A stretch of 64,000 bases of DNA, taken from NCBI GenBank assembly GCA_003024175.1, contig MDYQ01000124.1, positions 17,906 to 81,905 on the forward strand, given 5' to 3'. Origin of the DNA: Planoprotostelium fungivorum. Its lineage: Eukaryota > Evosea > Variosea > Cavosteliida > Cavosteliaceae. The notes beneath the pieces are model-generated. The model was not told where the DNA came from, made no database searches, and saw only the letters and a program-made list of their open reading frames with translations. Of the stretch, positions 1-64,000 are shown in pieces. Numbering within the stretch: position 1 is the stretch's first letter; every line of letters begins with the position of its first letter. The translations under genes and the position numbers were made by a program.

Positions 1-85
1 AAGATGGCTTGATCGCATCCTCCACACTTCAGGCGCTCCTCGTTCTTGTCTCCATTCGGCCATCCCCAGTAATAACCTGTCGTGA

Positions 86-358
86 TCAATTGGAAGGTGC
101 CTTGAGACACACACCCGAACAGCCTCTCAGGATATTGCACTTCCTGCAACGAATTTGGAGGTTCCAGTTGACTCGTGCATTTGCCCCCAGAAACCAGCCC
201 ACCCACTCTTCCGTTTGTAGTCCGACGAAGCCAAAATGAGAGCACGAAGTGTTCACGAGGTAGCCCCAGTTTCCATTGTTGAGAGATGAGATCGATTTGG
301 CCTCTCGTAGACCGCAACTGGGGTGGCTGCACTGAATGAAGAAGTTGACTCGTACCAT
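86..358 (-). CDS. Small cysteine-containing hypothetical protein
   Basis: A 90-residue open frame starting at an ATG at 356-358. I do not recognise the family. It carries CSHPSC near residue 10, a Trp/Gly-rich middle (EEWVGWFLG), and CRKC plus CSGVC near the C-terminus, so a small metal-binding or disulfide-linked fold is possible. The frame has no signal peptide and no membrane segment. Overlapping frames on both strands are also open for over 60 codons, so coding status is uncertain. It may be the last exon of a gene starting further upstream on the minus strand, because the frame stays open for about 20 codons before the ATG. Confidence 0.35.
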   Translation of the reverse strand: MVRVNFFIQCSHPSCGLREAKSISSLNNGNWGYLVNTSCSHFGFVGLQTEEWVGWFLGANARVNWNLQIRCRKCNILRGCSGVCLKAPSN

Positions 359-1162
359 GTCTGGTGCGCGAAGAATGACGAACAGTTTTTCTTTCTGTTT
401 GGTTGGTAGGGCGGTTCCTCATGGAGGACCTCAGTTTTGGGCTTCGGGAAGCCAAGCAGTGCATCCACGCTGGAGCCCACTACCACAGGACGTATTTTAC
501 GCTCTTTCCTCTGAAATGTGTATCACAGCAAACCAATAGACTAAACGCGAAATGGTTTTGGCCCGCGGGGATCAGTTTTCTTCCAATTCTATGATAATTT
601 TCCACAACGGACAATTAGGCGGGTCCCAAAGTGTTGCGGTCATACGACCAAGGTGTTCATCCTCTTCTGAGTATATTTCCATTGGTCCACGATAACATCG
701 GCAACGCCAACAACTTCTTAAATGTCCTTGTGTATGTGTTGACACGCGTTCCCGGTTCACAACGACGACACAAACTTTTCTTCTCAAACTCCTCTCCAGC
801 TCCATGCGGACTCCATCCTCCTACAGAACATTCATGTGATAAATTATCACATAACGTCTGAGAGGAGGTCTCCGCAGATCCTCGAGATCCTGAACAATCT
901 CCCTCGCTGGTGGTCCGTCAGCAGTCAGTATCTATCATAAATTGTCAAAAAGTTGATCAGACGATCGGCATGTGATACATCTAGAGAGACACAATTGCAC
1001 ACCACTTATTTGAACGATTTATCTCGATCACATTTACGGTTCTCCTGTGCATTCAATGTCGTTCAATTTAGAAGTCAGACGACGGTACATTCGGCTCATT
1101 CTCATCTAGAGATCATCAGTGATCGTCATCTCATCCAACGCCACCTCATCGTCTTGAATTCT
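359..1162. other. Stretch without a supported gene
   Basis: Only short, mutually overlapping open frames with no recognisable domain occur here. The right part is the 3' flank of the dihydrouridine synthase gene on the minus strand. No repeat, RNA gene or clear regulatory element was seen. Confidence 0.4.
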
Positions 1163-2378
1163 TCAGCCCGAAGTGAAAACCATGTCTTCGTATTTTGGGT
1201 TGGCAAAATGTCTCATGAAATTCGATCGATACTTTTCTCTCTGTGCTTCTTCTTCTGATGCGTAGTAGGTCGACAGCAGTCGATCGTATTCTCTCTTCAC
1301 TTCCTCCACCACTTTCTGTCGCTCTTCTGTCGTTTTCGCGTGAGATGCAGGTTGTGATGGATTCTCCATGTGATTCACAAATTGAGAGAAGATGGTGGGA
1401 TTCTGTACGGCCACCTGACATGTTTCAGCGGAAATTCGAGTGGAGCTGACGCTCACCCTGCCCATCATGACTCCTGATATGCCGGAGATTCGAAGAAAAT
1501 CCAAGTCCGCCGTAGTCCTGATGTCGCCGTTGGCGATGACGATCTTACCGTCTACAACGCAGTCTCTGTATACGCTCCAATCCGGTTTATCCGAAGATTT
1601 CTGGTTGACTTCAGGTGACATGATCATCATCTCCATCTTGTATCGTGATCATCGATCGTCAGCTCACCTGCTTTCCGTTTCTGGCGTGAACGATGTAATA
1701 ATCTGCGTTCGTGTTCTTGATCGTGTTGAGGTAACATCGTTGAGATGCTTCCATTTCGTTCATTCCGAGTCTGATCTTGATGGATACCGGAAGCTGATAT
1801 GAGTCAGGAATGAGATTACATCGCAGCAGCACCCCAGTCTCTTTCAATATGTCGATGTGTTGGTTGATCTTGTTGATCCTCTTCATCATCGCGACACCCA
1901 AACCTGAAGAATGGTGAGCGGATGGTGGTGAGTGAACACACCTTTGCTGACGAGGTTAGGAGAAGGACAACCCAGATTCAGATTCCACTCAGACGTTTGA
2001 TATCCTTTGGCGTGCCACATCTTCCTTCAGTCAGATTGACAAGATCGGTTGCATTATCTTCGCTCACATCCAGAAATTTCTTGAGATGATCTGTCGTGGT
2101 CGGTAGCAATTGGACTACCGTTGGAACAGAACCATCTTTCTTCTCAATCAGTCTGTTATCTTCCATCCAAGTCACCTGTGATCACCCTCGACCAGGTCGA
2201 TTTATTGTTCTTAGAGAGGGCTTCTACTCTAGCCATCTCAGTGAACTGCTTTCATCAGAAATGCACGTACAAGAGTTCGCACCGTCTTTGATGCACCGTG
2301 ATTGTGACATAATTTGCGGAACGCTCTATCCGAATACCCCTCGAGTGGTGCTGCCATCAATTGAAACCTACTGGCCAT
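1163..2378 (-). CDS. tRNA-dihydrouridine synthase (DUS family)
   Basis: Predicted FMN enzyme that reduces uridine to dihydrouridine in tRNA. The chosen ATG (2376-2378) gives MASRFQLMAAPLEGYSDRAF, containing the family's N-terminal APLEGYSD block. Further blocks follow in order: MARVEAL with NNKST, PTVVQLL, NLNLGCPSPNLVSKG, VSIKIRLG, VHARNGKQ, and IANGDI followed by GVMMGR in the FMN-phosphate-binding half. The C-terminal region is charged (EEVKREYDRL). At least three ordinary introns are visible, for example one between SKG and LGVAMMK and one after HARNGKQ. Two places (about 2176-2185 and 2021-2040) shift frame without a normal-sized intron. They could be sequence errors, pseudogene damage or tiny introns. 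The family assignment is secure; intactness is not. Confidence 0.85.
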
Positions 2379-2401
2379 GATGTGATGTGATGTGATGTGA
2401 T
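2379..2401. repeat. Short GATGT tandem repeat at the DUS start
   Basis: Four and a half copies of GATGT lie directly upstream of the DUS start codon, in its presumed 5' leader. It is a simple repeat with no further meaning visible. Confidence 0.7.
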
Positions 2402-2801
2402 CGGCTAGTCGTTTCCGCGTTTTTAGATTTTTTAGACTTTAAAAGCCGAGACCTCTTTTATTTCTTAGAATATAGGTCGTGAATCCCATTTGTACGCTGT
2501 TAGAGTCAGATCCACAGTGAAAACTACCTGCGTCACGTTCACGGACGACAACTGCGGAGATTGCCATAACAATACAGACGTCATCCCTCGAGAAAAGATA
2601 CTCCCACCTGTTGGGAGCACTCCAATGTAATGCTCCCACCTGAAAGCACTATTCATACCTTCTGCCCGTGGTCACGCCAAGCAATCCAATCCAAGGGAGA
2701 GAATTCGGTCTCCCAAAAGAATTCCAGCTCACGGTCTCCTTCTCTGTATATTCATTCGACTCCCTCAGTCAGCAGACACAAGCATCCATCGAACATTCAA
2801 C
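2402..2801. other. Intergenic region between divergent genes
   Basis: The gap separates the DUS gene (minus) from a secreted-protein gene (plus). Only shadow frames occur. It presumably holds both promoters; no specific element was recognised. Confidence 0.4.
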
Positions 2802-3744
2802 ATGAGAACAACTGCCGTCATCTTCTTAGCCCTCCTCGCAACCTGCGCTGCCGCTGATGCAGCCAAGAGGTGTGCCTCCGGAGACTGTGGTCTATTAGGC
2901 GGACTTCCCCTCGTGGGTGGTCTCCTCGGTGGTGGTAGCAGTGGTAACAACGGCCTGTTGGGTCTCCCCGTAGGCAACCTCTTGAACATCCTTCCCTTGA
3001 ACAGCCTCCTCGGTGGAAACAGCATCCTGGGTAACATTCTAGGTAAGTCTTAACTCACCCGTGGGAGAAGTACTAACGTGATGATCAGGTGATCAGCTCG
3101 TCGGCAACCTGCTCGGTGGGATCCTCGGAGGCAAGGGTGTCGCCGTAGCTGCCAGCTACTCTTCCGCCACTTTTGTCCACGCCAACGTCGCTGCGAACAT
3201 CGCCATCGGTGAGTCACCACCTCTTCTCTTCGTCTCAAGGTCTGCAGATCTGCCCACTCAGGGAGGTCTGCTCACTCCCATCACCGGTCTGTTGGGTAGT
3301 GTCTTACCCATCTCTTCCATCCTCCCCGGTTGCCTCGGTACCACCACCGTCATCTCCGTACAGTCCACCGTTGACGTACAAGTCAATGTTGGTGTCTGTG
3401 TCGACGTCAAGGTCGCCCTGCCCGCCGGTTGTGTGCCTCTGTTGACCTCCGAGTCCATCTACGCCTCAGCTCAGGTACACATCGCGTCGTCTGATGATGC
3501 TCATGAGTCGTAGATCGGTATCAAGATCGACGTGTCCGCCGAAGTCTTCGCTGACGCTTCCATCGTGACACCCGTGCTCGGTTTCGACGGAAATGGAGCC
3601 GTCGGTCTCTTGAAGTTTGATGGAAGTGACTACTCTCAAGTCGCTTGCTTCTGGGACAAGAGCACCGGTAGAATCGTCGCTCACCTCGACGCCAAGGCCG
3701 TCGCCGGAACTTACATCTTTGTCAGCATCAAGGCTAACATCTAA
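2802..3744 (+). CDS. Secreted hydrophobic Gly/Leu-rich protein
   Basis: A secreted protein of unknown function. The start at 2802 gives a clear signal peptide (MRTTAVIFLALLATCAAADA), then a Gly/Leu/Asn-rich segment with repeated LLGG and GNLL units (residues about 30-110), then a Val/Thr-rich beta-like region with several cysteines and a C-terminal half ending in VSIKANI. Three introns are clear: 3043-3088, about 3209-3246, and about 3474-3513, each restoring frame. The first contains TACTAAC at 3071-3077, an ideal branch-point sequence, 11 nt from the acceptor. There is no C-terminal anchor, so release or matrix deposition is likely. The glycine/leucine pattern recalls structural or surface-active proteins, but that is only an analogy. 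Confidence 0.8.
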
Positions 3745-4862
3745 TCTAATTGTAATACAAGTATTGAAACAAATCGTTCATTGTGAATCTTCGAATCAAG
3801 AAGGCAGAGGAGAATCTTGAATGTGATTGAGATAAAATATTCGACAGAAATGACGTGTGATTGTAATGTGGACACTTTAGGAAGAGATGTCATTGTAACC
3901 TCCGAACAACCTCTCACCAACTCTCAACACAACAACAACTGTATCACACCACCCACACGAGCCCACCACCAAAACTTTCACACCCTATACACCACTAAAT
4001 CCACCAACGTCCTTGCATCCGACAAGACCACCAACGTCCTTGCATTCGACAAGACCACCAACACACATCACCAAGACTCATCATCTCCGGAACACCAAAA
4101 TATCCCTATCACACATCCAAACGATCCTCACTCCCCTTTTCCTTCAAAAGAATCTACCACCAATGGATTCTAGATGCATCCCGCTGGGCCAGACGTCATT
4201 TGATGATGTCGCTATTTGCATCGAAATAAAAACGAAACGAAACGAATAGACGAGATCTCATCTCATCATCCGATCGGATCGGTCTTCGTGCGGCTCGATG
4301 AGATACCCTGGCGTCCTCGTGGGATGAAAGATACCAACGATAAATGTGCCACACGGCTGCAGAATGTTAAGTTGCAAGAAGAAATATGATGGAGCAGACG
4401 AAATACGAAGGTCTCCCGGATGACATCGGGCACTATTCTGTGACTCCGGAGCTTTCACGTCACGTTCCAAGTATTCTGTGGAGTCCCCATTGTGATCATA
4501 AACATGCCAATTCAAGAATGTCTAGAGAGGATCTTCGTTTGACTCAACTTTTCAGCAGAAGATCACACTGTGTGCCTCTGAGACTTGAGCCTGACACATC
4601 GCGGCAAGGGCGACATACTCCTCCAGAACAGACGATCGTTCACGTGAATGAGAAGAGTGATGACGTATCAGGTGGAACGAAAGGTGTTTCTGAGGAACTG
4701 GATCTTGAGTTGGGATCTTTTGCCATTCTGCAGAAGGAGTTTGACTCCGTAACATTCTGTTTGTCGTGCGGTATGATACCGCGCGCGCTCGCGTCAGCTT
4801 AACGTGCCGGCCCAATAGCACAGAGCTCGAGCGTTCCTCATTCTCCCTTCTTCTGTACCAGC
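3745..4862. other. Intergenic region with low-complexity sequence
   Basis: The left half is A/C-rich and low-complexity and includes a 27-bp tandem duplication. The right half holds a 138-codon plus-strand frame (4386-4802) and two minus-strand frames that overlap each other and have no recognisable domain. I do not call a gene. Confidence 0.4.
4001..4054. repeat. 27-bp tandem duplication
   Basis: Two adjacent 27-bp copies beginning CCACCAACGTCCTTGCAT differ at one base, and a partial third copy starts at 4055. They lie in non-coding, C/A-rich sequence. Confidence 0.85.
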
Positions 4863-6911
4863 ATGAAGTCACTCTCTCTCCTTCTCTTCGCATGCCTTCT
4901 GACCGTTGCCTCTGCTCGCCCTGCAGCCTTCCGTAACTCTGTGCCTGTGGACGGAACAGGAAGCAGACGCCTCGTGGAGGACATCGGCGATCATACTGTC
5001 TCTCGCTCTGTCAAGTTCTTACCTCAGCTAGTGCTCTTGGATGAGGTAAATCTCCCGCTGCACAAAGACGTACAGACTCACTGTCTCACAGGTTGACGAG
5101 CTCCTCTCTCTCACTTGTTACGGCCCCGACAGATTCGTCCTCGTCTTCAATGCTTCCGTGCCCTCTTGGACGAATAACTTTCCCGTGTTGGGAGGAGCCG
5201 AGTGGGGCTGTGTCGATGACGAAGGAAAGGCCGTCTCCCCCTCTCTCTACGTTCTCAACGTCACCGTACAAGGTCACACGGTCGAGTTGACGGGAAGGAG
5301 GCCCGAGCTCGATGAGGTCTACGAGTCATTCAGCATGAACTTGGCCAGGGTAAGTTCGAGCCAATTCTGAAGATCTGATCGAGGCAGAATGAAGACAAGA
5401 AGAGAGTGTCGGCTTCTGGTTCGTTCAACGCCGGTAGCTTCAACTACGATTACCAGACGGGCAGTGCTATATCCACCATCCCTCTCTTCTACCAAGACTG
5501 TCTCTCGAATGATCTCAGCCCTAAAGCGGAAGAGTTCTGTCAGCTGAACGGCAAATTGTCGAACAACATCACGTGCACCAACTGCTTCACCCACAACCAA
5601 TTGAGCATCACGATCAGTTTCGGACTATTCGATGGTCTAAATTTCTATGCTTCTGGCTCTCTCAATCTTCACGCAGAATTCGACCTCGCTGTTCCTGCAG
5701 AGGTAAGACATTCACATTTCGACGTGACTCACCTCGATAGATTGTCCGTGAAGTAGAAATCATGTCACGCAGCTTGCCCCTCACTGGTATTCCTGATTTC
5801 GGTGCCGTCAGCTTCGGAGGCTTCTTAGACATCAAGCTCACGGCCCTCGTCGGCTGGCAGAATCAAGGCAATCTCCACGGCGGCTTCGACATGAACGTCA
5901 ACTACGGTCTCAACAATTGGACTCCGTACAACAACCACCAATTCCAGCTGATCAAGCCCACCGGTTCTCAAGGAGGAGGTGAAGACGTAAATTGTGTCAG
6001 TTACACGTTTGTGACTTGAATTTAGACGCGAGATTCCGTTTGACGTTCACCGTCGGTCCTGCCTTCCGGATTCGGGCCTTGGGCACCACCGTTGTAGACA
6101 CGAGCATCACTTTCAATCCTTGGGTTGAAGTTGACGTCGGTTTCGCTGTGTCTCAGCCGTTTCCTGCCCTCGCTACGGTCCCCACGGCTTCTGACAGTTA
6201 CCTCTACGATGCCTCTTACGTCTCTGCTTGCTATACCGATCACTACCTCAACTTCAATGTGCCATTCGGTTACCAGGTCATTTTATTCATCTACAACCAG
6301 ACATCAACTGACGACCACAGACGATCTTCGTGCTGAAGGGATGGGCTGTCCCTGACAAGACCGTCACTTTGCAGAACTACGTCAGCGTCAAACCACTCGC
6401 TCAAGGCTGTCTCCTTCCCGCAAGCTCTCGCATCATCAAGCAGATCCAGTTCTTGTTCGACAAAGGCGTCGTCATCCGCAACAACAACGTGACCACTCAG
6501 ACTTTCGTCAGTCTCTTCCTTCAGGATCTCTCCTTCGTTCTGAAAGACAAATTGGTCGCCGGTGTCGATGTATCGTTCACCTTGGTGAGTGTCCGCCCGC
6601 ATCTCTTTATATTGACGTAGATACAGAACAGTGGAGGTCACGTGGAGGTCTCTGTCGTCGTACCCCAGGGCTCTGACTTCAATGATTCCAACGACCAGTA
6701 CGCCAGATTATCGCAGCTGTCGCGCGATCCTTCTTCCCTGAGAGATAATGCAAGATCTTCCCAGATCAGCCGATTCCTGGTGGCAAACGTACCTCCCACA
6801 ACGGCCAACCCCGAGGAGACGTACAACCTCCTATCTTCATCCGCAGCCGTGTCCCATTCTATTCCCCTTGTCGCATTGGTCTTGGCATCCACTATGGCTG
6901 TTCTATGGTAA
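4863..6911 (+). CDS. Secreted, probably GPI-anchored surface protein
   Basis: A protein of about 570 residues of unknown family with the layout of a GPI-anchored surface protein. The start at 4863 gives the signal peptide MKSLSLLLFACLLTVASA. The middle is beta-rich with scattered cysteines (LTCYGPD, WGCVDD, ITCTNC) and many N-glycosylation sequons. The end is a Ser/Ala stretch followed by a hydrophobic tail (IPLVALVLASTMAVLW) with no charged residue after it, as expected for a GPI signal. Six introns fit: 5046-5091, 5350-5387, 5703-5740, 5979-6025, 6277-6320 and 6585-6620, and all keep one frame. The upstream gene at 2802 is also secreted and on the same strand, but the sequences do not look related. 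Function is not inferable. Confidence 0.8.
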
Positions 6912-7245
6912 ACTAAAGTATTTACGATAAATGTACCACACGATGAATTGTATTATCATGTCCCTCACATCATTCAGAAGGATTGGACGACTAACCTCTC
7001 ACACAGTACATGATGTGGGATAGAGGTCGATTTCACATGAAGAAAGCCCGAGCGGCGGTGCGAAATAATTCATGACACGATGAAGGTTTATTGTTTTTGG
7101 TCACGCTTCGGACTTCCGAAGGCTGTGCCGCTCGGCGAACTGCATTGTTCCCGCACCATCGCAGAGTGTCAGCGTCTTCTTAGGTCGAGTCCTATTACGA
7201 CACTGGTTCTATCGTTCGCCTAGCTGCTTCGGTGAATGATACCCG
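6912..7245. other. Intergenic region
   Basis: The gap separates two plus-strand genes. It contains a small hairpin (CTTCGGACTTCCGAAG near 7105-7120). No cloverleaf or other RNA gene could be drawn from it. Confidence 0.4.
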
Positions 7246-8890
7246 ATGAATAATCAGTACACCCGTATCGATACAGAGGACATCCCTCATACAGATCCCA
7301 TCATGGCTCCTGATGGAGAGAGGATGAAGGTGACAGAGAGGGAGAAGATCTCTCACACAAATTTCTCACCAAGAGCCTCTCGTGCGATGGATGTGCTGTT
7401 AGGGAGGTGAGAAGCGCGTTCGAATGACAATGGATCACAGGATAGTCGAGTCGTAACTGATTCACTTCAGATCTTCTGTCGATTGGGATAGAGTTCCAAT
7501 GATACAGGTCGATGGGGAAGAGATACAACCGTTTACGAACAAGAGCAGTCCTAACTTTTCTTCTCTAGAAGAAGTCTCAGAAATGGAGGACGATTGCATA
7601 GAGGTACAATGTCACATCATCATCGCCCGATCGTCTAAATATGTCCCCAGCTGACGACGCGATGGATAGAAGACAGTCCGACGACAGATCTAGAATCCAA
7701 CATCAAATCTAGAAGAGTGAGCCTCCCATCATCTCCATCCACATGTCTCATCCTCTTCAGGACAGTCCACCTACTTCACGCGGGCTTTCTCCGTGGCTGC
7801 TGCTCGCCATCCTGTCTCATTTCGGTGCGATGTTCTGGATTCGCTGTTCATCTCCTCACTCTTCCAGCTTGGGGCACTTATCCTGTATTGGCCAGGTACC
7901 TCCAAACGTCAGCGACAGTTCCATCCTTCTCCCTACTCGTCATCGCAAACGTCCCGTGCTCCATCGTGTCTCTCGTCATCATCGTCTATCGAGGGAGACT
8001 CTTGGACATCATGCGATCGAAGGTGAAGATCGATCGATGTCCATCGGAGCTGATGATCGATCGCAGATGCTTCCCATCATCATCATCGTGTCCGCTGTGC
8101 GTGCTGCGACCAATCTCATCGCGCCAAAATACACCTCCGCTATCTACGTACAACTCATCACCCTGTCGACCCCCTACATGGTAGCCGGTAGTCTACACAT
8201 CGTAAACGTAGACACCCCGTCTCAATTTCTCCAGGTCTGAACGCCGTAGCATCCATCGAGAGGCTACCCCGGGGGACCATTCCTTGTGTCATATTGACTA
8301 CTGTTGGAGCAGCATTAATGGTCGTCTCTTCTTCTCTTCCCTTGCAGCTCGAGCTGACGAAGAGTGACGTCATCGGTTTCGCTCTATCCTTCTTATCGGC
8401 GCTATTTTTAGCCCTCTACATGATACTGGTGAAGGTGAGGAGCGGAAAACTCGCAGAATACTCAACTCGAACAGAAGATGACGGGGGGTGATAAGGGTGT
8501 CCCAGGGGAAGAGTTACTCTTCTTCATGACTTTTCCGTTAGTTTTCCTCGGTTCGATCGTCAGTCTCTCGCTCGGAGAATCGTGGTCTATCTACAACGAC
8601 CTCACCCTGCCCTCTTGGTTGTCTCTCGTTGGCATCTCTGTCCTCTGTAACCTGTGTGGAAACTTTCTGCAGGTAATGACTGTGTCGTTTCTCGTCTCAC
8701 ATCTCATCAGGTGACATCCATACGACTGTTGGGTAGCTCCATGGTGTCCAGCTTGATGGCTTTTCGCCTCGTCAGCTCACTTTTAATGTCTTATCTCCTC
8801 ATGCACGAGATACCGAAGAGCGTGGCGCAGCTGTTCGGAGCGGCCATCGTCCTTTGTTCCATCACGTGGTACCTGTGGAGGCAGAGATAG
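7246..8890 (+). CDS. Drug/metabolite-transporter-like membrane protein (EamA/DMT superfamily)
   Basis: A multi-pass membrane protein resembling DMT-superfamily carriers. The start at 7246 gives a hydrophilic N-terminal domain of about 120 residues (MNNQYTRIDTEDIPHTD...), joined across introns to the first helix block WLLLAILSHFAWGTYPVLAR, which matches the WGTYPVLARY type of entry motif. About ten hydrophobic segments follow: VPSFSLLVIANVP, SIVSLVIIVYRG, LPIIIIVSAVRAATN, IPCVILTTVGAALM, IGFALSFLSALFLALYMILVK, LFFMTFPLVFLGSIV, SLVGISVLCNLCGNF and two C-terminal helices. Introns at 7825-7867, 8188-8234, 8435-8495 and 8673-8710 restore a single frame, as do two earlier ones in the tail. It ends WYLWRQR. 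The substrate cannot be told; nucleotide-sugar or thiamine-like carriers are both possible. Confidence 0.82.
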
Positions 8891-9178
8891 TGGAGAGAGC
8901 TTGAGAGAGGCGTGTATCGAAAAAGTATCGAATGGTGGACATCGTGAGGAAGATAAAGTCGATGACTTTGTGGCACATTTCTTGATGGTTAAGCAGAGCA
9001 TGGAAGTGATAGAACAATGTCCCTGTGTATTGCGTTTTTCTAAATCGATTGAAATTTCTTTTCGAAAAGATCGAGACCACTGGTAGGGGGCGAGCCAAGA
9101 TGTAAATATGGCTAACATGAACACTGCTGATACAACAGTTTGTTTATTGTTGTGTCGTCAGTTCTGTGAAGAAGTGTC
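8891..9178. other. Convergent 3' intergenic region
   Basis: The gap lies between the 3' ends of the transporter (plus) and the ankyrin gene (minus). Short shadow frames only. Confidence 0.4.
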
Positions 9179-10590
9179 TCAAGAATCCACATCCTCATTC
9201 TTTCCCTCTTTACATTTCTTTGCACGCACCAACAGGGCTTTTTCAAGTGATGGAGCCATATCAGGATAAGCTGAGAGGACTGATGGGTCCACACGAGGGC
9301 TATCCAACAGTAGCTCTACCACCAAAAGGTTTCCCCTCTCAGCCGCTGTTCTGAGCGCTTTGTTGTTGTTGATGGAAGGATCTACACGAGAGTCCTGCAA
9401 GAGTGCCTTGATGATGTTGTGGCGCCTTCGGCTGCACGCTGTTATGACGGCCTCGTTGTTGTTGGCTGATGGATCCACGCGAGGGTCGGTCAATAGTAAC
9501 TCCACTGTTGCGACTTGCCCTCCTCTTGCACAAGCGTTTCGAATGGCTTCGTTGTTCCTGGCTGATGGATCCACACGATGATCGGCCAAGAGCATCTCTA
9601 CTGCCTCAACCACCGGTGCTCTGCGAATGGCCTCGTTGTCCTCTGCTGATGGATCCACACGAGAGTGGGCCAATAGAAGACGGATGATATCCAGGTTCCC
9701 CTTGGCACATGCATATCTGATGGCCTCGTTATTTCTTGCTGATGGATCCACACGAGGGTCAGCCAGTAGCATCTCTACCGTTGCGAAATCCCCTGTTACA
9801 GACGCGTTTCGAATGGCTTCGTTGTCTCTAGAAGATGGATCCACACGAGAATCGGCCAGGAGTGCTGCGATGACGCTACATCCTCCCCCAGAGAGAGCGT
9901 ATCTGAGAGCTTCGTTGTTCTTTGCTGACGGATCCACATGCGGGTTTGCTAAGAGCATTCGTATTATACGTGCAACACGACCAAACATGTTGGAATTGAT
10001 CCGTCTGGACATTTCAGACTCTACACGAGACAGACTATCACAAGCTTCTCGAAAGATCTTGTTGTCATCTGCTGATATGTCGACCCTAGGGTGGTCCAGT
10101 AGGACCTGCACAACATCGGGATGCAGATTACTGATGGCTTCTGTGATGGCCCAGTTGTCTTTTTCGGTTGGATCGAGGTGCGGATGAGCCAAGAGCGCTT
10201 CGAACATGTCTCTGGTAGGCAGAGACGATGGTTTCTTGTGCGTATATCTCGAATATAGCTCTATGAATGGGTTTTTGTGGAGCTTGACGGGCAGACTGAC
10301 CAGAAACCGAACTGACTCGAGGTAGCCTTGGTCCGCGGCGAAGATTAGGTCTCGGTGGGACAGGACATCAGTGAAGCCGTCGACTGAAAAGTTTAAAAGA
10401 TGGAGAAAGAAGAAAGGGTGCTGCTCTCACCGATCTCCTTCCATGTCTTGCACGTGCTACGTAAAATGGCAAATCGAGTCCTTCTAGATCTTCTTGCTGC
10501 CGATTTCGATTGTCCCCTGTCTCGCACCAGCATCATCTTCAAGATCTCCCTTGTGACATCGTAACTAGAGATGAGGCCATTGGCAATCAT
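9179..10590 (-). CDS. F-box-like/ankyrin-repeat protein with DPSA-type repeats
   Basis: A degenerate ankyrin array of about ten 34-residue units of the form VEMLLADPRVDPSARNNEAIRNA covers most of the protein. The second exon runs from about 10380 to 9179. The first exon encodes MIANGLISSYDVTREILKMM, then a basic patch and FAILRSTCKTWKEI, which resembles the helical N-terminal F-box-like segment of ankyrin proteins in protists. An intron near 10393 links KEI to VDGFTDVLSHRDLIFAADQG. The ATG at 10590 was chosen because the preceding in-frame sequence is atypical; an upstream start at 10686 is possible. The repeats are unusually uniform at the DNA level (GATGGATCCACACGAG recurs), indicating recent expansion. 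A role as a ubiquitin-ligase adaptor is inference. The gene at 28618 has the same architecture. Confidence 0.78.
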
Positions 10591-10819
10591 GTTGCAGCAG
10601 AGGACAGAATATCTTTTTTGGTGCTGAGTGCACCCCCTATTCCTAATAGAAAAAACAAAATTCGCGTTGTGCACAAAACAAAGCAATGCGTAGATATGGA
10701 TGTATTCTCAAGTATTGATCTTATTCCAGCATTATATCATGCCTGCTAACGGGAGCAGGTGGTTGATGGGTTGTCGCTTCTCGTCGAGCGAACACAACGA
10801 GAATGTTACACTATCATCT
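10591..10819. other. Short intergenic region upstream of the ankyrin gene
   Basis: The gap lies between the 3' end of the MRF-type gene and the start of the ankyrin gene, both on the minus strand. It includes possible in-frame upstream codons of the ankyrin gene. Nothing else is recognised. Confidence 0.35.
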
Positions 10820-12887
10820 TTATACACTTTCGGCCACCAGTCCCTTCTCCTCCTTGGCCATGCCCTTCCTCTTCCTCTTCACGACCACCTCTACGATGAT
10901 GGAGATGACAGAAGAGAAGATGAGGACGATGCCCAACACCATCAAGAAGTTTGATGAGACCATCGGTGGTTTCCTCATGTACCTGTGCCACCGTCAATTT
11001 ACAACGTTGTAGATGGTAACCCTCGCCTCTGTTTCAGCCAGAAGGAGCAACCGAAGGAGATGATGCCCAGTAGGATGAGGGATATCCTTACCCCCCAGTG
11101 GATCTTTTTGGTAAAGATACGAGTCTCAGGCTCCATTACAGCGTGGAGCCTCTGGTACATTCTAGATTTCTGCACCAGTGATTCTCTCTCCACTGCCTCT
11201 AATTTGCTCTGCAGATACTGTAGCTGTGTGCGGAACTGTCGCAGATCAGCGACGTCTGGAACCTGCAAATGCGTCCCACCTCCTGCTGATCGTGCATGGA
11301 GCTGAGGCGATGTTGTTTGAAACCTTCTATGATGACCGGAATAATTTCGCTGTAGCTGACGGACAATATCCCGGTCACGGGATCAGTGTGTACGACCTGT
11401 CTCACGTCACTCGAGTTTTCATCGAGTTTTAATCACCTCAGGCAGCACGCGTTGCACCTCTTGAGCTATGAGGCCGATGACTCGACCTGGGCCGACCTGC
11501 ATCGAGTTGAGTGACAGATCACAGTCTTAGATGATACCTCCTGCTCGAAACATCCCTCCTTCCACTGATAAGACTTTCCCTCCAACTTCATGACCGTGTC
11601 CAACGCGTCGGCCAACTCTTTGATGTCCGTCTTCAATCGCTGATCTGAAAACTGCGAACGCGTGAGGAGAGACGCGAGGGGAGAGACTCACCTGCATGAA
11701 GGCTTGACCTCTAACGGTTCCGTGGACTTCTAAGTTGCCGTGGATGACTGAGATCCTCTCTTCTTCTCCGCTGATCTCGTTTCTTCTTCTCTTCTCGCTG
11801 TAATGTCCACTGCAAGACGGATGAATAAATTGAATTAAAATAATATCGTAATTATTCGCATGATGATGATGGTCAGAGACATACCCTTCGACTACGTCTG
11901 AGATTCCTCCACTGGTGCCGATGTCGTCTTCTGGAGGTTGAGGGAACATGCCTGGAGGTCCCGTTGCATCTGATTTAGATTGCTTGCCGTTGTTGTGAGA
12001 GCAGAACTCGATCGTCCTTCCTTTCTGAGGACCCAGAGAGGTTTGAATGGTGACGATAAACTGGCAACGCTTGAAGTATTTAGACAACTTCAGTTCGAGT
12101 TCGGTCATGTATGGACTGTCGATGTCGGAGGTTTGTTGGACTTCGAAGCCTGAGATGGTGAGCACGATGTAGAACGATGGATGGTGGACGTACCTTCTTT
12201 CGTGGACACGGTCGTCATCAGATCATGGAGGACGATATCGACTGCGTCTTTGTTGAATTGAATGTTGGTCTTGATCTGGACTTTGAGCCTCTTTCCTTTT
12301 CCTCTCGTAACACGCAGACCCGCTCCAGGTGGGATGGGCTGCCATACACCTTGCGAACCTCTCGGCTTGTGAAGTAATATGACCTCTATCTTGACGTCCC
12401 TGCGAGATGGTCAGTCTCGATCGACATCGTTCATTCAAGTGTGAGCTCACTTGGCATCTGTTGCAGTGGGTAGATTAGATCCACCATAAGATGAATCTGA
12501 ACTAGGCGAATAGGGTGAACCAGACGAGAAATCAGTGGCATCATCTGTGAAGGAAGGAAGAGCTGTGAATTGTGATGGTGTTATCTTCGATGAGAAGTCT
12601 AGCGACTCTGAGTATCCTCCGTTTGCTGCCATGTTGTATTGTCTCTTGAAGCGATTGTCATCGAGGACGATATCTTCATTGTTGACCACCAGAAACGAGT
12701 TGTTGTTAGACTGTCTGCCCGGCATGAATCGATTTGGCATCCCTCCGTACGGTGACTGATCGATCATCGTGAACTGATTCTGAGGGGTTCCACCATTTCC
12801 AAAGTCCATAAAGGCATCGGCGAACTCAAAGTCCCTCCCTGGCATGCCTCCACGATTTGCGTATAGAGTGTTCGACTGTTGTTCCAT
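10820..12887 (-). CDS. Membrane-tethered, self-cleaving transcription factor (MRF/MrfA-like)
   Basis: Homologue of myelin regulatory factor/Dictyostelium MrfA. Order: an Asn/Ser/Gly-rich activation-type N-terminus from the ATG at 12885-12887; an NDT80-fold DNA-binding domain beginning VKIEVILLHKPRGSQGVW and LKVQIKTNIQFNKDAVDIVLHD, continuing through ELELKLSKYFKRCQFIVTIQ; an intramolecular-chaperone (S74-type) region containing GNLEVHGTVRG then FSDQRLKTDIKELADAL, where the SDxRxK pattern matches the Ser-Lys autoproteolytic dyad known in MRF proteins (Ser codon near 11646-11648); a coiled coil (LRQFRTQLQYLQSKLEAVERESLVQKSRMYQRL, about 33 residues); then two hydrophobic segments, GVRISLILLGIISFGCSFW and FLMVLGIVLIFSSVISIIVEVV. 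Family knowledge predicts ER tethering, trimerisation, self-cleavage and release of the N-terminal factor to the nucleus. The last intron (near 10983-11027) carries the TACAACGTTGTA palindrome. Confidence 0.9.
11000..11011. repeat. TACAACGTTGTA intronic palindrome
   Basis: A 12-bp perfect palindrome inside the last intron of the MRF-type gene. It belongs to the TCTACAAC/GTTGTAGA family described in the findings. Confidence 0.75.
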
Positions 12888-12989
12888 CGTGTCTATCCGA
12901 ATATGCCTCTACGAAAGATGGGGTTTATCGCATCTTCCCTTGTCGGGTGTTTTGTGCTGAGAGGGCGAAGAAGTAAACGGAGGTAAATG

Positions 12990-15134
12990 TCAATTTAATT
13001 CTCCGTCCTGATTTAACAGATTGGAGCTCAGCTCGAGCAGCCTCTTAATCCTATGCTCTGAATTCGCCGGCACGCTTCGAATTGTTCTGACAGTCGCAGT
13101 CGGTGTCTCTTCATCTACACGCTGATCGATCGGTCGCTTTGTGGTTTGAGGAGGTAATTCACCACGAAAGGTGGATTGTTTTTGGGATGTTGTGGTACTC
13201 GATCTGAATGTGTGGGGAGATCTCAGCGACTCGATGTCTCGTTTCATTCTGGCCTGTTCGTCTCTCATTGTCTCCAACTGATCTCGGGGATCAGCTGCAA
13301 TGCAAGGTGACCGGTGAATCACCTCTCGTTCTTTGGATATGGCCAGTAGCTCGAGCTCGTGAAGGTCTCTATCCGGAACGGATCCATCGCGAGAATCCAA
13401 TTTGTGAAGGTCCATTTGAACTTGACGAAGAGCGTAGAGTGATGCGAGTCAAGGGGACATCGATAACGACGAAAACATGTGATCGATGATGATGGACTTG
13501 AAGAAGGATATGATCTCTCGAGTTCTCGTGTCTCAACCTCTCGACCTCCTTGTTCTTCGAAGCCAGCATCTGTTCTAATTGTCGGCGGTGCGTGAACTTG
13601 GCGTCCGAAATCTCTGCGATCATCATCACACGCCCACGATCTTCTGGTGAGGCTCACTCTGTTGCGAAGACAATGATAGATCTGCCTTCTCCTTCGTCAC
13701 ATGTTCCAAGAGATGGAGTGAAACTCTGCTCTTCTCTTCTAATGCGGAGAGCTCTGATTGTAGTGACTGCTCTCCCTGGATCAAGTGTGAGAAATGCAAA
13801 ACGCGAGAGGCATATCACCTGTACCATCTGGGAAGAAAGAGAGCGATTCTGAGCGAGTTTAGAGGTGAGTTCTGTTATGAGACCGTTGATTTGTTGTTGC
13901 TGTCTGGTCTCTGCGACATGTTAATATGAATTGTCGTTTCTATGATCACGTTCTTCTCTCGCTGTCTCCTCTTCCTCCTTCCAGATCATCTCTTCTATTT
14001 CTTCTTCCTTCAGCTCCTATTTCAATCATCAGTTTCTATTCGTCTATCGTCCACACTCCTCACCTGGTTCCTTTCTGTTTCGATCATCTGCATCTCAGCA
14101 CGCAATTTCTCCTCCTTGTCCATCAGGCCTCTCCTCTTACCCTCGATATCGACGAACATCTCTTCTGCTGATCTCTGTTCTACCTCCAGCCTCTCCGCTC
14201 CTCTTCTCAGGCGCGAGGAACCCAGTAACATGACATCTATGGTGGTCAGTCTGTTCCCGCCAATTTTCTCACCTCGTGTGTTCGTCATGGCTGCGTGCAG
14301 TGATTCGACTCGTTGATCGAAATCGACACAGCCACCGGCGATCTTGCGTAATATCACTTCCCCGAAATCAATTTTGAAGAGATCTCGCAGCTGCCTGAGT
14401 TGACGTTACCATGATACCTCTCATCATCCGTCACCCACTTGATGTCGAGAGCTCGGTCTGTGTCTTTCGTTTTCTGAAGTATCTTTCCTGTCTCCGCCTG
14501 TTCATCGTGATGTCTCTGGACGTACATCTGACCTACTGTGAGGTTACTACACCTTGCTATTCCTCCACCTTCTGTTCTGATTGCAGAGATCGAATGCGAC
14601 GATCTTGTTGATCTAATCGCTCTTCAATGGATTTCATCTTGTTCGGTATCTCGCTTTCTACTTGTTTGGTCAACCACATGATCTGTTATAGGTGTCAGAT
14701 TGCTTCAAAGAAAGCGTAGATCGCCTTCTGGTGTTGTGATTCTAAAGACTGATTGACTTGCCGATTGTGCAGGTGTTGTTCCGTCATCATCGACAGCAGT
14801 TTGGCTCTCCACCTGAGCCGTGTGAGGAGTGCGAGATGCTGTATGATCAACCTCATCATCAATTTACGACGGTTGGCGTCACTGGTTCTTCCGATCTCTT
14901 CATCCTGAATGGATAACACTTCCAATAGAGCTTTCTCCCTCGCATGTAATAATTCGAGCCTCGATTCCTCGGTCAACGAATCATCTTGCATGTCTTTCGT
15001 TGAGCCTCCTACAGATGTATCAGTCACATCGAATGCTGAAGAGACTCACATATGGAAATGATGGTCCGAAGACAGGGGGAGCAATCTTGAATTGAGGCTG
15101 TTCCTTTTTCACGCTCACGCGCAGTCGACGTCAT
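12990..15134 (-). CDS. Long coiled-coil protein
   Basis: A protein of roughly 560 residues dominated by heptad-like, Glu/Arg/Lys/Gln-rich helices. No named family was recognised. The ATG at 15132-15134 begins MTSTAREREKGTAS. Segments include ESRLELLHAREKALLEVL, MTEQHLHNRQVNQSLESQ, TKQVESEIPNKMKSIEERLD, LHAAMTNTRG, RLRRGAERLEVEQRSAEEMF, and a C-terminal part ending LLELSSNLLNQDGELN. Four joints use unusual spacing: removing 15036-15049 (14 nt), 14683-14703 (21 nt, GC..AG) and 14395-14417 (23 nt, GTATCATG...CTCAG) restores the frame, while other introns are 36 nt or longer. A cytoskeletal, centrosomal or flagellar scaffold is plausible but unproven. It diverges from the kinase gene at 15397. 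Confidence 0.65.
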
Positions 15135-15396
15135 TTTTTGCGGCTGTCGACAGTAGAGCAACACTGAGCATCATCTGTTTACCAACCAGCAAGAAGGTGG
15201 AGAACGTTTGAATGTCATAGCGATCGATAGATATCAACTACATAGCATCACATGCTGTTACCGACAGAAACACGTATGATGTGCTCAGAGATTGAAGTTC
15301 TTCAACAGTCAACTGTGAGCAAGGCAAGAGGTTGTCTTCAAGTTTTGAGTCACGAAACGAACATTCGAATTTATATACAAAGCATTTTCTCGCACC
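15135..15396. promoter_or_regulatory. Divergent promoter region
   Basis: A 262-bp gap lies between the divergent coiled-coil gene (minus) and the CaMK-like gene (plus), so it must contain both promoters. An A/T-rich TTTATATACAA stretch lies about 25 bases before the kinase ATG and could act in initiation; this is inference. Confidence 0.45.
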
Positions 15397-16612
<1,216 letters not shown>

Positions 16613-16806
16613 TTTCAATAGAGCAACCGTGTGTTTTAGAGGGTAGTCGTGTGATGGTGGAGAGGTTCGTTTTGGATGTGGACGATGGAGGTGATGGAGC
16701 GCGTTGTGATGGAGGCGGGAATTTTTTGCATTGAAATGGAAAGAGGGAGAATTCGTGGATTAGTCGATTTCAAGACATCACATCGGTGTCAGCACACGGA
16801 CACATC

Positions 16807-18774
16807 ATGGCGGAAGGAGCGGCAGAGGACGCGAGAAAGAAGGTCGAGGCTCAGTGCGAGGTGAGATGGAAGATGATGTGTGATCTATCAGGCTGAGCTC
16901 AATTGGATTAGAACATTCGTAAGCTGCACGAGAAGGAGGCGAAGAACATACTATCAGAGTTCAGAAACTTTCTAAAACAGAGCCAAGGTGATGGATTAAA
17001 TGTCTCATCCAGGAAATGTTCTGCGATTGACTGTCGCAGCTCTTCACCAACAAGCTTTAAGGCTGTCAGCCGATCTGGAGAGTTTCTCTAAGAGGGCAGA
17101 CAATGAATGGGGTGAAGGATTGGGAGTGAAGGAGATCGTAACTGACGGGCGATAGCAAGAGGATTTGGCCAAGTGGCGACGATAGTAATTGATCTAGAGA
17201 GTGAAAGAGATGTGATGGTGAGCACAAGTGCATATCGTGCGAGAGATCGAACATCAACAGAATCGAGTGATAGACGACGAATTAACAGCCATGAACAAGA
17301 ATCTGATAGACGACACAAAGAGTTTTCTGGTGGGCGATCACTGTATGATGTCCAACATTGTTATAACACGTACAGCTTATGGAAAGTAGGATGGTCAAAA
17401 GCAATAAAGAAATAGATGCCAACTGTCAACGTTTGGCTGGAGTCGCTCAACAGGCAAGAAAGAAAGACGCAGCCTCCATGCTGAAGGCCACCGAAGAGCT
17501 TGCTAAGGTCAGTGATGTCACCTTTTCACCTCTAAATCTCCCAGTTCATAGCGGAAACAGAAGTCAAGAGAGAAGAGATGCAAAAGGATCTCTCCATCTT
17601 GGAGGGTGAACGATTTGCGACATGGTGATTGATCCACCCGTCACATCACATCATCCTCTTTATTCATCTCTCAACAGGTTTCGAACAGCTGGCAACGTCA
17701 TGAACGCTCGAAAAGATTTTCACGAGAGATGTGTAAACAAACTCAACACTCGACATCATGAATGGGACACACTCCTCCACTCCACGAAAGAGTGAGAAAT
17801 TGCACATCATCACCCGTGTGACTCTCCATCAGCATCCATTATCCATCAGCATCATGGTCGGAGCCCATCGCCGCTGTGAAGAGCGAAAAATCGGTTCTGA
17901 GTGTTCCAGTGGTGGACAAGACAACCACCACGAACCCGAGTCCGGTGATGAAGGACGCCCCTCTATAGACATGGACTGATGATGAGATGCAGGACTCCGA
18001 CCGAAAGAAGAACAACATCTTTCAGAAGGGGTTCAGTATTGCGAGGAGGAGTATCATAAAGAGGGAGTCTGTGATACCGGTGAGTCATCGTCCAGAATCT
18101 CATCTCAACTGCCGCAGGTGGGGCAACCTCAGACACCATCTCTCAACAGCAGTGAGTCTTCGTCGTCATCTGCATCTTCTGATGGAAAGCAGGTCCATCG
18201 GGTGGTAATCCGTTCGGCCTCATCGCTATCGGCACCTGCAGAGCCATCTACGATTACGAACCTCTCCGAGAAGACGAGTTAGCTCTAAAGGTAGATGTCT
18301 CGCTGTCACCAGCTCGTGCACATGATCTCATACACCCAGATCGGTGACGTCATCTCCATCTTGAAGAAACAAGAGGATGATTGGTGGATGGGTATCTGTA
18401 AGAAGACCACGGGTGTCTTTCCATCTACCTTCGTTGAAGAGATCACGTCGGAGGAGCAGCCGAACGACCAAGTGCAGCCCACGAGTGATGAAGGAAAGAG
18501 TACGACGAGCGAGCCACAACACGATGTGATTGCATTCCATCCAACAACATTTCCTGACATTAGTCACAGACCCAATCGTCGCATGAGATACAGCCTACCA
18601 CGGAGAAGACGCTTCCTTATCCTTGGGAGGTGATTTACCATCCTGATCCACGAATGACTTCTCTAGGTGGCTTACACAGAAGAGGGAGATGTATACTATT
18701 ACAACATAGAGACACAAGATGTGACGTGGGAACATCCACAATCAACGGAAGAACAACGAGAAGGAACGAAATAA
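16807..18774 (+). CDS. BAR-SH3-WW domain protein
   Basis: A membrane-curvature adaptor. From MAEGAAEDARKKVEAQCE the first ~250 residues are a long helical array spread over many exons (NIRKLHEKEAKNILSEF, ALHQQALRLSADLESFSKR, LAGVAQQARKKDAASMLKATEELAK, NARKDFHERCVNKLN), consistent with a BAR domain. An SH3 domain follows: CRAIYDYEPLREDELAL then IGDVISILKKQEDDWWMG and TGVFPSTFVEEI (ALYDY, WW, P and the closing beta-strand). After a Thr/Ser/Pro-rich linker comes a WW domain, LPYPWEVAYTEEGDVYYYN followed by TQDVTWEHP. The stop is at 18772-18774 and overlaps an AATAAA signal. Such proteins usually couple membrane bending to actin regulators. The order BAR-SH3-WW is uncommon; individual domains are clear, while some BAR exon joints are less certain. 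Confidence 0.82.
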
Positions 18775-18843
18775 AGAGTCGAAGAGAGCATGTTCGAATG
18801 ATAATGCGAGAAGAGGTGATACTTGTTTATTTCACAGTCTAAC

Positions 18844-19225
18844 TTATAGAATGCACCTTATTACTGGAAACGTGTTAGAAAGGCAGGAAGAGGATAGAAG
18901 ATGGAACATTACCTCTTTTCCTGGACCGGATGTGGCTTTGTTTCTGATTTCAACAATGTGTCGCACCTTCTTGTCGATCTCGTCCAGTGTCTTGTCTCCT
19001 AGATGCTGCGAGGCCGTTTAGAGTCTACACAATGAGTACGCGTCTTACCTGCTTAATGAAACTTCTGGAAGGAGAAGTGGCATAGCTCTCTACGGGTATG
19101 TTCTCGTTCTCTACGACTTCGTACGATGTTTTCTGTGGTCGCGTGCCGATCATAACGTATCCTCCACTAATAACGCAGAAGTAACATTTACCTCCTTGCT
19201 CAACCTCCCAACGACCACCCGTCAT
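18844..19225 (-). CDS. Small conserved-looking hypothetical protein
   Basis: Two exons encode about 110 residues: MTGGRWEVEQGGKCYFCVISGG to SRSFIKQ, then HLGDKTLDEIDKKVRHIVEI with NKATSGPGKE. The intron near 19005-19048 has standard ends. There is no signal peptide or membrane helix. I do not recognise the family. The N-terminal half looks beta-rich with CYFC, and the second half is a charged helix. It lies tail-to-tail with the BAR-SH3-WW gene, and the exact C-terminus is uncertain because the frame may stop being coding after GPGKE. Confidence 0.5.
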
Positions 19226-19485
19226 TCTCTGCTATACTTCAGTATCAATCCGCTTCCTCTTCTGTATAAATGAATGTCCACATAAGCCGTTGGAGGCAAA
19301 TGTAGTCAATAGACATGGTTTAAAGAAGAGACGAGATCAATAGAGAGATGACTTACAGGAGGTTATACAGAAGTTAAGGAAGAGAATGCGGGTTTGGGTG
19401 ATCTCCAAGATCTGTGCTCTATAAGATATCTTCACACGTTGTAGTGGTGAGGTTGATCCGCAGATGAGTTTAATCTTTTATTTCT
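19226..19485. other. Intergenic region
   Basis: The gap separates two minus-strand genes. It holds the presumed promoter of the small gene and the 3' flank of the DNA ligase gene. No feature recognised. Confidence 0.4.
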
Positions 19486-21736
19486 TCACTTTTGTTTCTT
19501 CGTGTAAGCGTTCTGCTTGGTGGTCGTCTTTGGTTTGGGAATTCGATCAGGTGAAGGGGGCCACTTGAAACATGTCAATGTCCATGTCCCGTTCATCGTG
19601 TCCACCTTCACATCGTGTCTCTCCCCCACGTAAACCGGAAAACGAGGTATCCCAGCGTCAGACAACTCTTGGTAACGGAAGGTAATGATAGAACCTATGG
19701 CCGGCGGGTTCTTTCTATCCTTCGTATTCATGCTGCTCGGGTCAGAAAAAACACATCCATCCGACAGCCGACAGACGATGTTTAGACGTGATGTTTCTGT
19801 CTGACTCACCCCGACCCAACAGAAAACTTGGTTCCATCACCGATGTCACACCACAGAGCTCCACACATGCCACTGAACTTGCCCTTCCCTGGCTCGTGGG
19901 CCAACACCTTTGCCTCTGCATCGTAAAAGTTTTTCACTGTGCGACATTCAATTTCCTCCTCTTTTCTTCTCTTCCACCTTTCAAGAGAGTTCGCGATCGC
20001 TGCGGCTCGTAATGACTCCCCGCCTCCCTCAACATGAGGCCCTCTCCTCCCATGACTTCGACTGCATTCAAGAGTGTCTTCAAGTGTTCGTGCCCCTCAC
20101 ATTTCTAAGACGGCGGGTCAGCGTCGCATCATGATGTGATGACGAGGCACCTCTTGTTCGTGCAACGTGACGTAGCGACACTGTCGTGTCTGAAGATATT
20201 GCCTGATCGCCTCCATCCTGTCCTCGAACGTGCCGGGGAGGCTGGGAGCATCAAAGACTGTTCTACGTCAGAGATGTCGTGGAAATTTCGGCCTCACCCT
20301 TGTACTTCAGCTTGGCCCAATGTTTCGTGCCCCCTCCCGTCCTCACCACCGATACCGTCGCTTGGAAACATCTTACTACGTAAATCGAAATTTCGACGAG
20401 ATTTCGACGACATTCACCTCCTCTCGATCCACAGCTCGCCATCCAATTTCATATCCAGTGGTAGTTCCTCTCTGAAAAAGTCTGGTGGACAAAACTTGTT
20501 GCCCAATCGTGAGATCAAGTCTTGACCATCCCAGTAGGCTCTGACTCCATCCAATTTCTCGGAAATCCAATAGCCGGTGGGATCGGTCTACAACGATTCA
20601 ATCGAATGAATCATAAGGTTTCACCTCTAATGTCCACTTCTCTGCCAGGATGATAGGTGGTCTTGGTTTCTTGTCTTTCTTTTTCCCAGGTTTTCCCTCC
20701 TTCTCAGATGCAGAGGTCTCTTCTCCTCTGTCAACATCATCGACGTGTGGATCGCTTGCCTCCTTCTTTTCGTATGCGTCATCTTTCGGACGAGTCCTCC
20801 TTTCATTTTTCATCATCTGATCTCTTCATCTTCCTCACTTGGTCTCGTGATCTTGACCCAGATAAGAGATCAGATGCTTGCACGTTTTCTTCTTCCAGTC
20901 GCCCGGGGTATATTTCCAAGCTTCACAATCGCACTGGTAGACATCACCGTGTCTCTCTAATCGGTGATTCATGTGATGGGCAGAATCTCCATCTTTCAGA
21001 TCAGTCGGCTATTGGAGGATGAGTGCGATGATGAGATAGGCCTAACCTTTGACTTCTTGTTGGACGATTCTGTCGATGAGTCGTGAGGTCGCTTCTTGTC
21101 TTCAACTGAACATGGGTCATGGATGATGTGATCGATGAGTTGAATACCTTCGACAGAGAATTCTTGACCTCCAGGTAAAATGAAAACATCTCCTTTGTGT
21201 AAGTTGATCTGTAAGCGATCAGAGCTGAGACGACGATCGAATGATACTTTGGAATCACGACTCAGTGTTGTCTCTTGGCCTTCTTTCGGAATGATTTGTA
21301 TGGGATTGTTGGCGCACTGCTGGTGTCAAGAATCAGCACGTTAATCTCCTTACATTTTCGATGCGGATCACTCCATCTTGAGCTGTAAATACTCTCGCTT
21401 GTTTCCTGGAGCAGATTTTATCACTAACCTTCTCCAAAACACCAATCCCTCTTCCCTGGACGAAACTCAGAACTCGCTGGTATTCGTATCGATCACCAGG
21501 ATGACTTCGGTGTCTAAAGAGATCTCGTCTCGGCTCTGTTTGTGTCTGATGAACGGCATGTTGTTGTCGATGCCCATCGGGTATCTTGTTTCCGGGAAAA
21601 GGATTCCCGCCGTAAGAATTTATGTATTTATTTGATTTTATTCGTCGCTACCAAGAGGAACGGCCACTGTCAGTGTTGGTCGTGGTGATATTGGGTTGGA
21701 CGTGCTCTTCTCCATCAGAAGAGAGTGAGAATTCAT
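19486..21736 (-). CDS. FHA-domain ATP-dependent DNA ligase with zinc-binding CxC-type motif
   Basis: Seals DNA nicks using ATP. The catalytic motif KxDGxR is present as SEKLDGVRAYWDGQ near 20550. It is followed by LDGELWIERR, GGEGLMLREAGSHYE (motif IV) with RTLLK, VLAHEPGKGKFSGMCGALWC, and the OB-fold block NPPAIGSIITFRYQEL with PRFPVYVG. N-terminally, VQGRGIGVLEKV, ICSRKQARVF and GVIRIEN look like an FHA domain, and VYQCDCEAWKYTP followed by CKHLISYLG resembles a SWIM-type CxC...CxH zinc motif. A basic Lys/Pro linker precedes the ligase core. The start at 21734-21736 is provisional because the first exon is short. The gene begins only 50 bp past the stop of the receptor gene on the same strand. 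The FHA suggests recruitment to phosphorylated repair partners; that is inference. Confidence 0.82.
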
Positions 21737-21785
21737 CGCAATTTTAGGTAATAATCAACATCGAGGCACAATGATGATGATCTTT

Positions 21786-24700
21786 TCATTGAATTCGATA
21801 TGGATCGTGTACTTGCTCTTCGATCTCTGCTTTCATCTTCTTGTCCGTGGGCATCTCTCTCATCAATCTTCTTGCAATTTCAGCGAAGGTGACTCTACAG
21901 CTGATCTCCTCCATACAGTCCGATACGATTCCCTTCATCACAGACGCTTCCCATCCTCTTTGATCATCTCGCTCTGTCTCTACACGAATCGTTCAGTGTG
22001 ATCACACGGTCATCCGTCTTCACCTGTGATGATTCTGGTCCGTCTCTGGCGATGAAGTCCAGAACGAGACCGAAGCTCCATACGTCAGACTTGAGATACT
22101 GTACACCCCATTTGACGACTTCTGGTGCCTATAAAATGTGAGTCTAATCATCGAGGGGAAGATCACTATACAGTGTGATGTGATGGTTTCTGCCCAGATT
22201 TTGTTCCGTCCGCAACGCTCTCGCTAAAGCTCGTGATCTTCGCCAAAACAGTTCCCTCTGATATCTGCAATAGGATCTGAAGTTTCATTCAGAGATAGAA
22301 TGCCGGATGAACGCACGTGATGAGGGTGCAGCTGAGTGTGCACTATTCCCTGTTCGGCTACGTATGACATTCCTCGTGCCACATCTGTCCCTCTGTTCTC
22401 CTGTCAGATCATACCATACGAGATGAAGAAGAGAAAAAAGAGAAGATTGAATCACATGGAGAAGAAGAGGGAAGCAACAGAGTGATGGCGAGCGTAAGAG
22501 AAGAGACTGCCTTGGTGCATCCATTCGATCATCAACCACCCCTCTGCAGAATTCAGTCTAAACTTCCCACGTTCTCTCAATTATTGTACGATTCACCTGT
22601 CAGGTTCTGCGACAGATACATAACGATGTTTGGATGATCTGTTTCATCCATCATCATCTCGTTTCATCTTACACACACCTTTAACCTCGCAGCTTCTTGT
22701 ACGAGGGTACGTATATCCTTTGCGTTTCTCTTCTTGACTGCCACCGTGGACGTCTCGTTTTGTATCACCCTCCACACTTCCGTCCTCTCTCCCTTCACCA
22801 CTCTCTCTTTCTCGTCTGCCACTTCCAACATCATCATTGAAGTATTCATCCCCTTCTGTCGTTCGTCAGATGTATCGATGCATCTCTTCACTTTTCTCCG
22901 CGATACACGACGATGGACCAGAAGGGCCAAGATGAGAACGAGAATGAAACCACCGGCGACGCAGCACGCTATGGTGATCAACATCTTGAAATAAGCATCG
23001 TTCGATGCGACGTCGACAACCAATCGAGTGGGTGAGATGATGGGCTGAAAGCCGATGGAGAAGTTGGTGAGATGGTTCGTCTGACAGATCGTCACGTTGC
23101 CGTTTACGATGAGGTTGGTGCCTTCGCTCGACCACAGAGAGGAGGGTTCGTCCCATTACTGACACACTGCATCTACTCCCGTGTCATCCTTCCATTCATC
23201 GACGATTTCTCATCTCACAGTGATCCAGAGGAATGGAGAGAACGACACCCATCGTGATGTTGATCAGGTCCGCCACCCCTTCTATCTCCATCTCTATCCC
23301 CTGTGCATAGATACTCACTCCTATGATTGGACTGTATCTATCTGATCGTCAACAGCGTATCTTACGATAGAAGAGATACACACATTGGAGTGTCATCGAT
23401 CGATGCGAGAGGATTGTAAGCTACGGAAGAGATTGATACCGTGACTATTTTGCCGTCATCATCTCACGTCAACTCTTTCGATCACCTTCTTGTGAGCCGA
23501 TCATCGAGGAGGGTTTTGCCACGGAAACACTGCTGTTGGCGATCCCCAACTCGATGTTCTCACTGTAATTCGTTCGAATGTGGAAAGATTGCAGCGTGAT
23601 CGACACGTTCTGCGTGATGTACTCAAAGAATGACGTGTTACGCGATAGCGCGAGAGTCACGGCGGAGATGGTCTTGAGACTCTATCGTCGATAAGGTCGA
23701 TTTTCGATGTCTCTTCACCTGTGCATCATTTGATAAGGCACTGTTGAGTATGATCTATCCATCCATCAGTAAACCTCTCAACGAGATCTCACCTCAGCCT
23801 GTTGTACCGACATGATGGTATCGTTTAGATACAGAGCATCGATGACGGGAGGACTGCCCGTACACGGCAGATAATCGATAGTACAGATGGATGGTACCTT
23901 CAGTCTTGGCAGGCAGTAGAAGGAATTATGAGTCAGATTGCAAAGACCTGTCACGTCGATGTATCCAATCATCGTCAAGAAGTTGTCGTTGAGTGAAAGA
24001 TGAACCAGCGCTGGAAGTGTGGAATTCCTCTTCGTCACGGAACCGTTCAGAAAGTTATCTTCCAGAGAGAGATGTGTCAAGTTGGGCAGATCGATGATGG
24101 AATCAGGTATGGGACCTGAGCGAATGAGATGGTGAACTCCGTGTCACCTTCGAGTTGATTGTCATTCAACAGGATCGTCGTGAGATCGAGCGAGTTGATG
24201 ATGGGAGGGATGTTGCCTGTCAGTCGGTTCCTGCTGATGTCGATGGTCTGAAGAGAAGGTATGTTGAAGATGGATGAAGGAATCGTCCCGTTCAGGAGAT
24301 TGTCGTGGAGCGATAAGGTGCGGAGTTCGACGAGGGACCCGATGGAATCAGGAATGACACCAACGAGAGAGTTTGACCCCAAGGTAAGGTAGGTGAGAGA
24401 TGCGAGGCTGCCTATGGATGATGGTATGCTTCCGTTCAGAAGATTGTGATCGAGCACGATCTGACGGAGTGAATTGGCGTCACCGATGCAAGAGGGAATA
24501 CTTCCAGTCAGATAGTTGGCTTGTACGTTCAAATAAGTCAAGGAATGCATTCTACCTGCGCTGAATGAACTCTTCCGTATCGAAGATCAACGATATAATA
24601 GACTCACAGATCGAATCGGGTATCGAACCACTCAGTCCATTGTTATGTAGATCTAAATGTACCAGAGATGTCGCATCATAGGAGGTGTCTGGTATGATAC

Positions 24701-27700
24701 CGGATAAGTGGTTGTCCGAAGCCACGAAGGTATCCAGTATTTCAATGCAGGGTGGAATCGATCCCGTAAAGTTATTGGAGGATATGATCAAGTTGCGTAC
24801 GTTTGGGAAACCTGAATGTGCGTTATACAACCGTTTATTTATCGACGTAGAGTTGCACTCACAAATACTGTCAGGGATTACTCCTGTCATACGATTGCCT
24901 GAGATATCGAGTGTCAAGAGGTTGGTCGATTCTCCAAGGAAGGGAATGGATCCAGTCAACCGATTATTATCCTGTCATTCACACGTCAATCCATCGTTAC
25001 AACATAGATGAGAAGAAAATGACTCACCAGGTAGACCGTTTCTAGCTGGTTTAGATTGCCAATGCATGATGGAATCAGTCCTGTCAGCTGCATCGAGGAT
25101 AGATCCAATTGAGACAGCAGCGAAAGATTACCTGATCTACGTCAGTTGGTCGAATGGAGCAATCTTTTGATTCTCACACAGACTATCAGGGATTGATCCT
25201 GTTATCGGATTATCTCCAATCAGAAGCTGAGTCAGATTGGACAGACTTCCAATGTCAGAGGGTATGGTACCGCTCAGTTTCAGACCTACTGCCCCACCGT
25301 TCACGTAATCGATGCCAACGGGATATATTTGATTCGGATCACAGATGACACCAACATAATCGGTCGAGTCACACATCTGTATCGATGCATTAGAAGATAG
25401 CAGTCATTCAAGACTCACGTTCGATCCAGTCCAGTATTGAGATGCGCCTGAACGACGTCAGATGAATCGAAGAGAAGCGAATGAGTCGACATAACACACC
25501 TCCGAGGGTCTGCCATATTCCTCTCATCGTGACGAGAAGAGGACAAGGTGGAATGCTGTTGCACAAGGCAGATACGTTCTGCAGAGGATAGCACGGGAAG
25601 GGATTGTTGCCCACACTGCAGACTGATGTGACACTGATGTATCCCACGGATGTGAACTGACTGTAGTCGAGATGCAGCTCGGTCATCGCGTTGAGCTGGC
25701 TGTTTCTAGATCCAATGGAGCCAGTCAGTCCAGTTGAGCTCAACCACAGTGAACTCAGATTCGGTAGGTTGATGATCTGTGAGGGTACATCCCCTGAGAT
25801 GCCTCAATATCATCATCTGGCTATCGATATCGATTAATTCACCTTGCAGCGGATTGTTGTAGATAGTGCAAAGATGGAACTAGAGAAGGCCACGTTGGGA
25901 ATCGTTTCGTTGAACTGATTGTGGCTCAGATTGATGACACCAATGGTAGGCTGCGTGAAGAGCGCCCCCGGTAACGTTCCGCTCAACTGATTATCGTACA
26001 CCAGAAAGTAAAAGATTGAGGGGAGGTTAATTGTGGATGGAAGAAAGCCCGTCAGTCGATTCGAGCTGAGATCAAGATCCCAAATGCTCGGTAGGTTGAA
26101 AATGGAAATTGGGATGCTTCCACTGAGCTTATTGTTGGTGAGACGTAGCTGGAACAGTTTGTTGAGGTTGCCCATGGTAGAGGGAATAGGTCCGCTCAGC
26201 TGGTTATCATGCAGGTACAAGCTGTACACGGCAGCGAGGTTTCCAATGCTGTCAGGGATAGAGCCAGTCAGCTGATTTCCGTTGAGAATGAGATCAGTGA
26301 CTTGATTCAAGTTGCCGATGCATGTAGGAATGGATCCCGTCAGCTGATTGTTGTCTAGGTGTAGATCGGTCAGCAGCGTCAATTGGCCTTCCATGTTTCA
26401 GTTTTGGTTATAATCTGATTCACGTCGACTCACACAGACTATCAGGAATTGTCCCTGTTATCGCGTTGGCCTCCAGTTGCAGCTGAGTCAGATTGGATAG
26501 ACTCCCTATGGTAGAGGGTATGATACCGTTCAACTTTGTCCCCGACACGCCGTTCTGAAGGTTTAAGCGGATGGGATAGTTGTTCGTGGCATCACAAGTG
26601 ACGTCAACATAGTCGGTCGAGTCACACATCTGTATCGATGCATTAGAAGATAAGACATCGAACAGCCATCACGACTCACGTTCGGTCCAGTCCAGTATTG
26701 AGAACCACCTGAACAATATTAGAATACGGAATCGATGATAAGCAGATGATTCGATAGAACGCACCTCCAAGGGTCTGCCATATTCCTCTCATCGTGACGA
26801 GAAGAGGACAAGGTGGAATGTTGTTGCATAAGGCAGATACGTTCTGCAGAGGATAGCACGGGAAGGGATTGTTGCCCACACTGCAGACCGACGTGACGCT
26901 GATGTATCCAACAGATGTGAACTGACTGTAGTCGAGATGCAGCTCGGTCATCGCGTTGAGCTGGCTGTTTCTAGATCCAATGGAGCCAGTCAGTCCAGTC
27001 GAGCTCAGCCATAGTGTACCCAGATTCGGTAGATTGATGATCTGTGGAGGTACATCCCCTGAGATACTTTGGCAACATCTTCAAACCATCGGATCACCTT
27101 GTAGCGGATTGTTGTTGAGAGAAAGTGAGAAGAAGGAGCTAGAGAAGCCCACATCGGGAATCGTTCCACTGAACTGATTGTGGCTCAAATTGATTTGACC
27201 GATGGCAGGCTGCGTGAAGAGAGCTCCCGGTAACGTTCCACTCAGCTGGTTCTCATACGCCAGAAAGAAGACGATCGATGGGAGATTGATTGTGGATGGA
27301 AGAGAGCCGGTCAGTTGATTAGCGCTGAGATCGATAGACTGAAGACTCGGCAGGCTGAAGATAGAAGTTGGAATGCTTCCACTGAGCTGATTACTCTGAA
27401 GAAACACGCGATACACCTTGTTGAGGTTGCCCATGGTAGAGGGAATGGATCCGCTCAGCTGATTGCCCTGTAGATACAAATTGTACACGGCAGAGAGGTT
27501 TCCGATGCTGTCAGGGATAGAGCCAGTCAGCTGATTTCCGTTGAGAATGAGATCAGTGACTTGATTCAAGTTGCCGATGCATGTAGGAATGGATCCCGTC
27601 AGCTGATTGCCGTCTAGGTGTAGATCGGTCAGCTGGGTCAGTTGACCTATCATGTTTCAGCTTCGCTTCTCAATAGTTGGAGAATCATTCCCGTCGACTC

Positions 27701-28199
27701 ACACAGGCTATTGGGTATCGTTCCTGTGATCGCGTTGGATTCCAGTTGAAGTTGAGTCAGATTGGTTAGACTGCCCACGACAGAATGTATGGCACCGTTC
27801 AATCTTTGACCATTCACGCCGTTCTGAAGGTTCAAACGGACGGGCCAAGTGTTGGATGGATCACACGTGACCCCGACATAGTCGTTGGAATTACACACCT
27901 ATTTAGATATTAGACGATGAAGGTGATGAGAGCGACGAAAGAGGACAGAGATGATGGTGAGGAAGGTGATAATGAGGGTGGTCACATTGTTTCCCGCCCA
28001 ATATCCCGTCGGTCCTACGTATACGTCAGGTGATATGGTCGGGCGGCAGACGAAGGAACGTAGAATGTTCACCATTAAACGAGCTCCAAATTGTCTGCAT
28101 CGTGGACACGAGAATGGCGCTGGAAGCTTGACATCCTTGTGGGAAGATCAAAAAGAGCATAAAAGCCGCGCACAGACAACTCATGTTCCTCTCGTGCAT
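21786..28199 (-). CDS. Three-module LRR receptor with degenerate kinase domain
   Basis: A single-pass receptor built like plant LRR receptor kinases. The start at 28197-28199 gives signal peptide MSCLCAAFMLFLIFPQGCQA. Each ectodomain module begins with an LRRNT-like block (YWAGNNVCNSNDYVGVTCD; YWTGPNVCDSTDYVDVTCD; CDSTDYVGVICD), then LRRs of the plant type NLTQLQLESNAITGTIP and GNQLTGSIPDSIGNL. The third module is more diverged and longer. A juxtamembrane domain precedes the helix MLITIACCVAGGFILVLILA, then a TKL-like kinase domain: STVAVKKRN, NIVMYLSQN, LMIEWMHQGSL, MSYVAEQGIVHTQLHPHH, VLAKITSFSES, APEVVKWGVQYLKSDVWSFG, ending VTFEAIA-like (RVTFAEIARRLM). HRD Asp and DFG Asp are both missing (HTQ and TSF), so it is probably a pseudokinase. 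Modules one and two are near-identical tandem copies. Numerous small introns fall at module joints. Confidence 0.8.
25408..27898 (-). repeat. Tandem duplication of an LRR ectodomain module
   Basis: Segment 26676-27898 and segment 25408-26629 are highly similar along their full length, including the LRRNT start, six or seven LRRs with runs such as CIGNLNQVTDLILNGNQL, a MTELHLDYSQFTSVGYISV spacer and the intron at each module end. This is an internal gene duplication with unit length about 1.27 kb. Confidence 0.85.
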
Positions 28200-28617
28200 G
28201 TTGTCTGTGGTTGTGTGGAAGAGTAGAAGAGTAGTTTTCATCTGACAAGCTTTCATACCGCGAATATCTGACGTTTGCTACGACACACTTTTCCAACGGC
28301 ACCCCCTTCAACATGAAAAGCATCTCTACCATCAGCGGGAGTCTCAATTCCCCACGAGTGCAGCGCTTCACATTGGATACATCAGATCAAGCGTTCTCAA
28401 TCAATCGATTCAGACGACCCCCGATCGGAAAATTACAAATACAACAACGGGATCCGGCGGTAGGCAGACTGAATGAAGCAGCTCTTTCAATGAGAGTCAC
28501 AAACTTCGCCGGACAACACCATGGAAGTGCATCATCAGCACGTATAAACGTATGTCAGTTGTTCTTAGAACCACCCAGCAGCGGAAATGTTTCCTGCGAT
28601 CATTTCACACACAACCG
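28200..28617. promoter_or_regulatory. Divergent promoter region
   Basis: The gap lies between the receptor (minus) and an ankyrin gene (plus). It contains plus-strand open frames upstream of 28618 that do not look coding. It presumably contains both promoters. Confidence 0.35.
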
Positions 28618-29927
28618 ATGGGCAACAACAGCAGCTCTTCGAAGGTTTGTGTCGATTGGAGCAATTACAAACAAGAAGACCAGAGGATAGATCTCAAAAA
28701 TTATGAGGATCCCATATCGCTGCCGATTTCAGATGAGCCGATCAACTATCCAAGCGAAGAACTCTCACGCAGCATTGTGAACGTTATCGTCCATCATCTT
28801 CTGTCCCAATCTGATTTCATAGCGACCGAAGGGAAGTTATCGAAGAGAGATTATGAGGTCGCCACTACGTGGTGTAGAGTCCAACTTGTCTGCAAAGCGT
28901 GGCACAAGAGTGCCTGGCATCTCCTTCCGCCTCAATTTCTCAACAAGCTCCTCCAACATGTAGTTCGAATCAGCTCGAAGAAGTGGTGAGCCGACTGGAT
29001 CCATCATCTCACTCACCGACGGCACAGGAAACAGCATCGCTCATTCTGTCAGAGATTGATGCTGGCCGGAGCCGATCCGACGGTCGACAACCATTATGCC
29101 TTCTGGATCGCCGCCGAAAGAGGTCACGCCGACGTCGTAGAACTTATGATGGCTCTTCCGTCCATCGATCCAACCGCAGATGACAATCACGCCGCTTACT
29201 ATTCTGCAAAGTATGGACACACGGACGTCTTCGCCATTCTATTCGCCAGAGTTGATGTCTTCCGTGATGGAGATCGTATCTTCCTCGTGAGAACATGATG
29301 GTGACAATGGGGAGATGGTGACCGAAGAGCAGATCGCATTAGAGAAAGGTCACACGGAGGCAGTGAAGATGATGTTGAGACATCCAAAGAGCAGTGGTCT
29401 CCTGGACTCTCCTGAAGTTGTATATCGCAAGGCAGTGTATGGTGGGTCAGTCGAAACGGTGAAGGCCATTCTTGAAGATGGAAGATTTGATCCTGGGGTG
29501 AGATTCAATTTCATCGTCGAGCGACATCATCGGTGTGACGTGATGAACGACACCGATACCATCAGCGACACCGTCATCACCCACTTCCTCATGTCATCTT
29601 GATCTGATCAAATCCATTATCTGTGCCATCATTAGATCATACATATCCATCACAAACACATCTCACACCATCTCCAAAAATCTTCTCACCTTCTAACCTT
29701 CCAAGGTGTCCGACAGTTTCATCTTAAAATATGCGCTGGGGTGCAACCACTACAACGATGACATCATCCAGGCCCTCTGCGATGATGAAAGACTCGATCC
29801 ATCTGCAGATGACTTCGCCGCCGTCCAAGAGGCCAGAAGCATCGATCGAAGTAAAGCGAAGAAGATCATCAAGAAGGCGGCCATCAAGAGGGGCCGCTCC
29901 CCCCTCCACCCCCGACTCTTGTTCTGA
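28618..29927 (+). CDS. F-box-like/ankyrin-repeat protein
   Basis: Second member of the family also seen at 9179-10590. The start at 28618 (MGNNSSSSKVCVDWSNYKQ) gives a Gly at position 2, compatible with N-myristoylation. The helical segment NVIVHHLLSQSDFIATEGKL then TWCRVQLVCKAWHKSAWHLLP resembles an F-box. Ankyrin repeats follow: GADPTVDNHYAFWIAAERGH, PSIDPTADDNHAAYYSAKYGH, LEKGHTEAVKMMLRHP, KAVYGGSVETVKAILEDG and DDERLDPSADDFAAVQEA, with a basic tail. Introns: 28986-29027, about 29290-29332 and a 208-nt one near 29498-29705. The stop is followed by AATAAAACC twice. A substrate-adaptor role in ubiquitination is inferred only from the F-box-like segment. Confidence 0.75.
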
Positions 29928-29978
29928 AGAATAAAACCGAATAAAACCATGCGAGACGTTCATACATACTGTCTTTCT

Positions 29979-32554
29979 TTATCCGTAGAGAGGATTGGCT
30001 CTCTCCGTTCCTGGTGGCACATACATTGGGTTGTCATTCACCGTGGCAGCAGAGGCTGCACCGCTGGCAAAGTAATCGTAGCCCACTTTACCAGAGACGG
30101 CAGCGACGATGCCGACAGCTGCGGCGGCTCCCAGAGCGATACCTGCGATAGCTCCCACGCTTATACCGGCGATGGCGCCGGGGCTGAGACAAGTCGTGCC
30201 GTTACCGTAGCACACTCCGCAGCGATCTTCCACGGCTCCGTCCAAGAGTTGTAAGAAGCACCCGCTGGTGTCGTTACAAGAGACGACGTGACAACCTCCG
30301 ACTTTGGTGGATATGTTGGGGTTCTGGTAGCAGTCCACGGGAGGATACGTGCAGCCTAAGACGGGATCGCAAGTGTCTTGCAGGCACACCGACTTGGTAG
30401 GGCAGGGCTGGTAGATGTTCTGACATCCAAGCTTGGGGTCGCAAGTGTCTTGCGTGCAGACGCTGTAGTCATCGCAGACGGAGGCGACGTCGATGGGGGT
30501 GGAGCTGCAGCCCTTTCCTGAGACACACACGTCTGTGGTGCAGGCATTTCCGTCGTCACATTTGGCCTCAGTGAATTCACACTTGCCAGATTCCGGATTA
30601 CAAGTCGATACGACGCAGGGGTCGGTGACTGATGCCGTGTCAATGATGAATCATCGAGTCACAATAGTAATCTCACCTCCACATTCTTTCGGCCTGGCGA
30701 CACATTTTCCGGTGGTGGGGTCGCACGTGTTGATCTCACAGGCACTGTACTGAGCACACATTACTCCGGCGCACAGGCTGCTGTCGCAGCTGGTGATGTT
30801 GCTGTACTGGCAACCCAGCTTGGCGTCACAAGTGTAGTTGGTGCAAACGTCTCCCTTGAAGCACTGATCTGCGGTGCTCTGAGTGATGCAGCCCACGTCA
30901 GCCTGACAGAAGGCATCGTTACAAGCGTCTCCGTTCGTGCAGGTGGAGTTGGCATAAGAGCATCCTGCAGAGGGGTTGCATGTACCACTCTGGCACTTAT
31001 TACCATTCTGGCAGGTCACAGCCTTGTAGTAGCAGCCAGCACCCCCGGTGCTGGCCTTACAAGTACCTGAAGGTGTAAGGATGAGAAGAATTATCGCCGT
31101 ATCTCACCTGCGTTACACTGATCCTCTGCGTCGTTACATTCGGGGCAGATGCAAGTCTCACCACACGAGCAGAAGCCCTTGCATCCGCTACCGCAAGGCT
31201 TCGAGGGAAAGTTAACACAAGTCTTACTGATGACCTGATATCGTCGTCAGTGCTGATGAGATGACGTCACGTGACGTCACCTGCTGTAACTTGCTGAGAA
31301 GTTGAGAGAAGTCTCCGACTTCGATGTAGTTCTCTTGAGGGTTCGTGGCGATCAATTTGAGACTGTCGGTGTCCAGATCATCACCGGAGACTCCGATAGC
31401 GAAGACCGTCAAGTCAGATTGGGACTTGGCGTACTGGACTTGCTGCATGAAATCGACCTGGTAGTCCCAATTGTTACCACCGTCCGTTAATATGAGGAGG
31501 ACCTGATGACGTCAGAAATGATGTCGACCGAATGAACGGGTCGTTTTACCTTGTCGACATTTCTGCCGCTGCTGCGGAGTAATTGGATAGATGTCTGGAT
31601 TCCACAACCGATACAAGTGTCTCCCGACTGCCATCTCTGCGTGTAATTGACCGTGTTGGTGAACGAAGTCTTATCAGACAGAAGCTTGGGCGTCACGGCC
31701 TGACTCACGTCAACACACGATCACCACGTCACATGACGTCACTCACCACGGCGGTGTAGGAGAATAGCACGAGACCCATCTCAACTCCGGTGGGGCCGAA
31801 ATCGAAGGCATTGGCGAATTCCCTGACAAAGTCTCTCTCTTGCTTCCAGTTGTCTGCGGTGATGGAACCCGAAGTGTCGATGGCCACTACGACGTCCATG
31901 GCCTTGTAACACAGCTGCTGAGGGCAGTTCCAGCCTTGGTAAGATTTGAAGATGGAGGTGTCGTCGAGGGACTTGACGTTGGTGAACGTGAAGGTTCTAC
32001 CAGTGCTGGTGACGGCCTATTCTTTGTCATCACATCATGACTCGCATCGACTGTGATGGATGATGATATTCAGCGATTCTCACCTTGCAGGGTCCGGAGG
32101 CGTCAGCCCACAGAGATGTCACGGTCTCAAGCTTGGTCGAGTTCGTCTTTCTAGACGTAGCCGAACAGTAACGGCCGCTCATGTGAATCGTGCCTCCAGT
32201 GGCAACGTCGGTCGATTGAGGCAAGAATTGGAGCTGCTTCTCGTTCCATGTGGCGGCATCACATGAGCTACCACAGCCAAGGTATCTGAGTTTGTTGTCG
32301 AAGTCGATGATCTCGATGGGCCCGATGGTGTAGTCGGTTCGTTGAGCGCTGGGGGATCCGGCAGAATAATACATTTTTCCGGTCAATAGACCCTGGTCGA
32401 ATCAGTTCGTTTGGTTCGTTTGAACACGAGCGATTCTCACCTGGATGTTGGGGTCACCGGTGATCTTCACGTCAGCTGTGAAGGAATTGATTGCGGCTGG
32501 AGCAGCCAGAGCCACTCCTATGATATAAATGAAGGCTAGCGTTCGTGTGTTCAT
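29979..32554 (-). CDS. Sib-type (integrin-beta-like) adhesion receptor
   Basis: A type I surface protein resembling Dictyostelium Sib proteins, which bind talin and mediate phagocytic adhesion. The start at 32552-32554 gives signal peptide MNTRTLAFIYIIGVALAAPA. After a ~150-residue beta-rich region comes a von Willebrand factor A domain with a MIDAS pattern DTSGS (VVVAIDTSGSITADNWKQE), LILTDGGNNWD and VFAIGVSGDDLD. A Cys-rich block follows (CGSGCKGFCSCGETCICPEC), then about nine repeats of the form CQNGNKCQSGTCNPSAGCSY. The transmembrane helix is a glycine zipper (GAIAGISVGAIAGIALGA). The cytoplasmic tail has two NPxY motifs, NPMY and NPLY, the latter at the extreme C-terminus, as in talin-binding integrin tails. 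One intron starts with the TGACGTCACGTGACGTCA palindrome. Convergent with the ankyrin gene, about 50 bp apart. Confidence 0.88.
31262..31279. repeat. TGACGTCACGTGACGTCA palindrome, copy 1
   Basis: Exact 18-bp palindrome lying at the 5' splice site of an intron of the Sib-like gene (minus strand). It is identical to copies at 47479, 49032, 50200 and 59638. Confidence 0.9.
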
Positions 32555-32762
32555 GACTTTGTCTGTGAGGTCGTGCCGAACGAATGTGAACCATCTGTGG
32601 GGACTCGTTCAACACTCCCACTTCCTGGGCGAAGGAAATGAAGCATATACCGCGGTATCCACCACAGCATGGAGGCTGAGGCTGTGCGTTGTAGGTGGAC
32701 AAAACATCGAAAAAATGAAATTTCTAATTTCGTACGAAAAATCTGTGCGGAACAAAAGCAAA
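32555..32762. promoter_or_regulatory. Divergent promoter region
   Basis: About 210 bp between the Sib-like gene (minus) and the F-box-TPR gene (plus), so it must carry both promoters. An in-frame upstream ATG at 32718 could extend the plus-strand protein. Confidence 0.45.
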
Positions 32763-35352
32763 ATGGCCCAACACGAGACGACATGCAATGGGGAGGTCTT
32801 TCCCATAGAGCTACTACCCTTTGAAATGCAAAATCAGGTATGAGAGATTCACGGACAGAATGATGGATGAGATCTTCATCGTGACGTATTCACGTCCTTT
32901 GTGACGAGCGAATGCATTCAAACCTTATAATTTAATCGTATTATGATACAACATGAGTGAATTTGGATATTGTGGCTCACGCGTCCAGATCATCACGTTC
33001 TTAGATATGAAGAGTCTTATTCGAATATCTATGGCATCTCATTTATGGAGAGAAATGGCTCTCTCAGAGGTTCATTGGCGATCCGCTTACTTTCAAAGAT
33101 GGCATTCTTTTCCTCTACAAGGTTACAATGATAGAACTTGGAAGGAAACATTCAAAACCAGATACAGAGTCGAGCAGGAACTGTTACATGTCCAGTCTGT
33201 GAAAAGTGCGCCATCTCATTTTCGAGCCCGAATGACGATTGACAAAGTTCACAGACATGATACAACCTGTAAATACTCAAACCGTCAACGATCGCACAAC
33301 TGAAACAGGTGAGCTCATTTCACATCTGCTCCTCTCATTCATCATCAGTTGTCACACAAAATAAAACTACCGAGACTACCTCAAAAGGTGTAGACTTTCT
33401 CTTCCATCATCTCATACAGACAACAGATCAAGATGATGGCTCTCAATACACCTTCGAAGTCTTCTTCGCCTTCGGTGATGAGCTGAAGAGGAGAGCCGAG
33501 AACCGAATATCGGCCGTAACAAAAGACAGTGGACCCATGGTGATCCCTTCATGCATCATCATCTCATTCCAACACGTGACACTGTCCAGGAGGAAGAGAA
33601 GAACGAAGTGTCCACGCTCATCGATGGTCTCACCGTGGAATTATTACTCCACATCGCTGCAGAAGAGTATGCCTCTGCTCTTCACCGTCTGAACCGAAGG
33701 AATATCACCGTGATACCAGGCGCCAGTTATCTCTCTTCTCCCGTACTGCAGGTGAAAATGGCAGGTTGTAGATGAACGAAATTCATATTGGCAGGTGGCA
33801 TCTCTTCTATCGAATTTCTCCGTGTCAGAGAACAACGCCGCCGGTCAAACACAAGCGGCTTCTCTATTGAGAACGGGTGACATTTATTCTATTTTATTCT
33901 TCTCACGCGATGCAGGTGTACCCAGCGAGCTCCACCTCAAGTACGCGGACGTATTAGCCACGCTCGCTCGCCTGAAGGAAACAAACCAAGCCAACATGCA
34001 CATCATCCAGAGTCTATTCCTCGAAGCCAGTCACCTCTACAATCGAGCCGCCCAGCCCGGTGAAACCTCCATCTACAACGCTGTAGATTGACTCCCTCAG
34101 GCTTCTACATGCACGAGAACGTCTTACGCTACAGCGGAGACTGCCTCGTCGATCTGTCTCGAAAATATCCATCCGAGAGAGGACAAGAGCTGTTAGAGAG
34201 GGCGTGCAGCAAATACGAGGAGTCCCTCTCTGTCAACCCACAGTATTTCATGGCTCACTATTACTACGGCAGAACACTTCACCTCTTGGCGAACGCGAGG
34301 AAGGGAACACCGACGGCAGACGAGACGTTCGTGAAGGCCATCGAAAAGTTCAAGCAGGCCAGACTCATCAAAGCCGATGACGTGTATCTCATCTATGAAG
34401 ATGCTTCTGTCTTGCAGGATTTCGCGCTGACAAAGAGTGGAAGGGAGGCCGAGGAGCTGTTCAATCGAGCGGCGGAGAGGGTGAGTCGATCTACACCGTT
34501 GTAGACGGCTGAAATGAGTAGTACGAGGAAGCGCATGAGCTGGCGAGAGATGACGCGTGGATCCTGCGAAATTGGGCGGACTCACTGTACGAGCACGTCA
34601 AGCTCATCTTCGCACAGATCGAGGACTGCGAGAGCGAGATGGGCTACGAAGGTGACAGCGACCATCGTGATGGCCATGTCTAAAGACGTATAGAGCAAGA
34701 AGGCGATTGGGGTATGGGTAGATCGGAGGAACTGATGCAGCTCATCAACTTGGCCTGCGAAAAGTACCAGATGGCCGTCAACATCAACAACAACTACACG
34801 AACGCCTTCAACTCGTGGGCTCTCGCCTTGTCTACGAGAGCCAAGATGGGCTGGTCCATCGAGGCATCGAGGTGATGTATCATCCGATATCACATCACAT
34901 GATTCATCCTCTATAGAGATTACTTCCGGGCGGCCTACGAGAAGTTTGAACGAGCCATCGCCACTCGTTCAGACGGCTCCAACATCGAGATCTGCAATTG
35001 GTCTATGACCCTCATATCACAAGCCATCAAAGAGGCCAAGTTCATCCTTCGCAGCCGCGGCCAACCTCTATCGCGTCCGTCGGTCCTCCTCCTCCTCTGT
35101 GAAGACGAAGCATGCCGCTCCCTCCTTCGCATGGCGAAGGCGAAACTGCAGGGCCTCCTCTTAAAGAACGACACGTGGTGCTTCTTCTGCATGGCGAGGT
35201 ACTACGCCGCGAAGGGAAAGGGAGACAAGTGCAGAGAGTGGCTCGAGAGGTGCCATGCGGAGGGTTATCTTAAGAGGGCGACCCGCTGGCAGCTCTCCTA
35301 CTTTGATAACGTCCGCGAGGCCGACTGGTTCAAGCGATGGACTCACCAGTGA
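32763..35352 (+). CDS. F-box and TPR-repeat protein
   Basis: Read as one gene. The start at 32763 (MAQHETTCNGEVFPIELLPF) leads into an F-box: EVFPIELLPFEMQNQ joined over an intron to IITFLDMKSLIRISMASHLW and RSAYFQRW. A middle region YTFEVFFAFGDELKRRAENR is joined by an ideal intron (GTGATCCC..CTGTCCAG, about 33539-33589) to EEEKNEVSTLIDGLTVELLL. The C-terminal half is TPR-like: ELHLKYADVLATLARLK, LEASHLYNRAAQPG, YSGDCLVDLSRKYP, LERACSKYEESLSVNPQYFMAHYYYG, AIEKFKQARLIKADD, AEELFNRAAERYEEA, ACEKYQMAVNINNNYTNAFNSWA and YEKFERAIATRSD. Two introns (34060-34100 and 34481-34521) carry TCTACAACGCTGTAGA and TCTACACCGTTGTAGA. If the join is wrong, a separate TPR gene starts at 33551. An SCF-adaptor role is inferred from the F-box. 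Confidence 0.72.
34072..34087. repeat. TCTACAACGCTGTAGA intronic palindrome
   Basis: A 16-bp imperfect palindrome (6-bp arms TCTACA/TGTAGA) inside a 41-nt intron of the F-box-TPR gene. It belongs to the TCTACAAC/GTTGTAGA family. Confidence 0.8.
34490..34505. repeat. TCTACACCGTTGTAGA intronic palindrome
   Basis: A 16-bp element with the same TCTACA..TGTAGA arms, inside the next-but-few intron (34481-34521) of the same gene. Confidence 0.8.
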
Positions 35353-35825
35353 CACGTCGATAGAGGCCGTGGTCTCTCACCGATAGAGGCGATGGACATC
35401 TGTAAAGACATCCACAGATGTCTCTTTAGGATAAAGAATCTGAGGATGATGTCGGTTGTGCGAAGGTGCGAGATCGATGACATAGATTCTGCGGGGGCTC
35501 AGTGGGAAGCCAAAGAAAGTTGGGCCTCGGGAACACCTGAGGCGGTTTTTTCATTCGCAGGGGTTTAAGAGCTCGCGAGACGATTCTATATCTAAGGAAA
35601 GTAGACGAGAGGCGCAGACAGCGGGGAGCATTCCATTCAGAGGACGGAGAGAGCAGCGGGTATACTGTCTTTGTCTTTGTATCACAACGAGAGAACGCTA
35701 CAGTCTGTAGACACTGAGGGTCAGTTTCAATCAGACGCACACGCATATCATCCTTCGACCTCAATCGGTGGAAGCCCATCCAATTTTCCATTAGAACATC
35801 ACAACCCATCCACACAACACGAGCC
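35353..35825. other. Intergenic region
   Basis: The gap separates two plus-strand genes. A 140-codon minus-strand frame occurs but has no domain and strongly mixed composition. The 3' part is presumably the promoter of the UBL-AN1 gene. Confidence 0.4.
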
Positions 35826-37053
35826 ATGTTCGTCAAGTATGGTAGCAAGAAGATAGAAGTTCAGATTACCCCAGAGTTAACCGTAGACCAACTGAAGAAC
35901 GAGATTGAGAGGATAGAGGGAATGCCGATGCTAGAGCAGCGTCTCATTCACGGGGGGAAGCAATTACTTCAGGGTCAACAAACACTCTCGGGGTGTAACA
36001 TCTCAGAGGACTCCACATTGCTTCTTCTGCATCAAACCAACTCAACACGGAACATCACACTGTATGTAAGAACTATCCAGAGAGAGCTCGATTTCAAGTT
36101 ATCGGTCTCCCTCTCCGACACCATTGGAAGCATCCGATCCTCAATCAACGAGAGGGTCAGTCTCCCAGACACTTACAGTCTTGTATATAATGGCATCGTC
36201 CTCACGGATAACCAAACCGTGCTGGACTATGGACTCCGCGAACGTTCTTCTGTATATATCGTCACACAGATCGTCATGGTAAGTGATTATTCTGCTATCC
36301 TCCATATATCATATTAATGTTTCATAGGAGGTAGAGAATTTAACGGGGGAGAGAGTTAAGATGAGAATCAACGACAACCGAATCACGGGGGAAGTCGTGG
36401 AGCGCCTCGTCGAACAACGCAGGGCCGTCAAGAAGAGGAAGCATGCCATGCGAGAGGAGAGAAGGAGCGCCGCTTCATCCACCACCACCACTCAGACGAC
36501 CACAACAACCACCGACTCTGATCCGTCCATGTTTTCTGGTCTGCGCCGAGGCTTCTTAAATGCAGCCGGGCCAAGAAAGAGATCGAAGACATCTGTAGAG
36601 TCTGCACCCTCTGCCCCTCCCACATCATGCGCAGCCGCAGCCGCCGTGACTGAGACAACCGTCACATCCTCTTCGTGCGGAGGTCCATTAGACACCCTCA
36701 GCTCGTCTACCCCCATGCCCAAGATCATCTCGCAGCCACCGACCACCACCGAGATGGAGTCCACCATCATATCGTCCATGCCATCATCTCCCGTGATGGT
36801 CCAGTCCATCGTGGACGTCCAGACCATCGTCTCCCCTTCATCTCCCCTCGTCCGTGGAGACCGCTGCTTCCAGTGCTCAAAGAGGGTGGGCCTCACCGGC
36901 ATCAAGTGTCGCTGTTCGAAACAATTTTGTGGTGCTCACCGCTATCCTGAAGAGCACAAGTGCAACTTCGATTATAAGACAGAGAACAAGAACCAATTGA
37001 CTAAGGCCAACCCCAAGGTGGAGGCCCCCAAGATACAACACATCGGCAAATAA
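35826..37053 (+). CDS. Ubiquitin-like and AN1 zinc-finger protein (ZFAND-like)
   Basis: From MFVKYGSKKIEVQITPELTV the protein has two tandem ubiquitin-like domains: residues 1-75 (TVDQLKNEIERIEGMPMLEQ, RLIHGGKQLLQGQQTL, STLLLLHQ) and about 78-155 (LYVRTIQRELDFKLSVSLSD, TYSLVYNGIVLTDNQTVLDY). Neither ends in the processed Gly-Gly of ubiquitin. A long Thr/Ser/Pro-rich linker follows, then a C-terminal AN1 zinc finger: CFQCSKRVGLTGIKCRCSKQ, FCGAHRYPEEHKC, with the full Cys/His ligand set. One intron lies near 36278-36328. UBL-AN1 proteins such as ZFAND4 interact with ubiquitin or proteasome/p97 pathways; the role here is inferred from that. The double UBL is less usual than a single one. Confidence 0.88.
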
Positions 37054-37553
37054 ATGAGAGAAAAAGGACTTGATTCTGTGAATCGACGTGATGATGAGTC
37101 GAACACGAGCTCTCATCTTTGCCCATCAGTGGATTATATTTATAGTGGCCAAATATGAATGCATGGTGTGTGCTGATGGTCGTTATGACAACGTGGAGAT
37201 CACAGCCTCAATTAGGCTTGATGTCGTATCAGCTGTGGTGCAGCACAAATAAGAGCTTAATATTAATTCTATTGAGTTTACGCACTCGTAGTCTTATACA
37301 AAACCATCTTCTCGATCGGTCCAGGCATCATGTGGACACTCCTTCCGATTGGGCGGGAATAGACCAATTTACAGACTGAAGGTGCTTCTAAATGTTTCAT
37401 CGAGATAGCAAACCGCCTCATTTTCTGTTTAGAAACATAACAGATGGAAGAAGAGGTGGAAGATGAGATGAGGCCGAAAGAGATCGAAAAAAAATAAATT
37501 GGAAAATAAATAAAATCGAAACCTTTGACTTCGGCATCATCATCTCCCCAAAC
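37054..37553. other. A/T-richer intergenic region
   Basis: About 500 bp between two plus-strand genes, with an AAATAAAT-rich stretch just before the next start. No gene or repeat recognised. Confidence 0.4.
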
Positions 37554-38133
37554 ATGACCGAGCCAAGGAAGGTAGTACCCATCGACAAGTGAGTTCCATC
37601 ATTTCAAACACAAGGTCTCCTCCATCTCACCTCCATTTTCAGCCAGAATGATGCGATGAAGAATGAAATCAGGAAGACCCTCCTTGCATTCGAGGGTCAA
37701 TCCACCATTCCTTACATCCTTGCTCCTCAGTACCTCTTCAAGGAGCACAGATACAAAATGCCCCAACCTAGACCTATTCCCCCCGAGAGACGTCTGGGTC
37801 ATGCCGCCTACATGTTTGGAATGGGATGTCTCGTCCAGCCTGTCACCAACCTCCTGAGAAAGAGGAGAATCCTGTATCACCCGTGGATGTTGCCCGCATA
37901 TGGTTTCTGCTTCTACACAGGACACAAGATCACGGTGGAGAGATTCGACGATTGGTATGCCGCCAAGACTAGAGTGAGTGATCGAATGAACGAAACGATA
38001 TGGATGATACTTCGAATCGTATAATGGATGATCTGCCCAATCACGCGAATGACACCTGTATCAGAGATACGAAAAATTCCCCTGGTTATTCACAGACACA
38101 CTCCCCGGTTTTGAAAAAGAACTGAGAGAATAA
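37554..38133 (+). CDS. Small conserved-looking membrane protein
   Basis: Three exons encode about 135 residues. MTEPRKVVPID joins across an intron (about 37588-37642) to NQNDAMKNEIRKTLLAFEGQ; a basic/proline segment (RYKMPQPRPIPPERRLGH) precedes two weakly hydrophobic stretches (AAYMFGMGCLVQPVTNLL and HPWMLPAYGFCFYTGH), and the last exon gives RYEKFPWLFTDTLPGFEKEL. Length, composition and the short TM segments recall accessory subunits of mitochondrial membrane complexes, but I cannot name one. An AATAAA overlaps the stop. The stop lies only 13 bp from the stop of the PHD gene on the other strand. Confidence 0.65.
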
Positions 38134-38146
38134 ACCCATTCCATCA

Positions 38147-40657
38147 TCAGACATCCTCTTTATTCTCTTCTCTCGTGATTCGGCTCTCTTGGTCCTTCAA
38201 AAACGCAGCCAATCCGTTCATATTCAGACACAAGATCTTTCATCCCATTCAGAATCACATGTTGCATCTTTGACTCACCCTCTTTCGGAGAGCGGTGGCC
38301 ATCAGTTCCTTATCGTTTGATAACACGATGACATGTCTAAACTCGCGATTGAGCATGGACAAGTTGTGAGCACAAGTTAAGAGGCTCGACAGATCTCTCA
38401 TGGTGTCCACGGGCACCTCTTCTTCCGGCGAGCACCACCGCAGGACGCCCGATCTGATCTCTGCGAATGCGATCAGCGACGGAAGAATATGACGTCATCC
38501 ATCACCCGTGTGTACGGACTGATAGATCTTAGCGGCGCTGCGACGTTCAGATTCTGGTTTTAGGGTTTACATTTCACCTCTGAGATAGTGTCGACAGCAG
38601 ACCCAGCATGGACAATGTCTCTCTGTTCATTCGGAGTCTGTACCTCACTCCTTCTCCTTTCACTCCCTATCACGTGTGATGACGTGTGATGACGTAATGT
38701 ACGCAAGAGACTCACCTTGAGTGGTCGTAGTATGTCTTCAATTCGATGCAACAAATCTTCTTCTGAGAAGATGTCTGGAGTTAGCAGCAATAAGACACCT
38801 ATAAATAGATCAGAAGGGGAAATATTGATTTGCAGGCCCTGATGATTAAAATAGAATAAAATGATGTCTTACCCTCTCTACCGTACAATAGTTCCTCGGC
38901 TAACGGTTCCAACATTTTTCTCGACTTGATGCATCTGATGATTTTTCGTTCAGATTTCGCGGAGAAATGATTTTTCCGGATCACCTCTCTATGTACAGTG
39001 TGTCACAGACGAATCTGATGTTCGGATGAATCATCAACAGCTCCCGGATAAATCGAAATTTCGTCGGGATTTCTGCGACGATGCGGGGGTCCACCTGTAC
39101 AAATCAGGCGGGAGCTTTAAATTTCGAAATGTGACACCATGACGATGTCGATCGGTGCTTCTTTCGAATCCGCAAATTTCGTGTCCATGACTAGTTGTGC
39201 TCCTGCACCCTCCACCAGATATTTCGTCAGCATGTTCATCTACAACGATCACTCTTCATCTTCAAAATTCTCATCGTTTCATCGTGATGATCAGGTGATC
39301 ATCTCGTCTGATGTGATCACGATCACGTGGATGATCATCATGATCATGTGTCTTTCGCGTTCTCACCTTCGTGTTGCTGTCGAAACCGTGATAACCCAAT
39401 CGAATCCCTCTCATGAATTGTAGATCATCTTCCCTCTCTTCTTCCTCCTCTTGCTCGCTGTCCGACACGTCCGAGTCAACAAACACACAGACCAACACGC
39501 CACTCCTCTCCGCCTGCACCGTTCAGGCCACGCCGTGTGACGCCGTGTGATGACGTCATCGGTCTCAAAGTCTCACCCTGGGTATGCAAACGTCCGGCAG
39601 CATGGAGGGTAACCCCACGTACAACCGGTTCCCTCTGACGTTCGTCGTTGTAGAATAAGCTTTCCTCCCCTTCAGGATGGAATAGAGGTCCTCTTTGTAC
39701 TCTACGGCAGGTTCTTCTGGTCGTAAGAACATGAGGTCCGTCACTTCAAAGCTCTCGTTCAGTGACTGTCTCGAAAAAAGCGCGGGAATCTTCAATTGTA
39801 GATTGCCGGGTAGTTTCAACCTGGAAGCGGAATGAATATGCGAATTTTCACCGGAATTTCGGAAATACCGGTTCAGCCGGCGCATCTGATCGGGTCGGGC
39901 CATGATGACGAATCTTCCGAAATTCATCCGATTCAGAAAGACTTCACCACGCCAGGCGTACAGTGCGGGTCCCGCCAGGGAGATCAAAGTCATCTGTGGC
40001 GGCACGTTCTTCATGTCTGTAAAGGTGGTGATCAGTGAAATCTACGCGAAATTTCACTCACCCTCCTCGGATAGATTGCGGTTGAACTTGCAGACTGGAC
40101 AGAGCCACGTATCAGCGGGGACTACTTCTAAACGGGGACGCAGGCAGTGCATGTGACAGCCGCGCTGACAGTCTTTACCATCGCACAGCAGCATGGAGTC
40201 TGGTTTCCGTCCGGATCGACAGACGCAGCAGCGAACGTCGTCCGAATCGTCTTCTTCGTCTGGTTCTTCAACGAGATACCAGCTCGGCGTCACCTCTAAT
40301 CGATCACGACGGAATGGAATCGAGTTGAAGGTGGAGATCGAGAGATGATGTGGACTCACTGACTTCTCCGTTCGTTCGAACGACCCTCCATTGTCCATTA
40401 GGCTCCTTTCCCAACACGAGAACTTTATCACTCAGCTCTCTCATGTATCTTCCGGTGAAATCCCTCTCTGAATGTCTGAGAAGAGACGATGAGTGGTTTC
40501 GACGAATAGACGTGGCTCACGGGCGGTGGACTGCGATGTTCGAGCCATTGTTATCATTCCCAATGCGCCTCCGTTTAGGATCTGATTGTTCTGATTCACC
40601 TTGGTCGAGTCTTTGAACAGAGGGATCCGTCATCTCGTCTGTTGTGTGGGATGTCAT
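38147..40657 (-). CDS. PHD-finger protein with PIN-like C-terminus
   Basis: From MTSHTTDEMTDPSVQRLDQG an acidic N-terminus leads to a Tudor/chromo-like strand set (DKVLVLGKEPNGQWRVVRTN), then an acidic linker and a PHD finger: CCVCRSGRKPDSMLLCDGKD, CQRGCHMHC, then WLCPVC, with the Cys4-His-Cys3 ligands in order. A ~300-residue middle region follows (SLAGPALYAWRGEVFLNRMN, YSILKGRKAYSTTTNVRGNR) and an acidic patch. The C-terminal part has FRHVIVLSNDKELMATALRK, joined by an intron to ILCLNMNGLAAFLK. This resembles the end of PIN nuclease domains (SNDKxLxxKAxxxG...). The catalytic acidic residues upstream were not placed with confidence. A PHD finger suggests histone-tail binding and a nuclear location; a nuclease role is only inference. 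Confidence 0.7.
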
Positions 40658-41122
40658 CTCTCAGGGGTTCGTTGATCACAGAGAAATCTCCTTTTTTTAA
40701 CCGACTACAACGGTTCACGGGTGCACGTAACCCGCTGGTAATGTCCATGGTTGATCTCATTTTCATCGTGTGACTGTGTATCGTTGAGAGGGGTTGAATT
40801 CATAGGGTGTGAATCGCACAGAATACCGTCTTTGGAAGGTCGTATCGTGGACAGAACAGACAGAATGAGCGCACGTGGCTGTTTAAGAGAACAGCAGCTA
40901 AGAGTGATACGATATATCACCGGCATCCTTCGTTGAACCTCTGCATCTCACGAACCCCATTGAGATGATCGACGAGTGAAACGAAGGGCAAGAGGAACAT
41001 GCAGAAGAAGAGAAGGTTTGATCTTGTTTTTATATGGAGTGTCTGCGGCCTTGGATGAAAACCTGGGCGACGAACGCAGGGAAAAGCGAGCCAGCAGAAT
41101 TTAACGTCTTTGCACTCTCGAT

Positions 41123-41145
41123 CAGCTTGCAGGTCGTGCAAGCTG
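41123..41145. repeat. Small perfect hairpin
   Basis: CAGCTTGCA and TGCAAGCTG form a 9-bp stem around a 5-nt loop, 8 bp from the left end of the foldback element. It may be part of the same insertion. Confidence 0.6.
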
Positions 41146-41153
41146 TCACCCCA

Positions 41154-41451
41154 CCTGTGTGCTCACCTGTGTGAGACAGTCAGAGAAGAAGATAGAAGGA
41201 GAGTGAACCTCACCTGTTCGTTTGCGGTTGCGTTAAAAAATGACCTGGAGCTTGGCCAACGAATAATGTTAGGACAGATTTTCCCGCCAGATTTCCTCTT
41301 ACGCCGTAGTGGATTACCGTGTCACGAGCACGTTAAAGAATGAAATTAACAGCCCGCGAATTTTGGGCCTGGTTTTCAAGACGGCAAACGAACGGTGAGG
41401 TTCACTCTCCTATCTTCTTCTCTGACTGTCTCACACAGGTGAGCACACAGG
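41154..41451. mobile_element. 298-bp foldback/MITE-like element
   Basis: Inverted terminal repeats of about 70 bp (41154-41225 and 41384-41451) begin CCTGTGTGCTCACCTGTGTG and are identical except for small indels. They enclose about 158 bp without coding capacity. This is the structure of a non-autonomous foldback or MITE element. No clear target-site duplication flanks it. A long hairpin RNA transcript is an alternative. Confidence 0.65.
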
Positions 41452-41877
41452 AATTGATAATCACGAACGTACACCTTCCACACACTGTTATCTGAGGTTC
41501 AAACTGTTAATAGTTTGTGTTCATTTGAGATCGCTAATGTCGAAAAAGATGACACAAGAATGAGAAGGAATGTTCAATACGAATCGTGTACTCACATTCG
41601 CTTATCCATTTTTGCATTCAAATTTACCGTCTACGAGTTCACGTTGATCACAGACATCACCGTTCGATTGTCGATGGTCCGACCATTGGGGTATATCGAC
41701 GAGATAATTTTCAAATGTTCACGGTTGATGGATATCTTTCATTGGCATTGTCAAGCACGTCGTGGTCGTACACAGTCATTGGGCATCTTCTATAAAAGAG
41801 AAAATGGATTGGATTGTAGATTCGATTCATCATCGCACCAACCGGGGCAGCAGATCACATTGAAGAGACGGACGGAC

Positions 41878-44738
41878 ATGGAATCTGACGCGATCAACTC
41901 TATTGTTGAACACTGGAAGAGTGCGTTGTGAACATGCATCATTCGTTCTCATATGATGTCAGAGATCAATCTCGATGGACGAAGGGGAGAGTTGGATTCT
42001 CAAGCGGCTGAAATCGCTTCTGGTAAAGAGGCCAACGCAGTGATTCGAAAGAAATTAGCCGAACAGACAAGAGGTATGAGGCATCTCGTACGTCATACAT
42101 ATACGTCCATCTTCTTTTCATGCGAGCGAAGAGACGGAATCCCTGATGATATCGTTGCACAGATTTCCGTAAGACATCAGATGAGGAGAAAGTCAAGAGC
42201 TTCGGTGTCCTCTTGAAGGCATATCAAGAGGAAATCGATCGATTGACAAAGAAGAGTAAATTCGCAGAGCACTCATTCTTATCCGTCTATCAAGTTTTGG
42301 CCGAAGCGCCCGACCCGTCGAAAGGCCTCTCCGCGTTACAAGTGACCCTCACCATCTCCATATGACATCCATCATCACCATTCCAAGTTCGAATCATTCA
42401 CATTGTGCAGGAAGAAACACATCGATCGGGCAAGATCGTCGACTTAGAGAGCGAAAACAGAAAGTTGAGAGCCGAATTGGACAGTTTCAAGCGCGAGTTC
42501 TCGGGAGTCAAGAACCAAGAGGTCACCATCCGCGCATTAGAAGATCAGCTCAACGAATACAAGCAACAGGTATCTACAACGTTGTAGATCGTCGCAAAAC
42601 ATTGAAACGCGACAGACCGAGGCAGTTATATCCGAGAGGATCAAAGGAAGCGAGAGACAAGTTGCAGAAGAGAGACAGAAGACGATCGATGCGATGAATG
42701 AGAGGTGCGATGATGATCATGAGTACGTCATCTGAAAATTTCCAGAGAACAAGAGACGAGGCGAGCACTTCAGGCGAGTCAAGAAGAGACAGCCAGGCTA
42801 CAGAGGTCACTCGACACGGTGCAGAACGAGTACGACGACCTCAGATCACGATTCGGTGAGAGATTTGATGACGTGGCGTGACGTCATCGATGAATCTTCT
42901 GACTCGTTGTAGAGGAGAAGACGGGGGATAGACAGAGCGAGATGGACATGTTGGTGCAAGAGGTGGAGGAGAACAGGCACAGGATCGCACAATTATTGAG
43001 AGAGAAGGTGGATGTCGTCTACAACTCGTCCACACTGAAAGAACGACAGGAGATATTGAGCAGTGGTGTCGTCGCTACATCAAGGTATCGTCCTCTCGAT
43101 TTTATTCTATTTTATTGTTTAGAGCGTCTCACGGTGGACACAGAGACGGATCTTCCCCTGATTTAGAATTAGAATTGGCGAAGAAAGATATCGAATTGTC
43201 TCAGCTGCGTGATCACACGAAGAACGTAGAGAAGACTCTATCATCGGAGAGGAACACGTCACAAGCCGAGCTATTGAACAGACAGACACGTATCGAGTCC
43301 CAGGTCAGTCATTTTTTTCACATCCATAGAGGATTAAAATTGCACAGGAGAAGCAGATTCATGCTTACGAGGAAGACTTGAAGACCAGGCCGACACAGCA
43401 AGAGTACGTCAAATTGAAGAGACAACTGCAAGTGTTGAAGGTATGACGAGTCGTGACGTCATCACTGACTCGTTGTAGAAAGCCACAGAAAATGCCGACG
43501 ATAATGAAATCGACCCCGATGAAGAGCTTCCTTCCCTCGAGAAAATCTTCAAGGAGAAAAACAAGAAATTGGAGACCGAGAACATGAGAGCGAAGGTTTG
43601 GAGGTCACGTGATCTCTACAGTCTGACGTGTACAGGCCACAGTGCAGACATTAGAGGAACAAGTGTCCACCCTGCGTAACAAATTGGCCGAGACCGAGGC
43701 GAATGAGACGAGGCTCAAACAATTGGTCCACAAGCTGGAAGAAGATATATCGCACGGTTCGAATTCGAGCGAAATTTCGGGGCAGATTTCCGTTGTAGAG
43801 GAGATCATGCAGCAGCCTGCCGTGGTGAGGAGATTTCGCGTGGATTTCGCGTGGAGTTGACGGAGTACAGGGGAGGAAGGTGTCGGAGGATAATACGGTG
43901 CTGCAGGTGGTGACGAACCAGAGAGATCGATTCAGAGGAAGGATCAGAGATTTAGAAGAGGTGACATCATCACATCATCACATCATCACATCATCACATC
44001 ATCACATCATCACATCATCACATCATCACATCGTCACATCACAGCATCATCCGTCCACCATCACATCATCACATCACTTGGAAGACATCACACCGAACGT
44101 CAACTCATCCACACAACTGAAACGACATCAGGAGACGAAAGGATTACATTCAAAGATGCAACAGAGAGAACAAGAGATCGACACCTTACGAACAGACAAC
44201 GTCAAATTGTACGAGAGAATCAGATACCTCCAGAGCTACAGCAATTCATCTTCCGGGGCCAATCGAAGGGTGAGATAGACACGGTACACGGCGTGTGATA
44301 CGTAACAGGGCGGCATGATCGATATAGAAGCGGGTAAGACGGATTTAGATGCAAAGTATTCTCCACTGTACGAAGATTCGGTCAATCCATTCACATTGTT
44401 CAATCGAAAGGTGAGACGATCGCGATCGTGTCGATGGTGCGATGATGTGATGACGATCGATCCGTGTGATGTCTATATGGACGTCGATGCGATCGTCATC
44501 ATCGTAACATCATCGTCTTAACGATGCTGATGATGATGAACAGGAGAAGTACCAGAGATACAAAGACTTGAACCCAGCAGAGAAGGTGATTCTCAACGGA
44601 GGCCAGTTTCTATTGTCGAACAAAGTGACGAGAACCTTCCTCTTCTTCTATTCGGTCCTCTTGCACCTCCTCGTCTTCATTTCCCTGTACAGAGCCGCCA
44701 CCACCTCCGCAAACACAACCGTTGTAGAACACCAATAG
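41878..44738 (+). CDS. Golgi golgin CASP (CUX1-derived type)
   Basis: A coiled-coil, tail-anchored golgin. The start at 41878 (MESDAINSIVEHWK) leads across an intron to EINLDGRRGELDSQAAEIAS and KEANAVIRKKLAEQTR, the conserved CASP N-terminus. Long coiled coils follow (RKLRAELDSFKREFSGVKN-like segments, ERQVAEERQKTIDAMNER, LELAKKDIELSQLRDH, QTLEEQVSTLRNKLAETEAN). The CASP C-terminal signature is present: VVTNQRDRFRGRIRDLEE, LRTDNVKLYERIRYLQSY, NPFTLFNRK, then EKYQRYKDLNPAEKVILNGG and the membrane anchor RTFLFFYSVLLHLLVFISLY with a short lumenal tail. CASP proteins act in retrograde Golgi tethering. One intron contains an 18-bp perfect palindrome and another a microsatellite. Confidence 0.92.
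42571..42588. repeat. ATCTACAACGTTGTAGAT intronic palindrome
   Basis: Perfect 18-bp palindrome immediately after the GT donor of a 46-nt intron of the CASP gene. It is the best example of the family also found in introns of the F-box-TPR, channel, MRF-type and ATAD2-like genes. Confidence 0.9.
43964..44060. repeat. CATCATCA microsatellite in a CASP intron
   Basis: About eight tandem copies of the 8-bp unit CATCATCA, decaying rightwards, within a ~168-nt intron that joins RDLEE to ETKGLHSKMQQ. Confidence 0.85.
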
Positions 44739-44994
44739 ATTTTATATCCCTCGATTGCATCACTCCAACTTTCATCATGCTGCTGGGTATTGACACGTGG
44801 TCACATCAGTAGGAGAGTTATGTTAGTGATCGAGACGTGATGATAAAGAGCCGGATGGTAGCTTCTTTCGTTTGAATCAACAGACGTGGATCGTTCGTGT
44901 TACACCTGCGTTGAGTAGATCACATCATGCATGATTCAAAGCCTAATCTTTAGATGGTTAAGAAGGCCGACGGATTGTTTTACATTTGTATAGT
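44739..44994. other. Convergent 3' intergenic region
   Basis: The gap separates the 3' ends of CASP (plus) and the small gene at 44995 (minus). No element recognised. Confidence 0.4.
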
Positions 44995-45370
44995 TTATGT
45001 AACATGTAACACTGGTTTGATGTGTAAATACTGTTCAGCGTCTGGACTTGGCAAACTCCTCCAAGCTTCTCCTCTGTCATTTGGATCAGAACATGCTTCT
45101 AATCTTCGACGTACCTCGATATCGGCTGCAGAGAGCTGATCGTCACTCCTCTTCGAATAGTTGGGGTCCTGCTTGTTGAGGTACTCTTCGGGCTGTTCCT
45201 CTCCCTCCTTTCCCCATCCTTTCAATCCTTCTGCAGAGAACATCAGTCTACGTCTATATACATTGTGATCGGGCTTATGCATTTCGAGCTATGAGAGATC
45301 CTCTCTCACCCTTCTTTGGGAGTCCACGTAGTCCACTTCCGCTGTGACGTTCGAATTCTCTTCCGGGCAT
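44995..45370 (-). CDS. Small charged hypothetical protein
   Basis: Two exons, about 98 residues. MPGREFERHSGSGLRGLPKK joins across an intron (about 45225-45309) to EGLKGWGKEGEEQPEEYLNK, then QDPNYSKRSDDQLSAADIEV and a C-terminus ending HIKPVLHVT. The RHSGSG..LPKK..GKGWG-type segment resembles short motifs seen in hyaluronan/mRNA-binding-family and PDCD4-like proteins, but the match is too short to name a family. No signal or membrane segment. Probably soluble and disordered. Confidence 0.6.
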
Positions 45371-45622
45371 GTTGTTGTTGGTGTGTTGCTTGTTTGTGTG
45401 TTGTGTTGAAATGGAATTTGTAATAGGAAATTGATCCGGCAATTTGACATTTTTAGACCTGATGTCCTCCAACTTGTAATGACACAACGGTACAAAACTG
45501 GAGGACTTATTTTGGTTGTCCTTATGTTGTGTCGACACAGGAACAGCATCATGCACCCTATGACGTTCCAACTCAGACGCTTCTTCGTCTACTGCGAAGG
45601 CATGATGATGATATCGAGTGAT

Positions 45623-48600
45623 TTATTGTTCTGTGGACTCGATCTTGATGGCCGCCAGGGCATCCAATCGTCTCTGCATCTCTGCGTTCCTCTGTTTCTG
45701 CTTCTGCGACTCTTCATCGTACATGTTCTTCAACGTGATGAAGTTCTGTTGGGCGGCGGTGTTCTGTTCCTGCATGATGGACAACACTTGGTTCAGACGA
45801 CTTTGGAACTCCATCTCTTGTTTCTTTAAGAGTTCTCTCTGTTTCGTAGCCATGTATCTCAAGTTTTCGAGGTCTTTCTTGTGAGGGTCTTGCACATCTT
45901 GAGTCACCTGCCACGTCTTTAGAGATGATCAAGTGAGATGGTGATGACAAACCTGTGAGTGCTTTGACTTCTCTTGTCTCAACTTGTTCTGTTCGATAGA
46001 CCTCTCTCTTAACTCTTCCATACTCATGGATATCATCTCCGTGTCGCTGTTTCCATCACCTGCGTTCGTTAGACATCATGATGTGCACGTTGTTTAGACA
46101 TCCACCTGCTTCCAGTCTCTCTCGTGCATCTTTGATGTATCTCAGAGCCTTCTCATAGTACTGTCCAAATGCAGATCCCTCGATGAGCTTCTCTAATGCA
46201 TCGATCCAATCACCGGATTCTAATGACTCCGAGTAGAGCTGCGTGATGTCCAATTCCCATCTGTGCTTATCGTCTTCACTCAGATCTTCGTAGAGTCCAC
46301 TGAGAACGGCGATAAACTTTAGACATCATCAGATGCAGGTGCAGATGGGATCTCACCATGTTCATGAGAACGATGCTGATGAAGCCGACGAAGAGGAGGA
46401 AGAAGAGGGTTCCAAAGATACCACCACTGTTATACATGTCTTCGTACTGCCCCTCTCCCAAGATGGTGCGGATGGAGGAGATGATGGAGTCTCCGAATGT
46501 CTTCATGCCGTCTATATTTCCTCCGAAGGCGAGATGGTGAGCGGCAGAGAACATAATCAGCACGTACAAGAAGAAAGCCAAGAAGATCATGAAAGCCCGA
46601 TCCGATAATGTCTGTCTCATTCGTCAATCACACGACGATGATGATGTGATGTCTGATGTCGCACGTGGATGATAGAGGATGTGACTGGGCCCGTGAACGG
46701 AAGGATCTTGAAGTATTTTAGACCTCTCAGAGCTGCCATGAGAACGAAGAAGGCGAGCAGATTGGAAGAGAACCTCTGGATATCCATGATCTCTCCGTAT
46801 TCGACATAGTTGTCGGTAGAGGGGTCAAAATGCATGAAACGATGGCTGATGTCACAGAAAGCTTGTAGAGCACAGATGAAACTGAAGATGACGATCATGC
46901 TGACCTGTTTGAGATCAGATGATGGAATCAGATGATGAGATCGTCATGATGATGTACTTCGTAATAGTTCCAGAATTGGAGGAGGTAGCTACGACCGAGA
47001 GATAACATCTGTCATCATGATCAGTGATCGACATTGATGCAACGTTCATCACCTCGGATGCTTCGGTGTAGACGAAAGCGAATAAGAAGTAGATGATGAC
47101 AAAGACTTCAGCAACAAAGACGGCCTGCTCGAATGTCATCATCATCATCATGACAACTCTTACCTTTCCGGTCCAGCTAGCATATCTCTCGCCTCGTTGT
47201 AGATGGATCGTCGTCTTTCTCAGAGGATTCGCCGCCGCGGTGAATTCGACCGACATGGTCACCGTCGCAATGGTGTTCAGGTTCACGTTCCATCTACAAT
47301 GAGTCAGTCCCAAACCCGTCTCAATTCTACCCACAGAGTGAACGTAGCCGTCAGCAGTCGAGTCTGCTCGTCGATCCACTTGTCTTCCTTCAGTCCATCC
47401 AATTTCTCCGGCCATTTTTCCGGGTCAGGTGAGATGACTTCAGAATATCCCCCTTGTACACGTCAGCTTCAAGTCACGTGACGTCACGTGACGTCATCAT
47501 CACCGTCTGGGAAGAGCTGGCCGGACGGAGAAACGGAAGAATGTCCTCTATCACTCCAAGAGAAGCGTTGGTTGGGCCCGTAACTCTCTCGCGTCTCGTC
47601 AAAGTGTGCAGCGTAGCAACTACTCTTCCGTCAATCTACAAACGTGTAGATGAACCCCACCGCTTGAACTGTTGATTGAGGTCCGTTGGAATGGTACAAT
47701 AATCGTCGGTCACCCTCGCCTGAGTGTCTTCAGCTCCATCTACAACCCGCCACCTCCTCACCTGTCGGAGTAGAACTGCACCCAATAGATGTACTCCCCT
47801 ACCGTGATCGTTCGTATGGTTTGAATCGTACCAATCGTTGCTGTTTGCGTAGGGTAAGAGAGTCTGAGAAGTCCAATCGTACCAGTCGTCCACGGTAGAG
47901 ATGGATTGCCACTGTTCGTTGTCGAGAGAAGATGTGATACCGTCGTGGAACCAGAACTGCTGTGGAGAATTTCCACCGTTGCTCATGAAAGCGACTGGAG
48001 GGATGAGTTGTAGATGGATGATGACGTCATACCCGTCATGAGAATGGCCAGCCAGAGGAAGTAGGGTATACCTTGTGCTGCAAAATATCTGGTAGATGTC
48101 AGTGAAATTTCATCGAATGAAGATACCTAAGGGCGAATAAGAGACGGAATGAATTCATTCGATCCATGCATAGGTCGTGTAGTTCGTCTGTCTTGTCAAA
48201 TAATTCCTTTGCTTCTTTGATTTCTTCTTTCTTCGTCACTTCATCTTTCTCTTCGTTCAGTTCTCTCTGAGATAGGGTCAGATGGTCAAGCGTCTCGTTG
48301 GCTTTGGATGCGGAGGATGGAAGAGTCAAGAGGACGATGACGATCGTGATGATGTCTGATGATGATGACGGTGATCGTGATGATCGCGATCATGTGTCGA
48401 GTGATCATCGTGATGAATGAGATGAAATCCCACCATCCAGTGACTGTTTGACAATATGAGACGATCGTAAGCACTTCTACCCTCTCCATCTTTCACTTGC
48501 AGATCCGTCTGTAGACGCATCGAATCTACCGTGACGAGAGCCTGGGCGCAAGCCAGTCTGTCGCAGTAGTGTTCGTGATCTACAATGCATGAGTGTGATG

Positions 48601-51600
48601 TCACAATGACAAAATGACGTCACCAGTACGGTCATCGGGGTAACGTAACCATGGGTGAGAGGGTCTATCCCTGGTATCGGCAGAGACGTGTACAACCTGA
48701 TGAGATGTCAATTTTCTCCGAGTTTTCATCGAGTTCTACCAGAGGTTTCGCACTACCGATGATACCACCCTCGCGTTTCACCACGGAATCGTCCTGCCCC
48801 AGTCAATCTCACGAATGTCGACTACCCCATCGTCGACACCTCGTCGCCCGTGGCGGGAAGCTCCAGAGCCACGTGGAGTGCAGTCCTTCCTCTGTGGTCC
48901 AGCGTGTTCACTTTGCATTCGACCGACAGCAACCATTCTAAACCTCTAACGTGCCCCTCCCTCGCCGCGTGATGCAAGAGTGTCTGACCGTTACGATCGA
49001 CGACCTGTGATGACGTCATCACTACAGATCGTGACGTCACGTGACGTCACACCTTGAGCGGGTTGTTTGTGATGATGGCGGGGGCTGTCTTACCCTTCTC
49101 TACTTCTTCTGTGGAATCTCTTCTCATGTAAAGTGTGTGGAACAGTCGAATGACACCGAGGCGATTGTCTCTGTTCAGAAATGTCGACGAGACAATTTCC
49201 ACGAAATTTGCGCGGGCGGTCATGCCGATAGAGTGCATCTGATGTCGTTGAGACGTCTCGATGGATGGATGCGATGTCGTACCTTCTCGAAGAATTCTGT
49301 GTCCTCTATGTATGCCTTCCATCTCAAAAATGCGAGTTCGTACTGGTCGACTGATTGGGATGTTGTGGCAGGAAGAGAATGCATGCCTATCACGAGTGCG
49401 TCAGATACGAAATCTCCACGAGTTTTCACCTATCCTGGGATTGGCCAACATTTCGAGGAAATCCCATTGTTCGGACATGAGAGCGATCGAATAGGCTGAT
49501 TGTGTGTTTCCATCGCAACGGAAGAAGACTTCAGTTCCATACAAATGAATGACGTGCTCTGCTTGTACCATCATATTGAAAGTGGCCAAATAACTACACA
49601 ATCCATCACTTGCACATCCACACGAAACGTTCGACTCGAAATTTGAGACTCACCGGGTCACGTGACCGATATTGGGACGGATCGTCTTCTCATTGTGTTC
49701 GATCCACGACGAAGAGATTAATTCACCGAGCCAATCGGGCAAGTTATCGCCTAAGAACGTGGGGAAGATGTCACCGTTGGACATGAGCCATCCTCCCTCT
49801 GACATGGCCCACGATGATCCCGCCCTTCCCATGAAACGTACCTGTACGTAAGTGAACGGAGATCTCGACGAGTTTTCACCGACTTTTCTGGACGGACCGC
49901 GAGATTTGGGTATCATCTCCATGTCGCCCGACTTCTTTGCTCCCCAGAAGCATTGAGGTGAGTATGATATCTTATCGTATCCGGGAGACGTCATACAGAG
50001 GGGTACATCGTTCACCGAGCCCACCTACGTCTCATCAGATGACATCACGATGTGATATCTTCACTTTGGACGGGTACATCATGATTTGGTTGTCCAACGC
50101 GACGACAACTGAACTTCCCTCGGGCGATTCTGTGATGTAACGGAAAGGATTATTTAATTTGACTCGCAAAGTTTGACTACCTGATAGAGTGTGAGGTGAT
50201 GACGTCACGTGACGTCATAGAGAAATATCACCGGTGTTGAGGTCGTAGCGACATAAGATGAGGGTGGAGGCCACCCAGACTTGACCGTTCGACACTGCCA
50301 TCGAGCTGAAGGGTGGTCATCATCATCATCGGGATCATCGATAGCGTCATGGTCGTGATGATCGGAGTGGCGATGATGTGATGAGATGATGGGTGATGGT
50401 GATGATGTCTTCTTACCTGTCACACTCATCCTTTGGTAGTTCGGCCACATGAATCGACCACAACTGAGTCCAATTCTATCTTATCTTCAATGTCTCTCCT
50501 CTCCGTCGACATTCTTCACCTGCGTCGACCAACAGGCCACCGTATCATCTACACCCCTTGCTACCAAATGACTCGCGCTGGCCGAAATATCCACGATATC
50601 CACGCCATATTTCAACTCCTCCGCCAGAGTAAACCCACGTACCTACAACATCACCATTTGGCAGGTTGTAGACGATCATCACCCTCCATATCTTGATGAC
50701 ACCACCCTTGAAAGCACCGTAGATCTTGTCGTTGTACGTGTGCAAGACTCCAGTGAAATCCACGCCAGATTGCCTGCGTGCAATGGTATTGAAACCTCTC
50801 AATATCAACTCCTTCGTTTCGTGATACCACACGATGGCTTTCTCGTCGACGCAGCCCAAGACGCGAGTCGCAGGATCTGCGAACGTCCTGCGAACGGTTG
50901 AGATGAAGCGGAGATCTCGTGGAAAAGTGACCCACTTGGAGCCGATTGTACGCAGGTCATAACAGCGGAGGTATTTGTCTTCACACAACACGACTAATTG
51001 CTCTCGGATGGCATCATATACCATCTTGACGGGCGAGCATTTGAAATCTTGAATGTGAACGAACCTCATGTCTTTGTACCTGTGTCGACGTTCAGTTTCG
51101 TGTCGACGCGGGACGATCTACAACGAGACGTACCTTGGCCTCTGAAGGAAGACGATGATGGATGTCTTTGTACCGACAAAGAGGTAATTGGAAGATATGG
51201 CGGTGCACTGTGTCTCTGTGTTTTCTAATTTGTAAGGGACGTGTCTGCCGCTCTCTAATTGCGTGGCCACGCTGCCGAATCGATTGGCACACACGAAGAG
51301 TTTGTCAGAGACACAGTCATCTACAACGCGTCAGGAGGGTGAGAAGTCGATGAGATTTCACCTCCCCTCCTCTCCTTCTTGGGTTGGGAGTCCCATTTGA
51401 CTTGTACGGGATTTTTCTCCGGATTTTCGTTGATCTTTCCGTCTTTGAATAGATAGGCGTAGAGCGGGCTGGTTGTGATCGAAGTGACCAGACCCTTCTG
51501 ATGTGGTGACCATATGACGTACAGCTGGTGACAATCTTTCAGTGGAAGGTATGGCGGGAAACCACACCTGATCCCTGTACAAGTTGAGGAATCCGATATC

Positions 51601-54016
51601 GTACTGAACGAGCGGCTGTTTCAATTCTTTGGGCATCTTGAGTGTGGTGACGATTTGAAGAGGAGCAATCAAGCTGATGACGACTATCTCTTGTCGATTG
51701 ACATCTGCATACAAACACTTCCTCTTGTCATCGTACAGTAAAAACCTGTCACACTTGATCACGTGATACGAGCGGATCTACAACAATGTAGACGGGACTT
51801 ACCTTCCGTCCGAGGCCAGTTTGACGTCACCTTCCTTCGAAAAAGAATCGTTCACCTTTTTTCATTCGATGAGTATTCACAAAAACATTTCTACTCACAC
51901 TCCTCTTGTATATCGTGACGTGAAATTTGGTTCTGACAAATAAATGGTCTTCGCTGACGTCCCACACGTCCGAATCGGTAGGTACAGCGTGATGGTGATG
52001 TCCTCCCCAACTGTACATCTGAACGCCTGAGAAGCCACGTCAATCTACAACGAAGCGGCTCAAAATTTCGTGACGATCTACAACTCACCCGTCGACGTCC
52101 TGACCCAGGCACCGTGTGACGTTACCCTCAAGAGGGGACCCTTCGATTTGATCTTGAATTCTACAACGGGGCAAGTTGCAGATATCTCGTAGAAGAGTCA
52201 AAGAGAGAAATAAAAGAAAATAAATTCTGTGGCTTACCATGGCATTTCGACCGCCACACAGAGTTGTGAGGGCAGCTTTCGTCTTACTACTCGTTGTAGA
52301 TGGTGGTTTGGGAGTAGCTGGCTTGTGTTGGTGAGTGGTCAACATACCGTGATGATTGACGAGGATCGTGTTGAGGTCTAAAGTATTGCGACTGCCATCC
52401 TCCGAAGTCAAGCTGGAAGAATAAATCGAAATAAAATCGATTTTCGGGAATATCACCAGAGTAGAGTTCCCTCCAACGAGAGTTGCTTCTTCTCGTCTCG
52501 AGCGACTTTCGATAGAGTCGGTTGTTTACTCAATCTGGAGGGTCCACTGTCTCTCATGTTCAGACCGGACAGCTTCAGAGTCCCATTCGAAGCAGTGACG
52601 ATGCCACTGAGATCGATCGTGGATCGATTGAATGTCTTTCCATCTGATTCAGATTCAGTTCTCTGATTTGATATGGTCGAGCACCTCCAGTATCGCACAG
52701 AGCAGATAGCTCCCACGATTTGAGCTCCAATTTCTGGCATTCGGACAGGGGAAGAGGCGGGAAACTACTTTTGGGACTGATCTTACCGCCTACCCGTCTC
52801 AATGTTCATTTACAACTCGCCACGATCACCTTCCATGACGGTGCCCGCTGCCAGGTAGGCTCTCGCTGCCACCCAAGTGTTTGTCTTCTCCCTGTACAAG
52901 TCCGCATAGATGAACTGGCTATCTATCCGTACGTAACGAGACGTACGCGTGAACCCGCTACCTGATGACGTCATCTTATGCATCGAAATCCCATCGAAAT
53001 ATCCACCTCCCCAATCGAATTGACCATCGTTGTTACCCAGCAACGTGTCCAGATCAACTGTCGAAGTGTGGACTTCACCTTCATCGTTGTATCTGTCGAC
53101 GTTTTAGAACGCGTCGACAAGTGTGACTCACTTGTAGACGAGAGAAGAGGGCCAGTCGAGCTTGAGGGAGAAGTCTGAAAGCTGCGATTCGCTTCGTAAT
53201 AGTTGCGCTCTACCCTTTACACCGCTGGCCACGTCGGGCTCGCTGTCACTGTTCTCTTCCACTTTGGCGCTCTGTGACATCGTTTTAGAAGAAGGTGATG
53301 ACAGATGATGGGACGGTGACACCTTCTCCTTTCTGGCTTCGGGGAGGAGGATGAGGTTGCCATCGATGGAGATGATGCTGTGGGGTAGAGAGATACTGCT
53401 CTGTTTATAACCACACAATCCTCCGAAGAGATTGGCCTCCAAGATCAGTCCTGCACGTTTTGTTCACATTGCGTTCTCATCAATGTACCAATGCAATGGC
53501 TTCCTCACCCGTAGGATTGAGCCTGATCTGTTCGGCTCTCTCAGAGAATCCTTTACCACCATGGACGAAAGATCCTCGATTGTTGCCAAAGACCTGATCG
53601 AGATCGAGTGTGGCAGTGATTGTACTACCATCGGGCATAGGACATTCTGCGTTCAGAATAGTCGGTCTCTCTGGATCTAATTGGACCTGATTTCCTGACG
53701 TCAGATGGAACATACGGTGGTGATTCGAGATGATTACCTTCGAGCATTGAAGAAGGCTGACTTCTCCAGGCATAGACGTCGGCTCCATGTTGTTGTTGTC
53801 CTCTACCACCCGAAGATAATAGACCAACTCGTGTCAAACTACACAACTTCAATGAAAGAGAGGTTATGTCCCACATCCATAGATCTACCGGCCCGGTAGT
53901 GGCATCCCTATCCCTCTTGTCCCCTGACTTCTTGAACTTCATTCACCTAGCGTGCTCGATGCACATTGATTTGTAACTCCTTTGCGCACGATTTGAACAG
54001 CCATCGTAGCCATCAT
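45623..54016 (-). CDS. Lectin (CVNH)-propeller-ankyrin-polycystin channel fusion
   Basis: A continuous series of minus-strand exons over 8.4 kb with short introns and no internal gene boundary. N-terminal part (about 53950-52080): repeated cyanovirin-N-homology signatures, such as ILNAECPMPDGSTITATLDL with DQVFGNNRGSF, STVDLDTLLGNNDGQFDWGG, SECQKLELKSWELSALCDTG and NTLDLNTILVNHHGML. Next (about 52020-50050): WD/beta-propeller-like strands, including VWDVSEDHLFVRTKFHVTIY, KLFVCANRFGSVATQLESGR and CYDLRTIGSKWVTFPRDLRF. Then ankyrin repeats (NGQTLLHHAAREGHVRGLEW; HRGRTALHVAL; EGRSAYDRLILSNSHW). The C-terminal third is polycystin-like: ALRGLKYFKILPFTGPV, pore region TFGDSIISSIRTILGEGQYE, FLLFVGFISIVLMNM, FIAVLSGLYEDL, then a coiled coil (QRELLKKQEMEFQSRLNQVL). 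A Ca2+-permeable TRPP-type channel is likely. The start at 54014-54016 is provisional; splitting into two or three genes is the main alternative. Confidence 0.72.
47479..47496. repeat. TGACGTCACGTGACGTCA palindrome, copy 2
   Basis: Exact 18-bp palindrome within an intron of the channel fusion gene, preceded by another CACGTGACG half. Confidence 0.9.
47634..47651. repeat. ATCTACA..TGTAGAT intronic palindrome
   Basis: 7-bp perfect arms around AACG inside a ~36-nt intron of the channel gene. Same family as 42571-42588. Confidence 0.75.
49032..49049. repeat. TGACGTCACGTGACGTCA palindrome, copy 3
   Basis: Exact copy in an ankyrin-region intron of the channel gene. The same intron also has TGATGACGTCATCA near 49007-49020. 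Confidence 0.9.
50200..50217. repeat. TGACGTCACGTGACGTCA palindrome, copy 4
   Basis: Exact copy in a propeller-region intron of the channel gene. Confidence 0.9.
51777..51792. repeat. TCTACA..TGTAGA intronic palindrome
   Basis: 6-bp perfect arms around ACAA within an intron of the channel gene. Confidence 0.75.
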
Positions 54017-54303
54017 CTGTCGGAACAGTGAGTGACGTGTAAGATGAAGCAATATAAAGATGAATGTATTGGTCCTGAATCAGACACACTCGGTCGATGT
54101 CAATATATATAACAACCTTCGCAGTTCCTAAAAGAAGGAAAATGAAATAAAATATCGGAACTCTTTTTCGATGGAAATTTCAAAACATTTCGACCATTCA
54201 CTGATCAGCGGGGCTTCATCGACGAAGGTGATGCATCTTCTTAAATCTCGATATCTCATACACCCCATCCAAAGACTACTTCAACTCAAACATCTCTTTA
54301 CAG
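54017..54303. promoter_or_regulatory. Divergent promoter region
   Basis: About 290 bp between the channel gene (minus) and the Ser-rich gene (plus). It contains an A/T-rich AATATAAAGATG stretch and TCAATATATATAACAACC. Promoter function is inferred from position. Confidence 0.45.
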
Positions 54304-55335
54304 ATGGTTCAACATTGGTGCATAAAGTACTGCTGGTATTGGTGTTGGCGTCAAAGAGGAGACGCTGGACATGATTCAGAAGACGATGTGAGTCTATTGA
54401 CTTTCCTCCGTAAGTCGGTTGGACTCACCCGTGATCAGGAAGACGAAAGATATGGGGCCCGATCTTATTATGAGCACTCAGATTTGAAATCCACGCGGTC
54501 TCCTTTGAGCAATCTCCTCATGCAGCTGTGGGCGTTCATAATGGGTGGAGCTAGGTGATTCGTCGGCTGAAATGCTTATTGGACTTTGAGTTGATACAAA
54601 GTCCAATAAGCGTGGATATCAATCATGAAATCAGAGTTCTGACATCTATACAGCTCCTCTTCAAGTCAAACGCGCTTCACAGATGAAGACTTTTCATACA
54701 TGATGGAAGACAGATTAGAGTCGGGCAGGCTGCATTGTGAGATCATCCACCACCCCATATCCAAATCATGCCGATGTTGACTCTTTTCCAGCCAATTACG
54801 AGGGCTCCGGCACATTGAGAAGCAAACCACTGGGCGGTACAAATTCGACAACGCTAACCGACAGCGGTCCATACTTCTACCCCACCGTACAGTCTGATCG
54901 ATCTACAACGAAGAAGTCTCGCTACAACCCTCCAGAGCCCACTCTGCCCGGAACGATGAGCAGAAATTACTCCGAAGATTCTTCCACCATGTATTCTTCA
55001 CAGGACGTGCCTGTGGACAACCTCATGTTCGAGTCCATCTACAACGCGACGAATCCCTCACCTACTTGGACTGATTCATCTTCAGTCTCCTCGTACGGGT
55101 GAGATTTCACAATCTTCCATCACCGTACACATCATCTCTGCACGATCACAAACACGTACATCTCTGCATCATGATCTGATGATCTCATCATCTCGTTTCG
55201 ATTCATTGTGCTGACGACAGAAAAAGGAGGGAGAGTCTGTATTATTCGGTTGTAGAGCCCTCCGTCACGTTCAGTGCAAGCAGTAACGGCAGCGAGAGGC
55301 TGACGAACAGCAACACAGAAGATGTAACTTCATAA
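54304..55335 (+). CDS. Ser/Thr-rich protein with Trp/Cys-rich N-terminus
   Basis: About 250 residues. The start at 54304 gives an unusual N-terminus, MVQHWCIKYCWYWCWRQRGD, with four Trp and three Cys in the first 16 residues: a likely membrane-contacting or palmitoylated segment. Then acidic/charged sequence, a short hydrophobic stretch (NLLMQLWAFIMGG), and a long Ser/Thr/Tyr-rich, probably disordered tail (LRSKPLGGTNSTTLTDSGPY, NYSEDSSTMYSSQDVP, YYSVVEPSVTFSASSNGSER). Exons join by standard introns at about 54391-54440, 54555-54660, 54753-54809 and 55102-55222. The second of these holds a 15-bp-stem hairpin. No family is recognised. The stop TAA is at 55333-55335. Confidence 0.65.
54574..54611. 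repeat. Intronic perfect hairpin, 15-bp stem
   Basis: Arms GCTTATTGGACTTTG and CAAAGTCCAATAAGC pair perfectly around an 8-nt loop within an intron of the Ser-rich gene. It could be a small-RNA precursor, a splicing structure or an inverted insertion remnant. Confidence 0.85.
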
Positions 55336-55608
55336 AGCGTCTTTATTTATCCTTCCTCCTCATCGTTTCTTCATCATCGTGATGTCCCTTTGTGCAACAC
55401 GTGTCATCGTCATCCTACCATGGTTCTCGCTCTTGCGTGTTTCACGTGAAGAAACCTCTCAAGAATCAGATGGCTATAGATATGAATTCGACCACATGAG
55501 CAGTCGTTCCCAGGATGAGTGCATCATCGTATCATGGAAATGAAAATGAAAGATCAACATTTGCAGCGAATGGGAACATCTATTTGAGAGAGGTGACGAT
55601 TAAAACGA
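55336..55608. other. Intergenic region
   Basis: Gap at the 3' end of the Ser-rich gene. Nothing recognised. Confidence 0.35.
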
Positions 55609-55791
55609 TCACCACTGGTATGCATCACAGCTGATGTGGTGAGTCGCCGGGTCAGATGATGCCGTAAATTTTGAGGCGTTGACTTTGGCTAATTTCGTAA
55701 GGACCTCGTTGACTCTCAACCGTGTGTCACATTTACAAACGATCGTCAACCTGCAGCGTTGCATCTTCTTCATGATCACGCGTTGAGTCAT
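55609..55791 (-). CDS. Possible small hypothetical protein
   Basis: A 60-codon frame beginning MTQRVIMKKMQRCRLTIVCK with a basic N-terminal half and ending in HISCDAYQW. It has coding-like composition but no recognisable family and no supporting intron. It may be spurious. Confidence 0.3.
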   Translation of the reverse strand: MTQRVIMKKMQRCRLTIVCKCDTRLRVNEVLTKLAKVNASKFTASSDPATHHISCDAYQW

Positions 55792-55846
55792 CTTTTCACA
55801 TTCATAAGTACATAAAGAGACTCTATTGTATGTACATTGCCTCGTT

Positions 55847-56134
55847 TCATTCTCTCAATTGACCAAAAAATCGATTCTCATCTTGCCCTGTGGACTCTGC
55901 CTCGTCGAGCATGCTCCCTCGTGGATAGACGTCGGTGTGATCACCCTCCAAGATGATGATGATATTGGCGTGCTCTGTTGCTGATCGGGGCGGCTGTACA
56001 GAAGGGGGACACCGTTCCATCTCTGTGGCTGATGCTCTATCGGTTTGTGTGTCCAGTGCATGCTGCTCTTCTATATGCTGTTTATCCTTTCCTCGTTTTT
56101 GAAGATATGAGAATGGACTCGGCCGAGAACTCAA
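55847..56134 (-). CDS. Possible hydrophilic hypothetical protein
   Basis: An open frame of about 95 codons with basic N-terminal (SSRPSPFSYLQKRGKDKQ) and acidic C-terminal halves (DEAESTGQDENRFFGQLRE). The frame extends further upstream without an in-frame ATG, so a first exon near 56170 is likely if the gene is real. Confidence 0.3.
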   Translation of the reverse strand: MSSRPSPFSYLQKRGKDKQHIEEQHALDTQTDRASATEMERCPPSVQPPRSATEHANIIIILEGDHTDVYPRGSMLDEAESTGQDENRFFGQLRE

Positions 56135-56201
56135 AGTACCTAACCTCGCAGTCTGGCAGCACAGAAATCATGTCTTCTGCTCCTGGCCTGTCCAACCACG
56201 T

Positions 56202-56759
56202 CTATACCTCGAGATAAGGCGACATAGAGATCATAAGGTAGTCATACAGCTGGTCTTGACAGGAACTTGACTCCAGGCATTCGCTTAGTTTCGAGAAGAG
56301 GAAGAAAATAGACATCCTTAATGTCTTCAGGTCACGGTTGTGTCGTGCTTTCCCTCCCGAGAAGGAGGTAGAGAAGAGCACCAGCACGCCTCGGAGGACA
56401 ATGATCCGTTGCGGTGCGTATCTTGTTCTCTTGTCGTTCTTAGAGGACGTCAGTTCCCTTCTCGATTGGGGTTTTCGTGGGGATGGGGCACGATAGTGAC
56501 GTGGCTCGTGATGTGATGGATCGTTCAGAAGGGACGCATCATCTTTGATGCATCGTGACATCACTGTCGATACCTTCTATCGAAAATACTCTTTCTTCAA
56601 TGTTATCCGTGATCGAGAAGTTGCATCTTCGTCTTGGAGAAAATAGCTTTCTCTTATAATTTCAAGGGCATCACTCGAGAGATGATCTCTGTTCACACAG
56701 ACAACAAGGGCTCTCATCTGATCCATCAACACGAATCGACTTCTATGACTCTCATCCAT
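56202..56759 (-). CDS. Possible hypothetical protein in two exons
   Basis: MDESHRSRFVLMDQMRALVV (from 56759) and a second frame (56564-56202) containing RYRAPSPRKPQSRRELTSSK-type basic sequence and FFLFSKLSECLESSSC could be exons of one gene, but I could not place a convincing intron. No domain is visible. Low confidence. Confidence 0.3.
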
Positions 56760-56921
56760 AGGTGAAGAGACAACTATCTCTCATCATACACTGTGCAGCT
56801 CGTGACGCTCTACCGGGAATCAACACAAAATAAATCCAATTTTTTACAATTTCGATCATTTATCGACTCTGCCCCTGCGAAAACTTTTCTGTGACAAACT
56901 TTTTCATCTCCTGCGTTCTCT

Positions 56922-59900
56922 TCAATATCGAAGAGGAGAGATAGAAGATATCACCCTGCACTGCACTGACTTGTCTGAATGGCCTCGATAGCGGTGGACG
57001 ATCTTCATCATGTCCGCATGCAGGCAGATGAGCTCTTCGATGGAATGATCCGCACTACAACGCGCCACTCTCTCCACGTAAGAGGTCATCTTGACGCGGT
57101 CGTATTTGATGGAAACCTCATGATCTTCGTCTAAGCCGGAGCCATCGTCCTCGATCACCTCTGACTGCATGATGTCATCACACTCATCAGATATCATATG
57201 ATTGTGCGATATGTTCTATCTATTCGATATTCACCTCTTGTCGTTGTGGTCTCTGGACCGTTGTAGACTGTCGAATTTCAGTGAGATTTCTCGATGACGT
57301 CATCACCTCGATTTTTCCGCGATCTTCCGTAATTCCGTTGTTTTCTTCCGATTTTCCCTCTTCTTTCTTCTCCCTGGCGATCTTCTTACATCTCTCATCG
57401 ATCGTTGGGTTCAACGTGTGCAGCATGGCTAGCACGATGTCTCTCAATGCCTTTGCCTGAGATATCTCAGCGACATCCACCGTCCCAAATTCACTTTTCC
57501 CGCCAATTTGTTCTTCGCGCCACCGAGCAGGTGGGAGTTTTCTCGTACGTCGTTCAACATCTTGTCGACATCTGCGATGAATTCTTCGGTCGACAAATAA
57601 TAGTCCGCGTCGATCCGTTCAGCGATGACGTTCATGTCCAAAGGGTGTTCCACCGCATCGTAAAAAGCGGGAAACTGTTCTCGGCTCTGGCGGGTTCAAT
57701 TCCGTTTGGCTCGTTGTAGATGTGACTCACCAGTGGTTTGTAAAAGAAGGTGTAGTGCCTCTCCCTCTGGATGACGCGGATGACATCACGTAAGAAGATT
57801 CTCAATTCTCTCAGGTAGTGTGTGTCTTCTCGCTCTTTCTCTGCCTTCTGTTCGTGCGTTGTAGTGCGGGGGATGATCGGAGCTTTCGGAAGTTCCGGGT
57901 AAACTTTCTTCCGGCCGAAGGAGGGGGAGACGTACTTACCCCCCTCGTCGATGATGTCGGAGAAATAGTTCTTCCGAGCGATCTGCAACGCGTCAGATGG
58001 TCACGTGATTTATCACTCACCTCGCTCGGGGGTAGAACGTCGGTCACGTGACTCTCCTGCCACCGGAACAATTTCTTCAACTCGGGCGTCAATTCTTCCG
58101 ACGGTCGGTCCGTTGTAGATAGAACTAATACCGGTAATTCCGCCTCCACGTCAGACATGACATTCTCAAAGGTGGAGCGTAACTGGAGCGTACACAGATC
58201 CCACCAGGAGTCCAAATGGGGTAGAAAGATGACAGACGGTACTTTTCGTAGAGCTTCGCGAAATGCAGAGACAAAGGCTTCCTCTACGGACTGTACGTCG
58301 AAATGAGTGAAAAGCGGTGGGTGAAAGGGTGATGGAGGTAGCGGAAAGATTCGCACTCACCCTCGCGGTCGTATGGGAGACGAGCTCGGACATATCGATG
58401 CAAGTGACGGGAAATTGTTCTAATCGGTGGAGGAGTGCGGCGGCGACGTTCGTCTGTCCCATGCCAGGTTGACCCGTGATCACCATGCGAGGACGAAATA
58501 TCGTCGACTTTTCCACGGATTTTCCACCGGAGAATAAGGTCTCTCCCGGGCGTAACGTACGCAAGGCATCCGACGTAGAGATACGTACCGGAAAAATGTG
58601 ATCCAGGCGGGAGAACATATCTTCGATCTGTCTCTATTCAGAAATTCCACATGGATTTCACCTCACCTGTCCCTGTAACAGTATCGACAGGCCACGGTCC
58701 AGCGGTCGTGCGTACAGTACGGCGGCACGGTGTGCCGTGGGAACGATATCTCCCATGGCCAGATCGAAATCTTGGCGGTCAACAGTCAACTTGCTTACGT
58801 CGATGAGTAACTTGTCCTTCGAGTTGTAGATCTGTGGATAGGTCCGACGTAATGTACGTAAGGCCGCCTCCGATGCAAGAGCCTTCAGATCTGCCCCACA
58901 ATATCCCACGCACAGATCGGCGATTTCCTGATATTCATATTGGCAGGTTGTAGATGGACGATGACGTCATCACCTTGACCATGGCGCTCTCCAATGGAGG
59001 CTTCCACTCCTTCGTGTGAATTCCGAGAATTTTCCTCCGATCCTCCCTGGTAGGTAACCCGAAGAGGAATTCACTACCCTCATCAACGTCGACGTCGACG
59101 AAATTTCCGCGAAATATCTCACCGGTCGAATCGGCCGGGTCGCCTCAGGGCGGGATCGATGGCATCAATTCGGTTGGTTGCACCCACAACCATCACGTGA
59201 CCTCTGCTGTCTAAACCATCCATGAGGGCTAAGAGGGTAGACACGAGGGAGGAATGGACTTGGTCTTGTCTAGAAGATCGAACGGGTGCGAGCCCGTCGA
59301 TCTCGTCGAAGAAAATGATGGCGGGTTGTAGCTCGTGGGCTCTCTGGAAGAGGAGGCGTAACTGACGCTCGGCTTCGCCGACCCACTTGGACAGACAGTC
59401 GGCGCCTGTAAAGTTTTGGCGGGAAAAAATGGCGGGAAACCACCTTTTCGCATGAAGAAGGCTACGGGCTGGGCCGCCGTCGAGCACATGTTGGCCAGAG
59501 CCCTCGCAACTAACGTCTTACCCGTCCCTGGGGGCCCATAGAACAACACCCCCCTCGGTGGCGTAACTTGAAATCTCTCGTAAACTTCCGGGTACAACAG
59601 TGGAAACGCAATCATCTCCTGTCATCGTGTCACTCCGTGACGTCACGTGACGTCATCACCTTCAGCTGCTGGATGTGTTGGTCTAATCCTCCCACAGAGT
59701 CCCACGTTACGCTGGGATCGATACTCATAGGATCAACGTCGGCCTTGTCTTTTGCATCAGCCTTGCGGTTGATAGGCTGGGGCATGCCTAATTTTAGCTT
59801 CGAAGCAGTGTGGGGAGATAAGAGGTCGAAGAGGTCATCGTCGGAGGAATCTTTGCCGCGGCGGGGTTTCGATTTGAAGAGTTTTCGGGGGGAGGCTTGA

Positions 59901-60965
59901 ATGCTGGGAGAGTGAGGGGGCGAGAATATTTGAGACGCTCGTCGTCGTGATGATGAGGATCGTGATGAGTTCGAATGATGATGATCGATCGGGTGATCGC
60001 GATGATCGATTGTCCATCGTGACGACGATGTGGAAGACTTCATGATGACTCGACGCACCCCAGTCGTTCGATCGATGTCTTCTTCCTAGCGCTCCTCCTC
60101 TCTTTCGGTTCTTCCTTCCTCTTCCTCGCTCGAAATCGAGTCTTGGGTCCTTCTACAACGACCTCTTCTTCCTCTTCGATCTCTTCTTCGGCCAAGGTGG
60201 CGTCGTTACTCACCTGCCATCTTTAGAGGGTGTCCTTTCGTTTTGAAAGAGAAATCACCTCTGGTGTGAAGTCGTTCGAGATGTCATCGACGAGATCGTC
60301 GTCTCGCGTATCGTCATCGCGAGAGATGGCATCTTCATCGTCTGACCTCTCGTTGATCTCCTCTTTGTCTTCGTCGTCGCTGTTGTTCTCCTGGATGAGA
60401 TCAACGCGGGAGACGATGAGACATGATGATCACCTCGTCACTGGATAGAACTTCTACGTATCTGGGCTTCTTCTCTTGTCTTACGAGTGTATCGTTCGAA
60501 CCCCAAGAGCGTAGACTGTATCTTGATTTGGTCACCTTTGACTTTCTCGTGCGTAATATTCTCTGTGATATGGGTGAGATCGTAACAAAAGAATTACAGG
60601 GGGAGGATGGTGCGAGAAAAGAGATAGAGAGAAGCAGATGGAATGCAGATGGAAGATGATAATGTGATGTAATTACATCTGAGTGAGGGTTGTCAGAAGA
60701 TCGTCTCTTTCGTTTGACTACCGTGTATCTCGTCTGACTTGGATTAGACATCATCGTCTGCAACAATCCATCCCACCTCTTCCTCGGAAGATGAATCGAA
60801 ATCGTCTCCACGATCCGACCTCCCACTCCTCTCTATCGACAGACGTACAGAACGCTTCGGCCTCTCGTGCACGTGATGATCAAGTCCAGAATCTTCTTCA
60901 CTGATACATTCATCATCATCGCCATCATCTGTGGGACTCTTTGCATTCCTCTCCCTTAGATTCAT
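56922..60965 (-). CDS. Bromodomain AAA ATPase (ATAD2/Yta7-like)
   Basis: A chromatin-associated histone-handling AAA+ protein. An acidic and basic N-terminus ([20 protein letters not shown] from 60965) leads to [20 protein letters not shown], then the first AAA module: Walker [29 protein letters not shown] (Walker B), [20 protein letters not shown] with the arginine finger region. A second, degenerate AAA module has [15 protein letters not shown], where the Walker A Lys is Gln. After YFSDII comes a bromodomain-like helical segment ([56 protein letters not shown]) and a C-terminal helical domain ([20 protein letters not shown]). Joining the first exon requires removing 16 nt (60734-60749); otherwise the start is at 60754. 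Introns carry the TGACGTCACGTGACGTCA palindrome and TCTACAACCTGCCAA. Confidence 0.87.
59638..59655. repeat. TGACGTCACGTGACGTCA palindrome, copy 5
   Basis: Exact copy in an ATAD2-like intron between the N-terminal region and the first AAA module. Confidence 0.9.
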
Positions 60966-61080
60966 GGGAGATTGCCCCCCGGCGACGAAAAGATGGTCAG
61001 TGAAAACTGTATGACCTTGTCTGTTTGTAGAAGGGGGTGTCTTGATCACGACCACAAATTGATCCGATCGAGAGGGCAAC
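60966..61080. promoter_or_regulatory. Compact divergent promoter region
   Basis: Only 115 bp separate the ATAD2-like gene (minus) from the small acidic-protein gene (plus). Shared regulatory sequence is likely; no motif stands out. Confidence 0.45.
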
Positions 61081-61400
61081 ATGTCTGAACCTCCATCTGC
61101 GACCGAGATGATCAACAGCAAGATGCTGCAGCATTTCAAGGAACACCTCGATAATGGAAACATTCCAACGTTTAACGTGAAGGAGGAGGAAGAAGAGGAT
61201 AATCAAGACTGGGACGACGCAGGTGCGTGATTTTACATTCGATCTGCCTGAGATCATGTTTTCTAAACGAGCGACGTCGACTGATATGCATATCAGGTTT
61301 CGATCTGAATAACATGGAAGAGGAAGATCCCTCGAAAGTTATTCACGCTGAACCCGCAGCTGTCAATTCGGATAAAGAACCTACTGGAGCTCAACAATAA
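61081..61400 (+). CDS. Small acidic protein
   Basis: Two exons, about 82 residues. MSEPPSATEMINSKMLQHFK, a helical start, is followed by an acidic block with an aromatic core (EEEEEDNQDWDDAGFDLNN) and a tail ending EPTGAQQ. The intron (about 61224-61296) interrupts the codon for Gly in DDAGF. The acidic/Trp composition recalls small proteasome- or translation-associated acidic proteins, but the sequence is not specific enough to name one. An AATAAATG follows the coding end. Confidence 0.7.
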
Positions 61401-61739
61401 ATGTAATCATTACCAACAAATTCGATTAGATGAGATGAGTTAAACTTGACCCTAGTAGAAACACAATCTACCTTGATTCTGACCTTCGATGATCACTGGA
61501 TTTGCATGAACCACTCCAGTGGTGAGAATGAACGAGAGCTATCAATCCCTTGGGAGTGTGGGTGGTTCCTCTTGAACAGAGTCTACCGCAACACATCGTC
61601 CTGACCGATTTGGTAGAGGGAACGACAAACGGAAGACACGGGGAGCAGCTTCATGGTGATGATCACCTGTGGGAGGGAGATGACGTGGATTGGCTTCGGT
61701 GCGGCCTGGTTCTATGTGGAAGAGATTTGACGCCAGTGT

Positions 61740-61943
61740 GTGTGTCTTTGCTCAGAGCGAAAGAAAGCTTGTCATCCAGAAGGAATGAAGAGATTTGAAT
61801 CAGAAGAGCTGGCAGAGAAAAAGAAATGCAAGCAACAAGACTTTCAGCTGTTGGAGTCTCCAACATCTCATTTCTCGTGGTCGAAGCGAAAGGTTCAGGA
61901 ACCAAGTCCGGCGGAATATCACACGCTTGGTGGGTTTCGATGA
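61740..61943 (+). CDS. Possible coding exon, basic protein fragment
   Basis: An open frame reading CLCSERKKACHPEGMKRFES then EELAEKKKCKQQDFQLLESP and WSKRKVQEPSPAEYH has coding-like composition and is preceded by an AG acceptor (TTGACGCCAG). A first exon may start at 61528 (MNESYQSLG), but no join is certain. Minus-strand frames in the same interval look less like protein. Treated as a candidate only. Confidence 0.3.
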   Translation: MCLCSERKKACHPEGMKRFESEELAEKKKCKQQDFQLLESPTSHFSWSKRKVQEPSPAEYHTLGGFR

Positions 61944-62245
61944 TCTGACCATCGGTTTATCAAGAGGCTACATCACATTGACATCCAGATGAAAGCAAGA
62001 ACCAGAAGTCCGGTGCACTGCAACGAACCGCCAGTCGATATACCCAAGACCATCGTACTCGAGCCAGTCACATCATGGATAGAAGTCTCAGTGACGTCAT
62101 CGCTGACGCCGTCAGATCTTGACGTTCGTCATACCACGCCTCACTATGTCTTCCAGATGGCTGGATCGGGTTCCCACGGATTGACTTGATCTTCTCTGTT
62201 ATCTCTACTCTCTCGTCAGCCTCCATCTACGATAGCTCATCTTTC
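61944..62245. other. Intergenic region
   Basis: The gap lies between the candidate exon and the 3' end of the LP-MO-like gene. Nothing recognised. Confidence 0.35.
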
Positions 62246-63848
62246 TCACTTGAACGTGGACTCCCATCTGTGCATTCCCATACTATCCGTCAGCGTCAGC
62301 ATGCCGTCGTCCGTGATATCGAGGTGGAACGGTCCCTGCCCATAGCCTTCTATGTTCTGAACGCACCAAGAGGTACTGTTCGCGCCGTTGAGACAGATGC
62401 CACCGAGGGGGCTGACTTGTAGCTGGTAAGGACTCTTTACCGAGGTACTGATCCGGTACAATTGGGACGAGTTGTAGGTGCTGACCATTTGAATCACACC
62501 AGATCCCTTCTCCGCGTAAAATTTCCACAGGCAGTTGGGAGAGATGATGCCACCGATGCTGACGAGTGTGAACCTCTCGAACGGCGTACGGTATCGTCAC
62601 TCACTTGCTCTCGTTGATGTAGGTGGATGCATTGTTGCTCACGACCCGAGATCCTAAATTGCGAGGGTTGAGCGTGGCGTTCACACATCTCTGCTCGGCG
62701 GGCAGAGGTACCTGCTGGAAGGTGTTCGGGTTCGTGTTGACGAAAATGTCGTGTTGAGCTCCCTCCGACCATCCGTACAGTATGGAGTAGTAAGGAGGCT
62801 GATGGGAATCTCGGGCATGTTGTTACCTGACGATGATGTCAAGACGATGATGTCAAGACGATGCATCAGCGATGCGTCGTCTCACCCTGCAGTTGGCCGT
62901 AATAGTAAGGATACCTCGGTCCCTGGTAGCATCTCGATGGGTTGTAGCATTTTCTCGCAGGCTGCGCTCTCGCATAATCGATGGGCTGGGCGCCAGAATG
63001 TACGCCGGTCACGTTGCAAGCAAAGGCAGTCATAAACTGATCGGAGCGTCCTTGAGCTTGCCACAGCCAGAAGCAGAGGCACTGTCCGTTGGGGCAGCTA
63101 GGCAGGTTGGGAATGGAGAAGGATTGGTTCTGTTGCTTGATGCAGTCGTGGACCACCTGTAGGCTGCGCATCAGCTGGGAGACGAGAAGGAAGGTGAATC
63201 ACTCACAGAGAAGACGACAAAGTCTTTGACGGTCACTTGCTTGGGGTCAGACTTGTACCTGTCTGATGTCAGATGATGTGATGACGCAGCGAGCGACGAG
63301 GGACCCTCACGCGATGGCCAAGGCACAACCTCTGGTGCTATTGCGATAAGGTGTGTGGAGAACTGCGATCGTGAGTGGATTTCATCGTCTGCAGGCGTCT
63401 TCTCACGTCCAAATTCATACCAAGGGTCTGGCACTGTGGGTTGAGTCATGGGAAGGCCGGTGACCAGAGTGGTGTAGACCTGTCCGTTGGCGGGAAGATT
63501 GAATACCTGCCATCATCTTGAGTTTTGCGTTACAGGTGTTGTCGACTCACGACGCCCTTCGGAGGAGGGGAGTCGACGTTGCCGTGAAACCACCAGCTCG
63601 AAAAGTTCCAACCACTCATGGGCCCTAAATACACATGAGACGTCATAATGGTTGGGGTGCTCACAGTTGTTACGAAATAAATCGCCCTTGGTGTCGTTGA
63701 TGTTGAACACAGAGGGGTGCCTGAACCATCATCAGAGGTTCTCGAAGGAGGTTACATCCGATGAAACATCGAAAGATCGATCTCACATCATCGCATAGTG
63801 AGCCACAGACGACGCCACAAGGCAGAAGAGCAACAGCTGTCGCTGCAT
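62246..63848 (-). CDS. Secreted LPMO-like protein
   Basis: An extracellular protein of about 440 residues. The start at 63846-63848 gives signal peptide MQRQLLLFCLVASSVA, after which the mature chain would begin His-Tyr (HYAMM), then MHPSVFNINDTKGDLF, WNFSSWWFHGNVDSPPPKG and VFNLPANGQVYTT. An N-terminal His exposed by signal cleavage plus further His residues is the hallmark of copper histidine-brace enzymes. A later block CLCFWLWQAQGRSDQFMTAF recalls the conserved aromatic/Gln core of such folds. The rest is Cys/Asn-rich with N-glycosylation sites, ending GMHRWESTFK. At least five introns. The assignment as a lytic polysaccharide monooxygenase relative is inference; it could be another secreted copper or carbohydrate-active family. 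Confidence 0.65.
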
Positions 63849-64000
63849 CTTGTCGGGTGGAAATGGAAGAATGCGGCCATAAAATTCTTGGTACATACCG
63901 TCTGGCTTCGTTCGCGTGAGGAAGAGAAGAGGAGAGCACCTATATGTCATTGTTCGCTTGAGGAAGAGAAGAAGAAGCAGGTAGCCGTCAAATGCTACCT
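63849..64000. other. Upstream flank of the LPMO-like gene
   Basis: Presumed promoter on the minus strand. It contains a GA-rich AGGAAGAGAAGA stretch occurring twice. Window end. Confidence 0.35.

Follow-up and report, generated by a model that had tools for sequence, protein, structure and literature searches.

The cue that opens polycystin channels has long been elusive. According to the accessible portions of the respective articles, human polycystin-2 still lacked a known gating ligand in 2016 (PMC5312093), and in 2020 the lectin-bearing N-terminus of polycystin-1 (PC-1) was reported as an agonist, its lectin domain being described as indispensable for activating the polycystin complex (PMC7728438). 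Among amoebae, Dictyostelium has the polycystin channel polycystin-2 (TrpP), described in the accessible text as crossing the membrane six times and carrying a coiled coil in its tail (PMC11012017) and as required for ATP to elicit a calcium response (PMC5312093). The word "WD40" is absent from the main text of PMC11012017, and "ankyrin" is absent from the main texts of both articles.

Here we describe a predicted protein in which a polycystin channel is preceded by three CVNH domains. It is encoded in a window of 64,000 nucleotides from contig MDYQ01000124.1 of Planoprotostelium fungivorum, to which all positions below refer; all features lie on the minus strand. A natural fusion of such a channel with a candidate ligand-binding array would be a testable system for the question of the opening cue, with five paralogues that lack the array as ready-made controls. 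The fusion would moreover exemplify a lectin-type domain that works intracellularly, attached to an ion channel.

Gene model

When introns with GT-AG borders are spliced out, an open frame extends from 53788 through to the stop codon at 45623. The gene finder calls an additional intron at 47761-47720, which comparison with the paralogues also suggests; with it, the predicted single gene comprises 39 exons and about 2056 residues. In-frame stops or frame breaks are present in 36 of 38 introns, and the splice-built model and the gene finder, whose training set excluded the gene at 45623-54016, agree exactly for 32 of the 37 introns that the model had before this addition. The continuous minus-strand exon series proposed in the initial annotation is thus borne out as a gene model, and the motifs on which that proposal was based, three from the CVNH repeats and FIAVLSGLYEDL from the channel, are all present in minus-strand reading frames.

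The 5' end of the gene is uncertain. Besides 53788, the gene may start at 53942, which the gene finder prefers, or in a possible alternative first exon (MMATMAVQIVRKGVTNQCASSTL..; 53947..54016) that joins 53802 in frame with a donor score of 6.3 and an acceptor score of 2.1 (splice matrices). The latter exon is compatible with the limit of 54016 given at the outset.

Domain composition

The N-terminal array consists of three CVNH domains, each of which singly exceeds the curated Pfam cut-off for PF08881 of 24.5 bits. Domain 1 (exons 1-2; 53353..53698) reaches 51.1 bits (E 2.5e-13; profile 4-101 of 102) and matches the solved CVNH structure 2kjl with E 7.1e-11. Domain 2 (exons 2-3; 52837..53214), the second half of which has diverged, reaches 32.1 bits (profile 24-76 of 102), and domain 3 (exons 4-6; 52334..52754) reaches 37.0 bits (profile 4-102) and matches PDB 5k79 with E 7.8e-5, chiefly in its first half. 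Combined, the three score 108.6 bits (E 3.1e-31), and the solved structures nearest to the array are CVNH lectins. The suggestion of CVNH-type repeats, for which a match above the Pfam threshold had been asked, therefore holds for all three domains, and chance motifs are ruled out.

The array is followed by a propeller-like region (residues about 444-1037; 49746..52152), which is the weakest domain call of the protein. Four Pfam matches were obtained, all below cut-off; three bear the names of propeller families, and the other is PQQ_2/BamB, which we take to be one as well. The region matches RACK1 with E 0.0084 and, weakly, a profile built from the N-termini of three paralogues (E 0.02). It leads into an unnamed linker (49053..49745) that is common to the paralogues (hhalign against three of them: probability 95.0, E 3.8e-8, residues about 1005-1183). 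In the ankyrin stretch (48434..49004) the Pfam matches cover about the first third and the remainder is assigned from the alignment to the paralogues; Ank_2 reaches 31.1 bits (cut-off 27.3), Ank_4, Ank and Ank_3 are also above cut-off, and Ank_5 is below.

The first membrane segment and the polycystin (TOP) domain follow at 47164..48088. Polycystin_dom (PF20519; E 2.2e-19) scores 70.2 bits against a cut-off of 23.6 and sits, by hydropathy, between the first two membrane segments. The channel with its pore (TILGEGQYEDM) and FIAVLSGLYEDL occupies 46206..47124, where PKD_channel (PF08016; E 7.1e-21) scores 75.1 bits against 22.4. From here to the stop codon the sequence reads as a charged, coiled-coil-like C-terminal tail (45623..46059). 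The three protein parts scanned contain no Pfam match (limit E 1) to the C-type lectin, REJ and GPS/GAIN domains of the polycystin-1 type. Of the order originally proposed (CVNH, propeller, ankyrin, polycystin), the first, third and fourth elements thus lie above their Pfam cut-offs, whereas the propeller matches are all sub-threshold.

Paralogues in the genome

Five paralogues contain the linker and the polycystin channel in the same order, and their N-terminal regions are comparable in length. Propeller matches were found in three of them (WD40/propeller, L048 1.7e-8 and L049 4.7e-13, and weakly L050, 0.0031; none over cut-off), and the Pfam scan gave none up to E 0.01 in L051 and L052. A profile built from the five matches the protein described here in a single run over residues 1038-1992 (E 1.9e-226, against 0.07 for the best of 100 shuffles). 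The genome thus has a family of six channels in which linker, ankyrin stretch and channel form one colinear block.

No CVNH domain was found in the five paralogues, as judged from their predicted starts and Pfam scans, since the paralogue alignment itself started at residue 444. Elsewhere in the genome none was found either: the matches lie only at this gene (one place; 5/5 in a second search), in searches that ran exon by exon and may miss diverged copies. A CVNH family spread across the genome was thus not seen. Because neither the paralogues nor the rest of the genome gave a CVNH match, the sequences are most simply explained by addition of the array to one member of the channel family.

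Two more PKD_channel loci (C9 and C25) are present in the genome, which we take, from reading of the sequence, to be mucolipin-like. A protein piece at L053 matches PKD_channel and Ion_trans, with no Polycystin_dom match up to E 0.001. Two further weak matches to channel parts were observed, one to the ankyrin stretch (C44) and one to the pore end (C158).

Proposed function

With slightly more doubt than confidence, we favour the interpretation that the gene encodes a TRPP channel of a six-member family that has acquired an N-terminal set of three CVNH domains, and that these form a cytosolic head that binds a ligand and thereby places or gates the channel. The part shared within the family would comprise the linker, the ankyrin stretch, the TOP domain and the six-helix pore, with the propeller-like region ahead of them. 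By homology to polycystin-2, the subunits would form a tetramer that conducts cations, with the entire N-terminus in the cytosol and the TOP domain facing either the outside of the cell or the lumen of an organelle. Such a tetramer would carry up to twelve CVNH domains and thus a multivalent binding head.

The orientation of the array is suggested by polycystin-2 topology and by hydropathy. For the start at 53788 no N-terminal leader is apparent (best 19-residue hydropathy 0.58 in the first 60 windows), and by reading of the sequence no hydrophobic leader is present at the other two starts. Between the array and the channel the hydropathy scan revealed no convincing membrane segment; one moderately hydrophobic window (residues 545-563; 1.73) lies within the propeller-like region, and we read it as a putative buried strand. 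The array should therefore face the cytosol rather than extracellular glycans, and probably any glycan would be met from inside the cell. As a guess, the ligand would most plausibly be an oligomannose-like glycan, exposed upon rupture of endosomes or phagosomes or upon export of misfolded glycoproteins from the ER; its binding could act on the channel via the propeller-like and ankyrin parts. The coupling of glycan recognition to ion flux proposed in the initial annotation is likewise a conjecture. That the channel is in fact opened or recruited by a CVNH head sensing oligomannose after such events we consider unlikely; if true, membrane damage would be converted directly to a calcium signal.

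Alternative explanations

The gene finder, trained without this gene, returns one gene across the locus. Its intergenic posterior is at most e^-6.7 (about 0.0012) anywhere in 45700-53700 and at most e^-9.4 within 51600-53000, and breaks imposed at ten places in 51800-52600 are penalized by 10 to 24 log units. The gene finder thus does not favour splitting the locus around 49.5-50 kb or 52 kb, an outcome named beforehand as speaking against the proposed architecture. This makes it decidedly unlikely that at least two neighbouring genes on the same strand, one for a CVNH protein and one for a propeller-ankyrin-polycystin channel, only appear to be fused. Such an arrangement would agree with the absence of the CVNH part from the predicted paralogues, and genes can be closely spaced here, the smallest predicted same-strand gap being 102 bases. 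However, in the model the final CVNH exon and the one after it are only 85 bases apart, and the finder seems not to lean towards fusion, since elsewhere it left predicted same-strand gaps of 102 or more bases and, at L054, divided a probable channel gene. Splicing across the CVNH/propeller junction is uncertain: the acceptor of the intron at 52237-52153 is weak (score 1.1), and the finder picked a different one. As a gene model, the CVNH-propeller-like-ankyrin-polycystin fusion is supported.

Given the three possible starts, a signal-peptide exon could have been missed at the 5' end, so that the array would face outward like the extracellular C-type lectin of PC-1, which is reported, in the accessible part of PMC7728438, to activate the channel. 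We regard this as very improbable, because none of the starts shows a hydrophobic leader and no convincing membrane segment separates the CVNH domains from the parts that follow. These are of the ankyrin and, putatively, the WD type, which are normally cytosolic. Considerably more weight, although still with doubt, is given to the explanation that the gene is single but its array has lost sugar binding and acts as a cytosolic protein-binding or spacer scaffold. Domains 2 and 3 have diverged, the NCBIfam mannose-binding lectin equivalog NF052356 scores 75 bits (E 6.2e-21), just below its curated cut-off of 80, and N-glycans are normally absent from the cytosol, the likely location of the array. 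Yet domain 1 covers nearly the full CVNH profile and has retained the GNN.G motif seen in solved CVNH lectins, and all three domains remain above the Pfam cut-off. A ligand-binding cytosolic head remains our preferred reading.

Comparison with known systems

By sequence the array is CVNH, like the solved proteins 2kjl, 2l2f, 2jzl and 5k79. These are short chains of 108-114 residues or, in the case of 2l9y, a CVNH-LysM protein; unlike the protein described here, they are not channels. The TOP domain and six-helix pore of polycystin-2 and PKD2L1 align to the channel part with E 2.1e-31 and 4.4e-32, respectively, across some 430-480 residues, with LGE in the filter-like motif where the aligned PKD2L1 has LGD. 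To our knowledge, polycystin-2 and PKD2L1 have no CVNH, propeller-like or linker part.

In the literature searched, no combination of CVNH with a polycystin channel was found. The statement of the initial annotation that no such architecture had been described stands in this respect, but it does not extend to the linker, ankyrin stretch and channel, which recur in the five paralogues, nor to the principle of a lectin domain on a channel, given the extracellular one of PC-1 (PMC7728438, accessible part). Addition of domains in a particular lineage has a parallel in the oomycete PKDRR proteins, likewise polycystin channels; there the added parts are R domains of the ryanodine receptor type, and the accessible part of the article makes no mention of CVNH (PMC7399828). 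The polycystin-1 family (PC-1, PC-1L3) resembles the protein described here in combining a polycystin protein with a lectin-type domain. According to the accessible part of PMC7728438, however, that domain is a C-type lectin rather than CVNH, is extracellular and is accompanied by leucine-rich, PKD, REJ and GAIN parts.

Gene model and continuity of the locus

On the minus strand, removal of GT-AG introns of 38-167 bases leaves a reading frame that opens with the ATG at 53788 and stays uninterrupted as far as the stop codon at 45623; many short GT-AG introns are present in the genes of the window, which marks its source as a eukaryote, perhaps a protosteloid amoeba. A further intron (47761-47720) was called by the gene finder and is also indicated by the paralogue alignment. 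The resulting model has 39 exons and 2056 residues, and 36 of its 38 introns contain an in-frame stop or break the frame. The initial annotation, which on the minus strand at 45623-54016 had placed CVNH-type repeats ahead of propeller-like strands, these ahead of ankyrin repeats, and a polycystin channel last, is confirmed as a gene model, and at this predicted level the domain order, the family and the continuous frame are established. Three starts are possible: 53788, 53942 (gene finder) and 54016 (in-frame first exon). The splice at the CVNH/propeller junction is unsure between the gene finder and the 39-exon model.

The gene finder was purpose-written for both strands, using codon usage, splice matrices and intron lengths. 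Its training data were the window plus seven stretches of 10 kb that contain the paralogues, a small set of 19,813 codons and 343 introns. Predicted genes overlapping 45400-54100 were excluded from the codon, splice-site and intron-length counts; the background base counts could still take in uncovered bases of this interval. At the locus the finder reported one gene (45623-53942). It recovered 32 of the 37 introns of the first model exactly, called five differently and added 14 that are absent from that model's intron list. The intergenic posterior stayed at or below e^-9.4 across 51600-53000 and at or below e^-6.7 (about 0.0012, at 50475) across 45700-53700, and the penalty for a gene break, forced at 14 positions, lay between 9.9 and 24.2 log units. 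Elsewhere the finder kept predicted genes on the same strand apart in 11 cases, by 102 to 915 bases, and at L054, a further PKD_channel locus, it divided what is probably one channel gene. Thus it does not seem biased toward fusing genes. At the level of the gene model the CVNH array and the channel are probably parts of one protein.

Tandem GATGATGT-type repeats lie at 43960-44090, and several introns of this gene are rich in ATGATG and GTGACGTCA. Just downstream, a small minus-strand gene (45035-45370) gave a weak match to HABP4/PAI-RBP1 (mRNA-binding; 20.7 bits, below the cut-off of 21.8). Further away are a predicted plus-strand protein (33055-37053), in which by eye TPR-like repeats are combined with two stretches resembling ubiquitin and with a zinc finger at the C-terminus, and a predicted minus-strand AAA-ATPase (56860-60965) with a bromodomain-like end, which by eye we take to resemble ATAD2/Yta7.

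Domain composition

The CVNH assignment held against Pfam: three stretches, 108.6 bits jointly, each exceed the cut-off of 24.5 bits (domain 1, 51.1; domain 2, 32.1, covering profile positions 24-76 only; domain 3, 37.0). The nearest solved structures are CVNH proteins, with 2kjl best for domain 1 (E 7.1e-11) and 5k79 for domain 3 (E 7.8e-5). Two of the three domains have diverged, and the NCBIfam mannose-binding lectin model scored 75 bits, below its cut-off of 80. PKD_channel, Polycystin_dom (the TOP domain) and Ion_trans are all above cut-off, as are four of the five ankyrin profiles listed, and the channel can be aligned to PKD2L1 and polycystin-2 along most of its length. No propeller profile exceeded its cut-off; the four Pfam matches (E 0.014-0.051) comprise three named propeller families and PQQ_2/BamB, which we also take to be a propeller, and RACK1 matched this part with E 0.0084.

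Paralogues and origin of the CVNH array

The 36.9-Mb assembly (471 contigs), in which the window occupies G000:C61:17906-81905, contains five further genes with the channel part, on contigs C131, C65, C359 and, twice, C434 (loci L048-L052). Each has a predicted start; the predicted proteins of L050 and L051 are complete and those of L048, L049 and L052 are cut at the 3' side by the locus end. All five have Polycystin_dom and PKD_channel above cut-off. Ankyrin profiles are above cut-off in L048 alone and below it in L049 and L050; L051 and L052 gave no match up to E 0.001, and their ankyrin stretch is recognisable by alignment alone. Propeller profiles, none above cut-off, gave low E-values in L048 and L049 and weak ones in L050; L051 and L052 showed none up to E 0.01. 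Identity to the CVNH-bearing protein is 32-41% in the TOP domain and membrane part, 22-27% in the ankyrin stretch, 14-27% in the linker between propeller-like and ankyrin parts and 11-18% in the propeller-like part. A profile of the five paralogues covers residues 1038-1992 as a single stretch (E 1.9e-226, against 0.07 for the best of 100 shuffles), and a comparison of profiles also recovered the linker (E 3.8e-8, probability 95.0). The propeller-like part was matched weakly by a profile built from the N-termini of three paralogues (E 0.02, against 0.83 for the best of 200 shuffles).

L051 (G000:C434:274515-279986) and L052 (G000:C434:87601-92597) are very similar; they are oppositely oriented and separated by about 180 kb. 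An X in the predicted protein of L051 is flanked at both sides by a repeated piece, perhaps an assembly fault. Two more genes with PKD_channel matches (L053 6138-9291; L054 6247-9434) look mucolipin-like by reading, and the scanned piece of the L053 protein gave no Polycystin_dom hit up to E 0.001. The pore end of the CVNH-bearing protein has a weak match at G000:C158:163047-163178 (45%, E 4.6e-4); its ankyrin stretch has another at G000:C44:54718-54879 (44%, E 3.4e-4).

The predicted paralogue regions ahead of the ankyrin stretch measure 639-785 residues, similar to the 776 residues (444-1219) that follow the CVNH array, and therefore leave no room for a further array. No CVNH was found in their N-terminal parts (up to E 0.01) or channel parts (up to E 0.001). 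Genome-wide there was none outside this one gene, which accounts for the single place found in one search and all five exon matches in another. Most simply, then, the array would have been gained by one member of an existing channel family; alternatively, it may have been lost from the other members.

Topology and possible function

In the 2056-residue model (start 53788), 19-residue hydropathy reaches at most 0.58 in the first 60 windows. Ahead of residue 1416, where the channel segments start, a single window exceeds 1.3 (545-563, 1.73), inside the propeller-like part. Since the N-terminus is weakly hydrophobic and the ankyrin and propeller-like parts lie between the CVNH array and the channel, the array would be cytosolic by analogy with polycystin-2 topology. 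The initial annotation had proposed that one protein couples glycan recognition to ion flux. This reading is partly supported: a single protein is probable, and extracellular glycan sensing is disfavoured by the likely topology. We infer a tetrameric cation channel with a cytosolic head. Such a head might bind glycans that become exposed to the cytosol after endosome or phagosome breakage, or that arrive by ER export, and the glycan-bound head could then place or gate the channel. Because two CVNH domains have diverged, this putative glycan-binding head is only slightly more probable than one that serves as a scaffold and is no lectin.

Comparison with known systems

No paper among the matches listed combined 'CVNH' with 'polycystin', and neither a CVNH-channel fusion nor a propeller-ankyrin-polycystin family is reported in the titles and abstract openings listed, which include few subscription papers, so other examples may exist. 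Dictyostelium has a polycystin-2 (PMC11012017, PMC5312093), and lineage-specific additions to polycystin channels are already known from oomycetes (PMC7399828). Polycystin-1 likewise offers a precedent for a lectin domain that acts on a channel of this family: its extracellular C-type lectin domain is reported to be essential for activation, perhaps via TOP-domain glycans (PMC7728438).
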